Shown piece by piece: positions 1 through 64,000 of a DNA stretch of 64,000 bases. A program made the translations under genes and the position numbers. Source of the DNA: Lentibacillus persicus (GTDB lineage Bacteria; Bacillota; Bacilli; Bacillales; Amphibacillaceae); the NCBI RefSeq assembly GCF_900112705.1, contig NZ_FOMR01000002.1, positions 124,001 through 188,000 of the forward strand, in the 5' to 3' direction. A model generated the notes under the pieces. That model saw only the letters and a list, made by a program, of their open reading frames with translations. It did no database searches and had not been told where the DNA came from. Position 1 is the stretch's first letter. Each line of letters begins with the position of its first letter.

Positions 1-2
1 AG

Positions 3-857
3 AAGTATGTATTAGTTTTAATTGTGGTCAGCACATTCCTGCTACTATATTTATGGGAAGATGACGCAGCACCGGCCATTACATATTTTCCCGAAGATGC
101 AACTGTAGACTTTGATCAGACCAGTACAGTGCTGAAGCTGATTTCTGAAACAACGCGCGACTCTTATGAAATGCTTTGGAAGAGCCAATCCGTTAGTGAA
201 CAAAAGCTTTATCTCAGACAGGACGCCTCGTTATTATACAAAAACGGCCAGCTGATGGGAATACGCAGCAAATGGAAGGAAAATACCGATCTTATTAGTA
301 TTAAAGAAAAATTCAGCGGTGAAGACAGCAATTTTTTTCAGTCAATTTCATTTCATCACGGTGAAGTTCATTATCCTGATGACCAAATTAAAAGCATTCA
401 CCAGATGACTTACGACCAACTGTATGTCATTGACTCACCAGGTACACGTCTTAAATCATTTAAATCAGCCGCAGACGATGCGGAAAAAGAATGGGCTGAG
501 CTTTTAAATCATACGACAGAACAACAATTAAAACATCATTGGAAACAGCTTATGGAACATTATACTATTGATGAAAACGCCTACTGGAAAATTCCTCTGA
601 GCGATCTGAACAAATTCAACAACGAGCCACTCCCTTCTCTCACTCAAGAACAAACAAACCAGATTATGGGTCAGCTGTGGGAAGGCCTTTATAAAAATTA
701 TATCCTTAAGCTCTCAAATACTGATGCCAAAAAAGTAAACAGTTTTATACCCCTGATATTATTTGATAAAAATAAAGATCATTTATTGGTGTTATTTGAA
801 TGGAACGGAAAAAAAGAAAGGTTGATTCAACAATATCCCGACAAATTTTCAAATTAA
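3..857 (+). CDS. Exported or membrane-anchored protein of unknown function, 5'-partial
   Basis: The frame is open from the window edge, so the true start lies upstream; the first visible residues (KYVLVLIVVSTFLLLYLW) form a hydrophobic export signal or membrane anchor. About 260 mostly hydrophilic residues follow, with no motif I recognise and no lipobox visible. The body is rich in Lys, Glu, Asp, Ser and aromatic residues and looks extracytoplasmic. It converges with gluP and shares a bidirectional hairpin with it. It occupies the side of gluP where yqgQ/glcK lie in B. subtilis, but resembles neither. That it is a real gene is fairly sure (long frame, signal, stop before a terminator); the function is unknown. 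Confidence 0.7.
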   Translation, partial: KYVLVLIVVSTFLLLYLWEDDAAPAITYFPEDATVDFDQTSTVLKLISETTRDSYEMLWKSQSVSEQKLYLRQDASLLYKNGQLMGIRSKWKENTDLISIKEKFSGEDSNFFQSISFHHGEVHYPDDQIKSIHQMTYDQLYVIDSPGTRLKSFKSAADDAEKEWAELLNHTTEQQLKHHWKQLMEHYTIDENAYWKIPLSDLNKFNNEPLPSLTQEQTNQIMGQLWEGLYKNYILKLSNTDAKKVNSFIPLILFDKNKDHLLVLFEWNGKKERLIQQYPDKFSN

Positions 858-859
858 AG

Positions 860-888
860 AGCTCCGCCTTTATTGATAGAACGGAGCT
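860..888. terminator. Bidirectional hairpin between convergent genes
   Basis: AGCTCCG and CGGAGCT pair across a 15-nt loop just after the stop at 857 and just past the end of gluP. It has T-rich flanks on the plus side (TTAATCGTTTT). Confidence 0.55.
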
Positions 889-896
889 TAATCGTT

Positions 897-2456
897 TTAG
901 TTAGGTTTATTACCGGTAATATGCTCATACAGTTCATGAAAATCTTCATTTTGGGGATTTAGTTCATATGCCTTTTCAATATGTTCTTCAGCGTTCGTTG
1001 AATCATTGTTATCGCTGTATAAAACGGCCAGGTTATAATGCGCTTCCGCTAATGAACTATTTAATTCAACCGATATTTCCAAGTCCGCTATTGCTTCTTC
1101 AGTATTTTCTAATCTGATTTGACTATAGGCACGCTGGAATAACAAATGACTTTTCAAATCACTTTCTGATCCATCTGAAAGCTGGAGACCTTCTGTTACA
1201 ACAGCTATAACTCTTTCATATTGCTCCTCTGCAATCAACTGCTCAGCTTTCATTAATTGGTATTCGGCACTGCTTTCATTATGTTGAACGCCGTAGACAG
1301 CTAACCCGACGATCAAGAGACTATACACAATGAAAGCCGCTGTTTGAATAATAAGATTCTTTTTTTTCGGCAAATACAAAACAGCGGATGCAACAAATCC
1401 GGAAATCAACCCGCCCATATGGGCTCCATTATCCACTTGGGGAACACTTAATCCAAACACAATATTGATTCCTATAACAATAAGTAAATTCATCCCCATT
1501 GTCTGAAAAAAAATCCTTCTATGAATACATCCGAAAAATAATAGGGCGCCGAATAAACCAAACAGCGCGCCCGAAGCGCCTGCGGATACATTGGTGGTGA
1601 AGGCAAAACTCGCTAATCCCCCACCTATACCTGCCATAAAATAAATCACAATAAACCTGAGGGAACCATAGATCCGTTCTACCGCCGTTCCCAGATAGTA
1701 TACAGCCAGCATATTCAATAGGATATGAGCAATGCCGATATGCAGGAACATAGACGAAATAATTCGCCACCATTCGCCGTCCTCGATGATAGCCGGATTA
1801 TATTTCGCACCAAACTCAATCAACCTTGCGGGGGAGGTACTATCGCCGTTCATTTCAAGCAAAAAAAATAATAGAATATTGACCGCCAGGAGAATATACG
1901 TTAATAAAGGCTTTCCATATGAAAATATATCTTTGATTTCGTTCTCTTTCTGCTTGATTTTTCCTGTTAACTTTTCACGAATCTGATTAACTTCTTCTTC
2001 TTTTTCTGCGTTATCTGCACTTTGTTCAGCCGGTTCAAAAGTTCCTCCTATTGCTGTCAGAAACCTGTTCAATTCCTCTTCCCGGTCTTTATCAGATAAA
2101 TAATAAACTTTCATACTGATTGGATTTTTTTCGTTCAATTGCATCTTTTTTTTCAGGATTTCCCAGTCGTCTATTGGCGTATGAGAATCAATGTAGACAT
2201 TATGCACTTCAATATGCTTGCTGCGAAAGTATCGTTTCATGGCCTTTGCTTTTTGAAACGTCTGCCCGATATCTTTTTTCATATGATTTTTCCAATCAAA
2301 ACCGCCATGAAATAAGCGGGCAACCCGGGACGTTTTCCCTTCAAATTTTTCCAGCCATAATTCACCGTTCTCATTTATATGTACTAATTCAAACTTATCA
2401 TGTTCGATGAGATGCCATGCCAGTTTGTACATTGTATAACTTTCATCCAAATACAT
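897..2456 (-). CDS. gluP: Rhomboid intramembrane serine protease with TPR tail (GluP/YqgP)
   Basis: Membrane protease that cuts transmembrane segments. A cytosolic N-terminal domain of about 180 residues precedes the rhomboid core (about 182-385), with the catalytic serine in GASG (about Ser295) and the catalytic histidine in GAHMGG (about His346). A C-terminal stretch (about 395-515) contains TPR-like helices, as in B. subtilis GluP (YqgP), whose length of about 500 residues matches. In B. subtilis the protein is linked to Mg/Mn transporter quality control and glucose export; that role is knowledge of the homologue. The start follows a GGGGGGG ribosome site. It is last in the fthC-E1-yqgO-gluP operon. 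A family call is very secure. Confidence 0.95.
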   Translation of the reverse strand: MYLDESYTMYKLAWHLIEHDKFELVHINENGELWLEKFEGKTSRVARLFHGGFDWKNHMKKDIGQTFQKAKAMKRYFRSKHIEVHNVYIDSHTPIDDWEILKKKMQLNEKNPISMKVYYLSDKDREEELNRFLTAIGGTFEPAEQSADNAEKEEEVNQIREKLTGKIKQKENEIKDIFSYGKPLLTYILLAVNILLFFLLEMNGDSTSPARLIEFGAKYNPAIIEDGEWWRIISSMFLHIGIAHILLNMLAVYYLGTAVERIYGSLRFIVIYFMAGIGGGLASFAFTTNVSAGASGALFGLFGALLFFGCIHRRIFFQTMGMNLLIVIGINIVFGLSVPQVDNGAHMGGLISGFVASAVLYLPKKKNLIIQTAAFIVYSLLIVGLAVYGVQHNESSAEYQLMKAEQLIAEEQYERVIAVVTEGLQLSDGSESDLKSHLLFQRAYSQIRLENTEEAIADLEISVELNSSLAEAHYNLAVLYSDNNDSTNAEEHIEKAYELNPQNEDFHELYEHITGNKPN

Positions 2457-2559
2457 CTAATCCCCCCCACATCGCCATGATATCAAAAAAGAGGCGCTAT
2501 TTCCCGTTAAATCGTCTTGAAACCTGCGTTTATTACGAAAGTTAATGTCTCGTGTAAAT

Positions 2560-2595
2560 AAAAAAAGAGCTGCTACCTTACTATAACAGCTCCTT
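2560..2595 (-). terminator. Rho-independent terminator after the YqgO-like gene
   Basis: On the minus strand GAGCTGTTA pairs with TAGCAGCTC and is followed by a run of seven T. It lies between the YqgO-like gene and gluP, so gluP may receive only read-through or have its own promoter. Confidence 0.7.
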
Positions 2596-2616
2596 TCCAT
2601 ACGACTATTTAACTGT

Positions 2617-2796
2617 TCACCGCTGAAATAACCTAGGCATCAATTTTTCACGAATGGCTGGCATATTCATCGATAGCATAACGATCGCCTTACGCAGAAA
2701 ACTGACGGCGAGAAGTGTATTCATAATTCGGAACCGCCATTTAAAAATAACGACAGCAAGTGTTCCCGCGATTGATAACAAAGCAAACATTCTCAT
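2617..2796 (-). CDS. Small membrane-associated protein (YqgO-like)
   Basis: A 59-residue basic protein starting MRMFALLSIAGTLAV, with one hydrophobic N-terminal segment and an Arg/Lys-rich tail. I chose the ATG at 2796 because an AAGGGTG ribosome site sits just upstream; a longer frame reaches 2826. Its size and position just upstream of gluP match B. subtilis yqgO, a gene of unknown function; the assignment rests on synteny and character rather than on a motif. It could be a chance frame, but the ribosome site, neighbouring operon and following terminator favour a gene. Confidence 0.55.
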   Translation of the reverse strand: MRMFALLSIAGTLAVVIFKWRFRIMNTLLAVSFLRKAIVMLSMNMPAIREKLMPRLFQR

Positions 2797-2860
2797 TCCT
2801 GACACCCTTTTCTCATGTAATGTCAATTATAGTTATCTGCGGAATGGCTAAGATTATGCA

Positions 2861-3874
2861 TTACGAACCAATATAACGGTCATACAACGTTCTTGCCTGA
2901 ACAGGATCTTCTGTGCCCTGAACAAGCACACGCCCGTCCTTAAACAAAACCAGGTCCACCCCTTCATCAACTGCCGCTTTTAATAAAAATGGTGTGCGCC
3001 TCACACGGCCAATTTTCATTAATTGGCTTTCCCATTTTTCCAAATTTAATTGAGAAGTTCGATGTATTTGAACCGTATCCCGTCCGCATAAGACGGTTTC
3101 TTCGTTCTGCGCATTCTTTTTTAATGCTGGAAACGTCTCCTTCTGGCAGGTTGGACAACCAGCTTTCGGTGCTGTCAGTTTCATATCATAGTGACGATTG
3201 TACCACATATCAATCGTTTTTAACGTATTTCGCAATGCGTCTTGATTATTTGTTAAGTATTTTAACGTCTCGGTCACTTCAAAGGAAGCAATTATGTCTA
3301 CTGCCGGGGCAATCACACCCACTGTATCACATGTTTGACCGTCACCTTCCCCTTCTTTTGTTATACATCTTAAGCAAGGGGTTTTCCCCGGTACGAAAAA
3401 AGCTGTCATTCCTCTTGAACTGACGACACCACCATATGAGAAAGGGAGCTGATGCTTAAAACATGCATCATTCAAAAGGTAACGGGTAGCAAAATTATCC
3501 GTGCCATCAAGCACGACATCGACGTCTTTTATTAAATCATCGATGTTTTCAGCAGTTACATTGCCAATGATTGCATCAATTTCCACTTGACTATTAATTT
3601 TTTCCAACTTATTTTTAGCTGCAACGGCTTTTGGCATTGCATCCTTAACATCCGTCTCATCAAACATTATCTGACGCTGCAAGTTGCTGAGTTCTACATA
3701 ATCCCGGTCAATAAGCCGAATTTTTCCTATTCCGGCCCGCACCAGCTGATTACTTATAACTGTTCCCAGAGCACCGGCGCCCACCACAAGTGCCGAACTT
3801 GTTGACAGTGCCTTCTGCCCGCTTTCCTGAATTGGCTGAAATAGCATTTGTCTCGAGTAACGAGCAGTATCCAT
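2861..3874 (-). CDS. ThiF/MoeB-family E1-like sulfur-carrier adenylyltransferase
   Basis: E1-like enzyme that adenylates the C-terminal glycine of a ThiS or MoaD sulfur carrier, for thiazole or molybdopterin synthesis. The nucleotide-binding GAGALG loop is at about 32-37, the acidic ligand region RLIDRDYVE near 53-61, DGTDNF near 125, and zinc-binding pairs CLRC and CPTC are visible. After the CPTC pair there is an 80-residue C-terminal extension of the kind seen in Bacillus homologues, not a rhodanese domain. It begins 1 nt after the fthC stop and is co-transcribed with it. Neither a ThiS nor a MoaD partner is in the window, so ThiF and MoeB cannot be told apart here. Confidence 0.85.
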   Translation of the reverse strand: MDTARYSRQMLFQPIQESGQKALSTSSALVVGAGALGTVISNQLVRAGIGKIRLIDRDYVELSNLQRQIMFDETDVKDAMPKAVAAKNKLEKINSQVEIDAIIGNVTAENIDDLIKDVDVVLDGTDNFATRYLLNDACFKHQLPFSYGGVVSSRGMTAFFVPGKTPCLRCITKEGEGDGQTCDTVGVIAPAVDIIASFEVTETLKYLTNNQDALRNTLKTIDMWYNRHYDMKLTAPKAGCPTCQKETFPALKKNAQNEETVLCGRDTVQIHRTSQLNLEKWESQLMKIGRVRRTPFLLKAAVDEGVDLVLFKDGRVLVQGTEDPVQARTLYDRYIGS

Positions 3875-3875
3875 A

Positions 3876-4466
3876 TTACTTCCCTCCCTTAAGCAAGAAC
3901 CCGTCTTCTGTTATGACGTTATCCACTGGTATATCAAAAGATTCTGCCGGCAGTTTTTTAACTAGTTGGAGGTTTGCGGCCAATGATAATGTTCGGTTTG
4001 GAAAGTCACTCAAAAACCGGTCATAATAACCGCCGCCAAAACCGAGCCGGTAGCCTGATTCATCAAATAGCACGCCAGGCACAATGAGTAAATCTATCTT
4101 GTTTTTAGGTATTTCTTCAGTAATTTGAGGGTTGGGTTCTAAAAGGTGATGGTAAACGATTTCAAGCTGGTCAAAGTGAATAAGCTTATAGAAACTCATC
4201 TGACGTTCTTTTGGCAAGCATTTGGGAACACATACTGTTTTTCCCTCACACCACGCGGCTTCGATTATCGGTTTCGTGTTCCATTCAAATCCGTGTGAGA
4301 CCGTTATGCCGATACTGTCGGATTGCTTCCATTTATCTGAGGCCATGAGGTGTTCTGCCAGTGCTTTCTCAATAGTGATCCGTTCTGATGCCGATAAATT
4401 CTTTAATTGCTCTATCATATTTTTCCGAAGTTCAGTTTTTTGCAATTCATCAACCCCTTGGCGCAT
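3876..4466 (-). CDS. fthC: 5-formyltetrahydrofolate cyclo-ligase (YqgN)
   Basis: ATP-dependent conversion of 5-formyl-THF to 5,10-methenyl-THF, salvaging a dead-end folate. The family signature GFGGGYYDRFL near residue 145 and PKCLPKERQMSFY are clear, and 196 residues is a normal length. I chose the ATG at 4466, which is 5 nt after GGAGGG; a 20-residue extension to 4526 would run through the upstream rpmG terminator and is unlikely. The same gene precedes yqgO-gluP in B. subtilis. It is first in the operon with the E1-like enzyme. Confidence 0.92.
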   Translation of the reverse strand: MRQGVDELQKTELRKNMIEQLKNLSASERITIEKALAEHLMASDKWKQSDSIGITVSHGFEWNTKPIIEAAWCEGKTVCVPKCLPKERQMSFYKLIHFDQLEIVYHHLLEPNPQITEEIPKNKIDLLIVPGVLFDESGYRLGFGGGYYDRFLSDFPNRTLSLAANLQLVKKLPAESFDIPVDNVITEDGFLLKGGK

Positions 4467-4491
4467 GATATCCCTCCAACACATTAATAAG

Positions 4492-4520
4492 AAAGCTCTT
4501 GCCACATTGACAAGAGCTTT
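4492..4520 (-). terminator. Terminator of rpmG
   Basis: Perfect 10-bp arms AAAGCTCTTG and CAAGAGCTTT around a 9-nt loop, followed on the minus strand by T-rich sequence. It separates rpmG from fthC. Confidence 0.75.
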
Positions 4521-4534
4521 AAGCATTCACTGCA

Positions 4535-4684
4535 TTATTTCGTCTCACGATGCAAGGTATGTTTTTTCAATCGTGGACAATATTTCATAAGCTCCAAACG
4601 TTCCGGGTTTGTTCGCTTATTTTTTGTACTGATATAGTTACGTTCGCCTGTTTCTGTACAAGCCAATGTAATGTTTACGCGCAT
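4535..4684 (-). CDS. rpmG: 50S ribosomal protein L33, zinc-free type
   Basis: A 49-residue protein starting [17 protein letters not shown] and ending [10 protein letters not shown], the L33 pattern of Firmicutes. The two zinc CxxC pairs are broken: CTET and CPRL keep only one cysteine each, so it should not bind zinc. The start follows a GGAGGG ribosome site and a good promoter. It is monocistronic with its own terminator. L33 sits in the large subunit near the E site. Firmicutes usually carry two or three L33 paralogues; only this one is in the window. Confidence 0.95.
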
Positions 4685-4754
4685 TTTGTTTCCCTCCAGA
4701 CAATAGAAAATACAATTTTAAAAGAAATCATTTATAACATTTCAGACCTTTCCT

Positions 4755-4783
4755 ATAATAGCAGATGATTAAGGAACATTCAA
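4755..4783 (-). promoter_or_regulatory. SigmaA-type promoter of rpmG
   Basis: On the minus strand TTGAAT, a 17-nt spacer, then TATTAT, located about 70 nt before the rpmG start. No Zur-type operator was seen around it. Confidence 0.65.
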
Positions 4784-4867
4784 GCTGACAGATTAGAAAA
4801 AATTGATTATTTCTCTTTTTTATAATCTATGTTATAACTGTATTGATAGGTGAATGGAGGGAGAAAT

Positions 4868-5089
4868 ATGATATATGCAATCATTTCCATTATCGTCATC
4901 GCAGTAGTCCTATTAATTTTATCGTTTTTTATGAACGATAAATTTGACGATTTGGAAAGCGAAGTTGAACAACTTTCAATATCAACCATGCAGGAAAACT
5001 ATCAAATGAAGAAAAAAATAAAGATTTTGGAAGAAGAATTGCTGACAGACGACTTCTCCAATGACGCATTACATAATTCCGATAAATAG
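4868..5089 (+). CDS. Small single-pass membrane protein with coiled coil
   Basis: 73 residues: one N-terminal transmembrane segment (about 2-24, Ile/Val-rich) followed by a charged heptad-like stretch ([24 protein letters not shown]) that should form a coiled coil. The ATG at 4868 has GGAGGGAG just upstream. It lies 21 nt before the YqzC-like gene, likely in one transcript. I recognise no family; the topology suggests a membrane-anchored scaffold or partner protein. Confidence 0.7.
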
Positions 5090-5110
5090 ACAGAAAGTTA
5101 GGGGAAAAAT

Positions 5111-5638
5111 ATGAAACAAACCATTCGTTCGTTTGCAATTGGTCTGTTGACAGCCGGTCTTGTGATGCTCGGTATTTTTTACTTCGGAGATTATTCACAA
5201 TCAGACGCTCAAGGCAATTTAACGACCGAAGAGATGATTAAAACCGTTGAATCGGAAGGTTATCATGTACTGACAGAGTCTGAATACATTTCCGCCTCAG
5301 TTCAATCAGAGGATAGCGCAGAAACAAATGAGGGTGAAGAGAACACCCAGGAAGACTCTTCTGATGAGGATGAGAATACTGACACAGATGGTGAGCAAGA
5401 AGAAAATTCCGGGAATGCTGAAGAAACTGAACAGACGAGCTATACACTGACAGTAGAGTCTGGTGTCATCCCATCTGAAATCAGTCAAACGCTCGAAGAC
5501 AATGACATTATTGAAGATGCCGGAGCATTTACGTCATTTATGGAAGACGAAGGCTACAGCCAATTAATTCAGCTTGGAGAATTTGACCTTTCAAGCAACA
5601 TGGATCATCACGAAATAGCCGAAACAATAACAAATTAA
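5111..5638 (+). CDS. Membrane-anchored protein with YceG/MltG-like C-terminal segment (YqzC-like)
   Basis: 175 residues: an N-terminal membrane anchor (about 7-27), a short helical segment (LTTEEMIKTVESEGYHVL), a very acidic low-complexity linker (about 65-110, nearly all Glu/Asp/Ser/Asn/Thr), then a segment YTLTVESGVIPSEISQTLED resembling the LysM-like part of the MltG/YceG family. The catalytic lytic transglycosylase domain is absent, so it cannot be a full MltG. B. subtilis YqzC, near the phosphate genes, has a similar plan; the equivalence is likely but not proved. The linker suggests a halotolerant host. Confidence 0.75.
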   Translation: MKQTIRSFAIGLLTAGLVMLGIFYFGDYSQSDAQGNLTTEEMIKTVESEGYHVLTESEYISASVQSEDSAETNEGEENTQEDSSDEDENTDTDGEQEENSGNAEETEQTSYTLTVESGVIPSEISQTLEDNDIIEDAGAFTSFMEDEGYSQLIQLGEFDLSSNMDHHEIAETITN

Positions 5639-5639
5639 C

Positions 5640-5880
5640 AGGCTGGGACATAACTTATATATCCAATATAAAAGACGAACTATAATCAAGGTTAGCGGAG
5701 GAAAAATGCGGAGACTCCTGCGGGAAGAGAGGCATAGGTAAGACAACGAAGTGCCTTGGCACGAGTTGGCTTAACAGCCGCCCGCGGAAAGCGAAGCATA
5801 TTTCCGGAGCGGCGTATCCCGCTTCCTTTCCTAATTATCGTTCGTCTTTTCATTTATCTTTAAACCTTTTGTCCCAGCCT
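5640..5880. repeat. Inverted-repeat element with GGCTGGGACA-type ends (MITE-like)
   Basis: Ends AGGCTGGGAC (5640-5649) and GTCCCAGCCT (5871-5880) are perfect inverted repeats. A second internal pair matches at 16 of 17 positions (5670-5686 against 5834-5850). The interior is much more GC-rich than the flanks and holds a core (5776-5812) shared with the element at 27950-28185. There is no coding frame. Short elements of this look are common between genes in halotolerant Bacillaceae (general recollection). The right end is followed by a T run and could also end transcripts from the YqzC-like gene. Confidence 0.8.
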
Positions 5881-5908
5881 CTTTTTTCATTTGTCAGTAT
5901 TCAATTGT

Positions 5909-6565
5909 TTAATTTAGTTTGTACGATTCACCTTTTACGAGATATAAAATATTTTCACCGATATTCGTGATATGGTCGGCGAATCGTTCGATGTAACGGG
6001 CACTGAAAGCCATTTGCATCACGTACTGAATTTTTTCGGGGTTTGTGGCCGTTTCATTTAAAATATCCTTGATAACCCACTCATATAATCGATCAACATT
6101 ATCATCCATTTTCGACAGCTTACCGGCAATCGAAATATCATCATACTCGAACGCTCTCATTGCAATGTTATTCATTTCAACTGCCATATCCCGCATTTCC
6201 TTTATTTTTGGATGAACCGTCAGGCGATGATCTTCCCCTAAATGAAGAGTTGATTTGGCTATATTTTTTGCATTATCTGCCATCCGTTCAATATCAGTTG
6301 TGATCTGCAAAGCGATGACTAACCGGCGTAAGTCCGTTGCAACCGGCTGCTGTTTTGCAATGAGTAAGATCGTTTGTTCGTTGATAGCAAGTTCTTGTTT
6401 GTCGATCGCCTTATCTTCATCAATAATAGTGTTTGCCAATGCCAAATCCTGGTTATATAGCGCATCAACTGCTTTAAACAGGGCGTTCACTGAGGCATTC
6501 GACAATGATATGATGTCTTCCTTTAAATTGCTTAAATCTGCTTCAAACTGCTCCCGGACTACCAT
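5909..6565 (-). CDS. phoU: Phosphate-specific transport system regulator PhoU
   Basis: 218 residues made of two repeated three-helix PhoU units, each with an acidic metal-binding motif (DIERMADNAKNIA near 92 and YIERFADHITNIGE near 190). PhoU couples the Pst transporter to the PhoR/PhoP phosphate sensor and limits phosphate influx. It begins 18 nt after pstB and is the last gene of the pst operon. In B. subtilis phoU is not attached in this way, whereas many other bacteria have this arrangement. Confidence 0.96.
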   Translation of the reverse strand: MVVREQFEADLSNLKEDIISLSNASVNALFKAVDALYNQDLALANTIIDEDKAIDKQELAINEQTILLIAKQQPVATDLRRLVIALQITTDIERMADNAKNIAKSTLHLGEDHRLTVHPKIKEMRDMAVEMNNIAMRAFEYDDISIAGKLSKMDDNVDRLYEWVIKDILNETATNPEKIQYVMQMAFSARYIERFADHITNIGENILYLVKGESYKLN

Positions 6566-6583
6566 TAAAATCCCCCTTACTAT

Positions 6584-7405
6584 TTAGCCAAAACGGCCGG
6601 TAATATAGTCTTCAGTACGCTTATCATCAGGATTTGAGAAAAGTTTATCTGTATTGCTGTATTCAATTACTTCTCCATTCAAGAAAAACGCTGTTTTATC
6701 TGAAATTCGCGCAGCCTGCTGCATGTTATGCGTGACGATCGCGATACTGTAATCCTTCTTGAGATTTTGCACAAGTTCTTCAATTTTAGTGGTAGAAATA
6801 GGGTCTAATGCTGAGGTCGGTTCATCCATCAAAATGACATCAGGTTCAATGGCAAGACATCTGGCAATGCAAAGACGCTGCTGTTGACCTCCTGACAATC
6901 CGAACGCATTCTCATGCAGCCGATCCTTCACTTCATCCCATAAAGCTGCTCCTTTAAGACTCTTTTCAGCAATCTCATCAAGCACTTTCTTTTTCTTGAT
7001 ACCGTGGGTTTTGGGTCCATAGATTACATTTTCGTAAATCGACTTCGGAAAAGGGTTCGGGTTTTGAAATACCATACCGACATTCGTTCTTAAATCTTCC
7101 ACTTTATACTTCGGACTGAAAATATCTTTATCATCATATTTAATGCTTCCGCTCATTTTAACCGACGGCACTAATTCAACCAACCGGTTTAAAGCTTTGA
7201 TGAATGTCGATTTCCCGCAACCGGACGGTCCAATAATTGCTGTCACTTTATTCATGGGGATATCCATTTTCACATCATAAAGCGCCTGATTATCGCCATA
7301 CCACAAATTAAAATTATCCACCGCGTAAATCGTTTTCGTTTCTTCCTTATCCGGTTCATTCGTATTGAGAATTGATACATGTTTACTCTCTGATGCTGCT
7401 TGCAT
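6584..7405 (-). CDS. pstB: Phosphate ABC transporter ATP-binding protein PstB
   Basis: 273-residue ABC ATPase with Walker [10 protein letters not shown] (59-67), the signature LSGGQQQR near 170 and Walker [14 protein letters not shown] near 190; the region around [14 protein letters not shown] is typical of PstB. It powers phosphate import through PstC/PstA. An N-terminal extension of about 25 residues precedes the ABC core. Only one pstB is present, where B. subtilis has two in tandem. The start follows GGGAGG. Confidence 0.97.
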
Positions 7406-7421
7406 GATAAAAACCTCCCAA

Positions 7422-8300
7422 TTAGTAGCGTTTTGAAAATTTATTTCGTATTAAAATTGCAACGGAATTCATGAGAAGCAATATAACCAGTAAAACAATA
7501 ATGCCCGCTGAAGCCACCAAATGGAATTCTTCCTGTGGTCTCCCGGTCCAGTTGAATATCTGTATTGGTAAGACTGTGAAACCGGACCAAATATTTTCAG
7601 GCAAGTAAGCAATGAACGATAACGCTCCGATCATTAGTAATGGAGCTGTTTCGCCAATTGCCCGGGATAACGCCAAAATACCACCTGTTAAAATACCGGG
7701 AATAGCAGCCGGAAGTACGACGCGCCGAATTGTTTGCCATTTGGTTGCACCCATGGCAAACGAAGCTTCATATTGATTTTTGGGAATGGATCGTATCGCT
7801 TCCTGCGAAGATACGACAATAATTGGCAGTATCAATAGGCTCATGGTCAGACCGCCCGCAATGACACTTCTTCCCATTTCCATCAGGCGCACAAAAACGG
7901 TTAAGCCTAACAAACCAAAGACAACAGAAGGTACACCTGCAAGGTTAGAGATATTCATTCGAATAAACCGTGTAAATTTGTTCTCTTGGGCATATTCTTC
8001 AAGGTAAATCGCTGTTCCGACTCCAAGTATCAGCGAAATTGGAGCAGTAACTGCCATCAGCCAGATAGAGCCTGCAATGGCCGCCTTTATACCGGCTTCT
8101 TCAGGGAAACGTGAGGCAAAACTTGTTAAAAAACTCAAGTCTAAATACGGCAGTCCTTCCGAAAAAATACGATATAGCAATACGGCAAGAACAACAATGC
8201 CAAATACTGAAGCTAAAAAGAACAGCTGGCGCATAATCCGATTACTGATAATCCGCTTATTCATTTTATTTTGAACGACTTGTTTATCGACCAGATTCAT
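7422..8300 (-). CDS. pstA: Phosphate ABC transporter permease PstA
   Basis: 292-residue inner permease with about six transmembrane segments and the binding-protein-dependent transport motif [25 protein letters not shown], the cytoplasmic loop that contacts PstB. It forms the channel with PstC. It starts 1 nt after pstC, showing translational coupling, and is preceded by AAGGAGG. Confidence 0.97.
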
Positions 8301-8301
8301 G

Positions 8302-9228
8302 TTAGTAATCCTCCTTAAAACGACGGGAGATATATTGTGACAGGAGATTCATAATTAGTGTGAAAACAAAAAGCGTCATACCCACCGCATAAATGCTGTA
8401 ATAGGTCGTGGACCCATATGAGGCATCACCCAGTGTCACCTGAACAATATAACCGGTCATCGTCTGTATCGATTCGGTGACATCGGTCGTAAGTTTTGGT
8501 GTTGAGCCGGCAGCGACAGAGACAATCATCGTTTCACCAATTGCCCGGGAGACCCCCAGAACAAATGAAGCTATTATTCCGGACAATGCTGCGGGAACAA
8601 TGACTTTAAGAGCAACTTCCAACCTCGTGGAGCCCATCGCCAAGGCACCTTCCCTTATTGAATTGGGTACAGAACTCATCGCATCTTCCGACAGTGATGC
8701 AATCATCGGGATAATCATAATACCTACCACAATTCCAGGGCTGAGTGCGTTGAAAATTGGCAAGTCATCAATGGCGATTTGCAGCATTGGTGTCACAAAG
8801 GTCAACGCGAAGAAACCATAGACAATTGTCGGAATTCCGGCCAGAACTTCCAGAACAGGCTTGACAACTTTCCGCACTTTCGGTGGTGCAAATTCACTTA
8901 AATAAATAGCTGAAGCCAGACCAATCGGTATCGCCACAATCATTGCAATAACTGTTATCAGCAGTGTACCGGATATTAACGGAAGAATACCGTAACTGGC
9001 ATTTTCTCCAAATGGCCACCATTCGGTTCCTGTTATAAACTCTACAAATGATACACGATTGAAAAACGTGATCGTTTCCACTAATAACGTAAGGATAATA
9101 CCAATCGTTGTCAAAACAGATATAATCGCACACAGCAGGAAAAATACTGGTGCAACTTTCTCCAGGATACGGAGAAGATGCTGATTTGATTTCTTCTCAT
9201 TCATCATTTCTTTAACATTGACCGCCAT
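8302..9228 (-). CDS. pstC: Phosphate ABC transporter permease PstC
   Basis: 308-residue permease with about six membrane segments and the ABC-coupling loop around SSVPNSIREGALAMGSTRLE. PLEVLAGIPTIVYGFFALTFV-type residues near the middle are characteristic of PstC. It pairs with PstA. It is second in the operon, 167 nt after pstS, and its ATG follows AGAGGAG. The gap to pstS holds no further gene that I can see. Confidence 0.97.
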   Translation of the reverse strand: MAVNVKEMMNEKKSNQHLLRILEKVAPVFFLLCAIISVLTTIGIILTLLVETITFFNRVSFVEFITGTEWWPFGENASYGILPLISGTLLITVIAMIVAIPIGLASAIYLSEFAPPKVRKVVKPVLEVLAGIPTIVYGFFALTFVTPMLQIAIDDLPIFNALSPGIVVGIMIIPMIASLSEDAMSSVPNSIREGALAMGSTRLEVALKVIVPAALSGIIASFVLGVSRAIGETMIVSVAAGSTPKLTTDVTESIQTMTGYIVQVTLGDASYGSTTYYSIYAVGMTLFVFTLIMNLLSQYISRRFKEDY

Positions 9229-9395
9229 GACAATACTCCTCTTTTATATACTGGACAGTATAAACCTTGCGATAACCATCAGACTTATCATTGATACTCA
9301 CATACTACAAATAATTAAACGCAGGAAAGTGAGGAAAGCCTGTCAAATCTTCCCTCACATCCATTAGTCAATTTGGAAACTTGTCAGCTTGCAAT

Positions 9396-10406
9396 TTATT
9401 TCCCTGCAATCTCATCAAGTTTGTTTAACGCTTCTTCATAAGCACTGTCAGGTTTCGCTACATAGCCGACTGATTCAGCCATTGCACCTGCATTTTCCAA
9501 TGCATATTTTGCAAAGTTGTAAACAGACTCATCTTCGAGCGTTGAATGCTTTACATAAACGAATAATGGTCTTGCGAAAGGATTATACTCACCTGACTGA
9601 ACGGTTTCCTGATCCGGCTTAACGGCTTCGCCACTGTCATTAACAATCGGTACGGCTTTTAGTTGATCATCGTTTTCAGCATAATAAGCATAGCCGAAGT
9701 AGCCGATAGCATTTTTAGATCCTGTTACACCTTGTACAAGAACGTTATCATCTTCAGATAATGAAGCATCTTGACGAATATCGCCCTCTTCTCCAAAGAC
9801 GACCTCACTAAAGTAATCAAATGTGCCGGAATCTGCGCCCGGGCTGTAAAATTCGATTTCTTCTTCAGGCCATCCTTCTCTGACATCCGCCCAAGTCGTC
9901 ACATCACCATCTGCTGACCACATTTTATTCAGTTCTTCAACTGTTAGCTGGTCAACCCAGTCATTTTCTGTGTTAACCACAATGGATAAGCCATCAAGTG
10001 CGATTTCAAATTCAGTATACTCAATACCCGTTTCTTCAAGTGCCTGTTTTTCTTCATCTTTTATCGGACGGGAAGCATTTGAAATGTGTGTTTCACCTGC
10101 TGCGAACTTTTCAAATCCGCCCCCGCTTCCGGAGGTACCAATGTTAACACGGGCATCAGGGTTTTCTTTTTGATATTCTTCAGCAACAGCTTCCATTACC
10201 GGGAATACTGTTGATGATCCATCGACCACCACTTCGGTCATTTCACCTTCAGATTCACTGCTGCCTTCTGCACTTGTATTTTCTTCTGTATTACTATTTG
10301 CCTCTTCATCGCCACCATCTTCACTGCCCTCTGCGTTACCGCATGCTGCTAAAACAACCAGCAGCAGAGAAATCACTGCTAATAGCCATAATGATTTTGA
10401 CTTCAT
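9396..10406 (-). CDS. pstS: Phosphate-binding lipoprotein PstS
   Basis: 336-residue extracytoplasmic solute-binding lipoprotein. A signal peptide ends in the lipobox LAAC (Cys22), followed by an acidic Ser/Glu/Gly/Asn linker to about residue 55, then the phosphate-binding domain with DGSSTVFPV, NIGTSGSGGGFEKFAAGE and SPGADSGTFDYF. It delivers phosphate to PstCA. It is first gene of the pst operon, directly behind the PHO box and a SigmaA-like -10. Confidence 0.97.
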   Translation of the reverse strand: MKSKSLWLLAVISLLLVVLAACGNAEGSEDGGDEEANSNTEENTSAEGSSESEGEMTEVVVDGSSTVFPVMEAVAEEYQKENPDARVNIGTSGSGGGFEKFAAGETHISNASRPIKDEEKQALEETGIEYTEFEIALDGLSIVVNTENDWVDQLTVEELNKMWSADGDVTTWADVREGWPEEEIEFYSPGADSGTFDYFSEVVFGEEGDIRQDASLSEDDNVLVQGVTGSKNAIGYFGYAYYAENDDQLKAVPIVNDSGEAVKPDQETVQSGEYNPFARPLFVYVKHSTLEDESVYNFAKYALENAGAMAESVGYVAKPDSAYEEALNKLDEIAGK

Positions 10407-10486
10407 GCTTTTGCCCCCTAATGGTTAGTGTTTGTCAGAAAAGATGTTATGTTGTCTTCCCTGCAATTCTTATAATAACCAATGAG

Positions 10487-10525
10487 TGTTAACTACCTAT
10501 TAATTCGATGTTAATATTCTGTAAA
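10487..10525 (-). promoter_or_regulatory. PHO box (PhoP binding site) of the pst operon
   Basis: Read on the minus strand there are four hexamers, TTTACA, TTAACA, TTAATA, TTAACA, each separated by exactly 5 nt, giving an 11-nt period. This is the known Bacillus PhoP pattern of TTAACA-like direct repeats. A TATTAT (10472-10477) lies 9 nt downstream as a -10. It predicts PhoP~P activation of pstSCAB-phoU under phosphate limitation. Confidence 0.85.
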
Positions 10526-10565
10526 GTTAATAGATTAATAAGGCTTTGTTTAAATCGATTAAATA

Positions 10566-10605
10566 AAAAAGCCTGAACACTTTAATAAGCGTTCAAGCTT
10601 TTTAC
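10566..10605 (-). terminator. Terminator of pbpA
   Basis: On the minus strand an A-rich arm with GC-TTGAAC pairs with GTTCA-GGC, followed by TTTTTT. It separates pbpA from the pst promoter region. Confidence 0.7.
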
Positions 10606-10614
10606 GCGATGAAA

Positions 10615-12672
10615 TTAATTTTCGTTGTCTTCATTTACATCAAAATAGGCATCCAGTATTCCTTTACCAATATTATGATTAATCGGGTAATCACTGCCTG
10701 TTCCTGTAAACGGGACATTAATCGCAAAAGCAACTTCTGGTTTTTCATGTGGTGCGTAGCCTACCAGTGATAGGTTTTCAGTCGAAGCCTTAGTGCCATC
10801 TGAGTAATATTTGTCATATTCAGCTGTTCCGGTCTTACCGGCCGCATCATATGGTTTATCAGCAAAATGGTGGTCGGCGGTTCCATTAGGTGATTGGAAA
10901 ACCCGTCGGAAGCCTTCCTGGACACGGTCAATTTCACTAGTGGACATTTGCAGCTGATTCATCACATCTGTATTAAAACTTTCGTGAACAGGACCAAGGC
11001 CTTCTTCATGCGGAATAGGATTGCGGATCTCTTTCATGAAATGTGGCCGTACCCGGCTGCCGCCATTGGCGATCGTTGACACATATTGTGCCAGCTGCAT
11101 CGTTGTATACGTATCATACTGGCCAATCGCCAAGTCAAGTGTACCTCCGCTCCCGTTTGGCCCCGTAAAACCTGTTGACTCCTGAGGGAAATCGATACCG
11201 GTCTCTACACCAAGACCAAACTGAGCGTAGTAATTCCGCATTTCATCATACGTACCACCTTCAACCGGCATTGGTTCATTTGGCTCATAATTAAAATAGC
11301 CACCCATTCGCATGGCGATATAGAACATATACACGTTGGATGACTGTTCCAATGCTTCGTAGTCATTGACCCACCCCAGATTTGTCCAGGAACTTTTAGG
11401 AGGTGTCGAAGCAATATTAATCGTCGTATCATAAAATTGCTGTCCCGGCTCAATCACACCCGATCCATATCCAGCCAACATGGTTGCACCTTTTATAGAA
11501 GACCCGGGCTCACTGGCATTGAAAATGGAAATCGTTTCGCTGGTGGTAAATTCATTTTCCTTATCATCATACCGTTGACCGCTTGCAGCCAAAATCTCCC
11601 CGGTATTTGGATCCATCACAACCGCTGTTGCATATTCCATATGCTTATTTTCACCCGGCTCTTGTGTGATTGCCGCTTTCAGTTCATCACGCAAAATCTT
11701 ATCGAGTTCCTGCTGCAGTTCCATATCAACTGTCAACACAAGGTCTTTACCCCGCTGACCGTCCACCACAACCTCCGAGTCAACAACCGTTCCATCACTA
11801 TTTGTTGTGTACTGAATTTTTTCTTTGCGTCCTCTCAGGACACTTTCGTATTGCTCTTCCAGTCCGCTATTTCCGACCCGATCATTTCGACTGTAGCCCC
11901 TGGTCAGATAATAATCCTGCTGATCAGCAGGAATGCCTTGAGTTTCGGACGTAATGGAACCCGCAAAGTCACGGAACGTATCCTCATAAGGATATTCCCG
12001 ATTCCAGTCAGTCGTGGCGTTAACGCCAGGCAGCTCATCCAAATGAGCAGACACGCGTGCAAATTCTTCAGGTGACACATCTTCATTTTTAATGACTTGA
12101 GGTGTCAATGACATTGCTTTATCCATCTCTTTTTTTATCGCCATTACTTCAAGCTGCTGTTTTGAGTAGTCATCAACTTTTTCTTTATCGATACGCTTTA
12201 ACGTTTCGTTGTACACTTCACCGTTATCCATTTCCTCTGTTTCAGCTTTCGACAGAAGACTTTTGGCTTCTTCTTGATTATTTAAGTACCAATATTCACG
12301 TTTGTCACGGAGTGTGACATTATCCAAATCATCTTCCGAATCCATCGAAATGTATTCAGCCAAATTCTCGGCCACTTCCAGTCTGTCTTCAGCCTGAACC
12401 CCTTTCTCAGGTGTATATGTTATGGAATAAGCGGCATCGTTTCCCACAATCAACTCATGGTTGCGATCATACATTTTACCACGGGGGACGGATACCTCTG
12501 TAAAGTCATTCGTTGTACGGTCAATTTCGGCCTGGAATGCTTCGCCATTTAAAATTTGAACAACCCCCAACTGAAGCACTAACGCCGAAAACAATAGAAA
12601 GACAATAAAAAATAATATATTCAAACGAAAGGGAAGCTGTGCTCTTTTCTTCTTTTTCTTTTTGGAAACCAT
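10615..12672 (-). CDS. pbpA: Class B penicillin-binding protein (PBP2A-type transpeptidase)
   Basis: 685-residue peptidoglycan DD-transpeptidase of cell elongation. A Lys-rich cytoplasmic N-terminus, one membrane anchor (about 17-40), a dimerisation domain, then the transpeptidase domain with SxxK at 391-394 (SSIK), SxN at 444-446 and KTG at 613-615, all intact. Gene order with the upstream MFS gene and the downstream pst operon matches B. subtilis pbpA, encoding PBP2a. Full length for the family. Confidence 0.93.
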   Translation of the reverse strand: MVSKKKKKKRAQLPFRLNILFFIVFLLFSALVLQLGVVQILNGEAFQAEIDRTTNDFTEVSVPRGKMYDRNHELIVGNDAAYSITYTPEKGVQAEDRLEVAENLAEYISMDSEDDLDNVTLRDKREYWYLNNQEEAKSLLSKAETEEMDNGEVYNETLKRIDKEKVDDYSKQQLEVMAIKKEMDKAMSLTPQVIKNEDVSPEEFARVSAHLDELPGVNATTDWNREYPYEDTFRDFAGSITSETQGIPADQQDYYLTRGYSRNDRVGNSGLEEQYESVLRGRKEKIQYTTNSDGTVVDSEVVVDGQRGKDLVLTVDMELQQELDKILRDELKAAITQEPGENKHMEYATAVVMDPNTGEILAASGQRYDDKENEFTTSETISIFNASEPGSSIKGATMLAGYGSGVIEPGQQFYDTTINIASTPPKSSWTNLGWVNDYEALEQSSNVYMFYIAMRMGGYFNYEPNEPMPVEGGTYDEMRNYYAQFGLGVETGIDFPQESTGFTGPNGSGGTLDLAIGQYDTYTTMQLAQYVSTIANGGSRVRPHFMKEIRNPIPHEEGLGPVHESFNTDVMNQLQMSTSEIDRVQEGFRRVFQSPNGTADHHFADKPYDAAGKTGTAEYDKYYSDGTKASTENLSLVGYAPHEKPEVAFAINVPFTGTGSDYPINHNIGKGILDAYFDVNEDNEN

Positions 12673-12745
12673 TATTCCTCCCCCAATTTTTAAAGCAATT
12701 GTATCTTTTTATTATATCATTTAATGCTTGTATTTCTAAGAGGAA

Positions 12746-14017
12746 TCAACGATTTTTTTCATCTGTAACCGGCTCGTTTGTAATCGACTGATTGTTCCCT
12801 GCGCTTCCCAAATAAATATTTCTTACAAACAAATAAATAAACAAATGGCCCAACCCGAAGAATGCAAGTAAATATGGGATAACAATTTCGGCTCGAAACA
12901 ATGTAATGGCAATAAGAAAAACAGCAATCGATGTTACCCTGCCCACGTTTACAAACAATTCTCTGACAACAATATATTCAACCCGCAGTTCTTTGGCTTT
13001 CCGTGCTTTCCCGATAACATCAAATGTCAAAGATGCATATGGGACGTTTACAATCGGGTAAGCGATACCAATGAGTACAGCATAAATCATCAGCTGTGTA
13101 TAGCCTAAATCAAACAAGATGATATAGACAGCAAAGTATAGGATTAGCGCACCGGTGAGAATGGCTTTTTTACGCAAAGAAGGCTTGATCCATTTTGTCA
13201 CGACGAAATATAAGATAAGCGATAAGCCTGACAAAAACAGATTAAACATACCCAGTGCAAACTCACTCTGTGTCGTGACAAACACCCAAATAGAAATCAC
13301 AAATAAAAAGATACCTTCGCGTACCCCCTGTGAGATATGGGCACTTAGAATTCTTTTCCAGTTCTTGTTGTGATTCCACTCCAATAATACGCGCTTAAAA
13401 TGAAACAAGCCTTCAGCCTGCCGCCGTTTCAGGAAGAAACTGCAGACGACCGCAGCGATGAACAACAGAAATGAAATCGTGAAAATAACGCTATAGCCAA
13501 CATTCTCCTGCATACCGGCAATGATGGTACCCGCCAGTAAAGGGCCGACCATACCTGCAAAAGACTGCAGCACACCAAGAAATCCATTAAAAAAATCCCT
13601 TGATTCCGGCTCGGTTATCTCAAACGTCAAAACATTAAATGCAAGCCAGTAAAATCCAAAGCCAATCCCCAATACACTTCCAAGCAGAAAATTATATGTG
13701 GCAGCCTTTTCAGCAATAAGTAACACACTCAAAAAAAATAGAGATAAGAATATTACCCCTAAACGCAAAACAACTACACGATCAACTTTCTTAGCTATTT
13801 TCCCTGCCAACACAAACGTAAGCGGCTGAAATAAATAAATTCCCAAATTGTAAAAAGCAATGGTAATATAATCACCTGCTTGCTTCCATAAATATATATT
13901 CACAAACGTATTGGACAGAAAAATACTGAGGGAGTACAGTCCCCCAATTACCAGCAATAAAATAAGATCGCGGCTGATTTCAATTTTACCTGCAAATTTT
14001 TCTAGGGCTTTATGCAT
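12746..14017 (-). CDS. Major facilitator superfamily transporter (YqgE-like)
   Basis: 423 residues with about twelve hydrophobic segments in two halves of six, and a cytoplasmic loop around KKVDRVVVLRLG between early segments as in MFS carriers. The substrate cannot be read from the sequence. It lies between sodA and pbpA, as yqgE does in B. subtilis. The charged C-terminal tail is cytoplasmic. Confidence 0.85.
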   Translation of the reverse strand: MHKALEKFAGKIEISRDLILLLVIGGLYSLSIFLSNTFVNIYLWKQAGDYITIAFYNLGIYLFQPLTFVLAGKIAKKVDRVVVLRLGVIFLSLFFLSVLLIAEKAATYNFLLGSVLGIGFGFYWLAFNVLTFEITEPESRDFFNGFLGVLQSFAGMVGPLLAGTIIAGMQENVGYSVIFTISFLLFIAAVVCSFFLKRRQAEGLFHFKRVLLEWNHNKNWKRILSAHISQGVREGIFLFVISIWVFVTTQSEFALGMFNLFLSGLSLILYFVVTKWIKPSLRKKAILTGALILYFAVYIILFDLGYTQLMIYAVLIGIAYPIVNVPYASLTFDVIGKARKAKELRVEYIVVRELFVNVGRVTSIAVFLIAITLFRAEIVIPYLLAFFGLGHLFIYLFVRNIYLGSAGNNQSITNEPVTDEKNR

Positions 14018-14131
14018 ATCGATTGCTCCTTTTCGTTCGTTTATAGTGTGAACGAATTAAAGCCATCTATGCAGTGTAAAAACCTCGATTTCCGCCGCAA
14101 TCTTTGTGTTAAATCTGTTTATCAACCATTA

Positions 14132-14161
14132 AAAAGGCACGGGAATAATCCCGTGCCTTTT
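14132..14161. terminator. Terminator after sodA
   Basis: Arms AAAAGGCACGGGA and TCCCGTGCCTTTT form a nearly perfect hairpin ending in T. It lies 11 nt past the sodA stop on the minus strand and is symmetric enough to work both ways. Confidence 0.85.
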
Positions 14162-14171
14162 GTCACTTAGT

Positions 14172-14783
14172 TTATTTTGCTTCTTCGTAATTTTTTGCTA
14201 CTTGCTCCCAGTTAACCACATTCCAGAATGCAGCAACATATTCAGGACGCTTGTTTTGATACTTCAAGTAGTAAGCATGCTCCCAAACGTCCAGACCCAA
14301 AATAGGTGTTTTGCCATCCATTAAAGGTGTATCCTGGTTTGGTGTATCGGTAATTTCCAGCTCGCCGTTATTGACTACGAGCCAAGCCCATCCGGAGCCA
14401 AAACGCCCTTTTGCAGCAGCTTCAAATTCTTCTTTAAATTTGTCAAAGCTTCCAAATTTATTGTTGATTTTGTCAGCTAGTTCACCTGAAGGTTCACCGC
14501 CGCCATTTGGTGACATAACCTTCCAAAACAAGCTATGGTTCGCATGGCCCCCGCCGTTGTTGCGAACAGCAGTGCGAATATCTTCAGGAACAGCATCGAG
14601 ATTACCTACTAAGTCCTCAAGTGATTTGTTCTCAAGGTCTGATTTGCCTTCAATTGCAGCATTCAGTTTTGTTACGTAGGTATTGTGATGCTTCGTGTGG
14701 TGAATGTTCATTGTTTCTTTGTCGATTGTAGGTTCTAAAGCATCATATGCGTATGGTAGTTCTGGTAGTTCAAATTTTGCCAT
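14172..14783 (-). CDS. sodA: Superoxide dismutase, Mn/Fe type
   Basis: 203 residues. Metal ligands are visible: His28 in the IHHTKHH motif, the second His in the [12 protein letters not shown] region near 80, and Asp/His in DVWEHAYY near 165. It removes superoxide in the cytoplasm. The residues before the second ligand (NNGGGHANH) and the GGEPSG insert are typical of Bacillus Mn enzymes. Its ATG follows AAAGGAGGAC. It is a single gene with its own terminator, next to the tRNA cluster. Confidence 0.97.
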
Positions 14784-14955
14784 TTTTAATGTCCTCCTTT
14801 AATTTTATTTACTAAAAGGATTGAATATTCACCCTTTATAATCAAGGCTATCAAAGCCTTTATGGTCATGCAAGTTAAATGCACTAAAGGAATGTGAATG
14901 ATTTAACCTCTTTTATTTCTATTCCCGGAGATATAATTTATAAACGTTCACATAT
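14784..14955. other. Intergenic region upstream of sodA
   Basis: No gene is seen. It must hold the sodA promoter; the sequence is AT-rich without a clear -35/-10 pair. A short perfect hairpin AAGGCT-TTGAT-AGCCTT (minus strand) occurs in it. Confidence 0.4.
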
Positions 14956-14980
14956 AAAAAAACAAGCCATCAGCTTGTTT
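14956..14980 (-). terminator. Terminator of the tRNA cluster
   Basis: On the minus strand AAACAAGC pairs with GCTTGTTT, followed by a T run, 8 nt after tRNA-Phe. Confidence 0.85.
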
Positions 14981-14987
14981 AAAAAAG

Positions 14988-15060
<73 letters not shown>

Positions 15061-15135
15061 ATATCTGGTTTTCATTCTAACCTTCTTTTTGCATACCGAG
15101 TGTAACTTCTCATTCGGACTTAATCAAATTATGTA

Positions 15136-15228
15136 TGGAGGAGGTAGAGGGATTCGAACCCCCGCGCGGTTTGACCCGCCTGTCGGTTTTCAAGACCGAT
15201 CCCTTCAGCCAGACTTGGGTATACCTCC
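15136..15228 (-). tRNA. tRNA-Ser (TGA)
   Basis: A long-variable-arm tRNA with anticodon loop CTTGAAA and acceptor GGAGGTA/TACCTCC; CCA is encoded. The discriminator base reads T (U73), where serine tRNAs normally have G. Confidence 0.95.
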
Positions 15229-15236
15229 GAATTCAA

Positions 15237-15313
15237 TGGTGGACCCTGCAGGATTCGAACCTGCGACCGATCGGTTATGAGCCGATAGCTCTGACCAGCT
15301 GAGCTAAGGGTCC
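15237..15313 (-). tRNA. tRNA-Ile2 (CAT, probable lysidine-modified)
   Basis: A cloverleaf with anticodon CAT, acceptor GGACCCT/AGGGTCC, discriminator A and encoded CCA. It is not initiator-like. The other CAT tRNA here has the elongator-Met body, whereas this one has the GGACC acceptor and GGCTCATAACC loop region typical of Bacillus tRNA-Ile2, which TilS modifies to read AUA. The Ile2 call is an inference from similarity. Confidence 0.8.
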
Positions 15314-15335
15314 GTATTAAATTTACATAAGATTA

Positions 15336-15412
15336 TGGGGCGACCGGTGGGGATCGAACCCACGAATGCCGGAGCCACAATCCGGTGCGTTAACCACTTC
15401 GCCACGGCCGCC
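15336..15412 (-). tRNA. tRNA-His (GTG)
   Basis: Anticodon GTG, acceptor GCGGCCG/CGGTCGC with discriminator C and the extra encoded G at -1 that marks histidine tRNAs; CCA is encoded. Confidence 0.96.
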
Positions 15413-15427
15413 GTCAAGATTTATTTT

Positions 15428-15504
15428 TGGTGGCGGCGGAGGGGATCGAACCCCCGACCTCACGGGTATGAACCGTACGCTCTCGCCAGCTGAGCTACAC
15501 CGCC
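15428..15504 (-). tRNA. tRNA-Met (CAT), elongator
   Basis: Acceptor GGCGGTG/CGCCGCC, anticodon CAT, discriminator A, encoded CCA. The body matches the Bacillus elongator tRNA-Met pattern rather than initiator or Ile2. Confidence 0.93.
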
Positions 15505-15507
15505 AAA

Positions 15508-15582
15508 TGGCTCCACAGGCAGGATTCGAACCTGCGACCGATCGGTTAACAGCCGATAGCTCTACCACTGAGCTACTGTGGA
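15508..15582 (-). tRNA. tRNA-Asn (GTT)
   Basis: Acceptor TCCACAG/CTGTGGA, anticodon GTT, discriminator G, encoded CCA. It is first in the cluster, just behind the promoter, 3 nt before tRNA-Met. Confidence 0.96.
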
Positions 15583-15633
15583 ATAATAAAAATTCTGTTT
15601 CGAACGAGTGGTTTTTAATCAGCAACGAAATAT

Positions 15634-15662
15634 AATTTACCACGTCCGACAAAATCTGTCAA
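15634..15662 (-). promoter_or_regulatory. SigmaA promoter of the tRNA cluster
   Basis: On the minus strand a perfect TTGACA, a 17-nt spacer, then TAAATT, about 50 nt before tRNA-Asn. Strong stable-RNA type promoter. Confidence 0.75.
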
Positions 15663-15830
15663 TAACCCTGAGACAACGAATTTTATGTAAAACAATCAAG
15701 GCATAACCAAACGAGCGACACTAAATACTATAGCATGTTCGTAAATTGTTTTCAATATGAAATTTACTTATTATAAAATTTTTTAGATTAGAAGAAAAAG
15801 GGTGCAAGAAGAATGCACCCTTTTTAGTAA

Positions 15831-17456
15831 TTATTCACCTAAAACAGACTCTGCAATATTTGACGCGTGATCGCCTATTCGTTCAAGGTTGCTGATAATA
15901 TCGACAAAAACAATTCCTGCAGAACCGGTACACAGCCCCTCGTTCATACGAATAATATGTTTTTTACGGTAATTGCGTTCCATTCTGTCAATTTGCTCTT
16001 CTTTCTGGACAACGGCAAGCGCTTCTTCACGGTCCATGTTGTCAAGCGCCTTTACTGCCTGCTTAACCGTCATAATGGTTAAATCAAACATATTATTCAA
16101 ATCTTCCTGCGCCTGTTCTGTCAGATCTACTTTGTTGGAGATTTTATAGTCAATTAATTCGATGACATTTTCAAAATGGTCACCCATCCGCTCTATATCA
16201 CGAACAGAATCCATTAATACTGTGTGCTTGGCACCTTCTGCCTCGGTCATTGATTCACCGGACATTTCGACTAAATAATCCGTAATTTCACGGTCGAGAT
16301 TATTTAATGCACCTTCAATTTGCATTGACATCTCGGAATGTTTTTGATTTTGAGTTGTTAAATACAAGTTCGTTTCTTCCAAGCCTTTAGAGGCATAACC
16401 GCCCATTCGAATAATCTCTGCTTTTGCTTGATCCAAAGCCAATGTTGAAGATTGTTGGATGAAAATCGGATCCAAATGCTGCGGTTTATATTCGATTACT
16501 GTATCTTCACCAGGGATCATTTTGGTCACAATCCATGCCAGTGCACCGATAAACGGAAATTGAATAATAAGGTTTGCCAAGTTAAAGCTCCCGTGTGCAA
16601 ATGCGATTGTCATTTCCGGATTAAGGCCCAGAGCAGATTGCAAATATTCAACATACTGTGTAAATAAACCAAGCAGTAAAATGACAACTATGGCACCTGC
16701 AAGGTTGAAAATCACATGAACATATGCGGTGCGTTTAGCTGCAACCGTGGCCCCGATTGAAGCCAGTACAGCTGTAATCGTGGTCCCGATATTATCACCG
16801 AATAATACCGGCAGAGCCGCCTCCAGGCTAATGGCGCCTTCAGAGAAAAGCCCTTGAAGAATACCGATTGTCGCTGATGAACTCTGAACAATAAACGTAA
16901 ATAATGTACCAATCACAACACCTAATATAGAGTGTTCACTCATACTGAGCGTCAGATCCTGAAATGCCTGCACTTCACGCAGCGGTGACATACCACTGCT
17001 CATAAGTTCCAAGCCTAAAAACAAGGCACCAAATCCGAAGACGGCTTGTCCTACATTATTTATTTTCTGGCTCTTAAAGAAAAACAGAAGGAAACAGCCG
17101 ACTGCAATAATAGGGAGTGCATACTCGCCAAGATCAATACCAATGATGAAAGCTGTAACAGTTGTACCCACATTGGCACCCATTATGACACCAATCGCCT
17201 GCCTGAGTGTCATAAAACCGGCATTGACCAGCCCGACGGTCAAAACAGTCGTCCCTGAACTGCTTTGAATTAAGATTGTTACAACAATTCCTGCCAGCAC
17301 ACCAAGAAATGGATTACTGGTCGTTTTGTCCAAAATATTACGGAGACGATCGCCGGCAGATCGCTGTAAGCCTTCTCCCATATATTTGATTCCAAGTAAA
17401 AATATACCCAGACCGCCGATAAACTCAAATATCAGTGTCTGCACATCGATATCCAA
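15831..17456 (-). CDS. Na/Pi-cotransporter-family membrane protein with PhoU-like C-terminal domain
   Basis: About 541 residues. The membrane half carries the two inverted QSSS repeats of the family (ILIQSSSGTTVLTVGLVNAG and FIVQSSSATIGILQGL), each followed by GxNxGTT-type motifs (MGANVGTTVT, FGDNIGTTIT). The C-terminal 200 residues are PhoU-like helices with RDIERMGDH and NLERIGDHASNIAE. Likely Na+-coupled phosphate movement; direction unproved. The frame extends to an ATG at 17480, but a TTG at 17456 has AAGGGTGG at good spacing and gives the usual N-terminus, so I chose it. B. subtilis YqeW is a relative. Confidence 0.88.
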   Translation of the reverse strand: MDIDVQTLIFEFIGGLGIFLLGIKYMGEGLQRSAGDRLRNILDKTTSNPFLGVLAGIVVTILIQSSSGTTVLTVGLVNAGFMTLRQAIGVIMGANVGTTVTAFIIGIDLGEYALPIIAVGCFLLFFFKSQKINNVGQAVFGFGALFLGLELMSSGMSPLREVQAFQDLTLSMSEHSILGVVIGTLFTFIVQSSSATIGILQGLFSEGAISLEAALPVLFGDNIGTTITAVLASIGATVAAKRTAYVHVIFNLAGAIVVILLLGLFTQYVEYLQSALGLNPEMTIAFAHGSFNLANLIIQFPFIGALAWIVTKMIPGEDTVIEYKPQHLDPIFIQQSSTLALDQAKAEIIRMGGYASKGLEETNLYLTTQNQKHSEMSMQIEGALNNLDREITDYLVEMSGESMTEAEGAKHTVLMDSVRDIERMGDHFENVIELIDYKISNKVDLTEQAQEDLNNMFDLTIMTVKQAVKALDNMDREEALAVVQKEEQIDRMERNYRKKHIIRMNEGLCTGSAGIVFVDIISNLERIGDHASNIAESVLGE

Positions 17457-17507
17457 AAATAATTCCACCCTTCGAACCATGCTGAAATTTGTCGCATTCC
17501 TTCCCCA

Positions 17508-17536
17508 TTATTAATGCTCGATTGACTTTTTGTAAA
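17508..17536 (-). promoter_or_regulatory. SigmaA-type promoter of the Na/Pi cotransporter gene
   Basis: On the minus strand TTTACA, a 17-nt spacer, TAATAA. Transcription would start near 17501, leaving about 45 nt before the TTG start. Confidence 0.55.
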
Positions 17537-17646
17537 GACCATTGGTAAAAACTTAACATAAAATTTACATTCATTTATAGATCATTTATTAGTTACCCTT
17601 CCAGGCGACATTTCATTCTTAAACCGGTCACTTAAATAAACTATAA

Positions 17647-17679
17647 AAAACTCATGAACCTTTATGATTCATGAGTTTT
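17647..17679 (-). terminator. Terminator of the short NfeD gene
   Basis: AAAACTCATGA pairs with TCATGAGTTTT, 8 nt past the stop at 17687. Confidence 0.8.
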
Positions 17680-17686
17680 ACCTTGC

Positions 17687-18322
17687 TTATTTATCTTCCG
17701 TTTTTTGAACCAGTATTTTTGTTCCATCAACGTGAATGACTTTAATACTGCTGTTCCTCGGGATCCATTCAGCATTAGAAATGGCACTGTAATTCTTATT
17801 ATCAATCCTTATTGTCCCTACAGGCCGCATATCGCTAAGTGTCATGCCTTGCTTGTTAATGAGCGCTTCATAATTCTCATTCATGCTATTATAACCTTTG
17901 TCTTTTGTCAGCTGATCATGCAGCGTTATTTTTGACCACATTTCCCTGTGTTTGAATACCTTTAGAAATAATAAAGAGGAAAACCCGCCAATCAGTACGC
18001 CAACAACAGCGTATAAGCCCGCAAATAAGTTAGGTGCAGCAAGAGCTACCGCCAGGAGCATACAGGATGCGCCGATTGTGGCCAATGTGCCGTCATTAAT
18101 GACCTTGCCATCAATCATAATGAGTAATATTCCCACAAGGTAAATAATAAGCATAATAATAAATGAGCCTGTTTCAAGATAAGCTGCAAAAAAGACAACG
18201 ATAAAGCCCATTCCGAGTATCCCAAAAAGCCCCCGCATATTGACGAGCAACTCACCAATAAGAAATAAAGTACCCAGACCTGTCAAAACAAAACCGATCC
18301 AATCTGATGAAAATATCTCCAT
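17687..18322 (-). CDS. NfeD-family membrane protein, short form
   Basis: 211 residues: four or five transmembrane segments (about 7-125) followed by a soluble domain (about 150-207) with the NfeD OB-fold pattern GMTLSDMRPVGTIRIDNKNYSA...SIKVIHVDGTKILVQ. It lacks the ClpP-like protease domain found in the long NfeD at 42486-43820. Short NfeD proteins usually partner flotillin-like proteins; no flotillin is adjacent here. Membrane organisation is a likely role. Confidence 0.85.
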   Translation of the reverse strand: MEIFSSDWIGFVLTGLGTLFLIGELLVNMRGLFGILGMGFIVVFFAAYLETGSFIIMLIIYLVGILLIMIDGKVINDGTLATIGASCMLLAVALAAPNLFAGLYAVVGVLIGGFSSLLFLKVFKHREMWSKITLHDQLTKDKGYNSMNENYEALINKQGMTLSDMRPVGTIRIDNKNYSAISNAEWIPRNSSIKVIHVDGTKILVQKTEDK

Positions 18323-18397
18323 TCCGACTCCCCCATTCCCTTACCACACTTATACGTATTAAGTTAAATGTTAGTTTCATTTTAAGGGGGGAAGAAT

Positions 18398-18736
18398 ATG
18401 AACACAATTAATAAAGTAATTCTCTATATATTTTTATTCCTTTTCCTTTTAAGTGTCCACCATGATCTGACAGCCGGCACTTATGGAAACAACAAGCCTG
18501 AGGGGCCAAATAAAACGCAAACCCAGAGGATGATGAAAGAGGAGCAAATTGAAATTTTAAAAGTTCAGGCAGGCCATGGGGACACCGTATTATCCATAGT
18601 AGAGCGAATAAATGAGGGACACAGCGAAAGTTTGGATATTTCCCGGATTATGAAAGACTTTAAATTGTTAAATAACGATGTTAAACCGACAGAAATCCAA
18701 GCAGAAGAATATTATTACTTTCCGTTATATAAGTGA
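18398..18736 (+). CDS. Small exported LysM-like protein (YqfZ-like)
   Basis: 112 residues: signal peptide (about 7-24), a polar linker, and a C-terminal segment ILKVQAGHGDTVLSIVERIN...NNDVKPTEIQAEEYYYFPLYK that resembles a LysM module (a GDTVLSI core and a closing hydrophobic strand). Matches B. subtilis YqfZ in size and plan. The start follows AGGGGGGAAG. It probably binds the cell wall; the function is unknown. Confidence 0.7.
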   Translation: MNTINKVILYIFLFLFLLSVHHDLTAGTYGNNKPEGPNKTQTQRMMKEEQIEILKVQAGHGDTVLSIVERINEGHSESLDISRIMKDFKLLNNDVKPTEIQAEEYYYFPLYK

Positions 18737-18759
18737 AAATAAATAATTGCGATATTGAT

Positions 18760-18790
18760 AAAGGGGCTGAATTAATATTCAGCCCCTTTA
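18760..18790. terminator. Bidirectional terminator
   Basis: AAAGGGGCTGAAT and ATTCAGCCCCTTT form a perfect 13-bp hairpin between two convergent genes, with A/T-rich flanks. Confidence 0.88.
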
Positions 18791-18795
18791 TCTCT

Positions 18796-19203
18796 CTAAA
18801 CGTATGGAAGTATAAACAGTGTGATCAAGATTGAAATGGCACCTGCGATAATCGCGGTATTACCCAGTGTTTCCGCACCTCGGTTTCTGGATACAAATCC
18901 CATTATAATCCCTGCGCCGCCAAGAATAATCGGCATCATAAAATATGAAATAATGGACAGTGCCACCGCAATCCATCCAAAAGCACCGTTCACTTCCATG
19001 CCACCTTCATCAGTATCTGCTCTTGCTTCAACATCATCAGCGGTCATTTCATTAGCAAATTCCTCATCCCGCCTGCTTTGGGTTTCTCCTATACGTGACT
19101 GGGCACCATCAAAGTTGGTGGCGACCACATCATTTGAATCAGTGTGAGTTTCCGGTTTTGGAGCATTTTCTGCGCTTTCCAAACGGTTTTTATCTTCATC
19201 CAT
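18796..19203 (-). CDS. Small two-TM membrane protein with acidic N-terminus (YqfX-like position)
   Basis: 135 residues: an acidic, low-complexity cytoplasmic N-terminus (Asp/Glu/Ala/Arg, about 1-85) and a C-terminal part with two hydrophobic segments separated by GFVSRNRGAETLGN. I chose the ATG at 19203, 8 nt after GAGG; an in-frame start exists at 19236. It lies where yqfX stands in B. subtilis, and small two-TM proteins of this type occur there; the identity is not certain. Function unknown. Confidence 0.6.
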   Translation of the reverse strand: MDEDKNRLESAENAPKPETHTDSNDVVATNFDGAQSRIGETQSRRDEEFANEMTADDVEARADTDEGGMEVNGAFGWIAVALSIISYFMMPIILGGAGIIMGFVSRNRGAETLGNTAIIAGAISILITLFILPYV

Positions 19204-19366
19204 CAGCATGACCTCGCTTTCGTTGGTGAGGTGCAATTATAGTTTATGGATGGTCTGTCAATATAAAGCTGGTAGTTAATGGGAAAATTTAAATCTTAAT
19301 AGCAGTTAATATTTCCTCCTTCCCACATATAATGGAACTAATAATTGTTTGAAAGGGACTGAGTGA

Positions 19367-19651
19367 ATGTCAACTATTCTTAAACAGCTGATTAACAAAA
19401 AATTAAAGCAACTTTCTTCCGAGGACCTCCTTCGATACGCGCATCAGTACGGTTTTTCAATCAATCGTAAACAAGCTAAAGAGATAACAGCTTATATGCA
19501 CAAAAATCCAATCAATCCATTTGAATATGAAGAGCGGATGAAAATGTTTAAGGAACTTGCACGCATCACCGATGAAAAAACAGCTGACAAAGCGCAAAAA
19601 TTATTTGTGGAAATTATTAAGTCCTATGGCTTGGAAGGTTTGTTCAATTAA
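19367..19651 (+). CDS. yqfT: DUF2624-family protein YqfT
   Basis: 94 residues, all helical and soluble: LKQLSSEDLLRYAHQYGFSINRKQAKEI and the ending SYGLEGLF are characteristic of the YqfT family. It sits next to nfo, as in B. subtilis, but convergent with it. No known function. The ATG follows GAAAGGGA. Confidence 0.8.
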   Translation: MSTILKQLINKKLKQLSSEDLLRYAHQYGFSINRKQAKEITAYMHKNPINPFEYEERMKMFKELARITDEKTADKAQKLFVEIIKSYGLEGLFN

Positions 19652-19704
19652 ATAAAGATTTTTTTGGATTTGACTGTTCGTGTAAAATGTAGGGGGTTAA
19701 AATA

Positions 19705-19746
19705 CTGAGAACAAAAGCTTCTGGACGTAGAGCTTTTTGTTCTCAG
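19705..19746. terminator. Shared terminator of yqfT and nfo
   Basis: CTGAGAACAAAAGCT pairs with AGCTTTTTGTTCTCAG around a short loop, between convergent genes. Confidence 0.75.
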
Positions 19747-19757
19747 GTAACAAGCAA

Positions 19758-20651
19758 TTACTGGTTCATTATTTTTTCTTTTAGGTCATTATCAAACTCA
19801 CCATTCTTGATCATCTCAATTTCAAATTTATATGGCGGTTTTTTGTTTTTCTTATCTTCTCCTACAAAAGGTGTTTCCAATATCTTAGGCTGTTCCTGTA
19901 ACTGCGGGTGGTTAATAACATAGTGCAATGCTTCAAAGCCGATGTGCCCGAACCCTATATTTTCGTGTCGGTCCTTATGTGCGCCCCGCTCATTTTTGCT
20001 GTCATTAACATGCACAACCTTAATTCTGTCCAGTCCAATAATTTTGTCAAATTCATTCAAAATACCGTCAAAGTCATTTACAACATCATAGCCGCCATCA
20101 TGAACATGGCATGTATCCAGACAAACCGAAAGTTTTTCATTATGTGTTACCCCATCAATTATCTGTGCCAGTTCATCAAATGTACGACCAATTTCCGAAC
20201 CTTTTCCTGCCATGGTTTCAAGTGCTATTTGTACATCCTGATTTTTGTCGAGTACTTCATTCAATCCTTCGATAATTTTCTCAATTCCCTTATCAGCTCC
20301 TGCACCAACATGTGACCCTGGATGCAATACAATCTGATTTGATCCAAGCGCGGCTGTTCGGTCGATTTCATTTCTTAAAAAATCAACGCCCAGTTCAAAT
20401 GTTTCAGGTTTTGTCGTATTGCCGATATTAATGATATACGGCGCATGTACGACAAGATCAACGATGCCGTTTTCTTTCATATGGGCTTTTCCTGCTTCAA
20501 TATTTAATTCATCGATTGACTTTCTTCGTGTGTTCTGTGGTGCTCCCGTATAAATCATAAATACGTTGGAATCATACGATACTGCTTGTTCACTGGAGCC
20601 CTGAAGCATTTTTTTTCCACTCATTGATACATGTGACCCAATTTTCAGCAT
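19758..20651 (-). CDS. nfo: Endonuclease IV (AP endonuclease)
   Basis: 297-residue zinc-dependent AP endonuclease of base excision repair. Metal-binding residues are visible in [60 protein letters not shown] and LETPF. Normal length. B. subtilis yqfS (nfo), a repair enzyme of spores and vegetative cells, has the same neighbours (cshB, yqfT). Its ATG follows GGGGTGAGGAT. Confidence 0.97.
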
Positions 20652-20666
20652 ATCCTCACCCCGTCA

Positions 20667-21980
20667 TTATTTTCGGCGTTTATTTGATTTCGACGCCATT
20701 TGCTTTTTTATTTTTGCTTGGTCATTTTTCATTTTCTTCTTATAACCTGGTTTTACTTTCTTCGGTTTTTTAACTTTCTTCCATGCTTCAGAATCCGTGC
20801 TGGAATCTGTTTTTTGGCGATTTTTTCGTTCATTCCAAGCCTTGGCTTCTTTCCATTCTCCATCTTTCACTTCCCGGAACGAAAATGAGAGCCCTTTTTG
20901 TTTTAATTTTTCCAGAAGATGGTGATCGTGCTCATCATATAAACTAATCACTGTGCCTTCCATGCCGGCACGCGCAGTCCGGCCTGCCCGATGCAGGTAA
21001 AAATCTTCTTCCTTGGGGAGCCGGGCGTTAATAACATGACTGACGCCTTTAATATCGATGCCCCGTGAAGCGAGATCGGTTGCTACAATATATTGGTAGC
21101 GAAGGTTTTGAATATCTTTCAGTGTTCGTTTTCTTTCTCTAGGTGAAAGCCCGCCATGAATGACCCCAACATCAAGACCTTTCTGCTGTAACGAAGCCGT
21201 CAGATTGTCTGCTTCATCTTTTCCATTTGCAAAAATGATGCTTATATAAGGATGCATGGTTTTTGAAATATCGATGATTAAATCGGAAGCTTCCCGATGC
21301 CGAATCGGTACCATCACGTGTTCCATTTTTTCAGGGGCCAATTGATCGTCAATTTTGACATGCAGCGGATTTTCAAGATATTTACGATAAAATTGCTCCA
21401 ACTGCTGTGGTATGGTAGCAGAAAAAGCCAGGATCTGAATCGTTTCATCTATTCGCAAAAGTAATTGGTCAACTTCCCGAATAAAACCCAGTTCCAGCAT
21501 TAAATCAGCTTCATCAATTACAAATGAAGAAGCACTATAAATTGAGATTGCCTCTTCTTGGACCATATCAAGTATTCGTCCCGGCGTCCCGACAATAATG
21601 TGGGGTGGTTCTTTTAATTTATCCATCATTTTTTGTTTATCGGTTCCGCCAACCAGCAGCTTCGCAATCCATGTTCCCTGCATTCCTGCATAGTCAATAA
21701 CCTTTCTGACCTCGTCATAAATTTGCCTGGCAAGCTCCCGGGTAGGCGCCGTCAGCACCAATTTGACTTCACGTTTGGTTGCATCCAGCTGGTTAAAAAG
21801 CGGCAATAAATAGGCGTGCGTTTTTCCTGAACCAGTGTGCGATTGGCCTATCACGCTTGTCCCTTTCAGAACGGGGCGAATCACCTGCTGTTGAATCGGC
21901 GTCGGAGTTTGAAATTTTAATTGCTCAATCACAGCTTTTATTTCAGGCTGAAATGAAAATTCATTAAATCGATGACTCAT
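20667..21980 (-). CDS. cshB: DEAD-box RNA helicase CshB
   Basis: 437 residues. Q motif TPTPIQ, motif I HTGSGKT (48-54), PTRELA, TPGR, DEAD with SAT, and motif VI HRAGRTARAG. The C-terminal 60 residues are Lys-rich and probably bind RNA. In B. subtilis CshB (YqfR) helps mRNA and ribosome metabolism in the cold. It is upstream of nfo, 15 nt apart, likely one operon. Confidence 0.93.
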   Translation of the reverse strand: MSHRFNEFSFQPEIKAVIEQLKFQTPTPIQQQVIRPVLKGTSVIGQSHTGSGKTHAYLLPLFNQLDATKREVKLVLTAPTRELARQIYDEVRKVIDYAGMQGTWIAKLLVGGTDKQKMMDKLKEPPHIIVGTPGRILDMVQEEAISIYSASSFVIDEADLMLELGFIREVDQLLLRIDETIQILAFSATIPQQLEQFYRKYLENPLHVKIDDQLAPEKMEHVMVPIRHREASDLIIDISKTMHPYISIIFANGKDEADNLTASLQQKGLDVGVIHGGLSPRERKRTLKDIQNLRYQYIVATDLASRGIDIKGVSHVINARLPKEEDFYLHRAGRTARAGMEGTVISLYDEHDHHLLEKLKQKGLSFSFREVKDGEWKEAKAWNERKNRQKTDSSTDSEAWKKVKKPKKVKPGYKKKMKNDQAKIKKQMASKSNKRRK

Positions 21981-22044
21981 TAGATTAATCTCCTTTTAAA
22001 TGCCGGCTAAACGATTGCTAACACAGTCTCTTCACGGTTTAGCA

Positions 22045-23157
22045 TTAAATAAATTGAAACGGATCGGTGTTTGATTGGGAAACTGCGATATTTAAGTTTT
22101 CTTCAAAAAAGTCATCCAAAAATGATTTCGTATACGATGTCATTACTTTTTCAGCATAGTGGCCGGGATCGATAACTGACAGCCCCATTTCAGACGCATC
22201 CTGGGCTGAATGGAATGTCATATCACCTGTAATATATACATCGGCCCCCATGTGTTTTGCCTTTTTAATATATTTTTCGCCGCTGCCACCCAATACAGCC
22301 ACCGTTTTGATATTTCGGTCCAAATCCCCGGTCACTCTGATATTTTGAACATCAAGTTCGTTTTTAACGCGCGTGCACAATGTTTTTAAACTAATTTGTT
22401 CATTCAATGTGCCAATTCGTCCGACCCCGTATACATTACCGCTGTTTTCAACCGGGTAAATATCATACGCTGCTTCTTCATACGGATGCGCCTCGATCAT
22501 AGCATTAATAACAGGTGTCATTTTGGCTGCAGGAATGATTGTCTCGATTTTGACTTCATCGACAAATTCCAATTCTCCCTGAGCGCCAATATAAGGATCT
22601 GAACCTTCAAGCGGTTTAAACGTACCCTGCCCCTGCGACTGAAACGTACAATGGCTATAATCACCGATATGACCGGCACCTTTCCGACTCATGGCGTCAC
22701 GTACCTCATCAGCATGGCTCCTTGGAACAAACACAGCAATTTTCACCAATTTCTCGGTATAGTTTTTATCAAGTACAATCGGGTTATTAATTCCGAGTAA
22801 GTTGCACATAATATCGTTCATGCCACCATCTGCCGCATCAAAATTCGTGTGAGCTGCATAAACAGAAATGTCATATTTCATCAACTTTTGAATGATGCGC
22901 CCTTTGGCTGTTTCCAAATTGATTTGGTTTAATGGTTTAAATAATAACGGATGATGCGCGATGATCAAATCAATATTATTCTCGACAGCCTCATCCACCG
23001 TTGCTTCCAATACATCCAACGTAATCATTATATTTTTTACAGGTTTACCAAAGGAACCGATTTGCAATCCGACATTATCCCAATCATAAGCAAGGTGTTT
23101 CGGCGCCCATGTCTCCATAGCTTTGAAAACCTCTGCATTACGTATCTCTGCTGCCAT
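22045..23157 (-). CDS. yqfO: Nif3-like dinuclear metal-centre protein YqfO
   Basis: 370-residue NIF3/DUF34-family protein. The metal-site residues IAHHPLLFKPL, YAAHTNFDAADGGMN and the C-terminal TGDMTFHSA...GHYAEK are present. An inserted middle domain (about 130-240) with the CutA-like AMIEAHPYEEAAYDIYP segment makes it the long Bacillus form. Some family members are reported GTP cyclohydrolase-like; the true substrate is unclear. Overlaps trmK by 20 nt. Confidence 0.92.
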   Translation of the reverse strand: MAAEIRNAEVFKAMETWAPKHLAYDWDNVGLQIGSFGKPVKNIMITLDVLEATVDEAVENNIDLIIAHHPLLFKPLNQINLETAKGRIIQKLMKYDISVYAAHTNFDAADGGMNDIMCNLLGINNPIVLDKNYTEKLVKIAVFVPRSHADEVRDAMSRKGAGHIGDYSHCTFQSQGQGTFKPLEGSDPYIGAQGELEFVDEVKIETIIPAAKMTPVINAMIEAHPYEEAAYDIYPVENSGNVYGVGRIGTLNEQISLKTLCTRVKNELDVQNIRVTGDLDRNIKTVAVLGGSGEKYIKKAKHMGADVYITGDMTFHSAQDASEMGLSVIDPGHYAEKVMTSYTKSFLDDFFEENLNIAVSQSNTDPFQFI

Positions 23158-23851
23158 CGTGCAAAACCTCCTCTATCCAGTCTAATTCATTTTTGAACAT
23201 ATCAAGTTTGCCATAATTTGGCGATTCTGCCCGTTTCATCTGTTCGATAACCCGCATACGTTTTTTATATTCATGGTTCCACTTTATTTTAAACAGGTCC
23301 GTCTTCGCGTTCAAGAGACATGGACCGAATAATAATTGCCTTTCCGTCAGTTCCTGAGAAACATCATGTTTATCAGCGATTATTATTTCGTAAATATGCC
23401 CATTTTCTTCGATTATCTTTTCCTTTGAAATCGAATAACCATTCGTACTGAACCAATAACGAACATTCCGTTCATCAACATTCGGCTGAACAATTATTCG
23501 CTCTACACTGCCTAAACGGGATTTGCCTTCTTCCAATATTGTCTTTATCAGTGCGCCGCCCATACCGGCAATAACCACCAGGTTCACTTCATTATTATTT
23601 AAGATTTGAAGTCCGTTTCCAAGCCTGACTTCAATTCTATCTTGGAGATCAAAACGCTGCACTGCATTTTGAGCACTTTGCCAAGGCCCTTCATTCACTT
23701 CACCGGCTATCGCTTTTGCGTGCTTATCGTTTAAACAGACAAAACAAGGAAGATATGCATGGTCTGAACCGATATCAGCAAACTTAGTGCCTTCCGGAAT
23801 AAACGCAGCGACTTCTTGCAGTCGCCTGGAAAGTTTAACTGTACTAGTCAT
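23138..23851 (-). CDS. trmK: tRNA (adenine(22)-N1)-methyltransferase TrmK
   Basis: 237 residues. The class I SAM site FADIGSDHAYLP and VVIAGMGGALI with the N-terminal LSRRLQEVA match TrmK (YqfN), which makes m1A22 in tRNA. The ATG at 23851 follows AAGGAG at 7 nt; an upstream in-frame start at 23899 lacks such a site. Neighbour order cccA-trmK-yqfO is conserved in Bacillus. Confidence 0.94.
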   Translation of the reverse strand: MTSTVKLSRRLQEVAAFIPEGTKFADIGSDHAYLPCFVCLNDKHAKAIAGEVNEGPWQSAQNAVQRFDLQDRIEVRLGNGLQILNNNEVNLVVIAGMGGALIKTILEEGKSRLGSVERIIVQPNVDERNVRYWFSTNGYSISKEKIIEENGHIYEIIIADKHDVSQELTERQLLFGPCLLNAKTDLFKIKWNHEYKKRMRVIEQMKRAESPNYGKLDMFKNELDWIEEVLHDGSRDT

Positions 23852-23962
23852 GGGAGTCTCCTTATGAATCCATACCTTTATAAGAGCATAAAAGAGCAAG
23901 CCTGCTGCAAGTCCAGTAAGCTTACTCTTTTAGCATTAACATTAAAATTTATTGTCTCATGA

Positions 23963-24376
23963 TTATTGCTGCTCGGACAGCCATTGTGCTACAGCTTCAG
24001 CGTCTTCACCCTGAACCAGACCTGCAGGCATTCCGGCATCAGGGAAGCCATCTGCAATAATTTGCTTAATCTCATCTTTGGAATAAGTGCTTCCGACCGA
24101 ATCAAGAGCTGGTCCGGCGCCGCCGGATAAGTCTCCTCCATGGCAGCTTGCACAGTTATTCTGATAAACTTCTTCACCGTTTGCAGCTGTTTCACCGTTA
24201 CCGGAACCGTCACCATCGCCGGATCCGTCTTCTTGCTGTTCGTTCTGTTCTCCGCCGCCGCTTTCTTCTTCTTGAATAGCTTCTTGCTGATCAAGACCGA
24301 CAACTGACACGACAATAACTAACAGAATGCCTATGCCGGCAATCAGAGCATATGGTATGACTGCATTTTTACCCAT
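23963..24376 (-). CDS. cccA: Membrane-anchored cytochrome c550
   Basis: 137 residues: an N-terminal transmembrane anchor (about 8-28), an acidic, Gly/Glu/Gln/Asp-rich linker (about 30-66) and a small class I cytochrome c domain with heme site CASCH (75-79) and a distal Met in GMPAG near 115. It carries electrons on the outer membrane face. B. subtilis cccA also follows sigA. The acidic linker is longer than in B. subtilis as I recall it and suits a halotolerant host. Confidence 0.93.
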
Positions 24377-24420
24377 CGTAGTTCCTCCTTATGTATAATC
24401 CTTTTCAGTTAAAAATGCAT

Positions 24421-24434
24421 AACTATTTATAGTT
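24421..24434. promoter_or_regulatory. Short palindrome upstream of cccA
   Basis: AACTATTTATAGTT is a perfect dyad about 45 nt before cccA. It is AT-rich and may be chance; no known regulator was matched. Confidence 0.25.
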
Positions 24435-24521
24435 TACTCCAAAAACAGCTATAATGAAAGCAAAATATTTATAGCATTTTTAATCCCCATCTTTTTAATG
24501 GCCATCCATATTATGTATGGT

Positions 24522-24554
24522 AGTCATTGCACACAACGATTGTGTTCAATGACT
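24522..24554. repeat. Long hairpin between sigA and cccA
   Basis: AGTCATTG and CAATGACT enclose ACACAA/TTGTGT with a single mismatch and a 3-nt loop, so 14 of 15 possible pairs form. No T run follows on the minus strand, so it is not a classic terminator; an RNA-stability or processing hairpin is possible. Confidence 0.6.
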
Positions 24555-24561
24555 GTAAAGA

Positions 24562-25686
24562 CTATTCGAGAAAATCTTTCAAACGCTTGCTCCGGCTTGG
24601 GTGCCGCAGTTTTCGCAATGCTTTGGCTTCAATTTGGCGAATTCTTTCGCGTGTGACACCAAATACTTTGCCGACTTCCTCCAATGTCCTTGTTCTTCCA
24701 TCATCAAGCCCAAAACGAAGACGCAACACATTCTCTTCCCGATCGGTAAGCGTATCGAGAACATCTTCCAATTGCTCCTTCAGCAATTCATACGAGGCGT
24801 GGTCTGAGGGTGACACGGCTTCCTGATCTTCAATGAAATCACCCAAATGTGAATCATCTTCTTCCCCGATTGGTGTTTCCAGTGAGACAGGCTCTTGCGC
24901 AATTTTTAGAATTTCCCGCACTTTGTCCGGTGAAAGCTCCATTTCTTGTCCAATCTCTTCAGGGGTTGGTTCCCTGCCAAGATCCTGCAGAAGCTGCCGC
25001 TGAACACGGATAAGTTTGTTTATCGTCTCAACCATGTGCACCGGTATTCTAATTGTACGTGCTTGGTCCGCTATAGCACGTGTAATGGCCTGACGAATCC
25101 ACCAAGTAGCATACGTACTGAATTTGAATCCTTTTCGGTAATCAAATTTCTCAACAGCTTTAATTAAACCCATATTGCCTTCCTGAATCAAGTCAAGAAA
25201 AAGCATGCCGCGGCCGACATAACGCTTGGCAATACTGACAACAAGGCGCAAGTTAGCTTCTGACAGCCGTCTTTTTGCCTCTTCATCACCGTTTTCAATA
25301 CGCGTAGCCAAATCGATTTCTTCAGCAGCCGATAATAAATCGACCCTGCCTATTTCCTTCAAATACATTCGAACAGGATCATTTATTTTGATGCCAAGCG
25401 GAACACTGAGATCATTTAAATCAAATTCTTCCTCTTTGGCAATTTCCTGCATTTTCGGATCCTCTTCTGAATCACCGATAATTTCTACACCTTGCTCTGT
25501 CAGGTACTCATAAAATTCATCCATCTGCTCTGATTCAAGTGCAAAAGCAGACAGACGATCTGCAACTTCTTCATAAGCCAATGCGCCGCGCTTTTTCCCC
25601 ATTTCAAGCAATTGATCTTTCGCTTGCTCAAGGGTTAATTCAGTATTATTGTTTTCTTTTGTCTGTGAGGGCTTATTTTCAGCCAT
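24562..25686 (-). CDS. sigA: Primary RNA polymerase sigma factor SigA (RpoD)
   Basis: 374-residue housekeeping sigma factor. Region 1.2 with [12 protein letters not shown], region 2 with [35 protein letters not shown] and [14 protein letters not shown] (2.3-2.4), region 3 with [17 protein letters not shown], region 4.2 with [23 protein letters not shown]. The short region 1.1 matches Bacillus. Downstream of dnaG, spaced 25 nt, as in the conserved macromolecular synthesis operon. Confidence 0.98.
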
Positions 25687-25711
25687 GAGTCCCCCTCCTT
25701 TCCAACTGCAG

Positions 25712-27526
25712 TCATTTTATCTTCTTCCATTGCTTTTGAATTTCAATAATTTGCATTGCTATCTCAGCAGCTTTTATTGGGTCATTTTGTTGTTCTGCAA
25801 TTTTTTGGTGCTCTTTTAGTGTCTGAATATCCTGCTTCTTGTAATTTTCAGCAAGAATTGTTTTAATATAATCATTAATCTCTTCGTTTGTAATACTATC
25901 CTGTACGGGCATCATTGCAATTTCTGTAACCAGCTGTTTAAGCCTGTCATCATTCAGCATTTCAAGAAACATGCTCACATCAGGCTCTTGGTGGGCTTCA
26001 AAATAGGCGTATAAATTAGTTGCAATGATTTTATGATCGTCCATATTAAAGGACGCACCTATTTCCTCCTGCACTTTATCAGTAATAACCGCATCTTGCA
26101 ACATATATGCAAGCAGCTGTCGTTCGGCGTTTTGAAAAGCCGGCAGCAATTTTTTCATATAATTATCATTTGGTGCCCTATTAGTATATCTGTTCTTATT
26201 TATCTTATCCTTGCCAGTTCCCAACTTTTGGCGGTAATTCGCTATTTCCTGTGTTAATGAATCCATTGATACACTAAAGGAATCACTTATCTCTTGTAGA
26301 TAATATTCCCGTTCAATGGAGCTATCAATCGTTGCAAGAAATTCCAGTACTTTTTCAATATATTGGATGCGGTCTCCTTCAAGTGTCAAATTGTAGTCTT
26401 TCTTAAGATACCGCATATAAAAGTTAGTGAAAGTTAAGCTTGACTCGATAACTTCTTTTTGGAATGCTTCAGCACCAAACGCCTTAATAAAATCATCGGG
26501 GTCCATGTTGTCGCGCAAGTTCGCTATCTTAACGTGACAACCAGTCTTCTTAAGCAAAGTCGCAGCTTTATAAGCCGCTTCATTACCCGCACTGTCAGCG
26601 TCATAACAAATAATAACTGTATCGACATACCTTCTGAGGAGTCTTGCCTGTGCTTCTGTCAGCGATGTGCCTAACGTAGCTACAGCATTTTTAACGCCGG
26701 CCTGAGAGGCTGATATAACATCCATATACCCTTCAAATAAAACAGCTTCACTTTGCTTGCGAATATGCTTTTTGGCTATATCAAAGTTATACAGAAGCTT
26801 TCCTTTTTGGAAAATTTCACTTTCAGGACTATTTAAATATTTTGGTTCCTGCTCCGTTATGGATCTTCCGCCGAACGCAACTGTTTTGCCAAGATGATTC
26901 CGGATTGGGAAAATAACTCTGCCACGGAATCTGTCTGAAACAGTATTGTCCTCAGATAACGATAATAGCCCTGCTTTAACTAAAAGTTGCTGGTGAAACC
27001 CTTTTTTCTTTAGAAATTCAGCAGTAAAACCTTTAATGTTCGGCGCAAAACCAAGCTGAAATTCATCGATGGTCGCATCTTCTATTCCCCGGTCCTTAAA
27101 ATACTGGTAGCCTTCTTTGCCATCTTTTGTGAAACGGAGCAGATGATGGTAAAGTTTTGCAATCCATTCGGACGCTGAGAGAATACTTTGGCTTTCCTGG
27201 GAAGCAGAGGATTCCCGCTGATCAGACAGTTCCGGCAACTCAACACCGCTCTTGCCTGAAAGCAGCCTTAAAGCCTCATAAAAAGAGTAACCTTCTATTT
27301 CCATGACGAATGTTATGACATTTCCGCCTTTTCCACATCCGAAACAATGAAAAATTTGTTTTTCCTGTGTAACCGAAAACGACGGTGTCTGTTCGCCATG
27401 AAATGGACAAAGCCCAAAAAAATTACGACCTTGTTTTTTCAATTGGATATACTCACCAATGACATCAACTATGTCGTTGGAACGACGAACTTCTTCTATA
27501 ATCTCTTCAGATACCTGATTGGGCAT
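25712..27526 (-). CDS. dnaG: DNA primase DnaG
   Basis: 604 residues. CHC2 zinc finger ([13 protein letters not shown]...HCFGCG), a TOPRIM domain with [11 protein letters not shown] and [13 protein letters not shown], and a C-terminal DnaB-binding domain. Makes RNA primers for replication. The ATG at 27526 follows GGTGG at 5 nt; a GTG/ATG 4 codons upstream would lie inside that site. Very close behind a SigmaH-type promoter. The B. subtilis yqxD gene that stands upstream of dnaG is absent. Confidence 0.95.
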
Positions 27527-27547
27527 TTGTACCACCATGCTTATATT

Positions 27548-27574
27548 ATTCGATATTCAGGAAGAAAATCCTTC
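27548..27574 (-). promoter_or_regulatory. SigmaH-type promoter before dnaG-sigA
   Basis: On the minus strand GAAGGATTT, an 11-nt spacer, ATCGAAT, an exact fit to the SigmaH consensus RNAGGAWWW-N11/12-RNNGAAT. In B. subtilis the sigA operon is also read from a SigmaH promoter at the onset of sporulation. Transcript start would be near 27541, about 15 nt before dnaG. Confidence 0.6.
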
Positions 27575-27949
27575 ATGTTTCGACAATCTTTTTGGCAAAG
27601 TCGAAAAAAATTCCTCCCATTGGTAAGAATAAAATAGTCTGTCCGAAATTTTCGGCTCCCTGATTAACCATTAGAAGGGCGTTATACTGTATTATTGTAC
27701 CTCTGGAAGCACTTATATAAACGTACTTTGCGAGCAATTACCCACATACCTTTTATTCTACATTGCTGCTGGTTATTCCTCCTTGGGAAATAATGTTTTA
27801 TTTTTCTGAATTGTGATCTGTGGAAAAATGAACGATTAATACATTTTTTACACAAATTATAATTATAATATAAAAGCCTGAAATATGCCATGAAAATGTA
27901 ATGAGAAAAAGGAGATTTCCAGAACACTTCTGTTTCAAGACAAAATCCA
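27575..27949. other. AT-rich intergenic region upstream of dnaG
   Basis: No convincing gene. It probably contains the vegetative dnaG-sigA promoters; several weak -10-like TATA stretches occur near 27680-27720 on the minus strand but none has a clean -35. A purine-rich AAGGAGG at about 27778-27784 (minus strand) is followed only by a frame of about 21 codons. Confidence 0.35.
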
Positions 27950-28185
27950 TAAACTGCGACGTACTTTAAATAGAAGTTGGGTCTTCAGCTACCGCTCCGG
28001 AAATACACGCCGCTTTCCGCGGGCGGCTGGTGAGCCCACGGAAAGCGACGAGCAAATCTTCCACCGAATCCGCTACGAGTTGCGAGGAGTGCTGCGTACA
28101 AAAGAGCATGCAACACGACGAGCACCATGTATATTCCAGCTGCGTCGCTCGAGAGGCTAATTAATTTTCACTAGTTCGCAGTTTA
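27950..28185. repeat. Inverted-repeat element with TAAACTGCGA ends (MITE-like)
   Basis: Ends TAAACTGCGA (27950-27959) and TCGCAGTTTA (28176-28185) are perfect 10-nt inverted repeats. The GC-rich interior holds a core (27992-28028) that matches the core of the element at 5640-5880 in reverse orientation. No coding frame. It lies between ppsR and dnaG. Confidence 0.72.
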
Positions 28186-28238
28186 CATCAATTGCGTAAT
28201 TGCGCCGATTGAGGATCGGTCGTTTATTGGAAAGCGTA

Positions 28239-28288
28239 CCAAAGCAAAACATCCCGCGTTTACCTGCAGGATGTTTTGCTTTCTTTGG
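28239..28288. terminator. Hairpin downstream of ppsR
   Basis: Arms CCAAAG-CAAAACATCC and GGATGTTTTGCTTT-CTTTGG make a long stem directly after the ppsR stop. There is little T tract on the minus strand, so termination efficiency is uncertain. Confidence 0.6.
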
Positions 28289-29098
28289 TCAAGATTTATT
28301 CTTAATCATGCGCATAATTGTGTTGGCTGTCTCTTCCACAGCTTTATAGGATACATCGACAACGTTGCAGCCAATTTTTTCAACAACTTTATCAAAGTAT
28401 TCCAATTCCTGATGAATACGTTCCAGATTGGCATAAGATGCCTGATCGCCAAGACCTAAGGCCTTAAGGCGTTCTTTTCTAATATCGTTCAGTTTTTCTG
28501 GATTAATCTTGAGTCCAATACATTTATCAGGGTTTACTTCATACAGTTCTTCAGGAGGCTCAACTTCCGGCACGATTGGAACGTTGGCAACTTTCAACCG
28601 CTTATGAGCCAAATATTGTGATAAAGGTGTCTTAGAAGTACGGGAGACCCCGATTAAAATGATATCTGCTCGATTAATACCTCTGGGGTCCCTGCCATCG
28701 TCGTACTTAACCGCAAATTCGATAGCTTCAACCCGCTTGAAATAATCTTCATCGAGCTGGTGCACAAGCCCTGGCTCTAATCGAGGGCTCCTGCTGAAAG
28801 CACGCTTCATTGCATCCATCATCGGGCCCATAATGTCAATAGCTTCCATACTCATTTTACTTGCCTGACGATTAATATACTTTCGTAATTCAGGGTCGAC
28901 AAGGGTGAAGCCGACGACTCCCTGTTTTTCTTGAGCAAGCTGCAATGTTTCATCGATTGTTTTCTTATCTTCAACATAAGGGACCCGCTGAATTTGATAT
29001 TCCCCATCATTAAACTGACTTAAGCCTGCTTTAATGACTAATTCAGCCGTTTCACCTACCGAATCGGAGAGAACGTAAACGAGTTTTTTCTCTGCCAT
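28289..29098 (-). CDS. ppsR: Pyruvate, phosphate dikinase regulatory protein (PSRP family, YqfL)
   Basis: 269-residue DUF299 enzyme: bifunctional ADP-dependent kinase/phosphorylase. The N-terminal [15 protein letters not shown] and nucleotide site [18 protein letters not shown] are diagnostic. It regulates PPDK or PEP synthase. It follows ccpN, as yqfL follows yqzB in B. subtilis, where CcpN controls gluconeogenic genes and YqfL modulates CcpN activity (known for the homologue). Confidence 0.94.
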
Positions 29099-29115
29099 GG
29101 CTAATGCTCCTCCTC

Positions 29116-29745
29116 TTAAAAGTGCTCCTCCATAATAAGTTCAACAAATATTTTAGTGATTGTTGTTTTGGTTATCCGGCCGACAATCTCAGTACCTTTT
29201 TCTGTATCTTTGACAACCGGAAGACCATCAATTTGATTATCCATCAATTTCTTGGCAGCTTCAACAATCAGGTCATCACGATAGCAAACAGTGATATTAG
29301 GCATTCGGGTCATTATAATATGTACCGGAATGGCGTTTAAGTCCTGGTTGCCAATGCTAGCCCGCAGTAAATCTTTTCTGGAGAGAACACCTGTCAATCG
29401 CGAATTTTCATCTGTAACAAAAAGCGTACCTACATCTTCCAGAAACATTGTCGAAATAGCGTCATAAACTGACGCGCCTTCTTTAACAACAATGGGTACT
29501 GACTGATATTCATAAACTTTAAATTTCTTAATTGTCTCAGTAAACAGCTCTGCCCCGGTCTTCCCTGTGTAAAAATAACCAACACGGGGTCTTGCTTCCA
29601 AAAAGCCTGCCATTGTAAGAATAGCTAAATCAGGACGAAGTGTAGCCCGTGTCAAATTTAGCCGTTCTGCAATATTTTCACCGGTTATCGGACCATTTTC
29701 TTTAACAATTCCGATAATCTGTTCCTGTCTATTTGATAACTCCAC
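29116..29745 (-). CDS. ccpN: CBS-domain transcriptional repressor CcpN
   Basis: 209 residues: N-terminal helix-turn-helix (about 1-60, [25 protein letters not shown]), then two CBS domains (about 75-205, [10 protein letters not shown]...[18 protein letters not shown], and a second with [22 protein letters not shown]). Represses gapB and pckA on glucose in B. subtilis (YqzB). The start is a GTG after GGTGGTGG. Operon glyQ-glyS-ccpN-ppsR is conserved. Confidence 0.94.
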
Positions 29746-29830
29746 TTTTCCACCACCTGCAAGCTAAATGTGTCATACCACTTTCCAATATTATACACGC
29801 TATATGGTGAAAAAGAAAATAATGATAACA

Positions 29831-31909
29831 TTAAAAATGTTGTTTCCATTCAATTGCCGATAGATCTGCATAATCATAAATGAGTGATGCAATGTTATGA
29901 AGTAACGCCAACCGATTTCTTCGCACCGCTTCATCATCGGTCATCACCATATTATAATCAAAAAAGTCGTGTATCGGCTGTGCAAGACGACCTAGTTCAT
30001 CAAGTGCATTTCTGGCTTCTTGCTGCTGATTAATTTTTGTATAAGCTTTTTCCACGGATAGATACGTATCATATAGCTTTTGTTCAGATTCTGTTTTGAA
30101 AACCGATTCAGAAATTGTCATTTCCTCTGTCTTAGCCGCCAGATTCAATACGCGGACTAATGCTTCCTGAACTGGCTTAAAATCGGGATTATTCCGCTCG
30201 TAGGATAATAGTTCAGCTTTTTGCGCTGTATAAGGAATTACGCCAATCTTATTATATAACACAGCTTCTATAACATCTTGTTCAATCGAAGTTTCTTTTA
30301 AAAGATATGTGACACGGTGTCTGAAAAACTGTGCCGTTTCTGTTCTTGCTTGAACTTTTTCTGTTTCACTGAACTGATCATACTGCTGTTCAGCCAAATC
30401 GAGCAAAGACTCAACGCTAATATCCCATTCATAAGCGTTAAGAATTCTTAAAACACCGGTTGCTTGCCTTCTCAGTCCATATGGATCCTGAGAACCCGTT
30501 GGAATTAATCCTGCTGAAATACAGCCGGCTATCGTATCCAGCTTATCAGCAACACTGACAATCGCGCCTTCAACTGTTTGTGGAAGCTCTCCATCAGCCT
30601 GAACAGGCAAGTAATGCTCAGCAACGGCTCTTGCAGAAGCCTTGTTTTCACCCGCGTTCAACGCATATGTTTCACCGATAATCCCTTGCAGTTTCGTAAA
30701 TTCGTTCACCATATTTGTCGGCAAATCAAATTTGCAAATTTCAGCTGCCCTAATAGTGTTTGACAGCGTTTCGCCATCCAGCTCAAGCATATCAGATAAC
30801 GCTTTGGCAATCGCGGTAATACGGCGCACTTTATCAGCAATCGTCCCCAATTTTTCCTGAAAAACAATCCGTTGCAACTTTTCCAAATAAAAGTCAATGG
30901 ACTGTTTTTGATCTTCTTCATAGAAAAACTGTGCATCCGACAACCTTGCCCGAAGAACCTTTTCATTCCCTTTGACAACCGTCTGGAGGGCATAATCGTC
31001 CCCGTTCCGAACACCTGCAAAGTACGGAAGCAGCTTTCCATCCATTGATTTGACAGGAAAGTAACGCTGATGCTCTTTCATCGATGTTATCAAAACATCC
31101 GGCGGCAAATTGAGATAGGAAGGGTTGAAAGAACCAATGAAAACTGATGGATATTCCACCAGATTTGTCACTTCCTGCAGTAATTCACTATCTTCAGGGA
31201 TGTAAAAATCATGATTACTTGCTGCCGCTTCCATTCCATCGACAATCATTTGTTTGCGTTTTTCCGGATCGGCGATAACAGACTGCTTTTCCAACGCAGC
31301 TTCATAATCAGCTGGTACTTCCAATGTCACTGCCTCGCCGAGAAACCGGTGGCCAAACGTTCTATTACTGCTACTGACGCCTGCAATCTCAAAAGGGATA
31401 ATCTCGTCCCCAAATAAAGCAGCCATCCACCGTATAGGCCGGGCATAGCGCAGTGTTTGTTCGCCCCAGCGCATACTTTTCGAAAATTGAATGGATGTGA
31501 TTATTTGACTTAACTCTGGCAATAACGCTCTCGTTGGTTCGCCGATAATCTGCTTGGTAACAAAAATATATGAAATTCCTTTAACATCCTTGATGTAAAT
31601 ATCATCTACTGTTTTACCCTGGCCTTTTGTAAAGCCAATTGCGGCTTTTGTCCAATTGCCTTCTTCATCCTGAGCAATTTTTAACGCCGGACCTTTAATT
31701 TCTTCTTCAAGTGACGTCTGTTTCTCAGCGGCCTCTCTGACAAGTACGGCCAGTCTGCGGGGCGTTGAGAAGGACAAAATCGACTCATAAGCTATCCGTG
31801 ACTGATTAAACCATTCTTCCGTTTTGTCAATCAGCTGTTTTTCTGCGTTGTTTACAAAACGGGCCGGAAGCTCTTCCAGGCCTATTTCAATGAGTACATC
31901 TTTTGCCAT
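29831..31909 (-). CDS. glyS: Glycyl-tRNA synthetase beta subunit
   Basis: 692-residue beta chain of the tetrameric bacterial GlyRS, starting DVLIEIGLEELPARFV and containing the HD-type and anticodon-binding domains (MRWGEQTLRYARPIRWMAALFG; C-terminal tail with the typical DALRNRLALL-like VRRNRLALLHNI). Start ATG overlaps the glyQ stop as TAATG, giving equal-ratio translation. Full length. Confidence 0.97.
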   Translation of the reverse strand: MAKDVLIEIGLEELPARFVNNAEKQLIDKTEEWFNQSRIAYESILSFSTPRRLAVLVREAAEKQTSLEEEIKGPALKIAQDEEGNWTKAAIGFTKGQGKTVDDIYIKDVKGISYIFVTKQIIGEPTRALLPELSQIITSIQFSKSMRWGEQTLRYARPIRWMAALFGDEIIPFEIAGVSSSNRTFGHRFLGEAVTLEVPADYEAALEKQSVIADPEKRKQMIVDGMEAAASNHDFYIPEDSELLQEVTNLVEYPSVFIGSFNPSYLNLPPDVLITSMKEHQRYFPVKSMDGKLLPYFAGVRNGDDYALQTVVKGNEKVLRARLSDAQFFYEEDQKQSIDFYLEKLQRIVFQEKLGTIADKVRRITAIAKALSDMLELDGETLSNTIRAAEICKFDLPTNMVNEFTKLQGIIGETYALNAGENKASARAVAEHYLPVQADGELPQTVEGAIVSVADKLDTIAGCISAGLIPTGSQDPYGLRRQATGVLRILNAYEWDISVESLLDLAEQQYDQFSETEKVQARTETAQFFRHRVTYLLKETSIEQDVIEAVLYNKIGVIPYTAQKAELLSYERNNPDFKPVQEALVRVLNLAAKTEEMTISESVFKTESEQKLYDTYLSVEKAYTKINQQQEARNALDELGRLAQPIHDFFDYNMVMTDDEAVRRNRLALLHNIASLIYDYADLSAIEWKQHF

Positions 31910-32790
31910 TATTCTGCCTCCTCCTTCTTCAGCATCGGAAACCCTAATCGTTCCCGTTCTGCCACATAAGTTTTGGAAATGCTTCTGGCCAGATTACGGA
32001 TTCTCGAAATGTAACCTGTCCGTTCTGTTACGGATATGACGCCTTTTGCATCCAGTAAATTGAATGTGTGCGAACATTTCAATACATAATCGTACGCAGG
32101 GAAGACCAATCCTTTTTCCATCGTCTGTCTTGCTTCATTCTCATACATCGTAAATAATTGAAAAAGCATATCAGTATCGGATTCTTCAAACGTATATTTC
32201 GAATGCTCATATTCCGGCTGAAAGAAAATATCGTTAACCGTGACGCCGTTTGTCCACTCCAGATCAAAAACATTTTCTTTATCCTGAATATAAGAAGCCA
32301 GTCGTTCGATTCCATACGTCAGCTCAACCGAGACGGGATTTGCTTCAAGTCCGCCTATTTGCTGAAAATAAGTGAACTGAGTGATTTCCATCCCATCAAG
32401 CCAGACCTCCCAACCGAGACCGGCTGCACCGAGCGTAGGGTTTTCCCAATTGTCCTCAACAAACCGTATATCGTGTTCCAATGGATTAATTCCAAGTACC
32501 TTAAGCGAATCCAAATACAAATCTTGAATATTATCCGGTGAGGGTTTCATAATGACTTGAAACTGATGATGCTGATACAACCGGTTGGGATTTTGCCCGT
32601 ATCGCCCGTCTGCAGGCCTTCTTGATGGCTCTACGTAAGCCACATTCCATGGTTCCGGTCCTAAACTTCTGAGCAGTGTCATCGGTGACATTGTCCCTGC
32701 TCCCTTTTCCACATCATACGCCTGCATCAGTATGCAATTCTGATCTGACCAATGTTTTTGCAGTGCTAAAATCATTTCCTGAATTGTCAT
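31909..32790 (-). CDS. glyQ: Glycyl-tRNA synthetase alpha subunit
   Basis: 293-residue catalytic chain with class II motifs ([35 protein letters not shown]). The start ATG at 32790 ([14 protein letters not shown]) follows TGGAGG at 8 nt; the frame continues upstream to 32832 but those residues are not part of the family. Behind a T-box leader. Charges tRNA-Gly with GlyS. Confidence 0.97.
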
Positions 32791-32844
32791 AATTTTATCC
32801 TCCATATCTTTGGAAATAAAGTGAAACTCCAATCAGTGGGGTTA

Positions 32845-32890
32845 AAAAGGAACAAAGGCTAAGTTCGTCATGTCAATAGCAGCGCCTTTG
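32845..32890 (-). promoter_or_regulatory. Terminator-like hairpin between T-box and glyQ
   Basis: On the minus strand CAAAGGC and GCCTTTG pair across a 24-nt loop and are followed by TTCCTTTTT, about 50-60 nt before glyQ and well past the T-box terminator. Its role is unknown; see findings. Confidence 0.5.
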
Positions 32891-32981
32891 TGACCCGCAT
32901 TCGCAGGCCCGAAACGAATCGGACATTTACTGGCACTTAGCTTTCGTACTTTGAAAGATTAGTACCAGTTAAACGCGGGAT

Positions 32982-33025
32982 AAAAAAACCGTCCCTATAC
33001 CGGTATGCTGCCGGTATAGGGACGG
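32982..33025 (-). terminator. T-box terminator of glyQS
   Basis: CCGTCCCTATACCGG pairs perfectly with CCGGTATAGGGACGG (15 bp) and is followed by seven T. It is the off-state hairpin of the glyQS T-box. Confidence 0.93.
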
Positions 33026-33203
33026 AGAATAATCCGCGGTTCCACCCTACTTGCTCCTTTTATGAAAGAGCCACTTTATCGCAATTGCTCCGGAGCGCCG
33101 TTCCTTATCTCCTGTTATCCGGCTCCCACCATTCCGGATTCGCTTTTAACATGACCAATAAGTACTCTTCTCCGTCAATGCAACTGATATTTGTTAATTA
33201 TGT
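33026..33203 (-). promoter_or_regulatory. Glycine T-box riboswitch (leader of glyQS)
   Basis: The minus-strand leader starts near 33203. The T-box sequence AGTAGGGTGGAACCGCGG (33034-33051) is an almost exact match to the conserved element and pairs with uncharged tRNA acceptor. A GGC triplet in the stem I region (33097-33099) fits a glycine specifier, though the specifier-loop placement is not proved. Uncharged tRNA-Gly would favour the antiterminator over the hairpin at 32982-33025. Confidence 0.92.
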
Positions 33204-33209
33204 ATCAAA

Positions 33210-33238
33210 ATATTACGATACGCGTGATCAGTTGTCAA
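33210..33238 (-). promoter_or_regulatory. SigmaA promoter of glyQS
   Basis: Perfect TTGACA, 17-nt spacer, TAATAT on the minus strand. The -35 lies 10 nt after the recO stop. Confidence 0.8.
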
Positions 33239-33248
33239 GAAAACAAAT

Positions 33249-33992
33249 CTACTTCAATTTATCCAGCTGCTTCAAAAATCGTTTTGATTTTAAATAATAG
33301 CCGCCATAACGATCATAGTAAGCATCTATAATATCACGCAGTAATTTTTTATTTTCTTCCTTTACCGAAATGGTCCCTACCCGTTCCAGCCCGATCTCTG
33401 AAAAAACATAAAATAAACGCGCCATTTTATCAGACAGTCCAATCGAACCTGAATCAATTTGCCGGCAATTCACACAAAGGAGACCACCTTCTGCTATCGA
33501 GAAAGCAAAAGGCGTTTCCCTGCTTCCGCAGTTGACACACCTGTCAACAGCAGGGGCAAATCCGCCTTTTTTAAACAATTTCAATTCATACATAATAATC
33601 GGTATGTCAGCATCAGTATTATCAGCTATCCAGTTCATCGTCCTGTACAGCTGTTCAAACAAATAATAATCAGCTAAATAAGCATCGGTCAGCTTATCTG
33701 TCAATTCAGCAATATAAGAGGCAAAAGCAGTTTTAATGATGTCTTCGCGGATGTTTCGGAATGAATCGATAACGTCACCCTGCTGGATGGTGCTCAGCCC
33801 TGATTTCAGGTAGACAAAAAAGTCACCATATATGAATGGCTGCGTAACAGCAGCCATTCGGCTTTTCGGTTTTTTTGCACCTCTGGCAATTGCAGTAACC
33901 TTTCCTGCTTGTTTCGTAAATATCGTAACAATTTTGTGTGTTTCACCATAATCTTGCGTCTTTAAGACTACACCCTGCAGTTTCTCAAGCAA
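33249..33992 (-). CDS. recO: DNA repair protein RecO
   Basis: 247 residues: N-terminal OB-fold (VVLKTQDYGETHKIVTIFTKQAGKVTAIARGAKKPKSR) and a C-terminal domain with a zinc site CVNCGSRE...GLLCVNCRQ. It loads RecA in the RecF pathway. The first codon reads TTG with a loosely placed AAGGTG, so the exact start is less sure. Next to yqzL-era, as in B. subtilis. Confidence 0.95.
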   Translation of the reverse strand: MLEKLQGVVLKTQDYGETHKIVTIFTKQAGKVTAIARGAKKPKSRMAAVTQPFIYGDFFVYLKSGLSTIQQGDVIDSFRNIREDIIKTAFASYIAELTDKLTDAYLADYYLFEQLYRTMNWIADNTDADIPIIMYELKLFKKGGFAPAVDRCVNCGSRETPFAFSIAEGGLLCVNCRQIDSGSIGLSDKMARLFYVFSEIGLERVGTISVKEENKKLLRDIIDAYYDRYGGYYLKSKRFLKQLDKLK

Positions 33993-34027
33993 ACAGTATC
34001 ACCTTCTTACAGGTTACAAAAGGTATT

Positions 34028-34177
34028 CTAAGATTTTATATTGAGCGATGTACGCCCATTCAGCTGCTGGTGATTATCATCAGCTTCTACTGATTCGTTC
34101 TTTTCCAGTTCTTTTAATAATAAATAGGTTTCAATGTTTCCTGTCTGACTAAATAACTTCCACGTAAAGTCGATCAC
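34028..34177 (-). CDS. yqzL: YqzL family small protein
   Basis: 49 residues with the family pattern DFTWKLFSQTGNIETYLLLKELE. I chose a GTG start at 34177, 6 nt after a GGCGGGG ribosome site; the open frame extends to 34243 but the extra residues are not conserved. It sits between era and recO, exactly where yqzL is in B. subtilis. Function unknown. Confidence 0.85.
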   Translation of the reverse strand: MIDFTWKLFSQTGNIETYLLLKELEKNESVEADDNHQQLNGRTSLNIKS

Positions 34178-34274
34178 AAGAAACCCCGCCTTTCTTTGCA
34201 TGATTGTAATGTAACCTTCATTATTAGATTTTCCATAAGGCACTGAATGAATGAGTATTAAAATTTACCAAGCG

Positions 34275-35177
34275 TTAATACTCATCATGTCGGAAGCCGA
34301 ATTCATGCAGCTGGGATTCTTTATTGCGCCAATCTTTTCGCACCTTAACCCATAGTTCCAAATAAACTTTCGAACCAAGCAGTGTTTCAATATCTTTACG
34401 GGCATGTTTTCCAATATTTTTCAGCATCGATCCTTGTTTTCCAATAATAATACCTTTTTGTGTTTTTCGCTCGGTCACGATTGTCGCCTGAATCAAGATT
34501 TTCTCTTTCTCTTTTTCTTCAATGTTTTCAATAACAGCTGCGATTGAATGGGGAACTTCTTCCCTTGTAAATTCCAGCACTTTTTCACGAATTAATTCAC
34601 TGATTATAAATCGCTCCGGGTGATCAGTCACATGATCTTCAGGGTAATATTGCGGTCCCTCCGGAATATGCTCTTTAAGCTTATCAAGCAAATTTTCCAT
34701 ATTATTTCCCTCAAGAGCTGAAATAGGAAAAATTTCTTCAAAATCATATTTATCCTTATATAAATCAATTAAGGGCAACACCTCTTCCGGTTGAACAAGG
34801 TCGGTTTTGTTAATGAGCAAAAACACAGGCCGATTGACTTGCTTAAGCCGTTCCAGTATGTATTGGTCACCTTTGCCATAGCCTTCCTTCGCATTGACCA
34901 TAAACAGGACGGCATCAACTTCATTCAGTGTATCCTCTGCGACCTTAACCATAAAATCACCTAAACGATGCTTTGGTTTGTGGATGCCCGGCGTATCAAT
35001 AAAAACAATCTGGGCATCATCGGTCGTCAAAACACCCTGTATCCGGTTCCGGGTAGTTTGTGCTTTATCGCTCATAATTGCAATTTTTTGACCAATCATT
35101 TGGTTCATAAATGTTGACTTCCCAACGTTCGGCCTGCCAATAATCGCAATAAATCCTGATTTAAATATATCTGTCAT
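34275..35177 (-). CDS. era: GTPase Era
   Basis: 300 residues. G1 [10 protein letters not shown]2 QTTRNRI, G3 DTPGI, G4 NKTDL, G5 ISALEG, then a KH RNA-binding domain with [15 protein letters not shown] near 250. It binds the 3' end of 16S rRNA and aids 30S assembly. ATG at 35177 follows GGAGGAAAAG; the 26-residue upstream extension to 35255 is not family-like. Confidence 0.97.
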
Positions 35178-35301
35178 GCTTTTCCTCCGATGTAAATTAC
35201 GAGTTATATTTTTTATCATACTATAAACCCAGGCTTGTTTCATGCAATTAGACAAAACTTTTAAAAAGAACTATCATTTCAGCATAAAGTGACATAAACA
35301 C

Positions 35302-35679
35302 TTAAAACCCGTTGATCCAACGAAAAAATTCCGGAATAAAAATAAGAACACCAACAGCTGCAGCAATTACGGAAGCAATCAAAACCGCGCCAGCAGCGAT
35401 ATCCTTAATCTCTTTGGCTCGCGGGTGTATGTCCGGTTTTACATAGTTAATCATTTTTTCGATGGCTGTATTTAGAAATTCAGCCACGAGTACAAGTCCT
35501 ATTGCCAAAATGATAACCGTCCATTTTATAATTGATAAACGAAAGATAATACCTCCTGCAATAACGCAAATCGAGGCTAAAACGTGTAACCTTAAATTCC
35601 GTTCACTATTTATTGCCTTTTTAACCCCATACCAAGCATGGGCAAAGCCAATCAAAGGTTTTCCGTTCTTATCGTTCAA
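35302..35679 (-). CDS. dgkA: Undecaprenol/diacylglycerol kinase, DgkA family
   Basis: 125 residues with three transmembrane segments and the catalytic motif [18 protein letters not shown], plus [12 protein letters not shown]. In Gram-positives this enzyme phosphorylates undecaprenol. Overlaps the ybeY stop by 11 nt. The B. subtilis order has cdd between dgkA and era; here there are 124 nt without a gene. Confidence 0.95.
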
Positions 35680-36133
35680 GTCCGAATTCTCCCAATATCA
35701 TATTTTGTCGACCAAACATCTCGGCTTCATCCTTTTCGTTCATATGATCGTAGCCGAGCAAGTGAAGAAACCCGTGCACCGTTAAGAAGCCAAGCTCCCG
35801 TTCCACTGAGTGCCCATACGCTTCGGCCTGTTCGTATGCTTTATCGACAGAGATAACAATATCACCAAGAATAAGCGGCAGATCCTCACCAATTATTTCC
35901 GGTTCTTCACCAACTTTTTCCTGCATTGCAAAGGAAATAACATCAGTCGGTCTGTCCTGTTGACGATAATTTCGATTGATTTCTTGAATTTCCTGGTTGT
36001 TTACAAATGTAACAGATACTTCAGTTTCACTTGATATAGCTTCTTTTTCTCCGGCGAAAATAAGTAACCGCTGCATTAAATCAATGTAATCCACCGGTAC
36101 GGAATTGGTCTGATCATGAAAATCGATATGCAT
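35669..36133 (-). CDS. ybeY: Endoribonuclease YbeY (rRNA maturation)
   Basis: 154 residues with the zinc motif [11 protein letters not shown] near 120 and [18 protein letters not shown] upstream. A single-strand endoribonuclease involved in 16S 3' end processing and ribosome quality control. Its first codon overlaps the pgpH end by 1 nt. Conserved position in Firmicutes next to phoH/pgpH and dgkA/era. Confidence 0.97.
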
Positions 36134-38277
36134 TATTTAGCCTCCTTGATTGGGTATTGAATTCTTGAATGAAACATGCCTTTTAAGGTTTCACAGATTG
36201 TTCGATGTACCTTATCCAAATCCTTCAACGTAAGCGGGCATTCACTAAGCTGGCCATCCATCAGGCGGTCTTCAACAATCGATGCAACAAGCTCATCAAT
36301 TTTCCTTTCAGTTGGTTCATTTAAAGATCGGACTGCAGCTTCCACAGCATCGGAAATACATATAATGGCAGCTTCTTTCGTCTGCGGCTTAAGTCCTGGA
36401 TATCTGAAATCCTCCTCCTTCGTGTGTTTATTTTTGTCCTGTTCTTTATAATAGAAATACTTTAATAACGACGTGCCGTGATGCTGCTCGGCAATATCAA
36501 TAATCGGTTGGGGAAACTTATGATTTTTTAGAATATCTGCGCCTTCATACGGGTGGCTGATAATAATTTCAGCACTTTCTCTTGGCTGTAACCTATCGTG
36601 AGGATTAGTTGCGCCCATTTGATTTTCAATGAAAAAATGAGGTCTTGCTGTTTTACCGATATCATGGTAATAAGCCCCGACTCGTGCTAACAATCCGTTG
36701 GCACCAATTGCATCACATGCTGTTTCACTGAGATTCGCCACCATAATTGAATGATGATAAGTCCCCGGAGCTTCAGTCAATATTTTACGGAGAAGCGGCT
36801 GGTTTGGTTTTGCAAGCGACAGTAATCTGTAATCGGATAGTATGCCAAGCCCGGCTTCAAAGAACGGCATCAGACCGAATGTTAATACCGCTGATAAAAA
36901 TGCTGCTATCACCCCATAACCGGATTGCATAAATATGTCTGGAATGGAATATTTTTCGCTCGATAGGAATAGAAATGTTAATATAGCAACGATATTTACG
37001 GCGCTCATGCCAATCCCTGCTTTTAATATAGCCAGCCGGTCTGTCGAACGGCCAAGAAATATTACAGCTGCCATCTGAGAGAAAAAGAAATAAGTACCTG
37101 CTTCCACATTCAGCGAACCGGGAATTTGCCCATTAAATAAGATGGAACCAAGTATGGCATAAATCACTGACAGCACAATCGCCAGTCGTTCGTTAAGAAG
37201 TAGTTTGACAAGCAGTGCTCCTGTAGCCGCGGGCACTGCAAAATACAGCTGATTCACCGAGGTGGTGTACAAGCTCCCGGTTTTCATCACTATTAGGATA
37301 ATCAAACTGATAAAAAAGATCGCACCAAGCTTGCTTTTATCCACGCCATTATTTTTCTTGAAAACGCCGATTTCATGATTCGTGACAACCATCATCAGTA
37401 AAATAATGAGTGCCAATCCAATGATTGGGAACTTATTATACTTACTGTCCAAAACACCGACAAGCGCCAACTCTTCATACGTTTCAGTTGTAATCGTCTG
37501 CCCCTGTTGCACAATCACTTCACCTGCGCGTATAACGACAGGTTCAACATTGCTTGCAGCCTCTTTGCGTGCCTCTGCTGTTTTTCCTGCATCAAAAAAG
37601 GAATTCTCAGTAACAGCAAAACCACTTAACTCAATCAGCGATGATTTTAAGTCATTGTCAAAGGAAGAAAAGTTAATTGTTTGTTCCACTTCATCCCGGG
37701 CTCTTTCAATGTTTTCAGCGCTAACGCCATTTTTCATAATCCCCTCTACAGACTTAATCAGTAATTCTTTGCCTTCTTCAAGTTTTTCAACATCTGTATT
37801 AAGCAAATCATAAAGAACGCCATCGCTGATTGAATCAGTGATTTCCGGACTGAGCAGCTTGTTGAGCTGGGTCAGCTGTTCCTGGGAGGTTGGTGGGGCG
37901 TCCGGATCTTCATCAAGCGTCCTTGAAGCATTATTTGGCTGCTGGGATTGCTTCATTTTTGCTATTGCCTCAAACACTTCTTCAATATAAGCGGTCTGTT
38001 CGTTCGTGATTTCGTTTGATATGTTAAAACGATCTTCCACCGATTGGATAACTTCCCGGGTTTTACGTTCAGTTTCTTCTTCATTTTCAATTGTAACCGG
38101 TGAGCGGATTGTTTCAGCGGCATCGGAAAACTGCTCAATTTCATACGTTTTAGGCTGAACGTTGCTAAATGCCGCAATAAAAAACGCAACGCCCATCATG
38201 CTGACAAGAAATAAGACCATCAGCCTTTCTCTCGAAACATTTTTTAAGTATATGTAAGTATTGCGCAGCCATTTCAT
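36133..38277 (-). CDS. pgpH: PgpH (YqfF), cyclic-di-AMP phosphodiesterase with 7TM and HD domains
   Basis: 714 residues: an N-terminal membrane anchor, an extracytoplasmic 7TMR-HDED domain (about 45-280), seven transmembrane segments (about 285-480) and a cytosolic HD domain with the metal-site HD in [11 protein letters not shown] and IAEQHHGT. Degrades c-di-AMP in Listeria and B. subtilis homologues. The ATG follows a G-rich run (38281-38295) acting as the ribosome site. Confidence 0.95.
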
Positions 38278-38309
38278 AAGCCCACCCCCGCCCCCTGTTT
38301 ATATAGAAA

Positions 38310-38335
38310 TAAGACCCGCTGTCTTTGGGGTCTTA
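38310..38335 (-). terminator. Weak terminator between phoH and pgpH
   Basis: TAAGACCC and GGGTCTTA pair across a 10-nt loop, ending in T-rich TTATTTC on the minus strand. Confidence 0.55.
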
Positions 38336-38348
38336 CATCGCTGAATCA

Positions 38349-39308
38349 CTACTTAGCTTTATCGTAGGCATCAATAATTTTCTGTACCAAAGGATGGCGC
38401 ACCACATCTGCTGCACCTAAATGGATAAAAGAGATACCCTTTACTGATGCCAGAATCTGCCTGGCTGCTTGCAGCCCTGATTGCACACCGTTTGGTAAAT
38501 CAATCTGGGTTATATCACCATTGATGACCATTTTTGACCCAAAACCGAGTCGTGTTAAAAACATTTTCATTTGCTCCGGCGTCGTATTTTGTGCCTCATC
38601 GAGAATAACAAACGCATCATCAAGTGTCCTTCCCCGCATATAAGCTAATGGAGCAATTTCAATCGTGTCGCGTTCAATGAGCCGCATTGTATGCTCACTG
38701 CCGAAAACATCGTGAAGTGCATCGTACAAGGGACGTAAATATGGATCCACTTTTTCCTTAAGGTCCCCCGGTAAAAAGCCTAAGCTTTCACCGGCTTCTA
38801 CTGCAGGGCGTGTTAGGATTATCCGTTTAATCTCTCCGTTTTTCAGTGCATGAACTGCCATAACCACTGCGAGATATGTTTTCCCGGTTCCTGCAGGCCC
38901 TATTCCAAAAACGAGGTCATTTGCTTTAATCGCGTCTGTATAATATTTCTGTCCAACTGTCTGTACACGAATCGACTTGCCTTTTGCATTTTTGGTAATT
39001 TCATCTTCAAAAAGGGTTTCAAATTGAGCAATTTCACCTTTTTTACCAAGTTCAACTGCATAAACAACATCACGTTCAGTAATGTTCAGTCCTCTTCTTA
39101 CAATCGACAATAGGGTCAACAAGATTTCTTCTGTAAGAGCGATTGTCTCATTGTCTCCTGAAACGCTTACTTGCTCGCCTCTTGTAACAATTGAGACCTG
39201 AAGTAATTCTTCAATTTGTTTTAAGTATTTATCATTAGTGCCAAATAAAGCCAACGCTTCGTTTGGACCAGCAAGCTGTAACTCGATTGTTTTCAAGTTA
39301 TTCGGCAT
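38349..39308 (-). CDS. phoH: PhoH-family ATPase (YqfE)
   Basis: 319 residues. Walker A GIGPAGTGKT and Walker B FVILDEAQNTTPEQ are clear. A KH-like N-terminal part precedes. The family binds RNA and its role is uncertain. I chose the ATG at 39308 after GGAG at 7 nt; the frame also has a TTG two codons earlier (TTGATTATG) that overlaps the yqfD stop. Adjacent yqfD-phoH-pgpH-ybeY is a conserved set. Confidence 0.95.
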   Translation of the reverse strand: MPNNLKTIELQLAGPNEALALFGTNDKYLKQIEELLQVSIVTRGEQVSVSGDNETIALTEEILLTLLSIVRRGLNITERDVVYAVELGKKGEIAQFETLFEDEITKNAKGKSIRVQTVGQKYYTDAIKANDLVFGIGPAGTGKTYLAVVMAVHALKNGEIKRIILTRPAVEAGESLGFLPGDLKEKVDPYLRPLYDALHDVFGSEHTMRLIERDTIEIAPLAYMRGRTLDDAFVILDEAQNTTPEQMKMFLTRLGFGSKMVINGDITQIDLPNGVQSGLQAARQILASVKGISFIHLGAADVVRHPLVQKIIDAYDKAK

Positions 39309-39310
39309 AA

Positions 39311-40525
39311 TCAATCTCCTTGGTCTAATGGTTCATGTTTGACAATATTTTCTTCCACAGCAATATATAAGATTAATTTAACTTTACCATTCTCGGTTGT
39401 TTGTTGCAAAATATTTTCAGAAGTAATTTCAGCGTCCGGTGCAAGCCGCAACCGGAGTTCTCGTTTAGCTTGTTCTATACCGACTTCAACAGCCTCCTGC
39501 CTGCTCCGTTCATTCTCAAAATACTGTTTTTCATTGAGGGTTGTCTTCATTAATGACAGAGGAAGCTTCCATTTAAAAAAGTATAAATCCTTTTCATGTT
39601 GTTCCCGATAAACATCAGTATAATCCGGATCGCCAAAACCCCATATGGGAATTTGGATGTCACTGATTTTCAAATGATATTCAGTTTCATAATCACCGGT
39701 TAATTGTTCATAATTAGCTTTTAAAGGTATGCTGACTTCCGTTTCATACCATGTTTTAGCGATAACCTCTCCCTCTGCTGTAACCAGTTCATATCGATCA
39801 TTTTTGTCATCATCTTCAGCTTCATCGGCAAACTGTATTTTCCCCGACACCAGAACATCTCCCTGCTTTACGTAATCATTTACGTTGACTTGTGGAAGCC
39901 CTTTTGAAACATACATATTTTCAATAACGCCTTCCTTGGCTGCTACAAGGTTTCTCGGTCCTTCAATTTCTTTTTTTTCAACGATTGACTTTTCGACACC
40001 TTCCAGTAAAAAGCTTGTCCCCTTTTGCTTCACACCAACCCATAACAGTTCAGGTATATCATTAATTAAGTTTTGCTGAATTTCACTTGGTGAGTCGAGC
40101 GTCAACGCCCATGCCCCCTGATGTACACCGTATTCAGACAGCTTATCAGTGATTTTCTCTTCAATATCCTTAGGTACACCCGCGATTTCAACCTCCCATA
40201 TAACATTAGAAAGGAAAAAAACAAGCATCAAGCTTAAGATGATACCTATCAAAAACTCTTTTTTACGAATGAACTTTTTCATCAAAAAGGGATAGCCGTG
40301 TTTATCTGTAAAAGAAAGCTTATAATGTGTCCCGCGTTTAAGACGTCTTAAGCTCGCAATATCCTTTAATTTAACATTGCCGGTACATTTGTCGTCAGCG
40401 TGTTTTTTAATATTCCAGACAACAATGTTTTGCTCAGTACACTTTTGAAAAAAAAGCTCCGGCCGTGCTCCCTTTATCAGAACAGTTACATACCCTGTAA
40501 TTGAAGTCCCTTGAATATGTTTCAT
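39311..40525 (-). CDS. yqfD: Sporulation protein YqfD
   Basis: 404 residues: a cytosolic N-terminus, one transmembrane segment (about 92-113, LIGIILSLMLVFFLSNVIW), then a large external domain with WEVEIAGVPKDIEEKITDKL and the family-specific GVKQKGTSFLLEGVEKSIVEKK. In B. subtilis it is a SigmaE-dependent gene of the mother cell (homologue knowledge). Follows yqfC by 21 nt. Confidence 0.93.
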   Translation of the reverse strand: MKHIQGTSITGYVTVLIKGARPELFFQKCTEQNIVVWNIKKHADDKCTGNVKLKDIASLRRLKRGTHYKLSFTDKHGYPFLMKKFIRKKEFLIGIILSLMLVFFLSNVIWEVEIAGVPKDIEEKITDKLSEYGVHQGAWALTLDSPSEIQQNLINDIPELLWVGVKQKGTSFLLEGVEKSIVEKKEIEGPRNLVAAKEGVIENMYVSKGLPQVNVNDYVKQGDVLVSGKIQFADEAEDDDKNDRYELVTAEGEVIAKTWYETEVSIPLKANYEQLTGDYETEYHLKISDIQIPIWGFGDPDYTDVYREQHEKDLYFFKWKLPLSLMKTTLNEKQYFENERSRQEAVEVGIEQAKRELRLRLAPDAEITSENILQQTTENGKVKLILYIAVEENIVKHEPLDQGD

Positions 40526-40546
40526 TTCTACCTCCCTCAGCAGCTT

Positions 40547-40828
40547 TTAATCAGGTATAAACTTAATCTCCTCAATATTTCCTTCCAATAATATTTCCTC
40601 AGGCAGCATCATTTTCAGCACAAATGATGAACCCGTAATTTGAATATAACCTTTATTGGATTTAAGCTTTAATTCTTTTTCCGAGTAGACACTTAAACCC
40701 TGATGATTCTCAATATATACATGCAGTTGACCAATCATGGTGACTCTCGGAAGCTCCATCATGACATCTGAAGGCAGTGAAAAGTATTTTGATAGCCATG
40801 GTGCAATTCGCAGTTGCCACTTTTTCAC
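40547..40828 (-). CDS. yqfC: Sporulation protein YqfC
   Basis: 93 residues: a YabP/YqfC-family protein with LPSDVMMELPRVTMIGQLHVYIENH. Used in spore envelope formation with YqfD. The first codon reads GTG, preceded by AGGGGG. A terminator separates it from the upstream floA group, so it should have its own promoter, probably SigmaE. Confidence 0.92.
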   Translation of the reverse strand: MKKWQLRIAPWLSKYFSLPSDVMMELPRVTMIGQLHVYIENHQGLSVYSEKELKLKSNKGYIQITGSSFVLKMMLPEEILLEGNIEEIKFIPD

Positions 40829-40885
40829 TTACGCAGCCCCCTCTCATCATATCTTTATGAATAAATCAACCGGATAAGAACAAAA

Positions 40886-40933
40886 AAAGAACCAACATCA
40901 GGCACTTATCATGCTCACCTGATATTGGTTCTT
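40886..40933 (-). terminator. Terminator of the nfeD-floA-orf operon
   Basis: AAGAACCAA-ATCAGG pairs with CCTGAT-TTGGTTCTT (one bulge); a run of T follows on the minus strand. Confidence 0.85.
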
Positions 40934-40944
40934 AACACATTTAT

Positions 40945-41424
40945 TTATTTTTTGCGTTCAGCGATAACACTTCGGTATGGTTTAACGGCCCGAGGTGATC
41001 CTAAAACCTCTGACATAATCACACCGTTGATAACGCCGGTGCGGGTCAGGTTATTGTTCATTTGTTTTTTAGCTTTTCGCTGTTCCAAAGAAAGCTCGTT
41101 TTCCGGTTCTCTTACATCATGCCGTTTGATTGCATCATGCTCCCCGGCATTTTCTTGTTTTTCTCCAGCCGTGTTCATTCGTTCAGCCAATTGCCTCCGC
41201 TGTTCTTGCTGCTGCTCTTCAATTGTGGCTTGAGCGGCTTGCGGCATCTCCTGCTGCTGATCCTCACCGCCGGTGTGCCTGTCGGTTGATGGGGCCGGTG
41301 AAGGCCGGGGCTGTTGCTTGCCTCGGCCGGGCATTCTTGTGTCAGGCCCCGGATTATCATCCTTATCTTTGAAAAATCCTGAAACCGACGCAATGATCGC
41401 CAGAATAATGAAGATTATTTCCAT
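40945..41424 (-). CDS. Membrane-anchored, Gln/Glu-rich protein of unknown function, floA partner
   Basis: 159 residues: an N-terminal hydrophobic segment (MEIIFIILAIIASVSGFF), then a long hydrophilic, low-complexity region rich in Pro, Gln, Glu, Arg (DRHTGGEDQQQEM, EEQQQEQRRQLAERM), then a more ordered basic C-terminus with TRTGVINGVIMSEVLGSPRA. Its start ATG follows GAGGAGG. It is the third gene of the nfeD-floA group and lies where yqfB stands in B. subtilis. I recognise no domain. The tail, not the linker, looks conserved enough to be functional. Confidence 0.75.
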   Translation of the reverse strand: MEIIFIILAIIASVSGFFKDKDDNPGPDTRMPGRGKQQPRPSPAPSTDRHTGGEDQQQEMPQAAQATIEEQQQEQRRQLAERMNTAGEKQENAGEHDAIKRHDVREPENELSLEQRKAKKQMNNNLTRTGVINGVIMSEVLGSPRAVKPYRSVIAERKK

Positions 41425-41454
41425 TCTAACCCTCCTCGTTCACGAAATGAGGTG

Positions 41455-42459
41455 TTATTGATTGTTTTGATCATCACCATTATCATCATTATCTTGGGTC
41501 AGTTTTCCAATAGTGTCCCGCATGTCTGTGTCAGCATCAATATTCTTATAATTCATGTAATCCATCACACCCATATTGCCTGATCGCAAAGCTTCTGCCA
41601 GGGCACGTGGCACATCAGATTCTGCTTCAACCACTTTCGCACGCATCTCTTCAACACGTGCAACCATTTCCTGTTCTTGTGCAACCGCCATCGCTCGTCG
41701 CTCTTCCGCTTTAGCTTGTGCAATATTTTTATCAGCTTCTGCTTGATCCGTTTGCAGAATTGCACCAATATTTTTTCCAACGTCAACATCAGCGATATCA
41801 ATTGAGAGAATCTCAAATGCTGTACCTGAATCCAATCCTTTTCCTAAAACATTATGGGAGATCGAATCAGGGTTTTCCAAAACAGCCGTGTGCGCTTCCG
41901 AGCTGCCAATTGTACTGACAACGCCTTCACCAACTCGGGCTATTACGGTATCTTCACCGGCACCACCGACAAGGCGGTCAATGTTAGCGCGAACGGTAAT
42001 ACGGGCTTTAGCTTTCACTTCAATACCATCCATTGCAATACCAGCTATGAAAGGTGTTTCAATTACTTTTGGATTAACACTCATTTGGACTGCTTCTAAT
42101 ACGTCCCGTCCTGCTAAATCAATAGCGGCCGTCCGCTCGAAAGACAATTCAATATTAGCACGATGTGCAGCAATCAGTGCGTTAACCACTCGATCGACAT
42201 TTCCCCCTGCAAGGTAATGGCTTTCGAGTTGATTCGTTGACACATCCAAACCCGCTTTGTGCGCTTTGATCAGCGGGTTAATAACTCTTGCCGGCACAAC
42301 TCTCCGCAAGCGCATTCCAACAAGTGTGAAAATCCCAACTTTAACACCTGCCGCCAATGCGCTGATCCACAGCATTACTGGAATAAATGTAAATAATACT
42401 GCCAGAACGATTATAATGATTGCGATAATTATTATCGGCATCAACTGTTCCAAAGTCAT
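41455..42459 (-). CDS. floA: Flotillin-like protein FloA (YqfA)
   Basis: 334 residues: an N-terminal membrane hairpin (about 5-55), an SPFH/PHB-like domain with [23 protein letters not shown], and a C-terminal coiled coil rich in Ala/Glu/Gln ([42 protein letters not shown]). Organises functional membrane microdomains. Co-transcribed with the long NfeD upstream. Confidence 0.95.
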
Positions 42460-42485
42460 GTAAATTCCTCCCTATTTTCTAACAA

Positions 42486-43820
42486 CTAAATTTCCCTGAC
42501 GACTATACGAGCGCCTTCGACTTTAATAATTTTTACCAATTTATCTTTTTCTATAAACCCTCCCTCGGATACGACATCAAGCCGTTCATCATCAAATATA
42601 GCACTACCTGCCGGGCGCAAGGGGGTGAGTGTTTTTCCTTCCAAACCGATTAATTCCAGACGGTTTTCCGTTGAAACGTAACCCTGTTCAGATGACGTTT
42701 GATCTGTCAGCACCATACGCCGCAAGAAACTTCTGTTTCCTCCCATTGACTTGAATAAAATAACCGCCGCAATTATTGTCACAAGTATCGCTATACTGAT
42801 ACTCATAGCCATTTGCCCTATATCCTGTCCGGACATTATAAGTGAACCGATAACCGCGGCAACTCCTGTTATACCTGCAATTCCACCCGGCAGAAAAAAT
42901 TCTGCTACAATTAAACCGACACCCAGTACTAATAATATGATTGCCTCCATCCCGGCAAGGCCGGCAACTACATGGCCATAGAAGAAGAGTATGAGGCTTA
43001 AACCTCCCACTATACCAGGAATACCGAATCCGGGCGAAAATAATTCCATCATTATACCGATACTGGCAAGGGAAAGGAGGATTGGCACCACGACCGGATT
43101 TGTAATAAACCGGGCCACATGTTCAGAGATCGTTAACTCAGCCACGGAAACGGTAGCACCCTCTAATTCCAGCGCTTTCAATAATGCTTCACGACTGTCA
43201 ACGGTGCCATTTGAATAACCAACTTCCTCAGCTGAACTCGGCCCGAGTGTTAAATATTTGCCCTCACCAGCCGCATACTCAGGCATGTCGATACTCGAAT
43301 CAGCCATAGCAGCAGCATACTGCGGGTCTCTTCCTTTTGATTCGGCCGCGCTTTTCATAGCAGAAAGCCACGCTGATTGTGCTTTTTTATCGGCGGCCGA
43401 TCCGTCCTGATTAATAACTCCGCTTGCCCCCATAGTAGCTTGGGGTTTCATGTAAATATTATCAGTGTTTAAGGCCAGATAAGACCCCGCTGAAAGTGCC
43501 CGGTTTACAATATATGAAGTTGTTTCAATATCAAGATTCTGGAACAATTCACCGATTTGTTCAGCTGCCGCTACTGCCCCCCCGGGAGTGTCTATTTCAA
43601 AGATAATATGGTCTGCGTTTTCAGCTTCGGCCTCTTTGACTGCACGATTGAGAAATGCCTCCAGGCCTTTCTCCACTTCATTTTCAATTGGTATGACATG
43701 GACGATTTTCTCACTGGCGTTTTCTTCAGCATTAACCGGGGAAACCAGCAACATGAAAACCAGTGTGACAGGCAGTACAAAAACTAAAAATGCTATACGT
43801 TTGCGTCTGTCAGCATTCAA
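42486..43820 (-). CDS. Long NfeD (YqeZ), ClpP-like membrane serine protease
   Basis: 444 residues: an export signal, an extracytoplasmic ClpP-like protease domain with catalytic-type QATMGASGVINQ and IFEIDTPGG, four or five transmembrane segments and a C-terminal OB-fold (KTLTPLRPAGSAIFDDERLDVVSEGGFIEK). I chose a TTG start at 43820, behind a GGGGGGA ribosome site; the frame begins at 43871. Partners FloA; substrate unknown. Confidence 0.9.
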   Translation of the reverse strand: MNADRRKRIAFLVFVLPVTLVFMLLVSPVNAEENASEKIVHVIPIENEVEKGLEAFLNRAVKEAEAENADHIIFEIDTPGGAVAAAEQIGELFQNLDIETTSYIVNRALSAGSYLALNTDNIYMKPQATMGASGVINQDGSAADKKAQSAWLSAMKSAAESKGRDPQYAAAMADSSIDMPEYAAGEGKYLTLGPSSAEEVGYSNGTVDSREALLKALELEGATVSVAELTISEHVARFITNPVVVPILLSLASIGIMMELFSPGFGIPGIVGGLSLILFFYGHVVAGLAGMEAIILLVLGVGLIVAEFFLPGGIAGITGVAAVIGSLIMSGQDIGQMAMSISIAILVTIIAAVILFKSMGGNRSFLRRMVLTDQTSSEQGYVSTENRLELIGLEGKTLTPLRPAGSAIFDDERLDVVSEGGFIEKDKLVKIIKVEGARIVVREI

Positions 43821-43958
43821 AACTGTCCCCCCTTCCACTTTCACAGTCAGTTTTACGTATGTAAATATCAAAAAGTTTCATTTCATATTTAAATCGTAAC
43901 ATACCCCACAAAAAGATGATAATTCTATATACGGTTATGTATAAAACTGATTCAACTA

Positions 43959-43989
43959 AAAAGGCCTTGCCGAGACCGACAAGACCTTT
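43959..43989 (-). terminator. Terminator of rpsU-yqeY
   Basis: AAAGGTCTTG and CAAGGCCTTT pair on the minus strand (one G-U), followed by TTTAG, 6 nt past the yqeY stop. Confidence 0.8.
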
Positions 43990-43994
43990 AAAAT

Positions 43995-44441
43995 TTAGCT
44001 TAAATGTTTTTGGACCAGTTTATTAATCCGTGCACCGTCAGCTTTTCCTTTGATTTTGGGCATAATAGCGCTCATAACTTTGCCCATGTCTTGCTTGGAA
44101 GATGCGTCCACTTCTTTAATAGTGGACTTAACTACCTGTTCCAGTTCGTCATCTGTCAGCTGCCGGGGCATATATCCTTCAATAACATCGATTTCGGTTT
44201 GAAGCTTATCAACAAGATCATCACGACCTGCTGCTTTAAACTCTTGGAGGGAATCTTTCCTTTGTTTCAATTCTCTTGAAAGTACTGTTAATTCCTCGTC
44301 TTCCGAAAGATTTTTATTGCCAAGCTTTATCGATTCATTTTGCATTGATGCTTTTACCATTCGTATAACAGCAAGTCTATCTTTTTCCTTGTTTTTCATT
44401 GCTTGCTTCATATCCTGGTTAAGCTGGTCAATTAGTGCCAT
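43995..44441 (-). CDS. yqeY: GatB/YqeY-domain protein
   Basis: 148 residues, all helical, with [19 protein letters not shown] and the C-terminal [24 protein letters not shown] pattern also found in the GatB tail. Probably tRNA-binding; precise role unknown. It begins 18 nt after the rpsU stop, in one short operon. Confidence 0.93.
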
Positions 44442-44459
44442 TAGCTTGCACCTTCTTCA

Positions 44460-44633
44460 CTATCTGCGCTTTCTGGCAGCTTCAGACTTTTTCTTGCGTC
44501 GAACGCTTGGTTTTTCGTAATGTTCACGTTTGCGGTATTCCTGCAAAGTTCCATTCTTGGATACGTTGCGTTTAAAGCGACGAAGAGCATCTTCAAGATT
44601 CTCGTTTTTACGAACGCGAGTTGAATTTGACAT
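44460..44633 (-). CDS. rpsU: 30S ribosomal protein S21
   Basis: 57 residues, [20 protein letters not shown] to a basic [13 protein letters not shown] tail. Its ATG (44633) follows GGAGGGAGG. Promoter TTGACC-17-TATAAT upstream. Classic S21 length. In B. subtilis S21 affects motility and biofilm formation. Confidence 0.97.
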
Positions 44634-44722
44634 GCTAATTTCCCTCCCTCCGAAGCACAAAACAATATAAATAAAAGCAAAGACATGTATATTATAGATA
44701 ATAGTATGTCATGTCTCTGCTA

Positions 44723-44751
44723 ATTATAATATAACCATCACAATGGGTCAA
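44723..44751 (-). promoter_or_regulatory. SigmaA promoter of rpsU-yqeY
   Basis: On the minus strand TTGACC, a 17-nt spacer, TATAAT, a near-perfect vegetative promoter about 90 nt before rpsU. Confidence 0.85.
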
Positions 44752-44804
44752 CTTAAATATAGCTTTTATGACAAATTTTAGTCATTTATTGATAAGTTGT
44801 CGGT

Positions 44805-45476
44805 TTAATAGTCAGATTTTCCATCCCGGCCTGCTAGTATCTCAACGCCAGCGCTTGCACCAACGCGAGTGGCACCTGCCTCAATCACTTCGTTCGTTGA
44901 CTTCAAATCCCGAATGCCGCCGGAAGCTTTAACACCTAAATCGTTCCCAACTGTTTCACGCATTAACGTAACATCTTCTACAGTTGCTCCGCCGCCGGAA
45001 AAGCCAGTGGATGTTTTAACAAAATCTGCTCCTGCTGCTTTAGCGAGCTCGCATGCACGAATCTTTTCATCACGGCTAAGCAGTGACGTTTCGATGATAA
45101 CCTTTACCAGTGCCCGATTTTTCGCTGCTTCTACAACTGCTTTGATATCCTGCTTGACTGCATTGTCGTTGCCTGATTTCAACTCGCCGACATTGATGAC
45201 CATATCTGCTTCGGTAGCACCATCTTTAATGGCTTGTTCAGTTTCAAACACTTTAGCCTGTGTGGACATTGCGCCTAATGGAAAACCAATTACGGTACAT
45301 ACTTTTACATCAGTGTCTTTCAAATTTTCATAACAGTATGGTACCCAGTATGAGTTAACACAGACTGAAGCAAACGTGTGCTCACGTGCTTCATCTATGA
45401 TCTCTTTTATTTTTTCTTTTGTGGTATCTGGCTTTAATTGTGTATGATCAATGTATTTTGCAAGCTCTTTACGCAT
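44805..45476 (-). CDS. deoC: Deoxyribose-phosphate aldolase
   Basis: 223 residues. Schiff-base lysine in [11 protein letters not shown] near 155 and the second lysine in VKASGGIRD. Cleaves deoxyribose-5-phosphate to acetaldehyde and glyceraldehyde-3-phosphate. It stands alone after mtaB instead of in a dra-nupC-pdp operon as in B. subtilis, and no cdd is nearby. The start follows GGAGGA. Confidence 0.95.
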
Positions 45477-45564
45477 GTTTTTCCTCCTACACTAAGTTGT
45501 TCGTACATCTTCACCTGCAGTAGTATGTTTTCAGCATTTTTACACCCTCGGGATGAGCCGGGAA

Positions 45565-46917
45565 TCAGGATGACATCTCGACATTTTCAGTCGACGTGTT
45601 GTCCATCACTCGTACGAAGGTCCCTTCATTATAAGGATAGCCTGAACGATTAATTTTGACACGGACAATCTGGCCAATTAAGTTTTTAGGTCCATTAAAC
45701 CGCACTTTTAAATAATTATCAGTGTAACCTTCAAGAGTATCTGTGCCAGCATCTTTTACATGTTCTTCAGGTATGACTTCCAAAACTTCATCCTCATATT
45801 TTGAGGCATACTCTTTTGCAAGTTGATTTGACAGTTCAATCATCCGATTAACACGATCGTTTTTAACGTCAGCTTCAACTTGATCATTCATTTTGGCAGC
45901 CGGGGTGCCGGTCCTTCTTGAGAACGGAAAAACATGGAGTTCCGAATAGCCAATCTCTTTTACGAAATTATAAGTCTCCATAAATTCTTCTTCGGTTTCA
46001 CCCGGAAAGCCGACAATCACATCTGACGTGATGGCCAGTCCAGGCAAAGCTTGCCGGATTTTTTCCACTTTTTGTTTATAATAGGCTGCAGAATACTTCC
46101 GGCGCATGCGGTTAAGAACACTGTCAGAACCTGCCTGCAGTGGGATATGCAAGTGGCGTACAATTTTATTGGACTTATCAAGCACCTCAATGACCTCATC
46201 GGTGATTTGGCTTGCTTCAATAGAAGAAATTCGGATTCGCTTCAGCCCTTTGACGTCAGTCTCAAGCTGGCGAAGCAGCTTAGCAAAATTATAGTCATTC
46301 ATATCCTCGCCATATCCTGCCGTGTGAATGCCTGTCAGAACAATTTCTTTGTAACCGGCGTCCACAAGGTTTTGAGCTTGTTTAATAACATTTTCCGGCT
46401 CTCTTGAACGCAGAAGACCCCTTGACCATGGAATAATACAAAATGTACAGAAATTATTGCAGCCTTCCTGAATTTTTAATGATGCCCGCGTTCGGTCGGT
46501 AAACTCAGGGACATCCATTTCTTCAAACACGCGGTTTTTCATAATATTTGACACACCGTTAATCGGCTCGCGCGTTTTTTGATGTTCTTCAATATAATCA
46601 ATCATCTTTTTTCTGTTCTGCGTTCCCACAACGACATCCACACCGTCAATTTCCATAATCTCACCGGGCGATGTCTGGGCATAGCAGCCTGTTACACAAA
46701 TAACAGCTTCAGGGTTTTTACGAACTGCGCGGCGAATTACCTGCCGGCTTTTCTTATCACCAGTATTCGTCACGGTACATGTATTAATAACATATACATC
46801 AGATTGCCGGTCAAAATTCACCCGTTCATAACCGCTGTCTTTAAACATATTCCAGATTCCTTCAGTTTCATAATGATTCACTTTACAGCCCAATGTATGA
46901 AAAGCTACTGTTGGCAT
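45565..46917 (-). CDS. mtaB: tRNA t6A37 methylthiotransferase MtaB (YqeV)
   Basis: 450 residues. N-terminal UPF0004 domain with three cysteines (LGCKVN, NTCTVTN, VTGCYAQ), the radical-SAM site CNNFCTFC near 148, and a C-terminal TRAM domain. Makes ms2t6A37. The start ATG at 46917 overlaps the rsmE stop as TAATG; an in-frame GTG exists 3 codons upstream. Confidence 0.95.
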   Translation of the reverse strand: MPTVAFHTLGCKVNHYETEGIWNMFKDSGYERVNFDRQSDVYVINTCTVTNTGDKKSRQVIRRAVRKNPEAVICVTGCYAQTSPGEIMEIDGVDVVVGTQNRKKMIDYIEEHQKTREPINGVSNIMKNRVFEEMDVPEFTDRTRASLKIQEGCNNFCTFCIIPWSRGLLRSREPENVIKQAQNLVDAGYKEIVLTGIHTAGYGEDMNDYNFAKLLRQLETDVKGLKRIRISSIEASQITDEVIEVLDKSNKIVRHLHIPLQAGSDSVLNRMRRKYSAAYYKQKVEKIRQALPGLAITSDVIVGFPGETEEEFMETYNFVKEIGYSELHVFPFSRRTGTPAAKMNDQVEADVKNDRVNRMIELSNQLAKEYASKYEDEVLEVIPEEHVKDAGTDTLEGYTDNYLKVRFNGPKNLIGQIVRVKINRSGYPYNEGTFVRVMDNTSTENVEMSS

Positions 46918-47675
46918 TAACGACACCCCAATTCTTCAAATTGATAAGATATACTTGCCAATGCGTAAAGCGCGGCTGTTTCAGTGCGTAAAATACGCGG
47001 CCCCAATCTCACAGGCAAGAAATTATTCTGTTTTAGCAATGTTGCTTCCCGCTCCGAAAAGCCGCCTTCCGGACCAATGACGATCATTACTTTTCCCCCT
47101 GGCGCCAAACTTTGAACATGCAAGGCAAATGACTGAAATTTTTCTGTTTTGGCTTCTTCTTCATAGGCAAACAGTTTCAAATCGTATGTATCGCTTCCAT
47201 CGAGCAATTCATTAAACATGGTGAGCGGCTGAATAAGCGGTATTCGGTTACGATGACTTTGCTCGCTTGCTTCCTTTACAATTTTTCTGTAACGATTCAA
47301 TTTCTTTTCGACTTTTTTATCGTCCCAGGAAACAACTGCGCGATCTGTCTGAACGGGAATAAATGCGTATGCCCCGAGCTCTGTTCCTTTTTTAAGTACA
47401 AAATCCATTTTATCACTTTTAGGCAAACCCTGGGCGATTGTTACTTCTATTGGTAGTTCAGCTGATTCATTTAACCATTCATTGATGTCAGCGGCCACAT
47501 GGCTGCCTGTGATTTCTGTTATTCGACAGATTGCTGCCTCTCCGCTCGGGTGATTGCAAATAATCTTATCTCCCGGCTTTGAACGCATAACTCGACTAAT
47601 ATGATGGGCATCATCGTGCGCAATAATGACTTTCGCCTTTTTCCAGTTTTCCTCAGGAACAAAATATCGCTGCAA
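46917..47675 (-). CDS. rsmE: 16S rRNA m3U1498 methyltransferase RsmE (YqeU)
   Basis: 252 residues, SPOUT-class with VMIVIGPEGGFSEREATLL and RLGPRILRTETAALYAL. The TTG at 47675 (LQRYF) gives the typical start and follows GTGGTG; it is 1 nt past the prmA stop. An open frame to 47738 overlaps prmA and is not family-like. Confidence 0.95.
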   Translation of the reverse strand: MQRYFVPEENWKKAKVIIAHDDAHHISRVMRSKPGDKIICNHPSGEAAICRITEITGSHVAADINEWLNESAELPIEVTIAQGLPKSDKMDFVLKKGTELGAYAFIPVQTDRAVVSWDDKKVEKKLNRYRKIVKEASEQSHRNRIPLIQPLTMFNELLDGSDTYDLKLFAYEEEAKTEKFQSFALHVQSLAPGGKVMIVIGPEGGFSEREATLLKQNNFLPVRLGPRILRTETAALYALASISYQFEELGCR

Positions 47676-47676
47676 A

Positions 47677-48633
47677 TCAGGCACCACTTTCTTTATTAAT
47701 CTTTTGAGCCACAATAACTGCCCAGTCTTCCTTTTCATTCACTTCTATGATTTGAAACCCTGCTTGTTTAAGCTCATATCTTACCATTTGCTCTTTTCGT
47801 TTAATAATACCGGACGTTATAAAGTAACCGTTTGGCTTCAAGTTTTTCCAGGCATCAGACACAAACGATACTATAATTTCAGCCAAAATATTGGAAACGA
47901 TAAGATCTGCCTGCATATTCACGTCATTCAGCAAGTCATTTTGCTTTACCTTAACTTTGTTATCTATATTATTTAATTCACAGTTTATTTTGGTGCTTTT
48001 GACAGCAACACCATCCAGGTCAAATGCATGGATTTCGTTTGCACCAAGTAATCCTGCAGCAATGCTTAAAACACCGGAGCCACATCCTACATCAATAACG
48101 CTATCGCTTTCGCCTATGAACTGTTCGATTGCCTGAATACTTAAAACCGTCGTAGGATGGGTCCCAGTGCCAAAGGCCATGCCCGGGTCAAGCTCAATAA
48201 TAACTTCATCTGCTGCATCTGGTTTATAGTTTTCCCAGGTAGGCACGATTGTTATTTTTTCAGAAATTTTAACAGGTTTATAATACTTTTTCCACGCTGT
48301 AGCCCAATCTTCTTCTTCTAATTTATTCAGCGTTATCTCATAATCACCGATATCTATTTGGAACCGCCGCAGTTGATTAATAGCGTTTTTTATCTCATTT
48401 ACCTTTTCATCCAGCATATTGTCTGACGGTAAATACGTTTTAATAACAACACCCTCCGCAGGGTACTCGTTTTGGTCCAATTCATAAATCTCACCAAACT
48501 GCGGATGTCGCTGTTTTATTAAATCAGCAGGGTCTTCAATAACAATGCCGCTTGCACCTGTTTCATGCAACACATTGGAAATGGGCTCCACAGCTTCGTT
48601 TGTTGTATGTATTCGTATCTCAGTCCAGTTCAT
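47677..48633 (-). CDS. prmA: Ribosomal protein L11 methyltransferase PrmA (YqeT)
   Basis: 318 residues with SAM motif VIDVGCGSGVLSIAAGLLG and catalytic-like VSNILAEIIV. Methylates L11. In the dnaJ-prmA-rsmE-mtaB tail of the hrcA operon. Start ATG near TGAACTGG after a normal ribosome site. Confidence 0.95.
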   Translation of the reverse strand: MNWTEIRIHTTNEAVEPISNVLHETGASGIVIEDPADLIKQRHPQFGEIYELDQNEYPAEGVVIKTYLPSDNMLDEKVNEIKNAINQLRRFQIDIGDYEITLNKLEEEDWATAWKKYYKPVKISEKITIVPTWENYKPDAADEVIIELDPGMAFGTGTHPTTVLSIQAIEQFIGESDSVIDVGCGSGVLSIAAGLLGANEIHAFDLDGVAVKSTKINCELNNIDNKVKVKQNDLLNDVNMQADLIVSNILAEIIVSFVSDAWKNLKPNGYFITSGIIKRKEQMVRYELKQAGFQIIEVNEKEDWAVIVAQKINKESGA

Positions 48634-48677
48634 GTTTACCGACTCATTTCTTGGGATGGAATAAAAATTATGTAAAA

Positions 48678-48697
48678 GGTGCTGGCATGCAGCACCT
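48678..48697 (-). terminator. Hairpin between dnaJ and prmA
   Basis: AGGTGCTG and CAGCACCT around a 4-nt loop, followed by TTTT on the minus strand; may attenuate heat-shock transcripts before prmA. Confidence 0.7.
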
Positions 48698-48702
48698 CAC
48701 AG

Positions 48703-49821
48703 TTAGCTTTTAAAGGCATTTTTAAACCGCTGGAACAATGAACCTTGTTCGTCGGTTGCCTCGTTTCCGCCTATTTCGTTAAATTCCCGCAGAAGCTCCT
48801 TTTGACGCTCAGAAAGCCTGCTAGGTGTAACAACCCTTATTTGCACGTGCTGGTCGCCGTATCCTGCTCCCCGCACGTTTGGAGCACCCTTTCCTTTCAG
48901 ACGGAAAACCTTGCCTGTTTGTGTGCTCGCCGGAATTGTCAGCATGACTTTTCCATGTACAGTCGGAACTTCTACCTCATCTCCTAAAGCAGCTTGTGTA
49001 AATGTTATTGGCAGCTCGCAGTAGATGTGGTCGCCTTCACGTTCATAAAATTCATGTGAACGTACTTGAATAACAACAAACAAATCACCTGGCGGGCCGC
49101 CATTAACGCCGGGCTCACCTTTGCCCGCAACCCTGATTTGATGACCTTCATCAATACCTTTAGGGATGGAAATGTGAATGCTCTTATTCTTTTTCACTTT
49201 TCCGCTTCCCCCGCACGTATTACACTTCTCAGGAATAATTTTGCCTGAGCCTTGACAATGATGACACACACGGCGATTGACCACCCGGCCAAATGGTGTA
49301 TTTTGCTCCATATTTAACTGGCCTGAACCCTGACAATGGGAACACGTTTCAGTTTTCGTTCCAGGTTTGGCTCCCGAACCGCTGCATGTGTCACAGTTTT
49401 CTTCCATTGGAATATTGATATCGGCTTCTTTTCCAAAAATAGCTTCTTCAAAGTCCAGCGTCATTGTATATTGTAAATCGGCACCCTGTTGAGGTGCGTT
49501 CGGATCACGCCGGCGTCCGCCGCCAAAGAACATATCGAATATATCGCCAAAGCCGCCAAAATCTCCAAAGTCTTGGGCACCGCCAAAACCGCCTTGACCT
49601 TGTGCCCCAGCATGGCCGAATTGATCGTACTGCGTCCGCTTCTGCTCATCGCTTAATACTTCATAAGCTTCCTTTGCTTCCTTAAACTTTTCGGCCGCAT
49701 TCTCCTCTTCACTGACATCCGGGTGATATTTTCGCGCCAGTTTACGGTACGCTTTCTTTATTTCATCTTTTGAAGCGCCCTTTTCTACGCCCAGCACTTC
49801 ATAATAATCGCGCTTACTCAC
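48703..49821 (-). CDS. dnaJ: Chaperone DnaJ
   Basis: 372 residues: J domain with the HPD motif (KYHPDVSEE), a Gly/Phe-rich stretch, then four zinc repeats [32 protein letters not shown], and a C-terminal substrate-binding part. Works with DnaK and GrpE. Full length. Separated from dnaK by a terminator-like hairpin and 240 nt. Confidence 0.98.
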
Positions 49822-49951
49822 TTGTGAATCACTCTCCCGACACTATTGCATACATTTTATCATATCATTAGCATTGTTAGGATAGCAAACAAGAAACAGC
49901 CTGCTACAGTTTCAAAATTCTAAATGACGTTTTTTTCTTTTAATCCTAGAA

Positions 49952-49989
49952 AAAAGTCAAAGTCAAGAGAGTCCTGACTTTGACTTTGG
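49952..49989 (-). terminator. Terminator between dnaK and dnaJ
   Basis: CAAAGTCAAAGTCA pairs with TGACTTTGACTTT(T) across a 9-nt loop, with T-rich sequence after it on the minus strand. Confidence 0.8.
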
Positions 49990-50063
49990 CTTCAGTTACA
50001 GGTCCGTTCGGATGTTAAATTCAGATGGTATTCAGGCCGAACTTACCTTTCACTTATAAAGTG

Positions 50064-51920
<1,857 letters not shown>

Positions 51921-51935
51921 TCACTGCTCTTATCT

Positions 51936-52526
51936 TTACTTATTTACTTTAACCATTGCTGGTCGTATTACACGGTCTTTTAAATAATAGCCTTTTTGCA
52001 ATTCTTCTGTAACGGTTTCGGATTCAGCATTTTCATCTTCAACTTGCATAACTGCATGATGAATATTCGGGTCAAACGGCTGACCGACCGATTCGATTTC
52101 TTCAACACCTTGTGTTTTCAGTGCTTCTTTAATTTGACTGTAAACCATCGATACGCCGTCCATAAAGCTTTTCGTTTCATCGGTAACCTCTACTTGCAGT
52201 GCCCGCTCGAAATTATCTAGGGCAGGCAATAATTCTTTTACAACATCTTCTGATTTATATTTTCGTTCTGATTCTTTTTCCTTTTGTGAACGTTTTTTAA
52301 AATTGTCGAATTCTGCCTGTACCCGCAGAAGACGCTGCTGCATATCATCTCTTTCCGCTTTCAGCTTTTCAATTTCAGCTTCATGCGGATTGCTCTCAGC
52401 CTCATTTGAATCTTGCTGTTCTGAACTATGCTTATCGTCTGCATCAAGCACTTCAGTGATGACTTCTTCCTGATCTTTTTCTTCAGGCTCTTCATTTGTT
52501 TGGTTTTCCTGGTTTTCCTCTGCCAT
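51936..52526 (-). CDS. grpE: Nucleotide exchange factor GrpE
   Basis: 196 residues: an acidic, Gln/Glu-rich N-terminus, a long coiled coil (EAEIEKLKAERDDMQQRLLRVQAEFDNFKKRSQKEKES) and a C-terminal beta domain (GYYLKDRVIRPAMVKVNK). ATG at 52526, AGGAGG 8 nt before; an alternative GTG 3 codons upstream is inside the ribosome site. Confidence 0.97.
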   Translation of the reverse strand: MAEENQENQTNEEPEEKDQEEVITEVLDADDKHSSEQQDSNEAESNPHEAEIEKLKAERDDMQQRLLRVQAEFDNFKKRSQKEKESERKYKSEDVVKELLPALDNFERALQVEVTDETKSFMDGVSMVYSQIKEALKTQGVEEIESVGQPFDPNIHHAVMQVEDENAESETVTEELQKGYYLKDRVIRPAMVKVNK

Positions 52527-52643
52527 CTCTGCCACCTCCTATTTCTAAAATCACCAAGATAGAATATAACATGATTCAAGCGATGAATAAAGTGAATCTT
52601 CAATCAGTTACATGCGGGATAAATCATTTAACATTCAAAAGTT

Positions 52644-53663
52644 TTAATACCATTTGTATAAAACATTTGTCATCTCTGTTGATAAAGCATTCAACAGCGC
52701 AATAACTTTCTTATATTCCATTCTTGTCGGACCGATTAATGCAATTGTTCCAAAATGTTCCTTATTCAAATCATAGGTAGCTGTAATCAAGCTGCAGTCT
52801 TTGATAGCATCGACTTTATTTTCGTGTCCAATGGAAACCTTGATGCCGTTCGTGGCATCTTTCAGCAATTTGGCTATCTCATCCTTCTCTTCAATCATAG
52901 AGTAGAACGAGCGGACTTTATCAATATCATTAAACTCCGGTTGCATTAAAAGGTTTGTCTTGCCGCCAAAATATAATTTTACCGGGTTTTCACTGAACAA
53001 TGCCCCCTTCAAATAATCATACGACATTTCAGAATCCGTCACATATTTGTCCATCAGACTGACAACTTCGGTATTAAGTTTTTCATGCAGTTTATAAATA
53101 GGAACCCCATATAATCGGTCATTTAAAATATTAACCATTTTTTCCAGATCTGATGGGTTGATTTCCTCAGGAACCGAAAATGACCGATGCTCTACATGAC
53201 CCGTATTCGTGACTAATATAGCCACAGCCGTGTGCGGTGTGAGTGATATAATCTGAAGCTGTTTTAGTTTAGTCTCGAATACTTCGGGACCTAAAATGAT
53301 TGAGGTATAATTGGTTATCTCCGACAGTATTTCGGCAGAACTTTGGACGATTTGCTCAAACTCAAATAGTCCTTCCTGCATTATACTGCGAATAATACGG
53401 ACATTGCTTTCAACATCCTCAGGTGTTACCAAATGATCGACATAATACCGGTAACCTTTCTCTGATGGTATGCGGCCGGAAGAAGAATGGGTTTTCTCAA
53501 GGAATCCCATTTCCTCCAAGTCAGCCATTTCATTGCGTACAGTGGCTGAACTGTACATGATCTGGTCCTTCTTGGCAATAGAGCGCGAGCCAACAGGCTG
53601 TGCCGACTCGATGAAATCATCAATTATGACTTGCAGGATCAGCAACTGTCTTTCTGTTAACAT
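52644..53663 (-). CDS. hrcA: Heat-inducible repressor HrcA
   Basis: 339 residues. N-terminal winged helix (LTERQLLILQVIIDDFIESAQPVGSRSIAKK...SATVRNEMADLEE) and GAF-like C-terminal domain. Binds CIRCE and represses the dnaK operon with GroE help. The ATG at 53663 follows GAGGTGAT, while the longer frame to 53684 runs through CIRCE. Confidence 0.97.
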   Translation of the reverse strand: MLTERQLLILQVIIDDFIESAQPVGSRSIAKKDQIMYSSATVRNEMADLEEMGFLEKTHSSSGRIPSEKGYRYYVDHLVTPEDVESNVRIIRSIMQEGLFEFEQIVQSSAEILSEITNYTSIILGPEVFETKLKQLQIISLTPHTAVAILVTNTGHVEHRSFSVPEEINPSDLEKMVNILNDRLYGVPIYKLHEKLNTEVVSLMDKYVTDSEMSYDYLKGALFSENPVKLYFGGKTNLLMQPEFNDIDKVRSFYSMIEEKDEIAKLLKDATNGIKVSIGHENKVDAIKDCSLITATYDLNKEHFGTIALIGPTRMEYKKVIALLNALSTEMTNVLYKWY

Positions 53664-53677
53664 GATGATCACCTCTG

Positions 53678-53704
53678 TTAGCACTCAACCTTCCCGAGTG
53701 CTAA
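53678..53704. promoter_or_regulatory. CIRCE operator (HrcA binding site)
   Basis: TTAGCACTC-N9-GAGTGCTAA is a perfect 9-bp inverted repeat, the exact CIRCE consensus, 15 nt before hrcA and just after the promoter. Predicts autoregulated heat-shock control. Confidence 0.97.
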
Positions 53705-53714
53705 TGCTAATCAT

Positions 53715-53743
53715 AAACTATCAAATCCTCATTTTTTTGTCAA
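53715..53743 (-). promoter_or_regulatory. SigmaA promoter of the hrcA operon
   Basis: Perfect TTGACA, a 17-nt spacer and a weaker TAGTTT on the minus strand; CIRCE lies directly downstream. The TTGACA overlaps the hemW stop. Confidence 0.65.
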
Positions 53744-54900
53744 CGGACAAGCACCAGGTCCTCTTCATCCAATAAAAATTGAGCAAATACATCATTTCCA
53801 AACAGAACACCCTCATCCGTCAGTTGTATTTGCTTGCCGCGTTTTTGCAGCCACCCTTTGCTGATCAGATAAGAAAGTTCGTCTTTGTACAATTTCTCGC
53901 ACGAAAACCCGAATCGCTCAGTAAAATCATGCGTGTTCACACCATCAAGCTTCCTTAATCCGAGAAACATTTCCTCCTCGACCATTTCTCTCAAACCGAT
54001 TGTTTCGGTATTAAGAATAGGACTGCCATCTTCATTCGCTTTTTTTATATAAGCCGGAAGCGGCCGGATATTTCCAGTTCGTTTGCCGGGCAAGTAACCA
54101 TGTGCACCTGCGCCAAAACCATAATAATGTTCATTTGACCAATAAACCAAATTATGACGACTCTCCTTGCCGGGTTTTGCAAAGTTACTGATTTCATACT
54201 GTTTCAGCCCTTTGGACCGCATCGTCTCTTTTAACATGTCGTACATTTTCACTTCTTCCTCTTGGGGAGGGCGATGCAGTTTGCCCTTATTGTATCGCTG
54301 ATAAAAAACGGTTTTGGGCTCAATTTGCAGCGCATACGTGGAGTAGTGTGGCAGATTGAAGGCTACAGCCTCATTTAATGAGCGTTGAAATTGCTCCAAA
54401 CTCTGGTTAGGCAAAGCATAAATAAGATCGATACTTATATTATGGAAACCATTTTTCTGCAGTAAATCAATCGTGCGATAGACATCCGATACTTTATGCA
54501 ATCTGCCAAGCTCTTCAAGCATGACGTCATCAAATACTTGAACGCCTAAAGAGATCCGGCTGACGCCATAAGCTTTGAGCAATTTAATTTTCGCTTCATC
54601 AAAATCCCCCGGGTTAGCCTCGATTGTAAACTCCAGGCAATGTGCAACATCAAACTTTGTATCAATAAGCTTTAACAGATCACGCAGCTGATTCAGGTTC
54701 AATGCTGTGGGTGTTCCTCCCCCGATAAAAATCGTATTAACTTGATTTTTAGTGCCGGGTATATTTGTATTCACTTCATTTGTGAGTGCTTCAATGTATT
54801 CCGTTGCCAGCTTCTCGTCGTAAAAAAACTTTGTAAAATCACAGTAATGACAAATTTGCTGACAAAATGGAATATGGATATATACAGATTGAGCTTCCAT
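53740..54900 (-). CDS. hemW: Radical SAM heme chaperone HemW-like protein
   Basis: 386 residues: the radical-SAM CxxxCxxC site is CQQICHYC near 13-20, followed by IFIGGGTPTAL. Closer to HemW (heme delivery) than to coproporphyrinogen dehydrogenase, as most short Firmicute members are. Conserved between lepA and hrcA in Bacillus. It ends directly on the hrcA promoter. Confidence 0.93.
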   Translation of the reverse strand: MEAQSVYIHIPFCQQICHYCDFTKFFYDEKLATEYIEALTNEVNTNIPGTKNQVNTIFIGGGTPTALNLNQLRDLLKLIDTKFDVAHCLEFTIEANPGDFDEAKIKLLKAYGVSRISLGVQVFDDVMLEELGRLHKVSDVYRTIDLLQKNGFHNISIDLIYALPNQSLEQFQRSLNEAVAFNLPHYSTYALQIEPKTVFYQRYNKGKLHRPPQEEEVKMYDMLKETMRSKGLKQYEISNFAKPGKESRHNLVYWSNEHYYGFGAGAHGYLPGKRTGNIRPLPAYIKKANEDGSPILNTETIGLREMVEEEMFLGLRKLDGVNTHDFTERFGFSCEKLYKDELSYLISKGWLQKRGKQIQLTDEGVLFGNDVFAQFLLDEEDLVLVR

Positions 54901-54922
54901 TTTAATCTCCTCTATGCAGAAT

Positions 54923-54962
54923 AAAAAGGGAGCAAAAGTTGAACTTACTCAGCTCCCTTTTT
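54923..54962. terminator. Terminator of lepA
   Basis: AAAAAGGGAGC pairs with GCTCCCTTTTT across an 18-nt loop. Placed just after the lepA stop on the minus strand and shortly before hemW. Confidence 0.8.
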
Positions 54963-54970
54963 ATATTTAT

Positions 54971-56776
54971 TTAGTCATCGTTCATTTCCAGGACGGCCAT
55001 GAATGCTTCCTGGGGCACTTCGACCGATCCCACCATTTTCATGCGTTTCTTACCTTCTTTTTGTTTTTCAAGCAGTTTCCTTTTTCGCGAAATGTCGCCG
55101 CCATAGCATTTGGACAGGACGTTTTTTTTCATCGCTTTTATCGTAGACCGGGCAATAATTTTATTTCCGATCGCTGCCTGGACAGGCACCTCGAATTGTT
55201 GCCTTGGAATAAGGTCTTTCAATTTGTCGACAATATGCTTCCCGCGTTCATATGCGAAGTCTCTGTGAACGATAAATGACAGCGCGTCAATCGTGTCACC
55301 ATTAAGCAGAATATCCATCTTAACAAGCTTTGATGCGTGATAGCCGATTAGGTCATAATCAAACGATGCGTATCCTTTAGTTTTTGATTTTAACTGATCA
55401 AAAAAGTCATATACTATTTCGGATAAGGGAATATGATAAACAATATTGACCCGGACTTCATCCAAATATTGCATATCTACAAATTGTCCGCGTTTTTTTT
55501 GAGCGATTTCCATTACAGCCCCGACAAAATCATTCGGAACCATAATTGTTGCCTCTACATACGGCTCCCGAACCTCTTGTACAAGCTGAGCATCCGGCAT
55601 TGTCGATGGGTTATCTACTTCAATCGTTTCGCCGTCTGTTTTTTCGACTTCATAAATAACAGAAGGAGCCGTTGTGATTAAACTAATATTAAATTCCCGC
55701 TCAATCCGCTCCTGGATAATTTCCATGTGCAATAGTCCGAGAAATCCGCAACGGAAGCCAAAGCCCAGTGCCTGTGAACTCTCGGCATCGTACTGCAGTG
55801 ATGAATCATTAAGCTCGAGGCGTTCCAGTGCTTCCCGCAAATCATTGTATTGATTTGAATCCACCGGAAACAACCCGCAAAACACCATAGGGTTCAGCCG
55901 CTTATATCCGGGAAGCGGCGATTCTGCCGGATTTTTAGCAAGCGTAATTGTATCCCCGACACGTGGGTCAGCAACATTCTTGATTGAGGCAGTAAGAAAA
56001 CCGACATCACCTACCTTCAACTCATCCTTTGGTACCGGGTTTGGTCTGAAAACACCTATCTCATTAACCTCAAATTCCTTGCCATTCGCCATAAGTCTAA
56101 TTCTGTCCCCGACTTTTACGGATCCTTCTTTAACACATATATACGTGATAACACCGCGATAAGGATCATATAACGAATCGAAAATGAGCGCTTTCAAAGG
56201 GTTTTCAGGATCGCCTGAAGGAGATGGAATATCGGATACAATTCGCTCCATAATTTCATCAACGCCAATATCATCTTTGGCCGATGCCAGAATAACGTCG
56301 TCTTTATCTATTCCGATAACATCTTCCAGCTCTTGAGCAACCCGCTCAGTATCAGCATTCGGCAAATCAATCTTATTAATAACCGGGATAAGTTCAAGGT
56401 CATTGTCAAGCGCAAGATAGACATTGGCAAGCGTCTGGGCCTCGATCCCCTGGGCCGCGTCTACAACTAAAACCGCGCCCTCACATGCTGCGAGGCTGCG
56501 GGATACTTCATATGTAAAATCGACATGACCGGGGGTGTCAATTAAGTGAAACAAATAATCTTCATCAGCCGCATTTTTATAATTTAATTGCACGGCATTT
56601 AGTTTGATGGTAATTCCCCGTTCACGCTCCAAATCCATTGCATCGAGAAATTGCTCTTTCATCTCACGCTGGGTCAACGCTTTAGTTTTTTCAAGAATAC
56701 GGTCTGCAAGCGTTGATTTCCCGTGGTCTATATGAGCAATAATCGAAAAGTTCCGTACGTTTTCCTGTTTGATCAT
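54971..56776 (-). CDS. lepA: Elongation factor 4 (LepA)
   Basis: 601 residues. GTPase motifs [24 protein letters not shown]; LepA-specific C-terminus with [28 protein letters not shown]. Acts on the ribosome, affecting initiation/translocation; mutants are mild. Downstream of yqxA-spoIIP-gpr as in B. subtilis. Confidence 0.98.
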
Positions 56777-56891
56777 AATCGAAGTCCACTCCTACTCTGT
56801 CCTGCCATTTTTATATACAGGTCAAGACATAACTAGGATTGATTATAGCAATTGCACTGCATACATTCAAGAACGGCGGTGTATACCGTAT

Positions 56892-57197
56892 TCAGAAAAA
56901 CACCTCTGCAAGCTGATACGCCATATTGACGACTAATTCAAAAAACCCCGTCACAGCTGATTCAAGCAATCCTGCTGCTTTTTGAGTGAGATGAAGTGCT
57001 CCTGCAGGTTCTTCAGTATTATTGGTCGGCGCTTCTTGCTCTATAACTACCGTTTCTTCTTCAATTGTTTCGGTATCAGAAACCTCTTCCGCAGTATATG
57101 TGTCTCTGTCGTTCTCCTGCTGTGTGCGGTCCATGCCCGTTATTAAACCTGTCAGAAAAAACACAATTAACGACAGAAGTACGACAAGGGTACGCAT
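56892..57197 (-). CDS. yqxA: YqxA-like small exported protein
   Basis: 101 residues: an N-terminal signal/anchor (MRTLVVLLSLIVFFLTGLITGM), an acidic Thr/Glu-rich linker, and an amphipathic C-terminal helix (LLESAVTGFFELVVNMAYQLAEVFF). Position between spoIIP and lepA matches B. subtilis yqxA (DUF3679 family). The start follows GGAGGGC. Function unknown, possibly sporulation-linked. Confidence 0.8.
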   Translation of the reverse strand: MRTLVVLLSLIVFFLTGLITGMDRTQQENDRDTYTAEEVSDTETIEEETVVIEQEAPTNNTEEPAGALHLTQKAAGLLESAVTGFFELVVNMAYQLAEVFF

Positions 57198-57210
57198 TTT
57201 AGCCCTCCTA

Positions 57211-58380
57211 TCAATTCGAATTCACCTTCTCGGCATCCCAGTAATAATCACTGAATACCTCTGCGACAGCATCTGCGGACCTGTATAATTCGTCCAATGA
57301 ATTATGGACACCGCCAAATTCAATCAGCATTGCATTAGGTGAGAGATCCTGATTATAAACACCATTGCTTCCTGAACCTTTTTTCTTTATAACCCCTCTG
57401 CTCAAACCCGGATATTTTTCTTGAGTCAAATTATGCAGTTTATTGGCAAGCTCCAAATTTTTATCGTAATCTGCATATTCAGCTCCGACAACAAACATTA
57501 CTCTGGCATAATTTTCACCATTGATTTTTTTCGTCGTTTTATCTCTTGCGATCGCGTCACGGTGAAGATCGAATGAATACGTGATGTCTTCACTCGAAGC
57601 GAAGGCTTCCCGGACGACATCTCTTGAAGCTTGATACGACTCATGGTAAGCCATTCCCTGTTGTTTCAAAACACTCATGATATCAGTTTTATCCACCTTT
57701 GCTCCAATCCCGTTTTTCTCCAGCGCGTCAGCAAACCGCTGGCTGACTTTTCCTATGTTCACTTCCCCATGCTGGGCATCATCAGGGTTATCGGTGTCAG
57801 GCAAATGCGGCAGAAACGATTCCCTGTTATGCGTGTTGTAAACAAGCACAACATCCCGTTCGCCTGTATTTAGCTGTTCTTCTTTTGGCTTTTCCGTATC
57901 CTCTTCTTCATCGTTTTCATCAATCACTGCGTCCCGATCCTTTAGAACATCATCAAGCGGCGGTGAGGATTCAACAGGCAAATTCGTATAATCAGTACCT
58001 TCTCCTGCTACGATAATTTCATTTTGAAACGTTAAAAACCCCGGAAGTTCTTGGCCTAACAAACTCCGCGTATCACTCGGTCTTATATTTGTAGCCATTT
58101 CAAATATAAGATTGGAAACTTCGGGATGCGCTTCATCTTCCGGCACCGCGTTACGAAATGACTTATTCTCCATTCCCAATAAATACAAGAAAAATGAACT
58201 GTCCAGATCCCCCGTCCAATTCGTAATAGTGGTGGATGACACGCGATAAGCCGGGGAAACGGTTGTGAGAAAGCCAACTGTTATAAATAGGACAGCAACA
58301 CAGATAATATAGATACTGCTTTTTTTATAAATGTGGGTTATCTGCCTGTTGTGTTTCACGCGTTTTGGATCAAAATACAT
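57211..58380 (-). CDS. spoIIP: Stage II sporulation protein P
   Basis: 389 residues: an N-terminal membrane segment (about 24-44), an acidic linker, and the C-terminal SpoIIP amidase domain (VVLVYNTHNRESFLPH, SFDLHRDAI, MLIEFGGVHNSLDELYRS). With SpoIID it degrades septal and cortex peptidoglycan during engulfment. The metal-site histidines and the terminal Glu in LIEFGG are visible. Confidence 0.96.
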   Translation of the reverse strand: MYFDPKRVKHNRQITHIYKKSSIYIICVAVLFITVGFLTTVSPAYRVSSTTITNWTGDLDSSFFLYLLGMENKSFRNAVPEDEAHPEVSNLIFEMATNIRPSDTRSLLGQELPGFLTFQNEIIVAGEGTDYTNLPVESSPPLDDVLKDRDAVIDENDEEEDTEKPKEEQLNTGERDVVLVYNTHNRESFLPHLPDTDNPDDAQHGEVNIGKVSQRFADALEKNGIGAKVDKTDIMSVLKQQGMAYHESYQASRDVVREAFASSEDITYSFDLHRDAIARDKTTKKINGENYARVMFVVGAEYADYDKNLELANKLHNLTQEKYPGLSRGVIKKKGSGSNGVYNQDLSPNAMLIEFGGVHNSLDELYRSADAVAEVFSDYYWDAEKVNSN

Positions 58381-58490
58381 GGTTCCACTCCTCCGAAGAA
58401 TTATCCGATAATAGAATCTATGAAATCTTCTTGGAAGCTAGAACCTGATTCTTTTAAATATTAACGATTAATAGAGTTAACCGTTGTGAA

Positions 58491-59588
58491 TCATCGGGTG
58501 TAGGCAGCCAGGTTTTCAACTGTGACGTTCTCATGCAGCGCAGCATTCACGCCGGCGGCAATAACTGTGGCCATATCCTTCATGAAACCATCCACTTCTT
58601 TAGGCGTTACCATCAAGTTATGACCAAGCGGGGTTAAAACTTCCTCAATCAAAGATTTTTTTTCATCTTCAGACAGACCGCCGACAATGCCAAGAAACGT
58701 GCTGCGTTTTTCGTCGTCAGGCAGGTCTTCTTCTGTCAATTTTTTTTCACCAAAACTGAGCCCTGCAGGTGTCAATGATTTTGATGGTTTATCTTTTTCC
58801 CTGAGTTCTCTTCCGAAGTGCTTGAGCATGAAGTCGATTGTGTCGCTTGTAATCGTTACAGCATCTACAACCGTCGGTACACCGCACGCAAAAACGGGCA
58901 CACCGATTGTCTCCTCACTCAACTCTTTACGTTTGTTGCCGACTCCCGAGCCGGGGTGGATGCCAGAGTCTGAAATTTGGATTGTCTCATTAACGCGTTC
59001 AATCGATCTTGAAGCAAGGGCATCAACGGCAATCACAAAATCGGGCTTAAACTTTTCAACGATACCAAAAATCATATTACTTGTTTCTATACCCGTCACC
59101 CCCATCACACCCGGGGTAACAGCTGCAACAGGCCTGTAGCCTTCAGACACCGATTCATGCTCCATTTGAAACAAATGGCTGGTAACAAGCACTTTTTCAA
59201 CTGACATAGGTCCCAACGCGTCTGGTGTAACATTCCAGTTCCCAAGCCCTACTATCAGACCGGTTCCGTCTTCAGGTACGTTATTTTTCTTCATTAATTC
59301 TTCCAATTCTCTGCCAAATACTCTTGCTGCCACTTCCTGTTTTTGTGTATCCTGTTTCTTAACGCCATCTGCATAGATTGTTATATAAGATCCTTGTTTT
59401 TTCCCGAGACGTTCTTCACCTTCAGCATCTATATCCACGTATGTGACAGCTATATCATCTTCTTTTTTTTCCTTAATTGTGACGCCTTTTACATCCGGCT
59501 TTTGTTCATTCTCTTTTTCAACATACATATCTTTGGATTCAACTGCCAGGTCCGTCCTTACACTAAATTGTTTGTCCTTGTTCGTCAT
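58491..59588 (-). CDS. gpr: Germination protease GPR
   Basis: 365-residue A25 aspartic-type protease that degrades small acid-soluble spore proteins at germination. N-terminal propeptide and cleavage context [30 protein letters not shown] and [11 protein letters not shown] are family marks. ATG at 59588 follows AAGGAGGAC; the open frame extends to 59714 without family similarity. Upstream of spoIIP, as in B. subtilis. Confidence 0.96.
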
Positions 59589-59774
59589 GATTGTCCTCCT
59601 TTTAGCATGAAAGAAACTGTATTTACAGGCTTTACTAATTTGCTGGAATTCATGCAACAGACCCATAGCAGTTGAAAAGCACCGGCTCGTCTGGTAAAAT
59701 AACTTTTGCTGCACTTTGAATAATTTGTTTTCTCAGTGCCTGGACTTTAATTGTATACGCTGGAGGTGACTTAA

Positions 59775-60044
59775 TTGGCTAATATTAAATCAGCAATTAA
59801 GCGTGTTGAAATTAACCAAAAGAAACGCACGCATAATATCAAATTCAAATCAGATATGCGCACTCATATCAAACGGCTGGAAAAGATGATTGAACAAAAG
59901 GACGTTGATGGAGCAAAAGCTGCTCTTCCGACAACATTCCACAAAATCGACAAAGCTGTACAAAAAGGCGGTATTCATAAAAATGCCGGCAACCGTCAAA
60001 AATCCCGTTTAACTAAAAAATTAAACGAACTTCAGAGCGCATAA
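59775..60044 (+). CDS. rpsT: 30S ribosomal protein S20
   Basis: 89 residues: ANIKSAIKRVEINQKKRTHN start and basic helical body. The initiator is TTG, 7-8 nt after GGAGGTGA. Plus strand, divergent from gpr, as in B. subtilis rpsT. A terminator follows immediately. Confidence 0.97.
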   Translation: MANIKSAIKRVEINQKKRTHNIKFKSDMRTHIKRLEKMIEQKDVDGAKAALPTTFHKIDKAVQKGGIHKNAGNRQKSRLTKKLNELQSA

Positions 60045-60047
60045 CGT

Positions 60048-60079
60048 AAAAAACGATCCCATTTTAGGATCGTTTTTTT
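60048..60079. terminator. Terminator of rpsT and holA
   Basis: AAAAAACGATCC pairs with GGATCGTTTTTT; strong on the plus strand, symmetric enough for holA. Confidence 0.9.
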
Positions 60080-60086
60080 AGTGCTG

Positions 60087-61115
60087 CTATTGAGCGAGGT
60101 CATATAATAATAGTTCAAATGCGAGCCCTTTTTCCATTTTTCCTTGCTTAATTACGGCGTCTGTTTGAGTTAACCTTTGAATTATATGTTTAAGTCGTTC
60201 CACTTTAAACTTTCTTTCGCGCTGTGCTGCCATTTTAATAACATATGGATGAGCGCCGATTTGTTTTTGCATCTGAAATTGGCTGTAACCTTTTTGAGAA
60301 AGTAATTTCACACTTAAGATCGTCCGGAACTGAAAAGCAAGCAATGCTATCAGCGCTATTGGTTCCTCATTCATTTTCTCCAAGTCTTTATATATCGAAA
60401 TCGCCTGATGGAGCTCTCGATCGATCACAGCGTCCACCAATTTAAATGAAGAGCTTGTTTCGGTGTGAGAAATTAAATTATCTGCTATCTCTTTTGTTAC
60501 AATTCCATTTTCCCCGACATATGCAGCAAGTTTTGCGAGTTCATTCCTTAATTGGTTCAGATTCGTCGACATTTCCGATTCAAGCATGTCGTAAACGTCA
60601 TCCTCAATCGTAATCCTCATACTGCCTGCAAGGTTCTTAATCCAGCTTTTTAATTCGTATTCTTTAATCGGGTTGCATTCGGCCGTAATACTGTGTTGTT
60701 TCAAAGCTTTACTGACTTTTTTCCGTTCGTCTATTTTTTCATAATAGGCTGTAAATATAAGTACTGTATAATCTGCAGGCTGGTTTAAGTACTCAATGAG
60801 AACGTCAAGACTATGCTCAAACGGCAATTTATCAGGTTTTGTTTTTAAAAACGAAGGGTTATTGGCAATGATGAGTTTAGAACCGCCGAATAAAGGAAAC
60901 GTTTCTGCATCGTTAATAACCTCTTGAACTGGGGTTTCCTCTAAATCATAAACCGACAAATTCTCCTCTTCGGTTCCTTCATCCATTACGGCATTTTTGA
61001 TGTGTTTTGTTAAATTTTGTATAAAATACGATTCCGTTCCATACAATAAATAGACAGGGGCGACTTGCTTTTGCTTTACCTCTTGCAAAATCTTTTCATA
61101 CGTCATTTGGTTCAC
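60087..61115 (-). CDS. holA: DNA polymerase III delta subunit (YqeN)
   Basis: 342 residues: a clamp-loader subunit that opens the sliding clamp. VAPVYLLYGTESYFI at the start, the Rossmann/AAA-like core and three-domain plan (about 1-140, 140-210, 210-340) fit HolA. Next to rpsT and comEC, as in B. subtilis. Confidence 0.95.
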   Translation of the reverse strand: MNQMTYEKILQEVKQKQVAPVYLLYGTESYFIQNLTKHIKNAVMDEGTEEENLSVYDLEETPVQEVINDAETFPLFGGSKLIIANNPSFLKTKPDKLPFEHSLDVLIEYLNQPADYTVLIFTAYYEKIDERKKVSKALKQHSITAECNPIKEYELKSWIKNLAGSMRITIEDDVYDMLESEMSTNLNQLRNELAKLAAYVGENGIVTKEIADNLISHTETSSSFKLVDAVIDRELHQAISIYKDLEKMNEEPIALIALLAFQFRTILSVKLLSQKGYSQFQMQKQIGAHPYVIKMAAQRERKFKVERLKHIIQRLTQTDAVIKQGKMEKGLAFELLLYDLAQ

Positions 61116-61473
61116 TCCATAGAAACGATATAATTAATCGTAAAACGTAAATCAACGAATCGCAAGTGCTATTTTATACAATTAATTTTCTAATCACTGT
61201 GATTTTGCAGGATTTTTCTTTGGGTATGCACTTGAATTAAGAAGAGGGAAATGCTTCTCCATTTCCCTCCAGTTATCTATATAAACGTTTAAAAACCCAG
61301 CCCTAGGAACTGATTCTTAAACGGTGTTTGTAGTTATAGCGTAACCGTTATAGATGAAAGTATAGTTGTTAACTCTTGCTAGTCGGTCGCGGAAAACGTT
61401 ATAATCTTTTGCAGTCAAAAGTGGATTTTTTTATGTATTTATTTTATACTTGGACTGTATAGGAGGGGTAAAA
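61116..61473. other. Intergenic region holA-yqzM
   Basis: No coding frame of note. It holds a 9-bp hairpin (GAGGGAAAT/ATTTCCCTC, 61244-61269) and the yqzM promoter. The hairpin has no T run and lies far from both genes. Confidence 0.45.
61376..61405 (+). promoter_or_regulatory. Putative SigmaA promoter of yqzM
   Basis: TTGCTA, an 18-nt spacer, TATAAT on the plus strand, about 68 nt before the yqzM start. Confidence 0.5.
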
Positions 61474-61608
61474 GTGAACGATTTTGAAAATGATGTCCAG
61501 TCAAAAAATAATGATGTAGTTGATTCCATTAAAGGATTTGGCTTTTCTTTTGTTTTCTTTGTAGTAATTTTTGCTATTGGTGCAATCGTCAACGTTGTTG
61601 GCTCCTGA
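61474..61608 (+). CDS. yqzM: YqzM family small membrane protein
   Basis: 44 residues: MNDFENDVQSKNNDVVDSIK then a hydrophobic segment ending VVGS. The pattern FE-x-VQSK-x-ND and a C-terminal membrane span match B. subtilis YqzM, which lies next to comEC. The start is GTG behind AGGAGGGG. Function unknown. Too short for a usual gene finder. Confidence 0.85.
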   Translation: MNDFENDVQSKNNDVVDSIKGFGFSFVFFVVIFAIGAIVNVVGS

Positions 61609-61631
61609 TTACTAATCATCGGCTTATACCT

Positions 61632-61662
61632 AAAAAGAGACTGCTTTGCACAGTCTCTTTTC
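61632..61662. terminator. Bidirectional terminator of yqzM and comEC
   Basis: AAAAGAGACTG and CAGTCTCTTTT, an 11-bp perfect stem, between convergent genes. Confidence 0.88.
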
Positions 61663-61676
61663 GTTTTCTATACAGC

Positions 61677-63947
61677 CTATGGCAAATAAGTCGTAAATGT
61701 TCCTTCACCGCCCTTAAACGTATATTGCACAGCACCGCTTTCATCAGTTCTTAAAATAACTGTACCCGTTTGCTCGAGTGATTCAATGACGCCACTGTGC
61801 GGATGACCGTACGGATTGTTTTGACCGGCGGAAATAAGACCATATTCAGGCCTAATCTGATCCAAAAATTTCGGGTCTGTTGAGGTATTGCTGCCATGAT
61901 GGGCAACTTTCAGCACATCAGCAGTCAAACCCGGAAAATCATTTAACACCGTTTTCTCAGTTTCCGTTCCTATATCCCCGGTAAAGAGCCAATCTTTACC
62001 ACCAATCTCCGCATACAGAACAAGCGAATTTTCATTGCTGTCCCGGTAATCCTTTGCGGGTGAAAGCACATGGATTAACTGTTCGCCAATTTGAATTGTC
62101 TCTCCAGGTTCAGTACGGACCACAGCCGTGCCGTTATCTGCCAGACGTTGAGCCGCTGGTTGAGCAAATGTGTAATAATGGCTTACAAATACATTGCTAA
62201 TCGGTATGTCCTCAGACATATACATTAAGCTTCCCATATGATCAGTGTCGTCGTGAGAAATAAAAACAGCATCAACTCGAGATATACCGCGAGAATATAA
62301 GTAAGGTTTGATAATATCTGTGTAGACGTCCTCGGATGGGTTGTCTTCTTCAAAATTTATTTCAGCTCCAGCGTCAACTAACATCACACCTTTCCGATAA
62401 GGCAATTCAATAACAATCGCATCGCCCTGTCCTATGTCAAGAACCGTCACATTCCCCTCCGGCGAAAGATATGGTCTTAAGACTGCCAGCATAATTAATG
62501 CTGTCAGAAAGCAGCCATACTTAAATGCCTGACCAACTTCATGAATTTCGAGCTTTTTCATCATTACCAAAAAAAGCCCATAATAAGCAGCAGCACCCGC
62601 CAAAGGAAATGAACCAATTACCCAGGGAAAGTAAAACATCTGGTCAATGAACTGAAGACACGATAGCACAACATCATGGACGAAAAGAAAATACTTGTCG
62701 ATAAACGAAGTCACCAGACTCGATACAGGGGTCAGGAGCAGAAGTAAAAACATACATGGTATGACAAATAATGAGAAGTACGGAACAATGATAAGATTTA
62801 CTAAGATCGAGAGTGGTTGAAACGTATAAAAGTATTCAACCTGAAGGGGCAAAATCATCATTTGGGAAACAAAACTGATGTTAAGAACGGTAAAGAAGGA
62901 AACGCTTGTTGCTGCAAGCCAATTTTTGGACAAAAGCAAACCCAATGTTACACAAAAGGATAATTGGAACCCGACGTGATATATAATATAAGGATTCATA
63001 AAAATCAAAAGCAGAAATACAATGCTGATAACATCCGTAACGCTGAACTTCCAATTCATCTTTCCCGCGATTATAAATAACAGAACCATCATGCTTGCCC
63101 GCATGACTGATGGTTCACCACCTGCAAGCAGGGCATATAAGGGCAGAAAGAAAATAACGACCCATTGGGCTTTTTCTTTCGTCATAAGGTTCAATTTAAC
63201 AAGCAGAAAGTATAAAAACCCAACGACAAGACCTACATGCAAACCGGAGATTGCCATTAAATGTGTCAGATTCCATCGCTGAAACAATTCAGTAATGCCC
63301 ACGTCGATTTGTCCATCATCACCAAGCACGAGCGCATTTAACCATGCAGACGTTTCAGGGCTTATGTTTGCTTGTACATATGCAAGCAGGTCATGCCGCA
63401 GCTTATAAACATTAGTCATCGGTGACGAACCGGTACAATTAATTTCTTCCAGCGAGTCAATGACAATTTGATATGTTATACCTTGTGTGAGCAAGTAATT
63501 CTGATAATCAAACTGGCCTGGATTTCTCGCCGGATCAGGCAGCTCTGGCCTGCCGGCAATTACACATTCTGCTCCATATTTTAGATGATGTTCAATAGTG
63601 TGATCTTCTTTGAAGTGAACAATTAGATATGCTTCGTCAGACGTTTCCAATGTAAATTCAAAAGCAATTCGCGATGGCGTTTCGGTAATCGGACTCGTAA
63701 TTTGGCCGGCTGATTCTGATAAAGCAATCGTTTTTTCATCTGAGGTTTTTTCCAACTCGGGGATATAATTGTAAGCAAGGATGGAGAAGGTTAAGGTTAC
63801 AATGGCAACCACTGTCCCTAACCTTTGTTTCATATACAAATACAGTAACCAGAACGCGAAAATAATAACAAACCATTTAGATGTAAATATGACTGCCAGA
63901 AAACTCGCAGTAACACCAAATGCCGGAAAATGCCAATAGCCTCTCAT
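61677..63947 (-). CDS. comEC: Competence DNA channel ComEC/Rec2
   Basis: 756 residues: N-terminal DUF4131-type OB domain (about 60-170), a Competence-family channel of about ten membrane segments (about 200-470) including LMAISGLHVGLVVGF, and a C-terminal metallo-beta-lactamase-like domain with SHDDTDHMG and VAHHGSNTS. It imports single-stranded DNA across the membrane. No frameshift visible, so the competence channel looks intact; comEA would lie beyond the window. Confidence 0.96.
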   Translation of the reverse strand: MRGYWHFPAFGVTASFLAVIFTSKWFVIIFAFWLLYLYMKQRLGTVVAIVTLTFSILAYNYIPELEKTSDEKTIALSESAGQITSPITETPSRIAFEFTLETSDEAYLIVHFKEDHTIEHHLKYGAECVIAGRPELPDPARNPGQFDYQNYLLTQGITYQIVIDSLEEINCTGSSPMTNVYKLRHDLLAYVQANISPETSAWLNALVLGDDGQIDVGITELFQRWNLTHLMAISGLHVGLVVGFLYFLLVKLNLMTKEKAQWVVIFFLPLYALLAGGEPSVMRASMMVLLFIIAGKMNWKFSVTDVISIVFLLLIFMNPYIIYHVGFQLSFCVTLGLLLSKNWLAATSVSFFTVLNISFVSQMMILPLQVEYFYTFQPLSILVNLIIVPYFSLFVIPCMFLLLLLTPVSSLVTSFIDKYFLFVHDVVLSCLQFIDQMFYFPWVIGSFPLAGAAAYYGLFLVMMKKLEIHEVGQAFKYGCFLTALIMLAVLRPYLSPEGNVTVLDIGQGDAIVIELPYRKGVMLVDAGAEINFEEDNPSEDVYTDIIKPYLYSRGISRVDAVFISHDDTDHMGSLMYMSEDIPISNVFVSHYYTFAQPAAQRLADNGTAVVRTEPGETIQIGEQLIHVLSPAKDYRDSNENSLVLYAEIGGKDWLFTGDIGTETEKTVLNDFPGLTADVLKVAHHGSNTSTDPKFLDQIRPEYGLISAGQNNPYGHPHSGVIESLEQTGTVILRTDESGAVQYTFKGGEGTFTTYLP

Positions 63948-64000
63948 ACCAGCACCCTATAGGTTAAACAGTGATTCAGCCTCGGCTTTTAAGGCACCGT

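Follow-up and report, generated by a model that had tools for sequence, protein, structure and literature searches.

The 37-nt core shared by two repeats of Lentibacillus persicus is one side of a structured module of about 120 nt, and our results indicate that this folding module probably belongs to MITE-like elements with differing ends, moved by a putative transposase. The elements display sharp ends (type A), high copy number, polymorphism at two sites and covarying helices, and their modules are found singly or as inverted pairs and with nested inserts. The copies would move as DNA, with the putative transposase acting on the inverted ends, and the module may be kept either because a single folded strand is needed for movement or because it shields the element in read-through transcripts.

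The core and its folded module

The preliminary description placed the core at 27992-28028 (+) and 5776-5812 (-) of the window, i.e., the whole stretch of 64,000 nt analysed here, and both occurrences were found to be exact (0 mismatches; chance expectation 0.00, 100 shuffles). This observation was correct but understated the unit, as the core constitutes the 3' part of a longer one, best read on the opposite strand, which on the module strand takes the form AGCGGAGGAAATATGCG-GAGACTCCTGCGGGA ... CCCGCGGAAAGCGA-AGCATATTTCCGGAGCGG. The inner pattern CCGGAAAT-N9-TTTCCGCGGGCGG, allowing up to 3 mismatches, matched 76 times in the 3.31-Mb genome, and its reversed control 0 times; 75 distinct copies were kept, one match being merged with another copy from which it did not differ over 150 nt. 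By the chosen criterion 62 of the 75 copies were intact, and 61 of them were aligned, with one row of 110 nt omitted, to build the covariance model R1. In its own genome R1 found at least 121 matches (150 candidates scored); genome searches score limited numbers of candidates, and copy counts are thus lower bounds. Over the 64,000-nt window, with E up to 5, R1 detected nothing beyond an intact module at 5693-5812 (+; 134.5 bits, E 4e-33) and a match at 27992-28066 (-), whose score of 29.7 bits marks it as a damaged copy.

The module is well supported as a folded nucleic acid, its base pairing being backed by strong covariation. Among the 61 copies of the own genome, 97.9% of cells were paired (34-46% in the slid-partner control) and 13 of 39 pairs had changed on both sides; four of five covariation measures were reached by 0 of 500 shuffles, and further pair types by 118 of 500. 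Across the order, 100 matches displayed 93.9% of cells paired and two-sided changes in 32 of 39 pairs, with a covariation of 0.385 against 0.111 in shuffled and at most 0.055 in slid alignments, and 0 of 500 shuffles reached the observed values on all five measures. Because two exact blocks served to select the 80 loci of this order-wide alignment, which was moreover fitted to the model, the invariance of helix 3 is partly built in and says little. The compensatory changes proposed in the preliminary description as a check for RNA thus exceed those of shuffles on four of five measures in the own genome and on all five order-wide. In the A2 inner helix, a C-A mismatch at columns 61/216 is kept in 78 of the 100 order-wide matches, within a helix that otherwise covaries.

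The strand on which selection acts was assessed from G-T versus A-C counts, with mixed outcomes. The first count gave 23 vs 14 for the outer arms order-wide and 17 vs 16 in the own-genome alignment, and the model alignment 79 vs 102, 78 of the latter in one conserved C-A column. Unanchored helices (Watson-Crick count only) yielded 22:63, and 62:36 on the reverse complement, with 83:104 for random stretches and 24:29 for own copies; the 22:63 arose because the chosen helices included alternative pairings, such as TGCGG with CCACA. With sequence-anchored helices, the ratios on the module strand were 15:1 for the outer helix and 5:3 for the inner one, and 17:9 in the own genome, in a test whose pair range was narrowed, and the C-A column dropped, after the first count had been seen. 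Taken together, these tests are only suggestive of one-strand selection, and the selected form may be RNA or single-stranded DNA; of the folded RNA put forward initially, the folding holds in the own genome as well as order-wide.

Type A elements and exchanged ends

The intact module lies within a complete type A element of 239 bp at 5641-5879, with genome copies of equal length. Its terminal inverted repeats are GGCTGGGACA on the left (5641-5650, +) and TGTCCCAGCC on the right (5870-5879, +), the latter followed by TC and T6 up to 5886, which closes a terminator-like stem; the inner arms surround AAAAGACGAACGATAAT, and the predicted fold of 5640-5880 has -86.1 kcal/mol (z -4.65). At least 58 matching pieces were found in the genome, at least 22 of them covering 230 or more of the 239 bases (40 of 142 candidates scored). 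A length of exactly 239 bp is shared by 12 copies, with a median interior identity of 90% and a flank identity of at most 43%, and their interiors are at least 95% identical in 10 of 66 pairs. As in MITEs, the elements are short with terminal inverted repeats (type A, and the ends of types B and C), and the 12 type A copies are scattered in unrelated flanks. Target-site duplication was not detected in 25 type A copies (direct matches at the edges averaging 0.68, vs 1.02 in swapped pairs), nor were palindromic flanks above swapped controls.

The left sides of the 75 copies comprised 37 with GGCTGGGACA/AAAGACGAAC, 31 with AAACTGCGA and 7 unclassified. Type B and C elements are mostly 377-494 bp long and bounded by CATAAACTGCGA and, on the opposite side, TCGCAGTTTACATC; the two types look like one frame read in both directions. 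A second-module signature (subtypes T2, T3 and T4) lies downstream in 27 of the 31 copies with AAACTGCGA-type ends, and the paired modules are oppositely oriented, for instance at C8:39239-39413 (-) and 39458-39577 (+). Since one module occurs, singly or as an inverted pair, with ends of at least two kinds that are unrelated, the ends are truly exchanged, and since the type A and type B/C frames both carry it, the module has been put to use in more than one frame. The inner module shared between elements with exchanged ends, as announced in the preliminary description, was borne out by the genome-wide collection that it had recommended, in which the 75 copies, apart from the 7 unclassified ones, carry two unrelated end types rather than the same ends everywhere. 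That the 37-nt match represents just part of a single degenerate repeat consensus is scarcely credible: the module is common to all copies, as such a consensus would have it, but the unrelated end types stand at fixed distances from it.

The second occurrence of the core lies in a type B element with CATAAACTGCGA...TCGCAGTTTACATC inverted ends at 27948-28189 (the matched end patterns enclose 240 bp, and one base was added per side by eye). Judged from its sequence, this copy is a hybrid left by a deletion, in which the two modules of an inverted pair became joined at the direct repeat TGGTGAGCC (28028-28036), and hence a degenerate rather than a typical member. It retains a half module at 27992-28036 (-), which contains the core and starts as in intact copies, and a second-module remnant of type T3 at 28129-28149, GTATATTCCAGCTGCGTCGCT, matching loci L049, L054, L121, L037 and L032. 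In L049, L054 and L121 a full module is followed by a T3 module, each with TGGTGAGCC, while L037 and the window copy have a single TGGTGAGCC with the T3 module flank directly after it. A nested insert occupies approximately 28047-28127, with 7-nt GACGAGC direct repeats at 28047-28053 and 28117-28123. The otherwise equal L037 lacks it, which suggests that such deletions occurred more than once; in L032 this insert occupies the corresponding point of a longer T3 module that retains the 5' part, and the insert therefore probably predates the deletion. Stretches of the insert are 96-97% identical to L032 and L033, and related inserts lie at the module tip in L027, L030, L096, L103 and the congener locus L225. 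Its arms, GCGAGGAGTGCTGC...GCAACACGACGAGC, would by eye pair through several G-A mismatches, and such inserts are often found at module tips. The fold of the broken element has a z of -2.10. The 27992 copy would thus be a dead derivative, an inverted-pair element whose middle was lost by recombination at TGGTGAGCC; the recombination product offered among the initial explanations fits this copy, with its two half modules joined at the repeat.

Distribution across Bacillales and position relative to genes

R1 matched 32 of 40 genomes (21 of 29 genera). In a wider search, in which up to 24 candidates were scored for each genome, it matched 112 of 150 genomes from the order, and 38 yielded no match; the own genome is included in both counts. 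Present in 65 of the 84 genera sampled and matched by no Rfam 15 family in the searches made, the module is an unclaimed structured nucleic acid that is widespread in a large bacterial order. Among the matches listed, carriers include Peribacillus, Priestia, Sporosarcina, Fictibacillus, Neobacillus, Halobacillus, Oceanobacillus, Planococcus, Lysinibacillus and one Pisciglobus. Searched with blastn, no phage record matched the module, and among plasmid records only three Priestia plasmids did. At the site of phoU (window 5909-6565, identified as PhoU by Pfam), 1 of 12 congeners carries the module; by eye, 8 of the other 11 display the same small hairpin and T-run in its place, another two form different hairpins, and in the last the neighbouring gene is missing. 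At the Kinase-PPPase/dnaG site, 4 of 12 congeners carry modules, of differing forms. Presence and absence between species could also mean loss.

All position counts refer to mechanical reading frames, not annotation (at least 100 aa for type A). Around 25 complete type A elements, 32 gene 3' ends face the element at a median of 23 nt, 23 of them within 60 nt, and 16 facing 5' ends lie at a median of 127.5 nt, 3 within 60 nt; none of the 23 elements having both neighbours lies between divergent genes. The 75 own-genome copies comprise 26 convergent, 5 divergent, 22 + 16 codirectional and 6 unclassified sites. Of 82 sites order-wide, 7 fell inside frames and 18 had no pair of neighbours within range; the 57 that were classified comprise 21 convergent, 21 + 12 codirectional and 3 divergent ones, at medians of 142.5 and 80 nt from the facing 3' ends. 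In the same loci, gaps spanning 150-1400 bp, among them those with a module, are 40 convergent vs 51 divergent. As regards terminator features of type A, the position just past genes fits; the loop exceeds 200 nt, and of 12 copies 6 have TTTT no more than 12 nt from the right end and 5 have AAAA on the left, so that the terminator look, with a T-run in half of the copies, is not general. A scan of 5550-5950 for short-loop terminators found none, with only 0.2 expected. Type A elements may nonetheless work as large-loop terminators in both directions, and module elements offer many natural sites for testing whether repeats act as terminators.

These positions bear on a rival reading, in which the modules are bidirectional terminators or 3'-UTR structures useful to the host, ending or protecting transcripts and spread by recombination instead of transposition. 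The placement of type A at gene 3' ends, the scarcity of divergent sites order-wide relative to the gaps in the same loci, and the small hairpin that replaces the module at phoU in congeners all speak for it. We regard it as possible but unlikely, however, given that sharp ends in unrelated flanks require a moving mechanism, that order-wide copies lie farther from the facing 3' ends, and that promoter avoidance alone predicts the same pattern.

Mobility and relation to known repeats

Three further explanations were weighed against mobile elements of the MITE type. The folded RNA could itself be the heart of the mobile element throughout the order and aid its own spread, in a bacterial SINE-like or RNA-guided manner, while end modules, like the nested RNA modules Bacillaceae-1 and the GACGAGC insert, would be swapped between frames; we consider this a rather doubtful possibility. 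It is quite improbable that the shared sequence is a protein-binding DNA site, with the blocks GACTCC-GCGGGA, GGAAAGCG and GGAGCGG read by a DNA-binding protein, as the order-wide covariation of the helices is not needed for the binding of double-stranded DNA; yet the 5' block GACTCC-GCGGGA is near-invariant in the 61 own-genome copies, although it was not used in picking them, whereas the 3' blocks belonged to the search pattern and their invariance says less. The protein site of the preliminary description, a pair of half-sites, is accordingly insufficient, but the internal-loop blocks are compatible with a bound protein.

REPINs are inverted pairs of hairpins, and the inverted module pairs resemble them, which raises the possibility of REP/REPIN-like hairpins mobilised on single-stranded DNA by a Y1 RAYT transposase. 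Long Y1-family frames were seen by eye in 11 of 13 module-rich genomes vs 6 of 13 in which no module match was found. Nevertheless, the 19 RAYT-like neighbourhoods (15 in module-rich genomes) contained no strong module match and a single weak one (17.4 bits, E 0.03), and the RAYT-like gene of the own genome is flanked by different short repeats; despite the shared architecture, the module is without RAYT association save for that weak match, and this origin is very improbable. The searches (PF01797 in 26 genomes, the module in the 19 neighbourhoods) did not support a REP/RAYT origin. The own-genome gene (L388:854-1636 (-), G000:C4) encodes a RAYT-like Y1 transposase of 260 aa with PF01797, and has its own short GGGGGACG...GTCCC repeats on either side. 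At L056:1743-3029 (+), an IS110-family transposase (PF01548, PF02371) adjoins a module cut at CCCGCAGGAG; it probably arrived by inserting into the module rather than being the mover of the module, and may reflect site-specific insertion into the repeat.

The elements are best read as modular MITE-like repeats in the manner of BOX and bcr, with small-element ends exchanged around a conserved folding core. BOX elements of Streptococcus pneumoniae and S. suis are modular, folded, MITE-like and intergenic, with repeats inserting into one another, and two kinds in S. suis, with boxA/boxC and boxE/boxF ends, surround the same boxB modules (PMC3049150). This is the nearest precedent, with two sets of end modules round one inner module; going by those descriptions, boxB varies in number, whereas the 120-nt module occurs singly or as an inverted pair and order-wide. 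The bcr1-bcr3 repeats of the Bacillus cereus group are described as high-copy, MITE-like and intergenic, often in UTRs, and bcr1 is called specific to that group in a cited title (PMC3446304), unlike the order-wide module, to judge by description. Bhal-1 of Bacillus halodurans, a folded intergenic family of 74 bp with 36 copies in a Bacillaceae genome (PMC2267715), could be part of the module or the same thing, on a comparison of descriptions. MRSC-65-2, a high-copy, covarying candidate for a mobile or repeat element that is perhaps relevant as DNA, is set apart by its description, having one long stem, a UYCCGG repeat and a distribution over diverse phyla (PMC11109978), in contrast to the several helices and mainly Bacillales range of the module.

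No Rfam 15 family matched the module, either at the gathering score over the window or with E up to 1 in nine loci; its conserved strings returned only unrelated papers or none from the open-access literature, and the portions of PMC8632094 available held nothing on it. Bacillaceae-1 (RF01690), which matches window 32843-32907 (+) with 39.8 bits, also matches nested inserts in 3 of the nine loci (L035, L061 and L075), not the module itself, and ties a known RNA to repeat elements; it is a separate model of 67 positions (PMC2864571), nested in some module copies. At L054:1036-1153, outside the module, an RsaE/RoxS sRNA match scores below gathering (58.8 of 79 bits). The window also holds a T-box leader at 33015-33187 (-) and a cluster of six tRNA genes at 14988-15582 (-).
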